Origin: Candidatus Petromonas tenebris | GTDB taxonomy: Bacteria > Bacillota > Clostridia > Peptostreptococcales > Caminicellaceae | DNA: 32,869 nt | Reading direction: 5' to 3' | Assembly (NCBI GenBank): GCA_014236755.1 | Contig: JACCKY010000035.1 | Span: 1 to 32,869, forward strand | Part shown: piece after piece, positions 1 through 32,869 of the stretch | Layout of the letters: each line of letters opens with the position of its first letter | Numbering within the stretch: the stretch's first letter is position 1 | Translations under genes and position numbers: made by a program | Notes under the pieces: model-generated | The model's input: the letters and a program-made list of their open reading frames with translations, nothing else | What the model was told of the DNA's origin: nothing | Database searches by the model: none

Positions 1-142
1 TAACGCCCATTCTATTACTATCTGTGATTTTGATATTATTCGCAAACCCTGAGCAATAAACAGAGAACCCGTATTGAGTTCCCTTTAATCTGTTATTATC
101 AACAATTAAACGCCTTTCAATTGATGTTTTAGTTCCTAATGA
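1..142 (-). pseudogene. Partial open frame with beta-helix-like residues, runs off the window edge
   Basis: Seen: on the minus strand one frame is open from just after a TAG (145-143) to the window edge. It reads through residues such as VDNNRLKGTQYGFSVYC and ANNIKITDSNRMGV. The Asn-rich turns alternating with short hydrophobic strands resemble right-handed beta-helix proteins (phage tail or pectate-lyase type). No ATG, GTG or TTG with a ribosome site opens this frame, so it looks like a broken or internal fragment rather than a gene start. This is an inference from composition only; the rest lies outside the window. Confidence 0.28.
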
Positions 143-217
143 CTAATGTCTTTTTTAATATATGTCAACTCTCATTAATCAATTAGTCATTCCTAATCGT
201 CACTTGGGATATTATTG

Positions 218-574
218 CTATATTCCGTAGTGAATTAAATACTTGTTTTTTCTTATAGCCTCAGTTATTTTCTCGGTGAGAAGTTGAAATTCTTTTGCCT
301 TGAAGCGATTATTTGCCTTTACAATAACATCTCTAAATTGTTTGAGGGATTCTGGTGGGATAATCGTTATCCCAGAATAATCCAGACCATTTCCTGCCTG
401 GGTTGTAACCTGAAAATATGTTTTTATTGCCATTAATTCTTCATTATACTTTATAATTAATTCTTCTATTAAATCATCGTTGACAGAAATACAATTATAT
501 TTTTCAGGTTCATAATCACTATACCATTTGTTTTCTTCAAAAAAATCTATTATTCCAAACTCATGTTTTGCCAC
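218..574 (-). CDS. Conserved hypothetical protein (MAKHEFGI-type N-terminus), 118 aa
   Basis: The longest frame starts at 664 with a hydrophobic leader but has no ribosome site there. An AGAGGTGAT lies seven bases before GTG 574, so the real protein most likely starts there, reading MAKHEFGIIDFF. The apparent N-terminal membrane segment is then untranslated leader. The protein continues with a YEPEKYNCISV stretch, an acidic DDLIEELI helix, an NGLDYSGITIIPPESL segment and a basic C-terminal helix. I recall small cytosolic proteins of Firmicutes with the same opening and the same order of blocks, but no named function. It appears to be transcribed alone. The family resemblance is from memory; the start choice is from the sequence. 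Confidence 0.72.
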   Translation of the reverse strand: MAKHEFGIIDFFEENKWYSDYEPEKYNCISVNDDLIEELIIKYNEELMAIKTYFQVTTQAGNGLDYSGITIIPPESLKQFRDVIVKANNRFKAKEFQLLTEKITEAIRKNKYLIHYGI

Positions 575-732
575 GGTATCACCTCTACTTAAATCCATTT
601 TTATACAATAAATCAATGATGTAGTATAACAAATTAATGCTACGACTATAAGTAATATCATCACATTATGAACTTTATTTGTAATGAATATCTAATTTAT
701 TTCAATAAAATTTCTGTTAGTACTTATATTTT

Positions 733-1095
733 TTACCACTCCCTAAATACCCATTTTGAGTAATAACCATTAACAGAAAACTCAATATAATTTTTAGATG
801 TTTCATTTCCAAATACTAATATAGAAGCCATTCGTTCATCCTCTAAATATTTATATCCTCTCTGCTCCATAAAATTAATCAATGTCTGCTGTGCATTATC
901 TGGTTTAGCCAAATAAACTTGTGGATACTGTTGAATTTGTACAATTTCTGCATCAGTTAACATTATTTTAGCAATTCCCATTCCACTCTTAATAAAATTC
1001 GGTGTGTTAAATTTACTCATTGAAATAATTATGCACACACTTGATAAAACTAAAATAATAACAAGCATTATCCCCGATTTTTTAAGTCTTTTCAA
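733..1095 (-). CDS. Small membrane-anchored hypothetical protein, 120 aa
   Basis: The start is TTG 1095, nine bases after a GGGAG ribosome site. Residues 8-26 form one hydrophobic segment after a KRLKK positive patch, so the protein is probably anchored with about 90 residues outside. The outer part has a helix around LTDAEIVQIQQYPQVY, then NFMEQRGYKYLEDERM, and ends in a beta-rich stretch with FSVNGYYSKWVF. No catalytic motif is visible and I do not recognise a function. It is flanked by other short unknown genes in the same direction with independent ribosome sites. Confidence 0.65.
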   Translation of the reverse strand: MKRLKKSGIMLVIILVLSSVCIIISMSKFNTPNFIKSGMGIAKIMLTDAEIVQIQQYPQVYLAKPDNAQQTLINFMEQRGYKYLEDERMASILVFGNETSKNYIEFSVNGYYSKWVFREW

Positions 1096-1231
1096 TCCAA
1101 TACGCTCCCTTTATAAAGCACTAATTTTTAATTTCATATTTTTATATAAAAACTTTAATTTGTGTCATCAGTATATAATAAGTTCAATCTTAAAATATAC
1201 TTCATATATATTGATTTTTATATATGCATTT

Positions 1232-1669
1232 TTATTCCAGCAGCCACGGCAGCACAACTTCAAATTCCAGTTGAATGACTGGCTTTGGAAAATCTTCTGG
1301 TACAAGGTCTAATTCATCAGTGAATGTAAACTTCATATTATCAACTCTTATAATATTTAAATCATCCCATTTTTTTGCTTTCTTACTAGGCTTTTTAATG
1401 ATTTCTCCTACCAAATGATAGAATCCCATATATAAATGCTCATCAGTATCCGTTTCAAACTCCCTAAATTCCCCTTCTTTTTGAGGGTCAATTCCTAACA
1501 TTGTATAAAAGTCCAGCACTTCTTGCGAAAAAGTTTTACAATTCTTTATATAATTTCTACAGTAATCACAGTCACAGCCTTCTTCAAATGTTATACTGTC
1601 ATAGTATTCTTTTGTTTTTTCAACATCTATTTTAAGTACCCAGTCTTGCAAACAAACGGTCTTCATCAT
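1232..1669 (-). CDS. Conserved hypothetical protein with CDCDYCRNY motif, 146 aa
   Basis: The frame could open at TTG 1687, but that codon overlaps the ribosome site. AAAGGA lies nine bases before ATG 1669, which I take as the start (MMKTVCLQDWVLKI). Near residue 30 there is a cysteine-rich CDCDYCRNYIKNC stretch, which could bind a metal. It is followed by an acidic region (FREFETDTDEH), a basic KKPSKKAKKWDD turn, and a hydrophobic C-terminus ending VVLPWLLE. No signal peptide is present. I have the impression that proteins with this Cys block recur in Firmicutes without a known role. Function unknown. Confidence 0.65.
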   Translation of the reverse strand: MMKTVCLQDWVLKIDVEKTKEYYDSITFEEGCDCDYCRNYIKNCKTFSQEVLDFYTMLGIDPQKEGEFREFETDTDEHLYMGFYHLVGEIIKKPSKKAKKWDDLNIIRVDNMKFTFTDELDLVPEDFPKPVIQLEFEVVLPWLLE

Positions 1670-1729
1670 AATATTTATTCCTTTCAAGTTCCTTTGTTTT
1701 TATTAATTTTTATACATTGCATTCTTCTT

Positions 1730-2356
1730 TTATAATCCGCCAATTATATAGGACAACACATCAAATTTACTGAGTAATACTGATGTTAATATTGTAAATA
1801 TCAATACCTTTAAATATTGATATTTATTTTTGGGTAAAATGCAAAACAGTATGATAGCAGCAATCAAATCAAATCCTGAAACTGGAGAAAACGTATAAAG
1901 AAAGTTGTATCCTTTAGAAGCCAACAACCCAACAGGAAGAGCAGCACACAGTGCTGCAACCCATCCACTTCCCCTGCTAAACCAGACAACATAGGCAGCC
2001 AGTGGAGATGCTAAGGCAATTAATCCCCAACGAACAAAATAGTGTAGTGGAAAAAAACCAAACAATTTCATAGAATAGATATAGTAAGTGAGCAGCATTG
2101 CAGCAAAAAAAGCAAAAACATGCATTGCCCCTGCTCTGGGCGTTCTGCTCCAAGCAGCAATAATAGTAGCCGCAAAAACCCATATTCCGATTCTGGAAGT
2201 TATATTACCAATTATATTAATAAAAATCCCAATCGCATCATTAGAGGGTATGGTATCAACGTATTTTGCCAGAAATCCAGAAAAGATTCCTAAAACAAAA
2301 AATAATATAATTCGGATTGTATTTTGCTTGATATTTGACACGATATCATTCCTCAT
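1730..2356 (-). CDS. Multi-pass membrane protein, possibly DUF6518-like, 208 aa
   Basis: About six hydrophobic segments cover most of the protein: roughly residues 15-32, 45-65, 75-97, 105-123, 130-146 and 160-205. Short charged loops such as WSRTPRAG and LPKNKYQYLK separate them. The size and even spread of membrane segments fit small unknown integral membrane families such as DUF6518; that match is a guess. The start is ambiguous: ATG 2356 abuts the ribosome site, while GTG 2341 lies nine bases after GAGG. The neighbour upstream in the transcription direction is a MerR regulator whose stop is 60 bases away, so the two may be co-transcribed and functionally linked. Confidence 0.62.
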   Translation of the reverse strand: MRNDIVSNIKQNTIRIILFFVLGIFSGFLAKYVDTIPSNDAIGIFINIIGNITSRIGIWVFAATIIAAWSRTPRAGAMHVFAFFAAMLLTYYIYSMKLFGFFPLHYFVRWGLIALASPLAAYVVWFSRGSGWVAALCAALPVGLLASKGYNFLYTFSPVSGFDLIAAIILFCILPKNKYQYLKVLIFTILTSVLLSKFDVLSYIIGGL

Positions 2357-2416
2357 TCCTCTAACAGCATTTAAAACTAATACTTTTCAGTACCTTTACC
2401 TGCAATTATTTCTTAT

Positions 2417-3304
2417 TTATAACAAATTATAAATATTGTTAACCTGAGGATATTTATCTATAAATGTTTTATTTGTAACCTGGAGTTTTCCAAAATAATC
2501 TCTATATGAGTCACTCAATATTTTTAAATTCTCAATAAATGTTTCATAATAGCCGCTCTCTTGCTGAAACCGCAATAATAATTGCTGCATTTTATATGTT
2601 GGTGATTTTTTGAATTTATCTGAATTTCTATATTCCAAATATTTCTCAATATCTTCTTTATTTTCTTTTAAATATATATCTATATTATTTACTGCATCTA
2701 TTATAGATGAATTTATTCTCTGCATATCTACCTGTTCCAACTGTCCAAGACCTTGCAGTAAATATTCTTCTAGTTCTTTCGGAAATTCTATTTTTGAAAC
2801 CGTATCCAAGTAATTAACAATTTTATTATATGACTCTTCTTTTTTCTCAGTATCAACTTTCCCATTAAGAAACTGTCCAAAATGTATGCATAGATACATC
2901 CCATAATCTCCTGGAAATGCTTGCAGCAGTTTCTCTTTAATTGTGAAATGCTTCTCAATGTTTTCTTCAATATAGGTAACTGCTTGGTCAATATTATAAT
3001 CATCCATCAACTGTTCTAGACATTCTTTCTTAGCCATTGCTTTTTCAACTTCTAAATCCATCTTATATTTGCACTTCGCCAGAGCAGCGGCTTTATTGGT
3101 GCTTTCAAGAATATTCCTGATATCAGCAATGCTAATACCTAATTTTCTTAAAACTCCAATTTCTTTTAACACAAAAATATCTTCATTGCTATAATTTCTA
3201 TAACCATTATCCTCAACCGCTGGAGAAATCAATCCCTGCTGCTCATAATATTCAACCGCTTTCTTAGTCAATTTACATTCTTTACAAACATCTTTAATAA
3301 ACAT
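2417..3304 (-). CDS. MerR-family transcriptional regulator, 295 aa
   Basis: The N-terminal 70 residues are a typical MerR winged helix: IKDVCKECKLTKKAVEYYEQ, then a wing with GLISPAVEDNGYRNY and a second helix with LRKLGISIADIRNIL. The remaining 225 residues are helical and charged without a recognised ligand domain, so the inducer cannot be named. The start is ATG 3304, preceded by GAGGTGAT; the longer frame begins at a GTG inside that ribosome site. The downstream neighbour is a multi-pass membrane protein, a common pairing for MerR regulators of transporters or membrane stress genes. Its real target is an inference. Confidence 0.85.
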   Translation of the reverse strand: MFIKDVCKECKLTKKAVEYYEQQGLISPAVEDNGYRNYSNEDIFVLKEIGVLRKLGISIADIRNILESTNKAAALAKCKYKMDLEVEKAMAKKECLEQLMDDYNIDQAVTYIEENIEKHFTIKEKLLQAFPGDYGMYLCIHFGQFLNGKVDTEKKEESYNKIVNYLDTVSKIEFPKELEEYLLQGLGQLEQVDMQRINSSIIDAVNNIDIYLKENKEDIEKYLEYRNSDKFKKSPTYKMQQLLLRFQQESGYYETFIENLKILSDSYRDYFGKLQVTNKTFIDKYPQVNNIYNLL

Positions 3305-3420
3305 TCTTATCACCTCGTAATTATCATAGGCTAACCCCCAAGGTGATAGTCAATACCTAATCCATTAAATATACTGATATCTCAAAATGTACAAAGTACT
3401 TTTTCATCAAATAAATCACC

Positions 3421-3585
3421 CTACAAAAATTTCTTCAACTCATTAAGTTGCCATTCCCGTTCAAACGTTATGGTATATATGTAGTTTGAACTTATTAGAC
3501 CTATGGCCTACCCTTTCATATATTCATCAATTTGCTCTCTTAACTCGCTATTATCTTTTATCCTTATTTTAGGTTTTGTTGGCAT
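3421..3585 (-). pseudogene. Small ORF split by an in-frame amber codon (25 + 28 codons)
   Basis: ATG 3585 has an AAGGAG ribosome site seven bases upstream, placed inside the last codons of the DUF6438 gene, so translation is probably coupled. The first 25 codons encode a charged peptide (MPTKPKIRIKDNSELREQID and onward) and end at TAG 3510-3508. The same frame stays open for 28 more codons that look like protein (YTITFEREWQLNELKKFL) before a second TAG at 3423-3421. Either this is a ~54-residue gene broken by one nonsense change, or a 25-residue gene followed by chance open sequence. Function unknown. Confidence 0.35.
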
Positions 3586-3586
3586 A

Positions 3587-4180
3587 CTATGACTCCTTAA
3601 TATTTTTCATAATGAATACAGGTTCATAATAAACATCTGCAGCAATCCCTATCTTCTGTACCTGCCATTCTATTGGTTCACATTTTATATACTCTTTTTC
3701 TACTAAATCTATTGCTTCTTTTTCTGAAGCAGAAACAACTATGTACTTAATTGGCGACTCTGGAAATTTCTCTTCCACCTGATATATGTACAGTTTTGGA
3801 TTTACAAATTTTTTAGTGCCTATTATTCTCTCTATCTTCTTTTCAAATGCTGTCAGACTATTATCTATAAAAATATGTCCGTAATAGTGGTCAATTTCTT
3901 TAGTTTTACCATCAGAATGTTTCACTGTGGTAATGCAAGAAGGCTGGTCGGTAATGAACTCATCCCCTGGCTCATATATAAAAGACTTGAAACCAAAGTC
4001 TTCAATTAAAGCATTTAACTGTTTTACTTTTTTCTTTGATATTTTCCAGTAATGCTCCCCGCTCTTATACACAAACATTTCTCCATAATAATTTACATTG
4101 CCATCGTTATCTGCTGTTACACTATAAACAGGACAAGTCCCAAAACACATTGTTCTTTGCAATTTTATATATTCGAACAT
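3587..4180 (-). CDS. DUF6438-domain protein, 197 aa
   Basis: The start is ATG 4180, preceded by TGGAGG; an in-frame ATG 24 bases earlier has no ribosome site. Residues 5-115 show the DUF6438 pattern: LQRTMCFGTCPVYSV at the N-terminus, a GNVNYYG strand, an FVYKSGEHYW strand, a helix KKVKQLNALIEDFGF, and DQPSCITTVKHSDG with a final DHYYGH. The two CxxxC cysteines are kept. The domain's function is not known. Residues 125-197 form an extra C-terminal part with ASEKEAIDLVEKEY, which does not resemble DUF6438. No signal peptide is seen. The gene is followed directly by the small amber-split ORF. Confidence 0.8.
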   Translation of the reverse strand: MFEYIKLQRTMCFGTCPVYSVTADNDGNVNYYGEMFVYKSGEHYWKISKKKVKQLNALIEDFGFKSFIYEPGDEFITDQPSCITTVKHSDGKTKEIDHYYGHIFIDNSLTAFEKKIERIIGTKKFVNPKLYIYQVEEKFPESPIKYIVVSASEKEAIDLVEKEYIKCEPIEWQVQKIGIAADVYYEPVFIMKNIKES

Positions 4181-4255
4181 GATAATCCTCCAATTAGTGC
4201 ACATAATAAGAAAATGATGAATTAATGTTTTTCATATTATGCTTATAATTTATAC

Positions 4256-4435
4256 TTACTTCTTTTCTCTTTTAAATACAAATATCTTCATACAACCACC
4301 TATATCCGTACATTGAATATTAACAAATTCCCAACCCTCATTGGCGTATTTGTTAAGAATAGCATCGCATTTCTCTTTTAGAGAACGTTTAGTGTCAAAA
4401 AGTGTATTAACTATCTCAGTTTTGTATTCCCACAT
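4256..4435 (-). CDS. DUF4177-family small protein, 59 aa
   Basis: A short gene with ATG 4435 after TAGGAGG, spaced six to seven bases. It starts MWEYKTEIVNTLF, has a middle helix LKEKCDAILNKYANEGWEF and a final strand MKIFVFKREKK. The MWEYK opening, the NEGWE motif about residue 33-36 and the closing FKR strand are the signature of DUF4177, a ~55-residue alpha/beta fold of unknown role found singly in many Firmicutes. Two cysteines in the QCTDIGGC stretch are not typical of the family as I know it. It stands alone, between the DUF6438 gene and the flavodoxin gene. Confidence 0.82.
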   Translation of the reverse strand: MWEYKTEIVNTLFDTKRSLKEKCDAILNKYANEGWEFVNIQCTDIGGCMKIFVFKREKK

Positions 4436-4501
4436 AGTAACCTCCTATTATATTAATAACCTAATGTTCGCATCTTTCTACTGATACGTAACATATAAAT
4501 A

Positions 4502-4951
4502 TTACGAAGATACAAGTCTTTCAGCAAAATTTTTTGCATTCTGAAAATCCTTATCATTTGGTCTGCCTTTAGCAATTCCCCCAAATAATCCCCAAAATCC
4601 AAAGGTATCATACCCCTTACATGCAAAACTCCCTATAATTTCAAAATTGTGTTTCTTTAACTCTTTTACAATTGGAACATTATATTTTGTTTTTCCCAAT
4701 CCACTTGTAGAAAAAATAAAGGCTTTTTTATTATTTAATCTAGGTAATTTATCAATTAAGTTAAGTATATTTTTATGAAACTTACCATGGTATATCCCCG
4801 AACCAAAACCTATTAAATCATATTCGTCTAATATATCTATTTTTAAATTTTTTGTTTCTATTATATCAGCATTAATAGATGTAGCCATTATTCTTGCTAC
4901 TTTTTCAGTATTACCATGATGTATAGACGAATAAATTATTAAAACTTTCAT
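4502..4951 (-). CDS. Flavodoxin-family protein, 149 aa
   Basis: Binds FMN and carries electrons in the cytoplasm, by family. The phosphate-binding loop is at residues 5-18 (IIYSSIHHGNTEKVA). The second flavin contact region is FGSGIYHGKFHKNI near residue 50, and the third is FIFSTSG near residue 80. The end has an aromatic FGFWGLFGG loop. The start is ATG 4951 after GGGGAGG; the longer frame adds 18 residues with no ribosome site. The length fits short-chain flavodoxins. It is monocistronic, so its partner cannot be told from context. Confidence 0.85.
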   Translation of the reverse strand: MKVLIIYSSIHHGNTEKVARIMATSINADIIETKNLKIDILDEYDLIGFGSGIYHGKFHKNILNLIDKLPRLNNKKAFIFSTSGLGKTKYNVPIVKELKKHNFEIIGSFACKGYDTFGFWGLFGGIAKGRPNDKDFQNAKNFAERLVSS

Positions 4952-5055
4952 ATTTGTATCCTCCCCAATACTAATAAAATAACCTTCGCAATATATAAAA
5001 AACATGACTACTCATAACTCTAAATTGTGTTAATTTTTCCCTCTCATTAATTAAT

Positions 5056-5475
5056 TTAGATTTGATACCGCATAGAAATAACGGGTGGCAATAACCCTTT
5101 ATATCCTGTGTTTACAATTTTGCACTCAGTAAGATAGTGATAGCCATTAACTTTATCGGTATTTTCAAATGGTTTCATTTCATATATCAACGCACTTTCC
5201 ACATCTGTTATTATACTGTCATCATAAGTTTTTGGCGAAACAATTATACCAAGCCTAACAAATACTTTTCCTCTATATTCATTTAGCCAATCTTTATGGG
5301 AATATAAGCGATTATAAAAACTGTTATTTGTTTTTCCAATATATAATAAGGTTTCTTTACCTCCAAATTTTCTTGATAAATAATATATTCCTTTCTCATT
5401 TATTTTATTAGAAGAAAAAATATTTGCATATAATACTGGATAAGACCAATTAATCCTAATTGTTTTTATACGCAT
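5056..5475 (-). CDS. GIY-YIG fold protein, 139 aa
   Basis: The start is ATG 5475 after GGAGGTG. The first motif is GIYYLSRKFGG at residues 29-39 and the second is LLYIGKTNNSFYNRL at residues 43-57, giving the GIY - YIG - Arg order of the nuclease fold. A later VESALIYEMKP segment places a glutamate where the metal-binding residue of GIY-YIG nucleases lies, and a downstream NTDKVNGYHY stretch may supply the asparagine. The 28-residue N-terminal lead and a C-terminus ending PPVISMRYQI are extra to the minimal domain. It could be a DNA repair or mobile-element nuclease. It borders a repeat-rich 1 kb gap. Confidence 0.78.
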   Translation of the reverse strand: MRIKTIRINWSYPVLYANIFSSNKINEKGIYYLSRKFGGKETLLYIGKTNNSFYNRLYSHKDWLNEYRGKVFVRLGIIVSPKTYDDSIITDVESALIYEMKPFENTDKVNGYHYLTECKIVNTGYKGLLPPVISMRYQI

Positions 5476-6375
5476 ATTTCACCTCCACTAATTATAAATT
5501 ATCTTTGTTTCATAATACATAGATAATTTTAAAATAGCCGATTATATTTGGGTAAAATTAGTATAACTTTATTATCATTTTAATAGAACTTTACTATTTA
5601 TGAAAGAACTTTTCTGTTTCTAAATTATTTCTGCCATATTATTTTTGGAAACAGAAAAAACATGCTATGTTCTTACAAAAAACAAATAATGTCCTAATTT
5701 GTTTTCCCTTTTATCCCCATTTTCCTTGTATTCTATATACTATATCCTCATTCTTGTATCAAGAAATGTGGGTAAAACCTTAATCTAAGGACTTTATTTT
5801 CTTTTTGTAACTACTTTCCTGTCGTGAAAGTACTTTTCTGTTTCTATAATTTTTCGCCATATCATTTTTGAAAACAGAAAAAAAGCCCTATGTTATATAG
5901 TAAAAGTAAATAATGTCCTTTCATAAATTTCCTTTATTTCCCTTTAGCCTAAGCCTTAAAAAGTGTCTTAAAACCAGCACTCCCAATACTTCCCCTTATT
6001 CCTAATCCCTTTTTATAAAACTACTTTATTTTACTTTTACAACAACTAATTACCGCCTAAATTCCCTCAAATTTTTTTCCTATTTTCCTTACCCCTTTTT
6101 CCTTAATCCTAACTATATGTAATCCAAACAAACTCCTTTCCTTTTTCAAATAAACTCCTTTCACAAATCCCCCTCAAACCCTTGATACTACTTGCTTGTT
6201 ATTCCCTTCCAATTTCCCATTTAATTCCTATTTCGAGAAAAGGGTTAAGGGGGAAGGATTAAGGGGGGATTTTGTCCATTTTTCATTCCATTTTCTTTTC
6301 CATTTAATCTTCTAATCCGTTGATATTACTGAGTTTAAGCCTTATTCCTTGTTCCTTATTTCTATCAATCTTCTA
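5476..6375. other. Gene-free region with strong strand bias in base composition
   Basis: No convincing coding frame is present on either strand. The left half carries a tandem repeat (listed separately). From about 5940 to 6235 the plus strand is nearly free of G and rich in C and T. It ends in a G-run block at 6242-6266 with runs of 3, 5, 2 and 6 G separated by TTAA or AA/ATTAA. A 10-bp word ccttaatcct at 6110-6119 is the exact complement of aggattaagg at 6255-6264. A short direct repeat with actcctttc is at about 6130-6172. No origin, CRISPR or transposase signature was recognised. Confidence 0.6.
5550..5990. repeat. Two imperfect tandem units of ~220 bp with internal inverted repeats
   Basis: The unit beginning gggtaaaa at 5550 recurs at 5770. 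The best conserved core is 5601-5695 against 5825-5919 (tgaaag, then acttttctgtttct, gccatat, aacagaaaaa, ctatgtt, aaataatgtcct). In the first core tttctgtttc and gaaacagaaa are perfect 10-bp inverted arms around a ~27-base loop; the second core keeps this arm pair with one mismatch. Conservation of the paired arms suggests a structured element or a binding site. No family is recognised. Confidence 0.6.
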
Positions 6376-6426
6376 AACAAAAAACATGGCCTACTGGGCT
6401 TTTCTTCTCCCTAATAAACCATGTTT
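6376..6426 (-). terminator. Intrinsic terminator after recR
   Basis: Inverted arms aaacatgg (6382-6389) and ccatgttt (6419-6426) form a perfect stem. On the minus strand it is followed by TTTGTTTAG. It lies about 80 bases after the recR stop and closes the dnaX-ybaB-recR unit. Confidence 0.65.
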
Positions 6427-6508
6427 CCTAACACTACTTTATTTACTTCACTTCAGGCATTTGCAAAATGAAAGAAGTTTATTTGATGTAGACAACTTGT
6501 TAAGTTTA

Positions 6509-7108
6509 TTACAGCTCCCGTCTTCCTTCTAAAGCCTTTGAAAGAGTTACTTCGTCTGCATACTCTAAATCTCCTCCTACAGGTATGCCATGGGCTATTC
6601 TCGTTACCTTTATTCCCATAGGCTTTACCAGCTTTGAAATATACATCGATGTCGCTTCTCCTTCAATATTGGGATTAGTAGCTAAAATTATTTCCTTTAT
6701 CTCATCGTCCTGAAGTCTTGCTAGAAGTTCCTTTATTTTTATATCCTCAGGTCCTATTCCTTCCATGGGCGAAATCGCACCATGAAGAACGTGATACAGT
6801 CCATTATATTCTCTGGTTCTTTCCATAGCAGCAACATCTCTAGGGTCTTCTACCACACAAATGACACTTCTATCCTTCTTGGGACTGCTACAGATGCTGC
6901 ACGGATCTATATCTGTAATATTAGCACATATAGAACAATATTTGATTTTCCTTTTAGCTTGAATTATGGCTTCAGCCAAATTTAATGCCTCGTCCTCTCT
7001 AGTATTTAATATATGAAAAGCCAATCTTTGGGCGGTTTTTCTGCCTATTCCGGGAAGCTTAGAAAGCTCTTCTATTAGTTTTGCTACAGGTGCTACGAAA
7101 TTAGCCAT
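6509..7108 (-). CDS. recR: Recombination mediator protein RecR, 199 aa
   Basis: RecR works with RecF and RecO to load RecA on single-stranded gaps. Visible parts in order: a helix-hairpin-helix with [18 protein letters not shown] at residues 13-30; a four-cysteine zinc finger [16 protein letters not shown] at about 57-72; the Toprim domain opening [11 protein letters not shown] and carrying [12 protein letters not shown]; and the C-terminal [16 protein letters not shown] signature ending in LEGR. The length is normal for the family. The start is ATG 7108 after GGAGG. It is the last gene of a dnaX-ybaB-recR cluster, the classical order in Firmicutes. Confidence 0.97.
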
Positions 7109-7133
7109 TTTTACACCTCCTATTACTATTTAA

Positions 7134-7153
7134 GGCGAGTCATAAGACTCGCC
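7134..7153 (-). terminator. GC-rich hairpin between ybaB and recR
   Basis: A perfect 8-bp stem, ggcgagtc / gactcgcc, with a four-base loop lies between the ybaB stop and the recR ribosome site. Only a weak T run (TTAAAT) follows on the minus strand, so it may attenuate transcription or protect RNA ends rather than fully terminate. Confidence 0.5.
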
Positions 7154-7158
7154 AATTG

Positions 7159-7497
7159 TTAAAATAATCCTGGTATATTCATTCCTCCGGTAATCTTGCC
7201 CATTTCTTTAGAAGCCATTTCCTCAGCCTTTCTCATAGCCTCATTAACTGCAGCTACTATGAGATCTTGAAGCATTTCCACATCGTCTGGGTCTACTACT
7301 TCAGGCTTAATTTCTATATCTAATAGCTCTCTTTTACCGTTAACCTTAACGGTAATGGCTCCTCCTCCAGCAGTTGCTTCTACTTCCTTTTCTTCTATTT
7401 CTGCCTGAACCTTTTCCATTTGTTTTTGCATCTTTTGTACTTGCTTTAACATATTATTCATATTTCCGGGCATGCCGGGCATCTTTCTTCTTCCCAC
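7159..7497 (-). CDS. ybaB: YbaB/EbfC nucleoid-associated protein, 112 aa
   Basis: YbaB is a small dimeric DNA-binding protein that coats the nucleoid and is encoded between dnaX and recR in many bacteria. The protein opens [20 protein letters not shown], continues with a long helix [15 protein letters not shown], then a central sheet [15 protein letters not shown] and the conserved [16 protein letters not shown] helix. The start is GTG 7497, six bases after GGAGGT. The longer frame from ATG 7515 places its start upstream of this ribosome site and adds residues not expected in the family. The length is typical. Confidence 0.95.
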
Positions 7498-7549
7498 AAT
7501 AATACCTCCATTCATTTCATTACATTTATTCTTTTTTATTATAACATTT

Positions 7550-9250
7550 TTATTCCAGTATCTCTAATTTATCTTCAAAATCGGAAAAGAACTCCTTGAC
7601 TGCCTTAATCTCTTCTTCTATTTGAGAAGAAGCAGCCATTTTATCCTCATCTCTATCAAAGTCTTCTATTTCATCTTCCATTACACATCTTAGTCTAACT
7701 TTTTGCCCCGTAATCTCATATATTGTCTGTTCAATAAGTTCACTATTATTTTTTTTGCTTGTAGCATCTTTATGGAACCAAAATCTATCCCCAAAGGAAA
7801 TTATAAGTCTGTTTTCTTCTATAGTCACAGGCTGTCCTTCCATCAGAACCGCATGAGCTGCCACCTTTCTTTTCTTTACTTCATTTAAAATTTGGTTCCA
7901 TTTGTTTTTTATTTGGTTAAAATCTAAATTGCTTTGATATTTTGCTTCGGTCTTTGCTGGCCTTTTTTCTATGCTGTCATTTCTATCCTCTTTAATTAAC
8001 TCATTTGTTTCTTCTGTTTTGGTTTGCTCTAATTTTTTTTCCTCAAATTTTGTTTTTTCCCTTTGAACAGGAGTATTTGTTTTAAAATCTTCATGTTTTA
8101 AATTTTCAAGCTTTTTTTCCAGTTTTCCTATTCTGTCTAAAAGTCCCTCATAGGAATCATCAAGCCTTGGTCTAATCATTTTAACAATTGCCAGTTCCAG
8201 TAAAACCCTGGGCTGACTTGACCATTTTATCTCACTTTCAGTCTGGGATAATATATTTATAGCTCTAATTATAGTGTTTATTTCAAAATTCTCTCCCTGT
8301 TTTTTTAGTCTCTTTATGTTTTCTATAGATGTATCTATTATATCTTCAAGATTCTGAGCCATTTTGGTCATCATCAAATTTCTGAAATGATTAATAAAAT
8401 CCTTCACAAATTGATTTATATCCTTTCCACTGCTTATAAGCTCATCAATCAGCTTCATAGCAGTTTTTGAATCCTCTTTATAGATTGCATCAGTAAGGCT
8501 AAATAAAAATTCATCAGTAACCAGTCCAAGGGTTTCTACTGCCTTATCATATGTCAGTCTGCCATCTGAAAAGGATATGCACTGATCTAGTATACTCAAG
8601 GCATCCCTTACTGCACCGTCGGAGTTTCTAATTATAAGCCTTAATGCACTATCTTCTACTTCTATCTCCATCTCCTTACAGATATATTTGAGTCTGATAA
8701 AAATATCATCATATCCTACTCTCTTAAAATCAAATCTTTGACATCTTGAATGGATAGTTGATGGTATTTTATGGGGCTCCGTAGTAGCAAGTATAAAAAT
8801 CACATAATCGGGTGGTTCCTCAAGTGTCTTTAAAAGTGCATTAAAAGCGCCTTGAGATAACATATGGACCTCATCTATGATATATACCTTGTACCTAGAC
8901 TTTGAAGGAGGATATTTAACATTTTCCCTAAGTTCCCTTATATTATCTACGCCATTGTTGGATGCAGCATCTATTTCAACTACATCCATTATGCTTTCAT
9001 TAATTATTCCTTCACATACTTCACACTGATTGCATGGATTATAATCCTGTGGGGCAAGACAATTTATTGCCCTTGCAAAAATTTTAGCAGTTGAGGTCTT
9101 CCCTGTACCCCTTGTCCCGCAAAAAAGATATGCGTGGGCAATATTATCACTTTTAATTTGGTTTTTAAGTGTCATTGTAATATGTCTTTGTCCCACTACC
9201 TCTTCAAAAACTTTTGGCCGCCATTTTCTATATAATGCAGTATATGCCAT
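7550..9250 (-). CDS. dnaX: DNA polymerase III subunits gamma/tau (DnaX), 566 aa
   Basis: The clamp-loader ATPase of the replisome. The N-terminus [15 protein letters not shown] from ATG 9250 is canonical; AAAGGTG lies nine bases before it, and the longer frame starts at a GTG inside that ribosome site. Walker A is [10 protein letters not shown] at about residues 46-55, the zinc-binding cysteines are in [16 protein letters not shown] at about 64-79, Walker B is IIDEVHML, and the sensor region is [16 protein letters not shown]. Domain III follows to about 365. A low-complexity, Lys/Glu-rich linker covers about 365-440, then a tau-specific C-terminal domain. A run of eight A in the linker (plus 8033-8040) may allow a shorter gamma product; see findings. 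The first gene of dnaX-ybaB-recR. Confidence 0.97.
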
Positions 9251-9291
9251 CTGTTTCATCACCTTTTTTTTTATATCATTTAATTATATCA

Positions 9292-9324
9292 TAAAAAAGA
9301 AGACAGTTTAAGATAGCTGTCTTC
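9292..9324 (-). terminator. Intrinsic terminator built into the 3' end of the HD-GYP gene
   Basis: Arms ctgtcttc (9317-9324) and gaagacag (9299-9306) are perfect complements, and six T follow on the minus strand. The upstream arm is made of the last sense codons of the HD-GYP gene and the loop contains its TAA stop. It separates that gene from dnaX. Confidence 0.85.
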
Positions 9325-11974
9325 CTTCCCATCCAATAACCTGAGTCTCTGATGAGTTTAATATGTCTTCTAATTCATTTCTATGATTTATATATATATA
9401 TTCCATTATGTCAACTATTTCAGGACAGAACTGACTTCCCTTAAACCATATAAGCTCCTCCATAGCTTCATCTATGTTCTTGGCACTGCTATAGGATCTG
9501 TTGGTTGTCATGGCATCAAAGGCATCTGCAACGCCGATTATTCTTGCCTCCAAAGGTAGGCCGTCAACAGATATATCCTCGGGATATCCCGTTAAATCAA
9601 ATCTCTTATGATGGAGGAAAACTCCGTCTAAAATACTCTTAGATAATCCTATATGGTTTAGTATTCGTTTTCCTATTGTAGGATGATTTGTTACCACAGA
9701 ATATTCTTCTTTAGTCAATCTTCCAGGTTTACTAAGTATTACATCATTTATTCCTATCTTACCTATATCATGGAGTATACCTGCAATATTTATTTCTTCA
9801 ATTTTATCTTCTCCCAATCCCATATGATAGGCTATGAGAGTAGAGTATTTTGCAACTCTTACAGAATGTCCCTCTGTATACGCATCCTTTGCCTCTACGG
9901 CAGTCGCCAATGCCTTTATAGTCTTGAAATATGATTCCTTAAGGTTTTCATAAAGCCTTGCCTTTTCCAGGGCAACGGAAGCATAGTTTGAAAGAGACTT
10001 TAATATACTTATATCATCTTCATTGATTTTCTTTATAGACCCTACCGTTAAAACCCCTGTAACTCTGTCGTTAAGTATAAGAGGAATAAATATTAAAGTT
10101 TTCAATGTTTTAATTTTCCTATATAATCTCGACTCCCTCGTATACTCACCAGTTTCCTTAACATCTCTCAGAACAATCATCTCTTTGCTTTTAACAGCTT
10201 TACCTATAAGATCCTTGTGTATATTTATAGGATCTTTTTTCATATATTCTTTCAATTCTCCAGAAATTGCCTTGAGTTCTAATTTTTCACCCTTTAGTAA
10301 TCTTACACTACAAATCTCTATCCTTAAAAGTTCATGTATCTTGTTCACTATCGTCTTAAGTAGTTCGTCCATTTTTATTTTATCAGTCAAAAAATAGCTT
10401 ATTTCATTCAATATTGAAAGTTTTTTATTTGTTCTCATAATAGTTTCTTCGAGCATTCTCTTTTCTGTAATATCCCTACCTATTCCCTGAACGGATACTA
10501 GTTTTCCGTCACTAAATATCCTGTTTATATTTGCGTCAATGATTACTCTATTAATACCGTCTGCCTTTAAAAACCATAAATCACGATCTTTAAAGTCAAA
10601 TTTGTTGAATTCCTCTACTATATTACCGCCATCTACATAGTGGTGTAGCGGACACATAATTTCAGAAATATGTTTTCCTAGAACCTCTTCTTTTTCATAG
10701 CCCAATATGTCTTTTATCGAATCATTTATATATGTAATCTTGCCCTCTGTATCTATAACCCATATTAGATCAGAAATATTTTTTATAAGATTTCTGTATT
10801 TGCTTTCAGAATAATTTAGTTGCTGAGTTGTTGCCTCCAGTTGATTAAAGGAGGCCTCAAGCTCTGTATTTAACTCCTGCAACAGTTCATTTTGCTCAAA
10901 TAGGTCCTTTGATTGCTTTGTCAAGTTTTCATAGTTATCCTTTAAATTTCTTGCCATTAAATTAAAGGATAACGTAAGCTCCCTAAAATCATCGTTATTA
11001 GCTGCAGGTAATTGAACGTCAAGGTCTCCATCTAATATTCTACTTACTCCATTTTTTAGATCTATAACGGGATGAGTAACTTTGTTTGATATGTATACAA
11101 TTCCAAAAAAAACTAAGACAGCCGCTACTAGGGATATTAAAACAAAAGATGTGATAAATCTATTTATCTGTGCGTAATAGGTGTTTATCTCTTCAAAGGT
11201 AATAATTCCAAAGTTTATGCTGCTTAGCTCTGTATATGCTCCTATGAGCCTCTTGTTTCTATGCTTTACTTCTACTAATCTTCCCTGTTGCTTTTTAAAG
11301 GCTTTATAGTCAATATCTCTAATCTCACTGTCATTGTATACTGTATTACCTTTATTACTTAGAATCATATGAAAGGTTTCTTCACCCATATTTATACTTC
11401 TTATTTCGTTTATCAATTTGTCAAAATAATAATCCACTCCCAAAACTCCAAGAAATTCTCCTTTTTTATTTTTTACTGGAATCGATAATGTTATAACATC
11501 TTTTCCGGTAACTAAATCCTTATATGGTTCTGTTAGATAAAGACCATCATTTTTATAGGCACCGATGTACCAAGGTCTCGATCTAAAATCCACACTGCCA
11601 TGATCTTTAGCCCAAGAATTTGCATCGTAGGTTACGCCATTGATTTTACATATGTAAATATTGATAAACTCTTTTCCGTTATTGTTTTTTTGCTCTTTTA
11701 AATATCCATTGATGGCGTCACTATCATCTAAGTTAATTATCCCATAGTCAAATGCATCCCCTATAGATTTTAAAAGTTTTACTCTGGCTTCAAACCAGGA
11801 ATTGACTAAGCTCGTATCGTTCAAAACACTCTCTAAGGTGTTTTCATTGTGTCGAACTAACAAGTATCGATAGATATCATTGTAAACCAAGGCACCTAAA
11901 ATAATTAATGGTATAAATACTGCTGATAAAAATATAGTAATCAGTTGATTTCTAAAGCTTTTTTTAAAGAACAT
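9308..11974 (-). CDS. Membrane sensor with Cache, HAMP, PAS, GAF and HD-GYP domains, 888 aa
   Basis: A predicted cyclic di-GMP phosphodiesterase that responds to an external ligand. Membrane segments lie at about residues 9-30 and 268-293. Between them is a dCache-like sensor (YICKINGVTYDAN, FRSRPWYIGAYKNDGLYLTE, GKDVITLSIPV). HAMP follows at 294-345, a coiled coil to 395, a PAS domain (NISDLIWVIDTEGKITYIND) to about 505, a GAF domain to about 665, and HD-GYP to the end. The HD-GYP part has HDIGKIGI, NHPTIGKRIL, LHHKRFDLTGYP and VADAFDAMTTNRSY. The third motif keeps both His and GYP, but the usual HHExxDGxGYP Glu is Lys. GGAGGC precedes ATG 11974. It has its own promoter and terminator, so it is a single-gene unit. 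Confidence 0.92.
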   Translation of the reverse strand: MFFKKSFRNQLITIFLSAVFIPLIILGALVYNDIYRYLLVRHNENTLESVLNDTSLVNSWFEARVKLLKSIGDAFDYGIINLDDSDAINGYLKEQKNNNGKEFINIYICKINGVTYDANSWAKDHGSVDFRSRPWYIGAYKNDGLYLTEPYKDLVTGKDVITLSIPVKNKKGEFLGVLGVDYYFDKLINEIRSINMGEETFHMILSNKGNTVYNDSEIRDIDYKAFKKQQGRLVEVKHRNKRLIGAYTELSSINFGIITFEEINTYYAQINRFITSFVLISLVAAVLVFFGIVYISNKVTHPVIDLKNGVSRILDGDLDVQLPAANNDDFRELTLSFNLMARNLKDNYENLTKQSKDLFEQNELLQELNTELEASFNQLEATTQQLNYSESKYRNLIKNISDLIWVIDTEGKITYINDSIKDILGYEKEEVLGKHISEIMCPLHHYVDGGNIVEEFNKFDFKDRDLWFLKADGINRVIIDANINRIFSDGKLVSVQGIGRDITEKRMLEETIMRTNKKLSILNEISYFLTDKIKMDELLKTIVNKIHELLRIEICSVRLLKGEKLELKAISGELKEYMKKDPINIHKDLIGKAVKSKEMIVLRDVKETGEYTRESRLYRKIKTLKTLIFIPLILNDRVTGVLTVGSIKKINEDDISILKSLSNYASVALEKARLYENLKESYFKTIKALATAVEAKDAYTEGHSVRVAKYSTLIAYHMGLGEDKIEEINIAGILHDIGKIGINDVILSKPGRLTKEEYSVVTNHPTIGKRILNHIGLSKSILDGVFLHHKRFDLTGYPEDISVDGLPLEARIIGVADAFDAMTTNRSYSSAKNIDEAMEELIWFKGSQFCPEIVDIMEYIYINHRNELEDILNSSETQVIGWEGRQLS

Positions 11975-12021
11975 AGATAGGCCTCCAAAAGGTAGGGGTT
12001 AAAAGAAAGACACTTTTATTT

Positions 12022-12050
12022 TATATATTGAAATATTCGATAGAATCCAA
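12022..12050 (-). promoter_or_regulatory. Sigma-A type promoter for the HD-GYP sensor
   Basis: TTGGAT (12045-12050) and TATATA (12022-12027) on the minus strand are separated by 17 bases, about 50 bases upstream of the start codon. Confidence 0.6.
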
Positions 12051-12107
12051 GTTTTTCCTGCATTTAATATATGATTTTTTATTTATGCAAATAAATTTAA
12101 CAGAACA

Positions 12108-12344
12108 AAAGCGTCTAGCGACGCATTTGTTAGTTCGTAGTTAGTAGTTCGTAGTTGGTAGCATATGAAGGTCGTTCTTTAGGGTCTTTCCTGTAACCCG
12201 TCACCTGTCACCTTTTTGCCATGAGCGGTCAGCATTTAGCTGTTAGCCTTTTTAATATTTAACTGGTAAAAGTTTGTAATTTCTTGCATCCCTTGAATTT
12301 ACTTTTTTTTATACCTACATTTTTTTTAATGTTTGAACTCCTAG
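12108..12344 (-). repeat. Dispersed repeat R2, copy 1
   Basis: About 240 bp shared with 16872-17150 and, in its first half on the minus strand, with 26036-26176. Read on minus it starts near AGGAGTTCAAACATT, runs through AATTACAAACTTTTACCAG, GCTAACAGCT and GTGACAGGTGACGGG, and ends in CTACxAACTACGAAC words and a hairpin around gcgtctagcgacgc. It lies directly after the SRP RNA terminator. It has no coding potential. It accounts for most of the gap between the HD-GYP gene and the SRP RNA. Confidence 0.8.
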
Positions 12345-12345
12345 A

Positions 12346-12381
12346 CAAAAATAAAACATGTGGACAAATCCACATGTTTTT
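12346..12381 (-). terminator. Intrinsic terminator of the SRP RNA
   Basis: Perfect 12-bp arms aaaacatgtgga (12353-12364) and tccacatgtttt (12369-12380) with a 4-base loop. On the minus strand TTTTATTTTTG follows. It ends the tRNA-Arg - tadA - tRNA-Ser - SRP RNA unit. Confidence 0.88.
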
Positions 12382-12392
12382 ATATCTTTTAT

Positions 12393-12664
12393 GTATAGTC
12401 GTGCACCTATCCTCGACATTTCGACCCAGGCGTTACCTAAACAGTTAGCTCAAACCAGGCACCCCTACGGCACACGAGAGGGCTTACTTACCGTTGCTTC
12501 CTTCCGGACCTGGCGGGGTTCATAAGTTCCCGTTGCGTAGGACCCAATTATCCTCACCACTTATTTAGGGCTGACCCTAAAACAAAATGCCTCAAATAGG
12601 AATTCGACCCTGCTATAGCGGATTGCAGGTTACAGGGCACCGCTACCTCCCCGTCTAGCACGAC
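12393..12664 (-). ncRNA. ffs: Large signal recognition particle RNA (6S/SRP type with Alu domain)
   Basis: The S-domain hallmark CCAGGTCCGGAAGGAAGCAA is present on the minus strand near 12500-12520. The 5' Alu part, with GTGCTAGACGGGGAGGTAGC and CGGTGCCCTGTAACCTGCAA, is also present, as in Bacillus scRNA. The ends pair: GTCGTGC at 12664-12658 with GCACGAC at 12404-12398. The resulting length of about 272 bases matches the ~270-base RNA of Gram-positives rather than the short enterobacterial 4.5S RNA. It forms the scaffold of SRP with Ffh for membrane targeting. A strong terminator follows. Confidence 0.95.
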
Positions 12665-12684
12665 AAACTTTATAAACTTTTTAC

Positions 12685-12773
12685 TGGCGGAGAGAGCGGG
12701 ACTCGAACCCGCGGGGCCTTTCGGCCTTACACGCTTTCCAGGCGTGCCCCTTAGCCAACTCGGACATCTCTCC
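12685..12773 (-). tRNA. tRNA-Ser (GGA)
   Basis: 89 bases with a long variable arm (GGCCGAAAGGCC), class II as expected for serine. The anticodon loop CTGGAAA sits in a CACGC/GCGTG stem, giving anticodon GGA. The acceptor GGAGAGA pairs with TCTCTCC, the discriminator is G, and CCA is encoded. It begins three bases after the tadA stop and so is cut from the same transcript. Its GCCA end matches the UGGC of the serS T-box in this window. Confidence 0.96.
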
Positions 12774-12776
12774 ATA

Positions 12777-13229
12777 TTATTTGTTTCTCTTTCTAAGTTT
12801 TTTAAAAAATTCCTTAATAATACCTGAACATTCATTTCTTAGCACATCATACTCAACTTCTACCCTATGATTGAGCCGCTTGTCATCTACAATATTATAT
12901 AATGACCCTGCTGCTCCTCCCTTCGAATCCATCGAGCCAATGATGAGTTTTCTGATTCTAGCCATTACTATAGCTCCTGCACACATAGCACAGGGTTCTA
13001 TTGTAACATATAAATCACAGTCTGTCAACCTCCATCCTCCTAAAACCTCTGCTGCCCTTCTAATAGCCAATATTTCAGCATGGGCAGTGGGATCCTTAGA
13101 GGTTTCTCTGAGATTATGTCCTCTGGCAATAATTTCGCCATCTTTGACAATAACTGCTCCTATAGGTATCTCTCCAAGCTCAAAGGCCTTCCTTGCTTCC
13201 AGCAGGGCCTCCCTCATAATTTTTTCCAT
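12777..13229 (-). CDS. tadA: tRNA-specific adenosine deaminase TadA, 150 aa
   Basis: Converts A34 to inosine in tRNA-Arg(ACG). The zinc and catalytic motifs are both present: HAEILAIRRAA (His ligand and proton-shuttling Glu) near residue 53, and EPCAMCAGAI (two Cys ligands) near residue 83. The start is ATG 13229 after AAGGTG; the longer frame would run into tRNA-Arg and is rejected. Length is typical. It lies between tRNA-Arg and tRNA-Ser on one transcript. The neighbouring tRNA-Arg reads CCT, so it is not itself a substrate. Confidence 0.95.
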   Translation of the reverse strand: MEKIMREALLEARKAFELGEIPIGAVIVKDGEIIARGHNLRETSKDPTAHAEILAIRRAAEVLGGWRLTDCDLYVTIEPCAMCAGAIVMARIRKLIIGSMDSKGGAAGSLYNIVDDKRLNHRVEVEYDVLRNECSGIIKEFFKKLRKRNK

Positions 13230-13253
13230 TATCTTACACCTTTTAGAATAAGT

Positions 13254-13330
13254 TGGTGCACCTGAGAGGACTCGAACCTCCGACACGCGGTTTAGGAAAC
13301 CGCTGCTCTATCCTGCTGAGCTACAGGTGC
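13254..13330 (-). tRNA. tRNA-Arg (CCT)
   Basis: 77 bases including an encoded CCA. The acceptor GCACCTG pairs with CAGGTGC, the anticodon loop TTCCTAA is closed by GCGGT/ACCGC, and the T arm has GGAGG TTCGAGT CCTC. The anticodon CCT reads the rare AGG arginine codon. It is 24 bases upstream of tadA on the same strand. Confidence 0.96.
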
Positions 13331-13466
13331 ACTTGATATAAAGACTTCTAGAACTGCTAGCAAATTATATATTAACACAAAATTAACTTAAATGCAAATA
13401 TAAAATTATTCTACATATGGTAATATTTTGTAAAATTTAGTTGCTGTTTACTAAGTACTGGGTTTA

Positions 13467-13576
13467 GGTGTCATTTTTTTATCGTAAGCTGTTAGCTGTC
13501 AGTTATTAGCCATAAGCCATATGATCAATTCTCAACTCTTAATTTTTAACTCCTATAACCCGTCAACTGTGACCTG
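13467..13576 (-). repeat. R2-related intergenic fragment
   Basis: Carries scattered R2-like words: cccgtcaactgtgacctg (compare cccgtcacctgtcacc), gctgttagctgtcag and attagccataagcc. It starts directly after the stop codon of the CC/Se selenoprotein. It is more diverged than the three main R2 copies. The rest of 13331-13466 shows nothing recognisable. Confidence 0.45.
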
Positions 13577-13864
13577 TTAAGATGTAATCTGTAATCCATT
13601 TACTTCTATGGTTTTAAATAATATAAAATTCGATAATGTAATTGTAACATATTTATTCTTGACCCTTGCATGCTTATCCATAAATACCTTTATTCCATCA
13701 ATATTAAACTCTTTGTAAGCATCAGGATTTTTAGGATATTCCATAGACACGTATGGAGTAGACATCTTAACTCAACATCCTGCCTCGCTTACATCAATCC
13801 TTAAAACGTCCTTGCCTTTCTTTTCCAAGTATTTCTTTACCTTTTTATCTATTTTTATTTCCAA
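13577..13864 (-). CDS. CC/Se-motif family selenoprotein with UGA-encoded selenocysteine at residue 31, 95 aa
   Basis: Ordinary reading gives only a 62-residue ORF from ATG 13765. Extending the same frame upstream through TGA 13774-13772 gives a full protein from TTG 13864, which has an AGGAGG site seven bases before it. It opens MEIKIDKKVKKYLEKKGKDV, then reads LRIDVSEAGC-U-VKMSTPYV, and continues VSMEYPKNPDAY and FNIDGIKVFMDKH. The Gly-Cys-Sec triplet matches the CC/Se motif family, in which other members have Cys-Cys at this place; the fold resembles HesB/IscA-like proteins. A hairpin follows the UGA as expected for a bacterial SECIS. The gene starts 32 bases after the stop of the M1 peptidase gene, so the two are probably co-transcribed. 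Its biochemical role is not established to my knowledge. Confidence 0.88.
13741..13756 (-). promoter_or_regulatory. Putative bacterial SECIS hairpin of the CC/Se selenoprotein
   Basis: CCATA and TATGG arms enclose a six-base loop CGTGTC, starting 15 bases after the UGA. Distance and a G/U-bearing apical loop fit the SelB-binding hairpins of bacterial selenoprotein mRNAs. Found by eye; not folded by program. Confidence 0.55.
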
Positions 13865-13896
13865 AACATTACCTCCTCGTCTCTTATAATTTATTA

Positions 13897-15399
13897 TTAT
13901 CTTAGCCACTCTTTGAAGTAATCATCAAGTTCTTCTCCAGTTACTTCCTCGCATACCTTTAAAAAGTCTTTAGTAGTAGCTATTTTGAATTTATATCTAT
14001 CATAATAGGTACTTAACATATCATAAAAAAGGTCTATTCCGTATCTTTCTCTAAGCTTATCCAGAAATATTGCTCCTTTATTATAGACCAATAAACTATA
14101 ATCATCCCAGTCTTTAAATTCTTTTAAGGTTTTCAAAACTCTTTTATCTTTTAAAGAATCTACTAATTCATAATATCTCTCTTCATTTTCAAATTTATGA
14201 TATTCCTGTGCAGTTTGTTCCCCATAGTTTTCCCTGTAGTATATTACTTCTGAATATGATGCAAAGCTTTCATCAAGCCAAGATTCATCTATCTGATCAT
14301 TGCCAACTACTGCATACCACCACTGGTGAGCCGTTTCATGTACAATTAGGGTTTCTAAAAAACTTTTATAATTTTTATTATAGTACTCTTTACCTATAAA
14401 TACTATGCCGGGATACTCCATCCCACTTGGAAAACTAGTTTGCACTACTGAATATTCCTTATATGGATATTTACCGAATACTTTATTAAAGGTCTTAAAA
14501 GATTTTTCTGAAAAATCTAGTGCCTCTTTAATTATGTCTTTATCTGCTTTTCCCTTAATAAAATACATTTTCAAAAGAACTCCATCAACAAACTTTTCCA
14601 CCTTTTGAAAATCTTTGCTGGCTACCCAGGCAAAGTCCCTCATATTTTCAGCTTCTATCTCCCATTCTCTAACGTCACCGATAACTTTATTGGATATAAT
14701 TTTTCCCGATGAAGCAATTACTACATCCTTTGGAGCTCTTATAGCTACTTTATAATTGCTTACATCGCTGTAAAAAGGATCCCCTATGGCATAGTAAGGG
14801 TCAAGATTCCATCTATCTTCATCATAAACCGAAACTACAGGATACCAATTTCCAAAGTTATAGGTATCCTTGCCATAGCCAAATCTCTCAGCCACCGGAG
14901 GTAGTTTTATCTTATACTCCATATTTATAGTTACCTGCTCTCCAGGCTCTACTGCCTTAGGAAGCATCACTTCCAATATAGTATCGCCTCGTCCACCTAT
15001 GCTATATACTACCTTTTCTCCATCTACATACAAGTTTTCTATGTCTATATAACCTTCTTCAAAACCCTTCCAATATGCCCTTCTAAAATCATTAAAGAGA
15101 AATGGAACTGTCTCCCTATCTTTAAAAGCATTGGGATAAAGGTGAAAATATATCTTGTCGATAGAAATTTTTTCATTATTTACATATACCGTTTCCTGAT
15201 TCCCCTTTAGAATTTTGTCTTCAAGATTAAATTCTACGTTAATATTATATTGATTTAAATTTCCTTGGATCCTATACTCCTGTCTATTCTCACTTTTTTC
15301 TAGGGATTTTTCGTTCCTTTTGTCCTTTATGCCACAGGAAGTCAATATTAATAAAAATGCCATGATTATAAGTAAAGCCGGTTTTAATTTTTTGTTCAC
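13897..15399 (-). CDS. M1-family zinc metallopeptidase, lipoprotein, 500 aa
   Basis: The N-terminus KPALLIIMAFLLILTSC is a lipoprotein signal with the lipobox Cys near residue 22, so the enzyme is probably tethered outside the membrane. Zinc binding is shown by HETAHQWW near residue 341 followed by the third ligand in DESWLDESFASYSEVIYY. A GAMEN-like loop precedes it as FPSGMEYPGIVF. An N-terminal beta domain (FNLEDKILKGNQETVYVNN) is as in aminopeptidase N relatives, and the C-terminal part is short compared with full M1 enzymes. The start is GTG 15399. The downstream selenoprotein gene is 32 bases away. Substrate unknown. Confidence 0.88.
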   Translation of the reverse strand: MNKKLKPALLIIMAFLLILTSCGIKDKRNEKSLEKSENRQEYRIQGNLNQYNINVEFNLEDKILKGNQETVYVNNEKISIDKIYFHLYPNAFKDRETVPFLFNDFRRAYWKGFEEGYIDIENLYVDGEKVVYSIGGRGDTILEVMLPKAVEPGEQVTINMEYKIKLPPVAERFGYGKDTYNFGNWYPVVSVYDEDRWNLDPYYAIGDPFYSDVSNYKVAIRAPKDVVIASSGKIISNKVIGDVREWEIEAENMRDFAWVASKDFQKVEKFVDGVLLKMYFIKGKADKDIIKEALDFSEKSFKTFNKVFGKYPYKEYSVVQTSFPSGMEYPGIVFIGKEYYNKNYKSFLETLIVHETAHQWWYAVVGNDQIDESWLDESFASYSEVIYYRENYGEQTAQEYHKFENEERYYELVDSLKDKRVLKTLKEFKDWDDYSLLVYNKGAIFLDKLRERYGIDLFYDMLSTYYDRYKFKIATTKDFLKVCEEVTGEELDDYFKEWLR

Positions 15400-15509
15400 C
15401 TTAATCAGTCCCTCTGCTCTATTCTCATATAGGCAACTCCAGAATTAATCATTAATGTTAGATATCTCATTTATATTTTATTAAATAAATATTAACATAA
15501 AAAAAGTAT

Positions 15510-15545
15510 ATAATAAAGACCGGATAGCTATCCGGTCCTTATTAT
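15510..15545 (-). terminator. Intrinsic terminator of serS
   Basis: A perfect palindrome gaccggatag / ctatccggtc at 15518-15537, extended by aataa/ttatt arms. TTTATTAT follows on the minus strand, directly after the serS stop. Confidence 0.75.
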
Positions 15546-15546
15546 G

Positions 15547-16824
15547 TTACTTAGTTATCTTTTCTATCCCACCCATATAAGGTCTAAGAACTTCAGGTAT
15601 TATAACTGATCCATCCTCCTGTTGATAATTTTCAAGAATAGCTGAAAATGTCCTTCCAACTGCAAGTCCTGAACCATTTAGAGTGTGTACATATTCAACC
15701 TTACCCTTAGGTTCCGGTCTAAATCTTATGTTTGCTCTTCTAGCCTGATAATCTTCAAAATTACTACAGGAAGATATTTCAAGATATCTACCATAGCTAG
15801 GCATCCATACTTCTATATCATAGGTCATGGCTGCACTAAAACCTAAATCTCCTCCACAAAGTCTTACAACTCTATAGGGTAGCTCAAGTCTCTTTAAAAC
15901 CTCTTCAGCAGCTGCTAAAAGACTTTTAAGCTCCTCATATGATTCTTCCGGCCTTGCAAATTTAACGAGCTCTACTTTGTTAAATTGATGAAGTCTTATA
16001 AGCCCTCTTGTATCCCTTCCGGCAGATCCTGCTTCTTTTCTAAAACATGGAGTATATGCAGTATGATAAATAGGGAGCTGCTCTCCTTCCAATATCTCAT
16101 TCATATAAAGATTCGTAAGAGGAACTTCTGCTGTGGGAATCAAGTAATAATCCTTGCTCGGTATATGGAACATATCTTCTTCAAACTTAGGAAGCTGTCC
16201 TGTTCCTATCATGCTGTCCTTGTTTACCATAAATGGAGGTATTACTTCATTATATTTATGCTCCTTAGTATGAAGGTCCAGCATAAAGTTGATTAAAGCT
16301 CTCTCAAGCTTAGCTCCTAATCCCTTGTAGACTGCAAATCTTGAGCCAGTTATCTTTGATGCCCTATCAAAGTCTAAAATACCAAGCTCTATTCCTATGT
16401 CCCAGTGAGCCTTGCTTTCAAAGTTAAACTTTGTAGGTTTTCCCCATTTTTTGATTTCTACATTGTCTTCATCACTATCTCCCTCTGGAGTGTCAGGATG
16501 AGGGGTATTTGGTATGTTGAGGAGCTTTTCCCTTATAGCATCTTCTACTTCTTTTACTTTAGTGTCCATATCCTTTATTGTATTAGAAAGTTCCCTCATC
16601 TCTTCAAGTATTTCTGAGACATCCTTACCTTCTTTTTTCAGTTTTGGTATCTCCTTAGATACAGTATTCTGTCTGTTTTTCATATGTTCAACTTCACCAA
16701 TAAGTTCTCTTCTCTTTTCATCTAACTTTACAACCTCAGCTAGTCCAAAGTCACCCTTGCCTCTCTTTTCAATAAGTTTTTTTACTCCATCAAAGTCATT
16801 TCTTATTCTTTTAATATCTAACAT
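15547..16824 (-). CDS. serS: Seryl-tRNA synthetase, 425 aa
   Basis: Charges tRNA-Ser (and the selenocysteine tRNA where present). The N-terminal arm [20 protein letters not shown] leads into a long antiparallel coiled coil at residues 30-100. Class II motif 2 is seen around [20 protein letters not shown] with LHQFNKVEL, and motif 3 in [23 protein letters not shown] 16824 is eleven bases after GGAGG and gives the canonical MLDI opening; the ATG at 16833 is only two bases from the ribosome site. Control is by a serine T-box 330 bases upstream, with a repeat (R2) lying between the T-box terminator and the start codon. Confidence 0.97.
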
Positions 16825-16871
16825 ACTATACATAACCTCCTTCTTGTCTTTTTATACAAACCTTAGATTAA

Positions 16872-17150
16872 AGAACAACTGCGCTTCGACGCATTTGTTG
16901 GTTCGTAGTTAGTAGTTCGTAGTTGGTAGCCCTAATTAGTTATTAGCTCTTGGCTCTTGGCAAATCCTGGGCGTTCTTTAGGGTCTTTCCTGTAGCCCGT
17001 CACCTGTCACCTTTTTGCCATGAGCGGTCAGCAGTTAGCTGTTAGCCTTTTTAATATTTAACTGGTAAAAGTTTGTAATTTCTTTCATCGCTTGAATTTA
17101 TTTCGTTTATGCCTGCAATTTTTTGCAAAAAATGTCTGAGTTCTTATGCT
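16872..17150 (-). repeat. Dispersed repeat R2, copy 2, in the serS leader
   Basis: About 280 bp matching copy 1 over most of its length, including gttcgtagttagtagttcgt, ctttagggtctttcctgta, cacctgtcacctttttgcca and ctggtaaaagtttgtaattt. It starts right after the T-run of the T-box terminator and so becomes part of the serS 5' UTR when the T-box is read through. It carries about 40 extra bases compared with copy 1 (about 16930-16970). Confidence 0.8.
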
Positions 17151-17155
17151 AATAT

Positions 17156-17396
17156 AAAAGCCTCCCGTCCCATATATATAGGGACGAGAGGCTCTTTCCC
17201 GCGTTGCCACCCTTATTGACTAAATATAGTCCTCTTTAAGCATCTTAACGGCTGCTAACCGTTCAGACCTACTAAAACTTCAGCCTGACAACTCCGGGAC
17301 GGATTCAATAGATAGTTATATCGACTTTCACCTGCCGCCGACTCTCTGAAACAACTACTCTATTTACTATTTCCCTTCATAGTCTTTCTATTATTT
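17156..17396 (-). promoter_or_regulatory. Serine T-box riboswitch leader of serS
   Basis: The T-box motif AGGGTGGCAACGCGGGA is present on the minus strand (17198-17214). A terminator follows with arms gcctcccgtccc / gggacgagaggc (17160-17192) and a T run. The 5' part is GA-rich, as in Stem I. In Stem I the sequence GAATCCGTC offers UCC (17303-17301) as the serine specifier. The UGGC of the T-box bulge pairs with the GCCA end of tRNA-Ser(GGA) at 12685-12773. Uncharged tRNA-Ser should favour the antiterminator and serS expression. The specifier assignment is an inference. Confidence 0.93.
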
Positions 17397-17402
17397 TTCC
17401 GT

Positions 17403-17431
17403 ATTATAGCATGATTAATGCTTTTTTTCAA
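17403..17431 (-). promoter_or_regulatory. Sigma-A promoter of the serS T-box transcript
   Basis: TTGAAA (17426-17431) and TATAAT (17403-17408) on the minus strand with 17 bases between. The predicted start falls at the 5' end of the T-box leader. Confidence 0.85.
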
Positions 17432-17514
17432 GGTTTATTTAGCAATTTTTTTAGTATACCTTTTTTTCATTTTGGTCATACTTATAATAAATAAAATAAT
17501 AAAGGGGTGATACT

Positions 17515-17721
17515 ATTAAAAGATTAGATCAAATCGATATTTATGCAAAAATTGCAGATATGAAAGAAGTTGACTATAGAAATACTCTTGCTATAGCTAC
17601 TATAATCGAGCTTTTAATTGAAAAGGAAATAATAACGAGACAGGAATTTGCAAGGAAGGCCTCTTTACTGGATAATATGACAATGGAAGAAATAAAAACA
17701 TTACGGGCTATAAATAGATAG
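17515..17721 (+). CDS. Orphan small protein with apparent AUU start, 68 aa
   Basis: The only plus-strand gene I support here. The frame after an upstream TAA (17500-17502) has no ATG, GTG or TTG near the ribosome site. AAAGGGGTGAT lies with ideal spacing before ATT 17515. The protein would open (M)KRLDQIDIYAKIADMKEVD, followed by a hydrophobic helix TLAIATIIELLIEKEIITR and QEFARKASLLDNMTMEEIK. It is largely helical, with no signal peptide and no recognised domain. An internal ATG at residue 16 lacks a ribosome site. It lies divergently to serS. The coding call rests on codon-like composition and the ribosome site; the AUU start is an inference. Confidence 0.6.
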   Translation: MKRLDQIDIYAKIADMKEVDYRNTLAIATIIELLIEKEIITRQEFARKASLLDNMTMEEIKTLRAINR

Positions 17722-17814
17722 AATATTAGCAAATCTATTTTCAGGCCAAACACCTTCTATTCCAACTATATACATATGTTTATTTACTGCAAACTTATAT
17801 ATTAACCATTTTTA

Positions 17815-17855
17815 ATACAAAAACTAAAAAGCCCATGCAAGAGCTTTTTAGTTTA
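17815..17855 (-). terminator. Terminator after the sigma-like gene, possibly bidirectional
   Basis: Perfect 12-bp arms aaactaaaaagc (17821-17832) and gctttttagttt (17843-17854). On the minus strand TTTTTG follows. The stop of the sigma-region-4 gene lies inside the arm. On the plus strand it could also end the convergent AUU-start gene. Confidence 0.8.
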
Positions 17856-18098
17856 TATATTCTTTTTTAATTTGTTAAAAATCTTCTTTTCTACTAAATC
17901 CACTTCTTCCTTCATTTTTCTTGGAGGGACTTTAAATATTTTAGCTAAATCCCTTATTTTAACCGGTCCCTTATCTTCTAAACCAAATCTTAATCTTATT
18001 ATTCTTTCTTCCCTTTCATCTATATCAGAGCTGTTTTTTATTATCTCATCTATTTTCTCTCTAATAAACTCTAATGCTTCTGGAGTTATACTTTCCAT
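17853..18098 (-). CDS. Stand-alone sigma-70 region 4-like DNA-binding protein, 81 aa
   Basis: Residues 27-80 follow sigma-70 region 4 closely: DEREERIIRLRFGLEDKGPV, then KIRDLAKIFKVPPRKMKEEV with VEKKIFNKLKK at the end. The RLRFGL core and the helix-turn-helix spacing are kept. The recognition helix reads VPPRKMKEEV where sigma factors have VTRERIRQIE. Regions 1-3 are missing, and the 26-residue N-terminus (TPEALEFIREKIDEIIK) is a simple helix. It could bind a -35-like element or core polymerase as an accessory factor, or be a regulator that borrowed the fold. It starts 17 bases after the AhpD-like selenoprotein stop, with AGAGGG before ATG 18098, so both share an operon. Confidence 0.8.
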   Translation of the reverse strand: MESITPEALEFIREKIDEIIKNSSDIDEREERIIRLRFGLEDKGPVKIRDLAKIFKVPPRKMKEEVDLVEKKIFNKLKKNI

Positions 18099-18115
18099 AT
18101 ATCTTCCCTCTTAAC

Positions 18116-18646
18116 TTACTTTGTAATATCCGTCTTTAGTACATTATTAAACTTATTAAAATAATTGAATATTCCTACGACACAAGCTATTTCTATTATC
18201 TCTCCATCATCAAAATGTTTCTTCATGTCTTCATAAAGTTCATCAGAAACGTTATTTGAATCCCTTGTCATAGCTTCTGCAAATTCAAGGGCTACTAGCT
18301 CCTTTTCAGTGAACATTTCGGGATTTTTAAGTTTGTTTTCCAGTTCCTTTATGGCATCATCCGATACCCCTGCCCCTTTAGCAATGGCAGTATGAGAAGA
18401 CAGTCAGTAGGCACATTCATTCATCTGAGAAACTCTGACTGCAACCATTTCCTTTAACTTAAAATCTACAGTACCAGTCTTTAAAATCGTCCTAAAATGG
18501 TCAAAGGCTGTTTTTAATAAAAGTGGTCTGTGGGCTAAGGTTCTGAACATATTTGGTATATTACCCCGTTCCTTTAAAAAATCATCAAATATTTTTTTAG
18601 CTTCACTATCAACCTCATCGAGTCCTAAAGGTCTTATTCTAGCCAT
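18116..18646 (-). CDS. AhpD-like (carboxymuconolactone decarboxylase fold) selenoprotein with CxxU motif, 176 aa
   Basis: Two shorter frames (18404-18646 and 18116-18316) join through an in-frame TGA at 18406-18404. The joined protein reads VRVSQMNECAY-U-LSSHTAIAK, which is the AhpD active-site pattern ExxCxxCxxxH with selenocysteine in place of the second Cys (residue 81). The N-terminus MARIRPLGLDEVDSEAKKIF and the helix FRTLAHRPLLLKTAFDHFRT are typical of the peroxidase-related AhpD family; the C-terminal half ends FNYFNKFNNVLKTDITK. The full length of 176 fits the family. Its likely role is thiol/selenol-based peroxide reduction. GGGGTGAG precedes ATG 18646. A SECIS-like hairpin follows the UGA. 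It is followed by the sigma-like gene and preceded by repeat R1. Confidence 0.93.
18370..18390 (-). promoter_or_regulatory. Putative SECIS hairpin of the AhpD-like selenoprotein
   Basis: CTGCC (18390-18386) and GGCAG (18374-18370) enclose an 11-base loop ATTGCTAAAGG, beginning 13 bases after the UGA. Position fits a bacterial SECIS; found by eye only. Confidence 0.5.
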
Positions 18647-18695
18647 AAACTCACCCCTTTTTATTTATCATAAGGTTTAAGTAGTCTATTATAAG

Positions 18696-18856
18696 TTAAC
18701 CTCTTGTGCTAGTTACTCTAACAATATAGCTTTAAATATCCTTCAATGTTTCCTCTGAAGCGACTTTGAAGAGCTGTTTTTACCTCTAAATCTTTTCTAT
18801 TAAAACAGCTCTTCTACGGAACCTGAAGATGATTATTAAAAGATATCTATAAGGAA
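18696..18856 (-). repeat. Dispersed repeat R1, copy A, upstream of the AhpD-like selenoprotein
   Basis: 18696-18818 matches 25746-25869 with only one substitution and one indel over ~124 bases. After 24 bases absent from copy B, another 14 bases (atatctataaggaa) match again. Inside are perfect 12-bp inverted arms aagagctgtttt / aaaacagctctt. The element ends about 50 bases before the selenoprotein start codon. Confidence 0.88.
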
Positions 18857-18898
18857 GTTAATTTAAATATATCATAAATTCAGTAAATTTGAATTTTA

Positions 18899-19021
18899 TT
18901 ACCTATATCTTTTAGAAGTAGTTTTCATGATGTGAGAATGAATCAAATATGAAGATAAGTCTCTTTCTTTTTTTGTCCTTTTGCTAAACAGGGTTTTTAT
19001 TATTGCAAATATTTTTTTCAT
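18899..19021 (-). CDS. Small basic peptide ORF, 40 aa
   Basis: ATG 19021 follows AAAGGTGAAAGTT, a good ribosome site with normal spacing. The peptide opens MKKIFAIIKTLFSKRTKKER and is strongly basic, with a short hydrophobic/amphipathic N-terminal helix, and ends in SKRYR. No family recognised. It lies between murI and repeat R1/AhpD. The ribosome site and Lys-rich start favour a real gene, but chance cannot be excluded at this length. Confidence 0.42.
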   Translation of the reverse strand: MKKIFAIIKTLFSKRTKKERDLSSYLIHSHIMKTTSKRYR

Positions 19022-19158
19022 AACTTTCACCTTTCTATAGTTAAACAACTTTGTAATCAATATGTTTTTATATATGTCCTAATGAAACAAAAATAATGAT
19101 TGAAATATAATGCGACAAATATTATTGTATTATATTTACCCTGTTTTAACAAGAAAAT

Positions 19159-19956
19159 TTAAAAATTTAGTTTATTCAGGCAAAATTCCAAAAGTTTCCT
19201 TGAAAGATCTATTATCTCCGGATTTCTCTTTGAATTATATAGTTCAAGATCGACCCCTTCTCCCTTTTCTTTATTCAATAACCCTTTTTTCTCTAATATG
19301 TTCTTTAAATGCCTTGCTGTTCCCTGATTTCCATCTATAATGTCAATTTTGTCTCCTAATACATTTCTTATAGAATCCTTTAAAAATATATAATGAGTAC
19401 AGCCTAAGACTACAGATGAAATTTCATCCTTATCTATATCTTTAAAACACTCTCTGATAGTCTCTTCCATTCTTTCACCTTCCAGAATCCCTTCCTCCAC
19501 AAGTTCTACGAGCTTTGGACAAGGTAACTTCACTATATCGGCTTCCTGACCATATTTGTCCATAAGTCTACTGAATTTTTTTTCCTTTAAGGTCATTGAA
19601 GTAGCCATAACCACTATTTTCCCTTCAGGTTTTTTTTCTACAGCCGGTTTCAATGCAGGTTCCATACCTATAATAGGTATATCATAGGTATTTCTTAAAT
19701 CTTTGATTGCAGCACTAGTGGCAGTATTACAGGCTACAACTATTGCCTTCACCCCTCGGTCTATTAAAAATTCACATATATTTTTTGATAAATTATTTAC
19801 TTCCTCAGGAGCTTTCACTCCATATGGAGCATTTCCGGAATCTCCATAATATATATATCTTTCCTCTGGCATGAATTTTATAGTTTCAGCTAAAACACTA
19901 ATACCACCCATACCGGAATCAAAAATACCTATAGCAAGTTTTCTTTCATCCTTCAT
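19159..19956 (-). CDS. murI: Glutamate racemase, 265 aa
   Basis: Makes D-glutamate for peptidoglycan. The catalytic Cys motifs are both present: VACNTATSAA near residue 74 and VLGCTHYIFLKD near residue 184. The N-terminal IGIFDSGMGGISVLAE and YYGDSGNAPYGVKAPEEV carry the substrate-binding Asp-Ser and Gly-Asn-X-Pro-Tyr residues. Length is typical. GGTGG lies ten bases before ATG 19956. No other wall gene is adjacent; upstream is the UPF0182 gene. Confidence 0.96.
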   Translation of the reverse strand: MKDERKLAIGIFDSGMGGISVLAETIKFMPEERYIYYGDSGNAPYGVKAPEEVNNLSKNICEFLIDRGVKAIVVACNTATSAAIKDLRNTYDIPIIGMEPALKPAVEKKPEGKIVVMATSMTLKEKKFSRLMDKYGQEADIVKLPCPKLVELVEEGILEGERMEETIRECFKDIDKDEISSVVLGCTHYIFLKDSIRNVLGDKIDIIDGNQGTARHLKNILEKKGLLNKEKGEGVDLELYNSKRNPEIIDLSRKLLEFCLNKLNF

Positions 19957-20055
19957 ATTTTTAACACCACCGTTAAATTGTACTAATCACTAATAGTAGT
20001 AGTCTTACTACTTTATTCACAATTTTATTCAATTTTTATTTATTATATCATATAT

Positions 20056-20108
20056 TTTTAAAACCTATGGAATTTACCCTTTAAATATCAGGGATTTCCA
20101 TAGGTTTT
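20056..20108 (-). terminator. Hairpin after the UPF0182 gene, probable terminator
   Basis: Perfect 13-bp arms aaaacctatggaa (20060-20072) and ttccataggtttt (20096-20108). The minus-strand tail is TTTTAAAAATATA, a weak T run. The loop holds a smaller pair (ccct/aggg). Confidence 0.6.
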
Positions 20109-20130
20109 AAAATTTCTTATACTACATAAT

Positions 20131-22908
20131 CTATTCAGCTGGTTTTTTCTGTACAGCTTTATTATTTATCTCATTAAGTCTTTTTAGTATGCTATCAAGT
20201 TCATCAATAAGCCTTCCATATTCGGCCCAGTCCCCTTCTCTTTGTGCTTTCTGTGCTCTTTTAAATACATCATTAGCTCTTGCTATTAAAGATACGATAG
20301 TCCCTTCTTCTAAAGGCACATCAAGCTCTGGCTTTATTGGAATCTCAGGAACTTCAGTTTTGCCTCCAAATATTTTATTCAACGATTCTTCCAGTGTAGG
20401 TTCCATTACTATTTTATCATCGTATCCAACTATGACCCTTTTTACCTCAGGAAGACTGTTTTCCGTACTTGCCTTTAGATATATAGGCTCTATATAAAGA
20501 AGCGAGTCTTCAATTGGTATTGTAAGAAGATTTCCTCTAATGACATCTGAACCCTGCTGATTCCATAAGCTGAATTCCTTAGATATATATTCATCAGAAT
20601 CTATCTTGTTTTCTATCTGCATAGGACCATATATATTTTTTCCTTTAGGAAACTTATATATTACCAACTTTCCGTAGTTTTCTTTATCATTTCTTGCTAC
20701 AAATAATGCCGTCATATTTTTCTTTTCCCTAGGCGTATAAGGGATGGACAGTATGAACTCCTCTTCTTCTTCATCGGGTAATCTCATAATAAAGTAATTA
20801 GATTCTATAGGCTGCTCTGCAGTGGCATAGAGTTCATGGGCTATATTCCATTCATCTTCTCTATTATAGAAAACCTTGGGGTTTTCCATGTGATATTTTC
20901 TATAAACATCCGCCTGTATATCGAATAGTGTTCTGGGATATCTTATGTGGGCTTTTAAATCCTCCGGCATTTCATCCATATTTGTAAAAAGTTGTGGAAA
21001 TATTTTTGCATAGGTTTTTACTATCGGGTCATTTTCATCAGCTATATAATAGGTAGTCTCACCATTATAGGCATCTATAACTACCTTAACGGAATTCCTG
21101 ATATAGTTTATATTTGAATCTGCAATAGGTTCCGAGTAAGGATAATTACTACTTACAGTATAGCCGTCTATAATCCAATAAAGCTTACCTTCGCTTAAAA
21201 CTATATAAGGGTCTGAGTCATACTGGATAAAGGGAGCTATTTTTCTAACTCTTTCATTTATATTTCTGTAAAGTATTATTTTACTTTCCGCTGTTATGTT
21301 TCCTGATAGAAGTAGTTTTAGACTTCCCTGCTTATATGCATAGAGAAGCTTGTTTAATCCATTTAATTTTATGCCGGCTTTTCCTTCATAAACAGTTTCT
21401 TTATTAGTATCTCCCTGTGGATAATCAAACTCCTTTTCCTTTGCATTGACTATAATATAGTCATCAGTTAATTCTCCAAAATATATTTCTGGTCTTTCAA
21501 CACTAAATCCTGGAACATCTGTTACAGGAGGAATATCTTGTATAAGAAGATATGGAAGTCCTTCACTAGTAACTCTATTTACCGGAGACATTACTATACC
21601 ATATCCATGGGTGTACTTTAAATGTTTATTTATAAAAGTAAGTGTTTCTTCGCTTATTCTTCCATGATCAATTTCCCTCGGTGATAAAAATACCTGTCTA
21701 TATTTACCATCTATATAATATCTATCTACATCCACATCATAAAAATCATAGTAATATCTTATACCTTGCTTTTGATTGTAAACCATTTTAGTTGGTCTGT
21801 AATCATTTATCCTTATATTGCTTATGGTTTCATCATTTTTCCTTATATCTTCAATAGTTAAGTTTGTCTCTGCAGGAAACATTTTTTCCTCAACGTCTTC
21901 AAGACTATAGGCTTTTTGTGTATATTTTATATTATATTCTATATATTTCTTTTCCTTTGATATTTCATCAGGTGATACAACATAGCTCTGTACAAGAGCT
22001 GCTACTATATTTCCCAATATACTAATAACTATCATTAAAGCTGGTCCTGAAAGGACAATCCTCAGTTTCTTTGTCTTTATACCTACAACTAAAAGTACTG
22101 CTGATATAAAAGAAACTATCATGATTAGCCTGTGCTTTAGTAAAGTAACCTTAATATCCGTATAGCTTGCACCATAAACTACTCCCCTAGGAGAATAAAG
22201 AAGATCATAAGATTTTAAAAAATATCCTAATCCTAGTATTATAAAAAATATTATCCCAACTACTGTAAGTTGTCTTACTGCTATATCTAAGAGTTTTCTT
22301 CCATTATTCAGATTAAACTGTTTCCTTCCAAGATCATCTTCTGGAGTAGTCTCTAAAAGAGTCGGCCTTCTTAAAGTCATCATAACTAGATAAAATATAA
22401 CAGTTAAAGCTAAAAGTAAAACCAAAAAGCTTATCAGCATAACATACACTTTTCCTAAAAGAGGATATTTAAATATGTAAAAAGATATATCTTTTACAAA
22501 TATAGGTTCCGTTATTTTAAAATTTGTCGCATTTAAATACCTTAAAATATCAAACCAAAGATTCCCTGCAATACTTGTACTTGATATAAAAGCTACAAAA
22601 AATGCTCCTCCAAGGGCTATCTGATTTACCCTCTTTTCTGGTATTCCTTTATAAACCACGTTTACTTTCTTATAATAATCTTTTTTTATCGACTGCAAAT
22701 AAAAATAAATAATAAAAGTCATTATAATAAATGCAGGTATACCTATTTTAAGTTGTGTCATCAGCTTTGTTAAAAACACCTTTTCAAAGCCTAATTCTTT
22801 AAACCATTTATAATCTGTTATAAAATTTATTACTGTGTTAAAGGACGTAAGTATCATTATAACCAATAATACTGCTACACTAATTAATATTTTTCGTGCA
22901 CTTTTCAT
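20131..22908 (-). CDS. UPF0182 (COG1615) family membrane protein, 925 aa
   Basis: A large conserved membrane protein of unknown function. The first ~310 residues hold about seven membrane segments (residues near 7-28, 53-70, 98-117, 153-178, 213-231, 257-277, 286-312). A long soluble part follows, probably outside, with blocks typical of the family: NDYRPTKMVYNQKQGIRYYY, YIDGKYRQVFLSPREI, HGYGIVMSPVNRV, PRTLFDIQADVYRKYHM and NIYGPMQIENKIDSD. The C-terminus is a charged helix (KAQREGDWAEYGRLIDELDS). Length fits the family. AAAGGGTG precedes ATG 22908. Single-gene unit with its own hairpin terminator. Confidence 0.93.
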   Translation of the reverse strand: MKSARKILISVAVLLVIMILTSFNTVINFITDYKWFKELGFEKVFLTKLMTQLKIGIPAFIIMTFIIYFYLQSIKKDYYKKVNVVYKGIPEKRVNQIALGGAFFVAFISSTSIAGNLWFDILRYLNATNFKITEPIFVKDISFYIFKYPLLGKVYVMLISFLVLLLALTVIFYLVMMTLRRPTLLETTPEDDLGRKQFNLNNGRKLLDIAVRQLTVVGIIFFIILGLGYFLKSYDLLYSPRGVVYGASYTDIKVTLLKHRLIMIVSFISAVLLVVGIKTKKLRIVLSGPALMIVISILGNIVAALVQSYVVSPDEISKEKKYIEYNIKYTQKAYSLEDVEEKMFPAETNLTIEDIRKNDETISNIRINDYRPTKMVYNQKQGIRYYYDFYDVDVDRYYIDGKYRQVFLSPREIDHGRISEETLTFINKHLKYTHGYGIVMSPVNRVTSEGLPYLLIQDIPPVTDVPGFSVERPEIYFGELTDDYIIVNAKEKEFDYPQGDTNKETVYEGKAGIKLNGLNKLLYAYKQGSLKLLLSGNITAESKIILYRNINERVRKIAPFIQYDSDPYIVLSEGKLYWIIDGYTVSSNYPYSEPIADSNINYIRNSVKVVIDAYNGETTYYIADENDPIVKTYAKIFPQLFTNMDEMPEDLKAHIRYPRTLFDIQADVYRKYHMENPKVFYNREDEWNIAHELYATAEQPIESNYFIMRLPDEEEEEFILSIPYTPREKKNMTALFVARNDKENYGKLVIYKFPKGKNIYGPMQIENKIDSDEYISKEFSLWNQQGSDVIRGNLLTIPIEDSLLYIEPIYLKASTENSLPEVKRVIVGYDDKIVMEPTLEESLNKIFGGKTEVPEIPIKPELDVPLEEGTIVSLIARANDVFKRAQKAQREGDWAEYGRLIDELDSILKRLNEINNKAVQKKPAE

Positions 22909-22977
22909 ATTTTCACCCTTTCAATTATTATTATTTTTATTTATACCAAAAAGTGAAATTAATATTCTTTTACATTT

Positions 22978-23868
22978 TTATTTGGATTTATTATTAATTA
23001 TTTCTTTTAATTGAGCTATGTTCTCATTACAAAAACTATCATTAGTCTTTTTTCTTTTTACACACCAACTGATTCCTGCAAAAGCATTAAATAATAAATA
23101 AAAGCGCAAAGTTTTTTGAATATCAGGTAATGACCTTATTCCTCTATATCCCTGTAAAAAAGCATCCTTAGTATTTTTATATCTGTCCCATACATATAGC
23201 TTCATCTTTATAAAATCAATATCAGCTGAACCTATTCTCGCACTTTCAAAATCTACAACCCCCATAATTTTATAATCCTTAACTAATATATTTCCCGGTC
23301 TGTAATCCATATGAACTATACTGGGATAGTCGGGTTCAGGTAATTTTTTATAGCAATCATCAAATAATTTTATAGCTTTGGTTAACATATATGGCTCCAA
23401 TGCTTCTTTGCAATCATCTATACAGTTTTCAAACCAACATCTGATAGTATTCCACCAATCTTCTTTTTCTGTATACATAAGTTCATCCAGATCTCCCAAT
23501 TGGCTTTTATCTACTTTAATTTCATGAAGTTTGGCCAAAAACTCCCCCATTTCAAAAGCAAGTCTTTTATCTATCCCATCTATTGCTGGTTTTCCTTCTA
23601 TATATGACAAAAGCAGTGCCCCGGGAATCGTATCATCTCCTTCCCAGAGATCAAGTACCCTAGCTACTGGCAGTTTTCCACTTAAAAGCTGAAGCATTTT
23701 ATATTCCTTAAGTAATTTATTTTTATTATAAGGTATCTTTAATATGACCTTTTCACCATTTTCTAGTATTAATTTACACACCTCTGAACTAAAGGATTCA
23801 GGAACTCCATCTATTTTTAAAACCTTAAGTTTCATACTTTGAATAGCTTTTTTTATATTGCTCACCAA
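22978..23868 (-). CDS. Aminoglycoside phosphotransferase (APH)-fold kinase, 296 aa
   Basis: A small-molecule kinase of the APH/choline kinase fold. The nucleotide-binding Lys is in GEKVILKIPYNKNKL near residue 35. The catalytic loop SIVHMDYRPGNILV near residue 190 has HxDxxxxN, and VVDFESARIGSADIDF follows with the metal-binding Asp. The central region is helical with ENCIDDCKEALEPY. The substrate is not shown; the fold covers antibiotic, choline, homoserine and sugar kinases. The start is TTG 23868 or GTG 23865, both downstream of AAAGGAG. It is followed by UPF0182 with a 70-base gap and may share its transcript. Confidence 0.85.
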   Translation of the reverse strand: MVSNIKKAIQSMKLKVLKIDGVPESFSSEVCKLILENGEKVILKIPYNKNKLLKEYKMLQLLSGKLPVARVLDLWEGDDTIPGALLLSYIEGKPAIDGIDKRLAFEMGEFLAKLHEIKVDKSQLGDLDELMYTEKEDWWNTIRCWFENCIDDCKEALEPYMLTKAIKLFDDCYKKLPEPDYPSIVHMDYRPGNILVKDYKIMGVVDFESARIGSADIDFIKMKLYVWDRYKNTKDAFLQGYRGIRSLPDIQKTLRFYLLFNAFAGISWCVKRKKTNDSFCNENIAQLKEIINNKSK

Positions 23869-23969
23869 ACACTCTCTCCTTTAAGAAAATTAGCAGAGTT
23901 TAATTTTCAACAAAATTTGAAGCAAATCTGGTTCGTATTTATATTATATATTATTATTTCTATATTTTA

Positions 23970-24004
23970 TAAAAAAAACCTCTATTCCTATTTGAATAGA
24001 GGTT
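23970..24004 (-). terminator. Intrinsic terminator of the rubrerythrin gene
   Basis: Perfect 11-bp arms aacctctattc (23977-23987) and gaatagaggtt (23994-24004). Eight T follow on the minus strand. Confidence 0.92.
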
Positions 24005-24046
24005 AAATAGAGATTAATATTTATTCTGTTTTCTATTTTTAGTTTT

Positions 24047-24622
24047 TTAATAATTAGTTTCTTTTAATTCAAAATATGCTCTATCGTATCCGCATAATGG
24101 ACATTTAGCCGGTGCTCCTTCTGCCTCATGAACATATCCGCAGTATCTACATTTCCATCTTACAGTCTCATCTTTTTTAAAGACCTTATCTTCTTCTAAA
24201 TTCTTAAGTAGCTTTAAGTATCTTTCTTCATGCTCTACCTCTGCCTTTGCAACCATATTAAATGCAGCTGCTATCTCCATAAATCCTTCTTCCTTTGCTA
24301 TTTTAGCAAACTCTGGATAGATCTCTGCGTACTCTTCGTTTTCTCCCATAGCTGCTGCCTTTAGATTTTCAGCTGTAGTTCCTACCTTTCCTGCTGGATA
24401 TGTAGCAGTAATTTCTAGAGGTCTACCTTCTAAAAAGCTAAAGAATTTCTGTGCATGAGCTTTTTCGTTTAAAGCAGTTTCTAAGAATAGCTCTGCTATC
24501 TGCTCATAACCTTCTTCCCTAGCCTTCTCTGCAAAGAAGGTATATCTATTTCTTGCCTGTGATTCCCCTGCAAAAGCCTTAAGTAAATTTTGTTCTGTTT
24601 TAGTACCTGCTAAATTCTTCAT
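24047..24622 (-). CDS. rbr: Rubrerythrin, 191 aa
   Basis: A peroxide-reducing non-heme iron protein of anaerobes. The ferritin-like diiron domain spans residues 1-140, with iron ligands in LLKAFAGESQARNRYTFFAE, ETALNEKAHAQKF, EEYAEIYPEFA and AKAEVEHEERY. A C-terminal rubredoxin domain has KCRYCGY and KCPLCGY. The start is ATG 24622 after GGGGAG; the 14-residue extension in the longer frame lacks a ribosome site. It sits downstream of perR on the same strand with 330 bases between, so it has its own upstream region, which holds repeat R1 copy C and an imperfect palindrome ttatagtattattatag (24744-24760) that could be a weak PerR site. Confidence 0.96.
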   Translation of the reverse strand: MKNLAGTKTEQNLLKAFAGESQARNRYTFFAEKAREEGYEQIAELFLETALNEKAHAQKFFSFLEGRPLEITATYPAGKVGTTAENLKAAAMGENEEYAEIYPEFAKIAKEEGFMEIAAAFNMVAKAEVEHEERYLKLLKNLEEDKVFKKDETVRWKCRYCGYVHEAEGAPAKCPLCGYDRAYFELKETNY

Positions 24623-24792
24623 AAAAATTATCTCCCCTTTATAATTAATTTTTACTATAAGCATGCGTCCTTAAATTTAAATCACATTTAAAAAAACTAG
24701 AAGTATTCTCATATATCTATACAAAAATTTCAAAGACACAAATTTATAGTATTATTATAGATATCCAACTTTGAAATTTAATTTATATTACT

Positions 24793-24912
24793 TTAGGGAT
24801 TTTGAGGTTTCCTTCTGAGGGATTTTGAAGTATTTGTCGCTACTTCTATCTTTAACTTAAATAAAAAGGCTAATCTTCACATGAGCCAAAAGGATTCTCA
24901 AAATCCTAATAA
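24793..24912 (-). repeat. Dispersed repeat R1, copy C, upstream of rubrerythrin
   Basis: 24872-24912 (aatcttcacatgagcc, aaggattctcaaaatcc and flanks) matches 25913-25953 with one difference over 41 bases. 24793-24835 is a diverged version of the middle of copy B (gtttccttctgag, gattttgaag). The word agggattttgag at its left end can pair with ctcaaaatcct at its right end. Confidence 0.7.
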
Positions 24913-24949
24913 CTTAAGCTTTGTACTTTATTATATATAGCTTCAAAAA

Positions 24950-25360
24950 TTAATTTAATAAGCAATCTTTACATATGCCTTTAAAATATACATGTCTTTC
25001 TTGTATTTCAAAACCCTTTAGTATTTCTTCCTTAAACTTAGGAACATCCAGATCGAAATCGTAAACTCTACTGCATTCTGTACACTTAAAATGTCCATGT
25101 AAGGAAGTATCTGCATCATATCTTGTTTCGTTTTCTTCTATGGTAATAACCTTAACTATATTTTTTTCCATAAATAGGTTTAGAGTGTTATATACTGTAG
25201 TTTTTGAAAGTGTTGGTATTTCCTTTGCCAGTTCTCTAAAAATTGTATCTACGGTAGGATGATTTTTATTTTTTATCAAGTATTCAAATATCCTTATACG
25301 CTGTAGAGATGGTTTGATACCATGTTTTTTTAAATAATCACCGGCATTAATAATTGTCAT
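24950..25360 (-). CDS. perR: Peroxide-responsive repressor PerR (Fur family), 136 aa
   Basis: A metal-dependent repressor inactivated by peroxide through His oxidation. The winged helix is at residues 13-80 (KPSLQRIRIFEYLIKNKNHP, TLSKTTVYNTLNLF). Regulatory-metal ligands match PerR: His in NKNHPTVD, Asp in TRYDAD, both His in SLHGHFKC, and Asp in RVYDFD. The last is Asp, the PerR residue that differs from Fur Glu. Structural zinc cysteines are CTEC and CKDC. The only in-frame start is ATG 25360; the AAGGAG is 17 bases upstream, which is long. It follows a small winged-helix gene 41 bases away in an operon with a PerR box at its promoter. Confidence 0.94.
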   Translation of the reverse strand: MTIINAGDYLKKHGIKPSLQRIRIFEYLIKNKNHPTVDTIFRELAKEIPTLSKTTVYNTLNLFMEKNIVKVITIEENETRYDADTSLHGHFKCTECSRVYDFDLDVPKFKEEILKGFEIQERHVYFKGICKDCLLN

Positions 25361-25401
25361 TTTATCTGGAAAGGTTCTCCTTCATCTCCTTCCACTTATT
25401 T

Positions 25402-25581
25402 TTATTTTTTAATGTCATAGTAACAACGTTTAGGGGAATATATTATTTCCTCATCTTTTAACTTTTTGATAAGTTTGCTTACTTCTTTTTTATCTATTCC
25501 TGATATTTCAGCTATCTCCCCTGTTTTTAAAGGTTTTTTCGCCTCCTCAAATGCCTTTAAAACTAATTCTCTGTTTTCCAT
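25402..25581 (-). CDS. Small winged-helix protein upstream of perR, 59 aa
   Basis: ATG 25581 follows AAGGGGG. The protein reads MENRELVLKAFEEAKKPLKT, GEIAEISGIDKKEVSKLIKK, then a wing LKDEEIIYSPKRCYYDIKK. It is a complete minimal winged helix with no effector domain, of the type that makes KEVSKLIKKLKDEG contacts in ArsR/MarR-like folds. It starts the operon that continues with perR, so it may take part in the peroxide response. One Cys lies in the wing. The specific role is unknown. Confidence 0.8.
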   Translation of the reverse strand: MENRELVLKAFEEAKKPLKTGEIAEISGIDKKEVSKLIKKLKDEEIIYSPKRCYYDIKK

Positions 25582-25647
25582 TTATCTCATCCCCCTTCAG
25601 TATATTTTATTTTTATTATACTATCAATTTTTGTATTTATTTTAAAT

Positions 25648-25662
25648 TTGTAATGATTATAT
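25648..25662 (-). promoter_or_regulatory. PerR box (Per box)
   Basis: ATATAATCATTACAA on the minus strand matches the Bacillus PerR consensus TTATAATNATTATAA at 12 of 14 defined positions. It lies just downstream of the -10 element, where a repressor would block initiation, and so points to PerR autoregulation. Confidence 0.72.
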
Positions 25663-25667
25663 TTTAT

Positions 25668-25696
25668 ATTTTAAATATATATTTTATTTTTGTCAA
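25668..25696 (-). promoter_or_regulatory. Sigma-A promoter of the wHTH-perR operon
   Basis: TTGACA (25691-25696) and TAAAAT (25668-25673) on the minus strand, 17 bases apart, about 85 bases upstream of the first start codon. Confidence 0.75.
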
Positions 25697-25745
25697 TAGA
25701 TTTTCCAAAATTTTTTTATTTTTTTGTTGCTGCCTTTATCTTAAT

Positions 25746-25953
25746 TTAACCTCTTGTGCTAGTTACTCTAACAGTATAGCTTTAAATATCCTTCAATGTT
25801 TCCTCTGAAGCGACTTTGAAGAGCTGTTTTTACCTCTAAATCTTTTTCTATTAAAACAGCTCTTCTACGATATCTATAAGGAACTAGCAAGACAAGTTTA
25901 TATAAAGCAACAAATCTTCACATGAGCCAGAAGGATTCTCAAAATCCTAATAA
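25746..25953 (-). repeat. Dispersed repeat R1, copy B (longest), upstream of the wHTH-perR operon
   Basis: Contains both modules: 25746-25883, nearly identical to copy A without its 24-base insert, and 25913-25953, nearly identical to the right part of copy C. The 12-bp inverted arms aagagctgtttt / aaaacagctctt are intact. A smaller hairpin aggatt / aatcct lies near 25933-25949. It ends about 50 bases upstream of the perR operon promoter. Confidence 0.88.
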
Positions 25954-26035
25954 ATTTAACCTTGAACTTTGTTATCTATACAATATTTTATTACCCTAAA
26001 AAAGTGTCAGATAAATATATTATTTTTAATCTTTC

Positions 26036-26176
26036 TGTTACCTGTCACCCTTTTTTGATACAAGACATTATTTCCAAAATATTACTGGTGGAAGTTTGTA
26101 ATTTCTTGCATACCTTGAATTTACTTTGTTTTATACCTGCAATTTTTTTCAAAAAATGTTTGAGTTCCTATGCAAT
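26036..26176 (-). repeat. Dispersed repeat R2, copy 3 (first half)
   Basis: On the minus strand it starts TAGGAACTCAAACATTTTTTG directly after the PTS gene terminator and runs through TTGCAGGTATAAAACAAAG, AATTACAAACTT and the GGGTGACAGGTAACAG word. The second half found in copies 1 and 2 is missing. With R1 copy B and the perR promoter it fills the 620-base gap from 25582 to 26202. Confidence 0.75.
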
Positions 26177-26177
26177 A

Positions 26178-26200
26178 ACAAAAGTGGCCTAAGCCACTTG
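26178..26200 (-). terminator. Intrinsic terminator of the nad-PTS unit
   Basis: Arms aagtggc (26182-26188) and gccactt (26193-26199) with loop ctaa; TTTGTTATT follows on the minus strand. It lies directly after the PTS IIC stop. Confidence 0.8.
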
Positions 26201-26202
26201 AT

Positions 26203-27234
26203 TTACTGATTTATTTTCATGTCACCATACTTTATATAACCTTTTTTTCTCATAAACTCTGAAATAACTAATGTTAATAGTGCCGGCAATATAAAGTGAA
26301 GTAAACCTATATTTATTAGTATCCTACCCATAGGTACCTTATCCGCCATAGCTGCTATTGTTCCAAACTGGCCTACTAAACCACTTGTACCCATACCTGC
26401 ACCTATACTATTATTTTCCATACTAAATACATAGGTGGCCAATGGTCCCAGTATGGCACTAGCCAACGTAGGAGGAACCCAAATAAGGGGATTCTTTATT
26501 ATATTTGGAACTTGAAGCATAGAAGTTCCAAGACCCTGAGCTATAAATCCTCCTATTCCGTTTTCTCTATAACTTGCTATTGCAAAGCCTATCATTTGAG
26601 TAGCACATCCTACTGTAGAAGCACCTGCTGCTAAACCACTAAGTCCTAATGATATAGCTAAGGCAGCACTACTTATTGGAAGAGTTAATATCATTCCCAT
26701 CAATGTGGCTACTATGATTCCCATAGGTATGGGTTGTAATTCTGTAGCTCTATTGATAAGAGCACCCAAGCCCTTCATAAATTGAACCATAACAGGACTT
26801 ATAAAGATGCCTACTATTCCGCCAACTATTATAGTTGCTGCCGGAACCAATACTATATCCACTTTTGTCCTTCCTGAAATCAGCTTTGAAAACTCAGCTG
26901 CAACAAGGGCAGCCACAAATGAACCTACAGGTTCCCCAATCTTAACTATAAAGGCGCCTCCTTCACCAGGGGCTATAGTTCCTGCTCCTATAGTTCCCGC
27001 CACTATGGAAGCAAATACTCCGAGGGGAGGGGCTCCTACGCTATAGGCTACTGCAGCCCCTATGGCCGGTCCCATCATAAACTGAGCTGTTCTTCCAAAG
27101 GTTACTAACTGACCTATTCCTACATAATCTCCTATCTGTTTAAGTATAAGTCCAATAATAAGTGATGCAAAAAGCCCTAATGCCATCCCGTTAAGGGCCT
27201 TAGTGATATATTCTCTAAAACCATGCTTTTTCAA
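26203..27234 (-). CDS. PTS transporter subunit IIC (PTS_EIIC_2 type), 343 aa
   Basis: An integral membrane permease with about nine to ten hydrophobic, glycine-rich segments. Typical stretches are GMALGLFASLIIGLILKQIG, FMMGPAIGAAVAYSVGAPPL, GTIGAGTIAPGEGGAFIVKI, PIPMGIIVATLMGMILTLP and SMENNSIGAGMGTSGLVGQF. This matches the PTS_EIIC_2 family, which lacks attached IIA/IIB domains. No IIA or IIB gene is nearby. Substrate not known. GAGG lies eight bases before TTG 27234, while the GTG at 27243 overlaps the ribosome site. It is 50 bases after nadC with no terminator between, so it is probably transcribed with nadABC. Confidence 0.85.
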   Translation of the reverse strand: MKKHGFREYITKALNGMALGLFASLIIGLILKQIGDYVGIGQLVTFGRTAQFMMGPAIGAAVAYSVGAPPLGVFASIVAGTIGAGTIAPGEGGAFIVKIGEPVGSFVAALVAAEFSKLISGRTKVDIVLVPAATIIVGGIVGIFISPVMVQFMKGLGALINRATELQPIPMGIIVATLMGMILTLPISSAALAISLGLSGLAAGASTVGCATQMIGFAIASYRENGIGGFIAQGLGTSMLQVPNIIKNPLIWVPPTLASAILGPLATYVFSMENNSIGAGMGTSGLVGQFGTIAAMADKVPMGRILINIGLLHFILPALLTLVISEFMRKKGYIKYGDMKINQ

Positions 27235-27292
27235 TCCTTTCACCTCTTTATTCTAGTTATAGGTTGCTATTATTAGAACCTAGCACAATAAG

Positions 27293-28129
27293 TTATATTA
27301 TACTCAAACTAATATCCATAGCATTAACTGAATGGGTTAAAGCACCCATTGATATAATATCAACCCCCGTTTTAGCTACTTCAACTAGGGATTCTTCAGT
27401 TATTCCTCCTGAGGCTTCAAGTATAACCTTACCTTTACCTATCTTGACTGCCTCCTTCATCTCTTTAAGATTCATATTATCCAGCATAACTATATCTACA
27501 CCAACCTCTATGGCCTCTTTAAGTTCTTCAATACTCTCAACTTCAACTTCAACTTTAACTGTAAAAGGAATTCTTTTCTTTATCTTAAGTATTGCTTCTC
27601 TGATGCCTCCCGCTACTTTAATATGATTATCCTTAAGCATAACAGCTTCAGATAGATTATAGCGATGATTACAGCATCCTCCTATCCTTACAGCATATTT
27701 TTCAAGTATTCTGAGCCCTGGAGTAGTTTTGCGCGTATCAACTATCTTTACAGGATAATCCTTTACAAGTTCACTATATCTATTGGCAGTGGTAGCTATC
27801 CCTGACATTCTTTGAATCAGGTTAAGGGCTAATCTTTCTCCTTTAAGTATAGCTCTAGTTTTACCCTCAATCTCAGCTACCTTACTTCCTTCTTTAACTT
27901 TATCCCCATCTTTTACCTTAAAGTTAACCTTAATGTTATCATCTAGTGTTTCAAAAACTCTTTTAACAACATGAAGTCCCGCTATAACTCCATCCTCTTT
28001 AGCAATCATATATGCTCTGCACATCTCTTCATCATCTACCAAGTTATCAGTAGTTAAATCTATATTGTTAATATCTTCTTTGAGCCCATTTCTAATTATT
28101 TCATCAACCAATATCCAATTAAGTTCCAT
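27293..28129 (-). CDS. nadC: Nicotinate-nucleotide pyrophosphorylase (carboxylating), 278 aa
   Basis: Converts quinolinate and PRPP to nicotinate mononucleotide. Visible: the N-terminal NGLKEDINNIDLTTDNL, the KGERLALNLIQRMSGIAT helix, the substrate-binding VDTRKTTPGLRILEKYAVRI and GGCCNHRYNLSEAVMLKDNH segments, then the barrel strands VKVEVEVESIEELKEAI, MLDNMNLKEMKEAV and LEASGGITEESL. ATG 28129 follows GGAGG with six bases; the longer frame overlaps nadB. The ribosome site overlaps the nadB stop, so translation is coupled. Third gene in the nad operon. Confidence 0.97.
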   Translation of the reverse strand: MELNWILVDEIIRNGLKEDINNIDLTTDNLVDDEEMCRAYMIAKEDGVIAGLHVVKRVFETLDDNIKVNFKVKDGDKVKEGSKVAEIEGKTRAILKGERLALNLIQRMSGIATTANRYSELVKDYPVKIVDTRKTTPGLRILEKYAVRIGGCCNHRYNLSEAVMLKDNHIKVAGGIREAILKIKKRIPFTVKVEVEVESIEELKEAIEVGVDIVMLDNMNLKEMKEAVKIGKGKVILEASGGITEESLVEVAKTGVDIISMGALTHSVNAMDISLSII

Positions 28130-28139
28130 AAAATACCTC

Positions 28140-29678
28140 CTAATTTTCAACTAAAGCATGACTTCCAAGGCTTGTTTCCCTTTTTAATGCATCACTGACA
28201 ATCAGATAGGCTACGGTCATGATGTTTACACATTCATAAAAACTTTCATCATCTCTTTTATATATATTTAGCTCCTCTAATATTTCCTTAATTCTTATTA
28301 AGGCCTCTTCAAGACCTTTTTTGGACCTTAATATAAATGCATGTTTTTCCATTATTTTCCTTGCATTTTTTCTTAGCTCTTCAATTCTATCCTTTTCCAC
28401 GAGTTCTTGATCACCATCACTTTTGATATTATAAATATAATAATTTCCATTTCTAATATAGCTATTTATATCCTTTGCCACTCTATTTCCAAATACAACC
28501 CCCTCTAAAAGCGAATTACTTGCTAATCTATTTGCTCCGTGTACTCCTGTACATGCAGCTTCTCCACATGCGTAAAGGCCCACTATGTTGGTTCTACCAT
28601 TATAATTGGTTTTAATGCCACCCATAATGTAATGTTCTACAGGACACACTGGAATATAATCTTTAGTTATATCAATTCCCCTTAGCAGGCATTGATTATA
28701 TATATTTGGAAATCTATTTTTTATAAAATCTTTATCTTTATGGGTTATATCCAAAAACACACAAGGCTTATTCTCCTTATTCATTTCATTGAATATAGCT
28801 CTCGAAACTATATCTCTTGGGGCAAGATCCTTTAGCTTATGATATTTTTTCATAAAGGCTTCCCCCATACTATTTCTTAAAATTGCTCCTTCTCCCCTTA
28901 CAGCCTCAGAAATTAGAAATCGTTTTTTATTATTTTCATCATATAAAGCAGTAGGGTGAAACTGGACAAACTCCATATCTACAATTTCTGCACCTGCTCT
29001 AAAGGCCATAGCTATGCCATCTCCCGTAGCAATTTTTGAATTGGTTGTATTTTGGTAAACCTGTCCTATTCCTCCTGTAGCTAAAACTACAACCTGAGAT
29101 ATTATGCAGTATATTTCTTTTCCACTCTTTACAATGGCTCCAATGCATCTTCCTTTAGAGGTTAATATATCAATAGCAAAGGTATCCTCAAGGATTATTA
29201 TATTTTTTCTCTTTTTTACTTTTACAGTCAAAGCTCTTATTATCTCTTTGCCTGTCTCATCTTTAGAATGGAGCACTCTTCGTCTTGAATGCCCCCCTTC
29301 CTTTGTAGCTCTTAAGAAGTTTTTTTCATCTCTATCAAAATTTGTTCCAAACTCAATTAGTTTTTCAATATTTTCAGCAGCTTCCTCTACAAGTATTTTT
29401 ACTGCTCCTTCATTGTTATAAAAACTTCCGGCCTTCAAAGTATCCATGTAATGAAACTTTTTATCATTATCTTTGCTTATACAGGCAGCTATTCCACCTT
29501 GGGCAAGGTTGCTATTGTTCTCTTTTATGCTATTTTTGGCCAGCATTAAAACTTTATATTTTTCATCTATATTCACAGCTGTATAAAGTCCTGCAATTCC
29601 AGTACCTATAATAAGCACATTACAATATTCTTTTCTTACTTTATCTAGATCAAATTTCGTAAGATATCTTCTATACAT
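28140..29678 (-). CDS. nadB: L-aspartate oxidase, 512 aa
   Basis: Oxidises L-aspartate to iminoaspartate, the first step of de novo NAD synthesis. The FAD-binding Rossmann motif is VLIIGTGIAGLYTAVNI near residue 22. Further family blocks are NSNLAQGGIAACI, EGGHSRRRVLHSKDETGK, LATGGIGQVYQNTTNS, MEFVQFHPTALYD, SEAVRGEGAILRN and YACGEAACTGVHGANRLASN. The C-terminal helical domain ends REKTSLGSHALVEN-like (ETSLGSHALVEN). AAAGGAG precedes ATG 29678. It starts 12 bases after nadA and its stop overlaps the nadC ribosome site. Confidence 0.97.
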   Translation of the reverse strand: MYRRYLTKFDLDKVRKEYCNVLIIGTGIAGLYTAVNIDEKYKVLMLAKNSIKENNSNLAQGGIAACISKDNDKKFHYMDTLKAGSFYNNEGAVKILVEEAAENIEKLIEFGTNFDRDEKNFLRATKEGGHSRRRVLHSKDETGKEIIRALTVKVKKRKNIIILEDTFAIDILTSKGRCIGAIVKSGKEIYCIISQVVVLATGGIGQVYQNTTNSKIATGDGIAMAFRAGAEIVDMEFVQFHPTALYDENNKKRFLISEAVRGEGAILRNSMGEAFMKKYHKLKDLAPRDIVSRAIFNEMNKENKPCVFLDITHKDKDFIKNRFPNIYNQCLLRGIDITKDYIPVCPVEHYIMGGIKTNYNGRTNIVGLYACGEAACTGVHGANRLASNSLLEGVVFGNRVAKDINSYIRNGNYYIYNIKSDGDQELVEKDRIEELRKNARKIMEKHAFILRSKKGLEEALIRIKEILEELNIYKRDDESFYECVNIMTVAYLIVSDALKRETSLGSHALVEN

Positions 29679-29690
29679 AATTTAACTCCT

Positions 29691-30602
29691 TTAAGAAATA
29701 TTCAGCATTCTTTCAAGGGATCTACGAGCTAGATTCATAATCTCTACATCTACTTCGATTTCATGTTTTTCATCCCTTAATGCCCTATAAATATCTTCTA
29801 ATCCAGTTTTCTTCATATTATAACACACTAGTCCAGGGGAAAGCAAATAAAATTTTTTATGGGGATTTTGCTTTCTGAGTGTATGAAGTATTCCCATCTC
29901 AGTACCTATTACAAACTCCTTTTCTTCTGAATTATTTACATAATCAATTATTTGCGACGTACTCCCTACAAAGTCCGCCTTCTCTACTACCTGGGAATTA
30001 GCTTCAGGATGAATTAGTATTTTAGCTGTGCCGCGATGTTTTCTTATCATATCAACCTCTTCATGCCTAACCCTATGATGAGTTATGCAAAAACCTTCCC
30101 AACATATTATGTCCTTTTCAGGAAGCTGTTTCGATATATAGTTTCCAAGATTTTGATCTGGTACAAATAGTACCTTATCACTTTCCAAGGATTTTACTAT
30201 TTTAACTGCATTTGATGATGTACAACATATGTCACTCTCTGCCTTAACTTCAGCAGAAGAATTTACATAGCATACTACAGGAATATCAGGATGTTCCTTC
30301 TTAAAAAATCTAAGCTGCTCTGCATCTATCATATCAGCCATTGGACACCCTGCGTCTAAAACGGGAAGGAGTACCTTTTTATTAGGTGAAAGAATTTTAG
30401 CACTTTCAGCCATAAAATGAACTCCGCAAAATATTATAATATCCGCGTTGGTCTGTGAAGCCTTTTTACTGAGTCCTAAAGAATCACCAACATAATCGGC
30501 TATGTCCTGTACTTCCGGTATCTGATAATTGTGAGCTAAAATAACAGCATTCTTTTCCTTTCTAAGTCTATTTACTTCATTTATCATCTCTTTCATCTTC
30601 AC
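29691..30602 (-). CDS. nadA: Quinolinate synthase NadA, 303 aa
   Basis: Condenses iminoaspartate with dihydroxyacetone phosphate using a [4Fe-4S] cluster. Opening VILAHNYQIPEVQDIADYVG is typical. The three cluster cysteines are seen in FCGVHFMAESAK, CWEGFCITHHRV and PGLVCYNMKKT. Other motifs are VCYVNSSAEVKAESDICCTS, VLFVPDQNLG and HPEANSQVVEKADFVGSTSQ. GTG 30602 has GAGGAG eight bases before it and is preferred over ATG 30596. It is the first gene of nadA-nadB-nadC. Confidence 0.97.
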   Translation of the reverse strand: MKMKEMINEVNRLRKEKNAVILAHNYQIPEVQDIADYVGDSLGLSKKASQTNADIIIFCGVHFMAESAKILSPNKKVLLPVLDAGCPMADMIDAEQLRFFKKEHPDIPVVCYVNSSAEVKAESDICCTSSNAVKIVKSLESDKVLFVPDQNLGNYISKQLPEKDIICWEGFCITHHRVRHEEVDMIRKHRGTAKILIHPEANSQVVEKADFVGSTSQIIDYVNNSEEKEFVIGTEMGILHTLRKQNPHKKFYLLSPGLVCYNMKKTGLEDIYRALRDEKHEIEVDVEIMNLARRSLERMLNIS

Positions 30603-30683
30603 ATCTTAATCTCCTCTCCAAAGTCTTGTTTTATTAGTAGTGTTAACATATTCTTAAGTTTTATGTTTTTACTTACTCTCTAA

Positions 30684-30702
30684 ACAATGTGTTTACACCT
30701 GT
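30684..30702 (-). promoter_or_regulatory. Candidate NiaR operator
   Basis: ACAGGTGTAAACACATTGT on the minus strand is an imperfect inverted repeat (ACAgGTGT / ACACatTGT) lying across the predicted transcription start of nadA. NiaR is encoded immediately upstream, so this is the natural place for its operator. I cannot confirm the match to the published motif from memory. Confidence 0.5.
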
Positions 30703-30711
30703 CTTGTCATT

Positions 30712-30740
30712 ATTATATATAAAAAAACTATGCCTATCAA
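30712..30740 (-). promoter_or_regulatory. Sigma-A promoter of the nadABC operon, overlapping the niaR stop
   Basis: TTGATA (30735-30740) and TATAAT (30712-30717) on the minus strand with exactly 17 bases between. The -35 element includes the TGA stop of niaR (30739-30737), so the operon can be started separately even though no terminator divides it from niaR. Confidence 0.78.
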
Positions 30741-31255
30741 TCCTCTATTAAATATCCCTTTTCTTTTAACTTTTTTAGTATAATTTCATAAACTTTTTTG
30801 TTTGGAACCTCTATGGTATGAATATGCTCTCCACCAGTTAAGGATGCCAGAGGCTCAGCCTTTTCCTTCTTTACCTTTTCGATGAACCTATTCAAATCAT
30901 ATCTACTGTTAATCATTAAAGGGCATCTTATCTCTCCATATACAGGATGCATAACTATGACATCCAGTACCTTTCCACCCATATCAACTACAGTCTTTAG
31001 CTCTTCTTCTATAGACTCATATCCCTTGTGCTTGCACATTATTGTTTCAATATTTTTATGATTTTCACTAGGTTTAGGTATATAATAACCATTAGATGTG
31101 GCCATGATATTGATTCCTTTAGCCCTTAATACAGCTATATCTTGAACAATCACCTGCCGACTTACATTAAACTTTTTGGCAAGATCTGACCCTGTTATTG
31201 GCTCATCACAATCTTTTAAAAGGTCCATAATATTTTTCCTTCTTCTTTCTGTCAA
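30737..31255 (-). CDS. niaR: NAD biosynthesis repressor NiaR (YrxA family), 172 aa
   Basis: Represses NAD-synthesis genes when niacin is present, by family. The N-terminal winged helix is RRKNIMDLLKDCDEPITGSD followed by LAKKFNVSRQVIVQDIAVLR. The C-terminal 3H ligand/metal domain shows VIVMHPVYGEIRCPLMIN, SRYDLNRFIEKV, LASLTGGEHIHTIEV and IILKKLKEKGYL, with its conserved histidines. The start is TTG 31255 after GAAGGTGAAAC. It lies upstream of nadABC in the same direction; that position and the promoter overlap support control of these genes. Confidence 0.94.
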   Translation of the reverse strand: MTERRRKNIMDLLKDCDEPITGSDLAKKFNVSRQVIVQDIAVLRAKGINIMATSNGYYIPKPSENHKNIETIMCKHKGYESIEEELKTVVDMGGKVLDVIVMHPVYGEIRCPLMINSRYDLNRFIEKVKKEKAEPLASLTGGEHIHTIEVPNKKVYEIILKKLKEKGYLIED

Positions 31256-31305
31256 AGTTTCACCTTCTTTCTTTTTTCTTTTTATTTCTATTTATCAATA
31301 TTATA

Positions 31306-31560
31306 ATCGAGTAGGAGGTAGATTATTAACTCATCTACCGTACTCTCATACCAGCATACATACCGTTTGGTATATGGCAGTTCATTAGGTTAAGCTCAAT
31401 TTCTCTTAGTTTCCCTTTCATATCGTTCGTGTACCTCGGACCGGTATTTTTCCTTCAAATTCCATCTCACGATGGACACCCTTGTCTTGGGCTAGTGGTT
31501 GGCACGACAGGCCACTACAGTGTACTTTCACTACCTAGTTGTTATGCATGCCTGTCACAC
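31306..31560 (-). mobile_element. Internally deleted, ORF-less group II intron (probable class C)
   Basis: On the minus strand it starts GTGTGACAGGCATGC, continues with ACAACTAGGTAGTGAAAGTA, AAGGGTGTCCATCGTGAGAT, GGAATTTGAAGGAAAAATAC and ACACGAACGATATGAAAGGG, and ends in a GGTAGAT / ATCTACC hairpin followed by CCTACTCGAT. The GTGTG start, the domain-I-like words and the final CTACTCGAT are what I recall of bacterial group II introns. The maturase gene and most of the core are missing. It starts four bases after a terminator stem, the insertion preference known for group IIC introns. The family call is from memory. It makes up most of the gap between niaR and the GntR gene. Confidence 0.68.
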
Positions 31561-31564
31561 TAGC

Positions 31565-31594
31565 AAAGACTACCTAGTATACTAGGTAGTCTTT
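31565..31594 (-). terminator. Perfect palindromic terminator of the GntR gene
   Basis: A perfect 30-bp palindrome with arms aaagactacctagta and tactaggtagtcttt. The gene's TAA stop touches its start. Only TTT follows before GCTA and the intron remnant, so the original T run may have been cut short by the insertion. Confidence 0.75.
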
Positions 31595-32253
31595 TAACAT
31601 TTTTCTGCATTTTCTTTTGAATTGTTTACATGTTTTAATATTGCCTGTACTGCTGCAGCATCAGCATCCTTTTTCATAAAGGCATTCAGGACTTCTCTAT
31701 GCTCTTCCAAGGCACTTTCCATTCTTCCCGGAGATCTTAAAGATTTGTATCTAGTAGTTTTCATAAAATATTGAAAATCCTTTAGTACGTGTTCAAGATA
31801 TCTGCTCTTTGTTGCATTATAAATAGTCTCATGAAACTTTGTATTGAGCTCTGCAATTTTCTCTAAATCTTTCTTAAAAGTATAAAACTCCATAAGTTCA
31901 AAAATTTCCTTAAGGGCTTCTAAATCATTTTCACTCATTCTTTCTATTGCCCATCTTACTGCTATTCCTTCAATAGCCATTCTAATAGTAAAGATATCTT
32001 GAATATCTTGTTTTGATATTCCCTTTACTATTACTCCCCTATTAGGAATGTTATCTACAAGACCATCCAGTTCCAGTTGCTTTAACGCCTCCCTCACAGG
32101 AGTTCTACTGACTCCAAGCTCCTCTGCTAGTTTTGCCTCAACTATTTTTTCTCCTCTGGCGTATTTACCCATTAAAATATCTTCTCTTATTTTTTCAAAT
32201 ATTATCGATGTTAAAGATTTGTTTTCTTTTTTTCCTTTAAATATATTCTCCAT
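31594..32253 (-). CDS. GntR-family regulator with FCD domain (FadR subfamily), 219 aa
   Basis: The winged helix at residues 10-75 is typical GntR: IREDILMGKYARGEKIVEAK, LAEELGVSRTPVREALKQLE, and the wing NIPNRGVIVKGIS. The FCD effector domain at 85-210 has FTIRMAIEGIAVRWAIERMS, NTKFHETIYNATKSRYLEHV and ALEEHREVLNAFMKKDADAA, keeping the Asp/His metal or ligand residues of the fold. The effector is probably a small carboxylate, but the target is not shown because no metabolic operon adjoins it. GGAGGC precedes ATG 32253. It is expressed from its own promoter. Confidence 0.92.
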   Translation of the reverse strand: MENIFKGKKENKSLTSIIFEKIREDILMGKYARGEKIVEAKLAEELGVSRTPVREALKQLELDGLVDNIPNRGVIVKGISKQDIQDIFTIRMAIEGIAVRWAIERMSENDLEALKEIFELMEFYTFKKDLEKIAELNTKFHETIYNATKSRYLEHVLKDFQYFMKTTRYKSLRSPGRMESALEEHREVLNAFMKKDADAAAVQAILKHVNNSKENAEKC

Positions 32254-32312
32254 ATTTGCCTCCAGAATATTAAGGCTCCTAATTATCTCTTAGCAGCCCT
32301 TTTTTCACGAAT

Positions 32313-32341
32313 ATTGTATATTATAATTTATTCTTTGTCAA
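32313..32341 (-). promoter_or_regulatory. Sigma-A promoter of the GntR regulator
   Basis: TTGACA (32336-32341) and TACAAT (32313-32318) on the minus strand, 17 bases apart, about 60 bases upstream of the start codon. Confidence 0.75.
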
Positions 32342-32624
32342 TGTTTGAATTTTCTAAAAATATTTCTTTTGCTTTTTCAACTGTGTCTTATAGCTAATTT
32401 TCGCCTACTATCTAACTTTATTTTCCTATATTAAATTAATATTACAATCTTTTTATTATTCTATATTTTTAGTAGATTTATTTATTTCTTGTACCCTTTA
32501 TCCTACCTAGGAAAATTACTTATCAGTTAAGCTGTCGAGTTGTTTAGTAAATTTTTCTAAATATCAGATATTCTTTTATATTCTATATATGAGTATACAA
32601 ATTGCTATAGACAATACTCCCTTG
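32342..32624. other. AT-rich intergenic region, no feature recognised
   Basis: Between the GntR promoter and the intron remnant near the rRNA operon I see no coding frame with a ribosome site, no strong hairpin and no copy of R1 or R2. Confidence 0.5.
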
Positions 32625-32700
32625 CCATTGGCTAGTAGTTGGCACGGCGGGCCCCTACAATGGACTTTCACCATCTAGTTGTTACGCATGCCCGGCACAC
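32625..32700 (-). mobile_element. Short 5' fragment of a group II intron
   Basis: On the minus strand GTGTGCCGGGCATGCGTAAC, AACTAGATGGTGAAAGTCCA and CGTGCCAACTACTAGCCAAT line up with the start of the remnant at 31306-31560, at roughly 80-85 percent by eye. Homology stops after about 75 bases, near GGCAAGGGAG. It begins after the 5S rRNA terminator. Confidence 0.65.
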
Positions 32701-32705
32701 CAAAC

Positions 32706-32738
32706 AAAAACTCCTGAAGAATTTTTCTTCAGGAGTTT
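32706..32738 (-). terminator. Intrinsic terminator of the rRNA operon
   Basis: Perfect 13-bp arms aactcctgaagaa (32709-32721) and ttcttcaggagtt (32725-32737). TTTTTGTTTG follows on the minus strand. It lies nine bases after the 5S rRNA 3' end. Confidence 0.88.
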
Positions 32739-32745
32739 TAATTAA

Positions 32746-32862
32746 ACCGACAGCGACCTACTCTCCCAGGCGACTGCTCGCCAAGTACCATCGGCGCTGA
32801 AGGGCTTAACTTCTGTGTTCGATATGGGAACAGGTGTATCCCCTTCGCTATTGCTACCGGAT
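32746..32862 (-). rRNA. rrf: 5S ribosomal RNA
   Basis: On the minus strand it contains GCGAAGGGGATACACCTGTT, CCCATATCGAACACAGAAGT and the loop region GGGAGAGTAGGTCGCTG. The ends pair (CCGGTAGC with GCTGTCGG), giving about 117 bases as in Firmicutes. It should be the last gene of an rrn operon whose 16S and 23S genes lie beyond the right edge. Confidence 0.96.
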
Positions 32863-32869
32863 ATTGACT

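Follow-up and report, generated by a model that had tools for sequence, protein, structure and literature searches.

The protein family filed in NCBIfam as NF041239, "CC/Se motif family (seleno)protein" (Moor_selen_rel), is listed in Table 1 of a 2026 review, as a predicted selenoprotein first found in Moorella thermoacetica, with the motif CxxU and one selenocysteine (Sec) (PMC13188914). Section 7 (parts 1-2) and the passages of that review used here give no function for it (PMC13188914). The HesB-like selenoprotein, TIGR01911 in the same source (PMC13188914), is likewise small and remotely IscA-like, and carries Sec in a motif loop. NCBIfam also curates ArsM_AhpD_UU, ArsM_DUF2284_UU and other double selenoproteins, which have two or three Sec and are arsenic-related, and through which multi-Sec proteins tied to arsenic are already known. 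These are, however, larger ArsM fusions, and the motifs given for them are UxxG and CxxU rather than adjacent Sec-Sec (PMC13188914). The arsenite metallochaperone ArsD (NF033727) is a small protein with a vicinal Cys pair and is encoded near several of the tandem-UGA (UU) relatives considered below, but its likeness to CC/Se proteins is one of chemistry only, no sequence relation having been seen. The Cys residues of ArsD have a role towards As(III).

The window analysed here, a 32,869-nt stretch of the Candidatus Petromonas tenebris genome, contains a gene that is almost certainly a CC/Se motif family member with its UGA decoded as Sec, as judged by sequence comparison. Since the family is already published, the gene is a further member of a known family. 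Its start codon, Shine-Dalgarno sequence and stop were read directly from the sequence, and the assignment of the UGA was made from the frame and the family alignment:

13864-13577, minus strand: predicted CC/Se-motif selenoprotein gene, 95 codons, TTG start, Gly-Cys-Sec as residues 29-31
13877-13872, minus strand: Shine-Dalgarno sequence AGGAGG, 7-nt spacing to the TTG
13864-13862, minus strand: TTG start codon
13774-13772, minus strand: UGA codon 31, predicted to be read as selenocysteine
13757-13740, minus strand: SECIS-like hairpin UCCAUA-CGUGUC-UAUGGA, nt 15-32 after the UGA
13579-13577, minus strand: TAA stop

The frame holds a single in-frame UGA and is otherwise open through 95 residues with U at position 31; the TTG with its AGGAGG, the UGA and the TAA all lie where the preliminary description had placed them. 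Translation table 11 breaks the stretch into two frames, one of 45 aa that stops at the UGA and one of 62 aa (13765-13577), so the earlier account of a gene of which ordinary gene calling keeps only the last 62 residues was accurate, and the gene cut short by annotation is thereby corrected to its full 95 codons. That table 11 yields exactly these two frames also speaks for an ordinary stop, in which case translation would start from the ATG at 13765, giving a 62-residue product, and the first 30 codons would be a relic, and one of 20 chosen long minus-strand frames of the window does end in TGA; against this, the ideal Shine-Dalgarno sequence and start codon belong to the upstream part.

With C written for U, the window protein matches NF041239 at 65.1 bits over residues 2-91, above the curated cut-off of 40 along its whole length, and a six-frame search of the whole genome recovers the gene at 60.1 bits. 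In the family alignment Cys30-UGA31 falls against the CC, UC and UU of relatives, placing a Cys/Sec pair in the motif loop, and the in-frame UGA aligns with Cys in homologs. The selenoprotein reading, the family name and the Cys-Cys pattern of relatives that had been proposed from the bare sequence are thus all supported. The review gives CxxU with one Sec for the family (PMC13188914), whereas the window gene has adjacent Cys-Sec and the relatives collected here have UC, CU, CC and UU pairs. An ortholog in a genome of the same family as the source (L012) has its UGA at the same codon and is 49% identical, with 17 of 30 residues identical before the UGA and 29 of 64 after it; the differences before the UGA, by codon position, number 10, 6 and 16, which is coding-like.

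Among 391 genomes of the class, the CC/Se family was detected at E <= 0.001 in 37 and over the cut-off in 27, and a family-level search added two further genomes beyond the class sample. From the 62 loci read out in these genomes and the window genome, L042 (partial, frame unclear), L072 and L073 were removed, leaving 59 to be aligned; the last two were rejected as members, their open frames of over 420 aa being other proteins. A UGA lies within the frame read in 39 of the 59 members, at residues 29-37 throughout, a UGA beyond the end of the profile match being counted as an ordinary stop (TGA is the last codon of 13 of the 59 frames). The 48 UGA codons all sit in two alignment columns, column 41 (26) and column 44 (22), although U was written as C for the alignment, a choice that itself brings Cys and Sec into line. 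That all 48 lie in the Cys/Sec pair argues against an ordinary stop, as does the conservation of N-terminal residues across the family in this alignment. Homologs that start at the downstream ATG and lack the N-terminus had been named as evidence that would tell against the reading; instead, all 39 UGA homologs have at least 28 in-frame residues before the UGA, with starts chosen by hand, 38 at ATG, GTG or TTG and one (L025) at ATA.

SelA is present in all 27 genomes with a UGA member and in 4 of the 11 that have UGA-free members only (p = 2.6e-5), one genome, G115, whose sole member is L042, being in neither group. Of the 391 genomes in the class sample 60 have SelA, including all 25 that carry a UGA member. 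Readthrough of the UGA as Trp or by another near-cognate tRNA would likewise leave the frame open under such codes, but the pair in UGA-free homologs holds Cys and not Trp, and the presence of SelA in every genome with a UGA member also stands against it; we give this reading next to no credence.

In bacterial SECIS elements the distance from the UGA to the apical loop is 16-37 nt, and a G is found in the first two loop bases (PMC13188914). The window hairpin, which has a 6-bp stem and the loop CGUGUC beginning at nt 21 after the UGA with G second in the loop, satisfies this published rule (PMC13188914). Its position 15 nt after the UGA is as first claimed, and the stem is one pair longer. Taken alone its stability is weak, a 28-nt piece giving z -1.98 with 10 of 200 shuffles equally stable and a 45-nt piece z -1.36 with 24 of 200. 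Across the family we searched for a minimum-energy hairpin whose loop begins 19-26 nt downstream of the UGA and includes an early G, using the same place in UGA-free members as control. Such a hairpin occurs in 34 of 39 UGA members vs 0 of 20 UGA-free members (p = 2e-11; codon-shuffle expectation 6.8 and 3.2), with the loop window fixed after this first sample had been seen and the published 16-37 nt rule independent of it. Because the window had been set post hoc, it was applied unchanged to later loci, where the hairpin was present in 20 of 20 UGA loci (expectation 3.8) and then in one more. The second sample overall stands at 21 of 21 UGA loci vs 0 of 3 UGA-free loci, drawn from a UU-group profile search with near-copies included and with those three as its only controls. 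A first scan without bulges gave 28 of 39 vs 1 of 20 at 5 bp and 31 of 39 vs 4 of 20 at 4 bp. The SelA co-occurrence and the SECIS control both weigh against an ordinary stop, which we regard as very improbable. In the preferred Sec reading, SelB with Sec-tRNA would read UGA codon 31, directed by the hairpin downstream, to give Gly-Cys-Sec.

The absence of selA, selB, selC and selD from the genome had been put forward as grounds for rejecting this reading, but all are present: selA, selB, selD and tRNA-Sec lie together on one contig (C113), and selD, selA and selB are all over their NCBIfam cut-offs. The selD frame (L043:1-1092, C113) can be followed upstream across an in-frame UGA within SGUAAKIG, a usual position for Sec in SelD. 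This selD is probably itself a selenoprotein, and the genome therefore very probably makes at least one other selenoprotein. The genome also contains a second CC/Se copy:

C91:27405-27674, same genome (L003, L044): CC/Se paralog with one UGA in the same pair

The paralog scores 38.4 bits against NF041239 in the six-frame search and 43.4 bits as a protein (cut-off 40), so that the source genome appears to hold two Sec-bearing paralogs of the family. It adjoins a rhodanese gene, and TusA-like, DsrE-like, CsoR-type and CoA-disulfide-reductase-like genes are close by; the TusA-like, DsrE-like and CoA-disulfide-reductase-like genes are on the other strand, and the TusA and CoA-reductase matches are below their cut-offs. 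Separately, the interval between selB and tRNA-Sec (L043:9846-12397, C113) carries an ArsP-type permease, an ArsR-type regulator, a low-molecular-weight-phosphatase-type protein (ArsC-like by eye) and a short ArsA-ATPase piece.

Pair labels assigned to 78 proteins gave UU in 20, CC in 19, UC in 17, CU in 10, other Sec arrangements in 11 and CGC in 1, with CxxU, CGU and UGSC spacings also present in the family. The tree built from these proteins, with L054 and the four loci fetched last left out, rests on few columns and leaves 27 of its 75 inner branches open, and we rely on its UU grouping alone: UU forms a single group (SH-aLRT 96) and the remaining labels are scattered. Seven changes between Sec and no-Sec are needed on this weak tree, though for CC no more than 2 are forced by well-supported branches. 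A UC and a CC protein of genome G341 stand within one group of five (support 88). This placement and the scatter of labels suggest that the two motif positions act as one unit. The occurrence of CC, CU, UC and UU at one site offers a natural test of what selenium adds to a vicinal thiol pair.

Tandem UGA-UGA is found in 20 proteins from 19 genomes, nine of them from the class search (among which L060 is diverged), one from one further search and ten from a phylum search of 398 genomes:

L056, L057, L060, L061, L063-L066, L068, L142-L152, other genomes: UGA-UGA loci

The phylum search gave 24 places, of which 19 were fetched first, three UGA-free loci and G518 were then added, and the 24th was the window gene. 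In the UU-group searches all hits at E <= 1e-18 carry two UGA codons each, with no Cys form of the group seen among them. Each UGA-UGA is followed by one hairpin, whose pairs co-vary across the 20 members: pair 4 after the second UGA is A-U in 14, G-C in 3, G-U in 2 and unpaired in 1 (L060, in another register), and pair 1 is A-U in 11, G-C in 4, U-A in 1, U-G in 1 and unpaired in 3. The group is very probably decoded as adjacent Sec-Sec; if so, it would raise the question of how a single SECIS serves two consecutive Sec insertions. An adjacent Sec-Sec motif is absent from Table 1 of the review, in which some rows give no motif (PMC13188914), and no description of one was found in the literature searched, which did not include Haft and Tolstoy 2025. 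ArsM-fusion selenoproteins are, however, named "UU" in NCBIfam. Two scans of GTDB contigs confirmed no close relative, the second being limited to the Cys-Cys form of the strict UU-group pattern, which cannot match UGA forms. No CC/Se match was found in plasmid and phage sequences, the UU protein having been tried against plasmids only, and viral contigs, queried with a UC member and with a UU fragment, yielded no relative of either.

Gene neighbourhoods were compared at 83 loci (the 59 and 24 more), taking about 6 kb on each side where the contig allowed and less at some. No arsenic or sulfur genes were recognised among the neighbours of the window gene. Acr3, scored as near a locus by tblastn at 60 bits or more, is near 8 of 20 UU members vs 1 of 63 other contexts (the UC member L023). 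By sample it was near 7 of the 9 UU loci of the first, near L152 too, and near 0 of the 10 of the phylum sample, so an arsenic link was rejected as a general rule for the UU group and kept as lineage-limited only. One representative each of ArsR, Acr3, a YfcE-type phosphodiesterase, ArsD, ArsA and ArsM was identified by NCBIfam, and the remaining ones by similarity to these. At four loci (L079-L082) the YfcE-type phosphodiesterase gene immediately precedes the UU gene. In the phylum sample, the UU gene L147 is clustered with genes for an aldehyde ferredoxin oxidoreductase, an iron-hydrogenase-C protein and a ThiS-like protein, and the neighbourhoods of L144-L146, L149 and L150 resemble it by eye; an oxidoreductase of the aldehyde ferredoxin kind is also near L076 of the class sample. 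Near the single-UGA members L156, L157, L161 and L190 there are matches to ArsM-type methyltransferases (124-160 bits).

As to fold, NCBIfam IscA-type models match the window protein at E 0.0015-0.0042 (17.3-18.8 bits), far below their cut-offs, and hhalign of the CC/Se profile against six HesB-like selenoproteins gave 96.4%, the six having been named by a PF01521 match and the UxGP motif and not by a TIGR01911 scan. PF01521 matches two family members below its cut-off (L165 and L168, which are L059 and L026). The Pfam scan gave no match of any kind to the window protein, PF01521 included, TIGR01911 had no match to it at E <= 1, and no Cys follows residue 30, so that the C-terminal Cys pair is absent. 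That pair is the defining feature of A-type carriers, and the window protein, having neither it nor a PF01521 match, is therefore not filed among them. It also differs from HesB-like selenoproteins in having neither UxGP nor a Cys at or next to the C-terminus. A single-sequence structure model was unusable (pLDDT 37) and no solved structure matched, the best PDB hit (E 1.1, ribosomal L4) being taken as chance, so the fold assignment rests on sequence profiles. These make it likely that the protein has a degenerate IscA/HesB-like carrier fold, in which the motif loop would be kept and the C-terminal Cys pair of A-type carriers lost. The six HesB-like proteins themselves (L162, L163, L164, L166, L167 and L169) come from five other genomes and have an in-frame UGA (UxGP) and a Cys at, or one residue before, the C-terminus.

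Use of such a fold as an IscA-like iron-sulfur or iron carrier, with Sec as a cluster ligand, would agree with the remote IscA/HesB similarity; moreover, in 24 of the 26 genomes scanned nothing matches PF01521 above its cut-off, and the canonical carrier slot therefore looks empty. We consider it unlikely, as the window protein is missing the C-terminal Cys pair of A-type carriers and CC, CU, UC and UU forms occur alike in the family. Because Acr3 is near some UU members and the window gene's own paralog lies beside a rhodanese gene and near TusA-like, DsrE-like and CoA-disulfide-reductase-like genes, we tentatively propose a soft cargo instead: Cys30-Sec31 may be a vicinal soft-ligand pair that would bind or relay something thiophilic, be it a metalloid, As(III) for instance, or sulfane sulfur/persulfide.

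The main alternative, and one close behind, is a plain redox role, with the Cys-Sec pair as a thiol/selenol redox centre (a selenenylsulfide switch or the partner of a disulfide reductase) and not a carrier. Most uncharacterised prokaryotic selenoproteins are held to be likely redox proteins (PMC13188914), L156 adjoins thioredoxin-reductase-like and rhodanese-like genes by eye, and the CxxU, CGU and UGSC spacings would suit such a centre. The profile scans made gave no thioredoxin-family match, though, at least one member (L029) has Sec without an adjacent Cys, and part of the UU group is placed in arsenic clusters, so that a redox centre, while quite possible, is ranked second to the soft-ligand pair. 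A joint reading of the whole family, which taken together falls just short of what we would call probable, is that CC/Se proteins may form a vicinal chalcogen-ligand module in which two adjacent positions are Cys or Sec interchangeably; the UU group would make Sec-Sec, probably as a diselenol ligand or diselenide, and would serve near arsenite-resistance genes in some lineages and, in others, close to genes for aldehyde ferredoxin oxidoreductase; and the window gene would be the Cys-Sec edition of the module.

The gene immediately upstream in the window is:

13897-15399, minus strand: M1-domain peptidase gene (PF01433, 4e-23)

The Pfam match confirms the M1-type peptidase of the preliminary description. 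Its stop is 32 nt from the TTG of the window gene, and the N-terminus of the M1 protein is lipoprotein-signal-like by eye. The two genes may plausibly share one transcript. The order M1, CC/Se, sensor and dnaX (dnaX by eye) is common to the window and to G003 (L083), a genome of the same family, in which an in-frame TAA breaks the M1 gene that precedes the ortholog. M1 matches occur in 4 of the 83 contexts, adjoining the CC/Se gene in the window and L083 and about 4.4 kb off in L094 and L099. The peptidase was rejected as a functional partner, and the arrangement seems better read as an order of genes inherited in common than as a sign of joint function.

Other features recognised in the window are RNA elements:

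12399-12663: large SRP RNA
12685-12773: tRNA-Ser
13254-13330: tRNA-Arg
17177-17389: T-box leader, upstream of seryl-tRNA synthetase

A marginal match to group II intron D1-D4 was also observed at 31344-31476 (33.3 bits vs a gathering threshold of 32).
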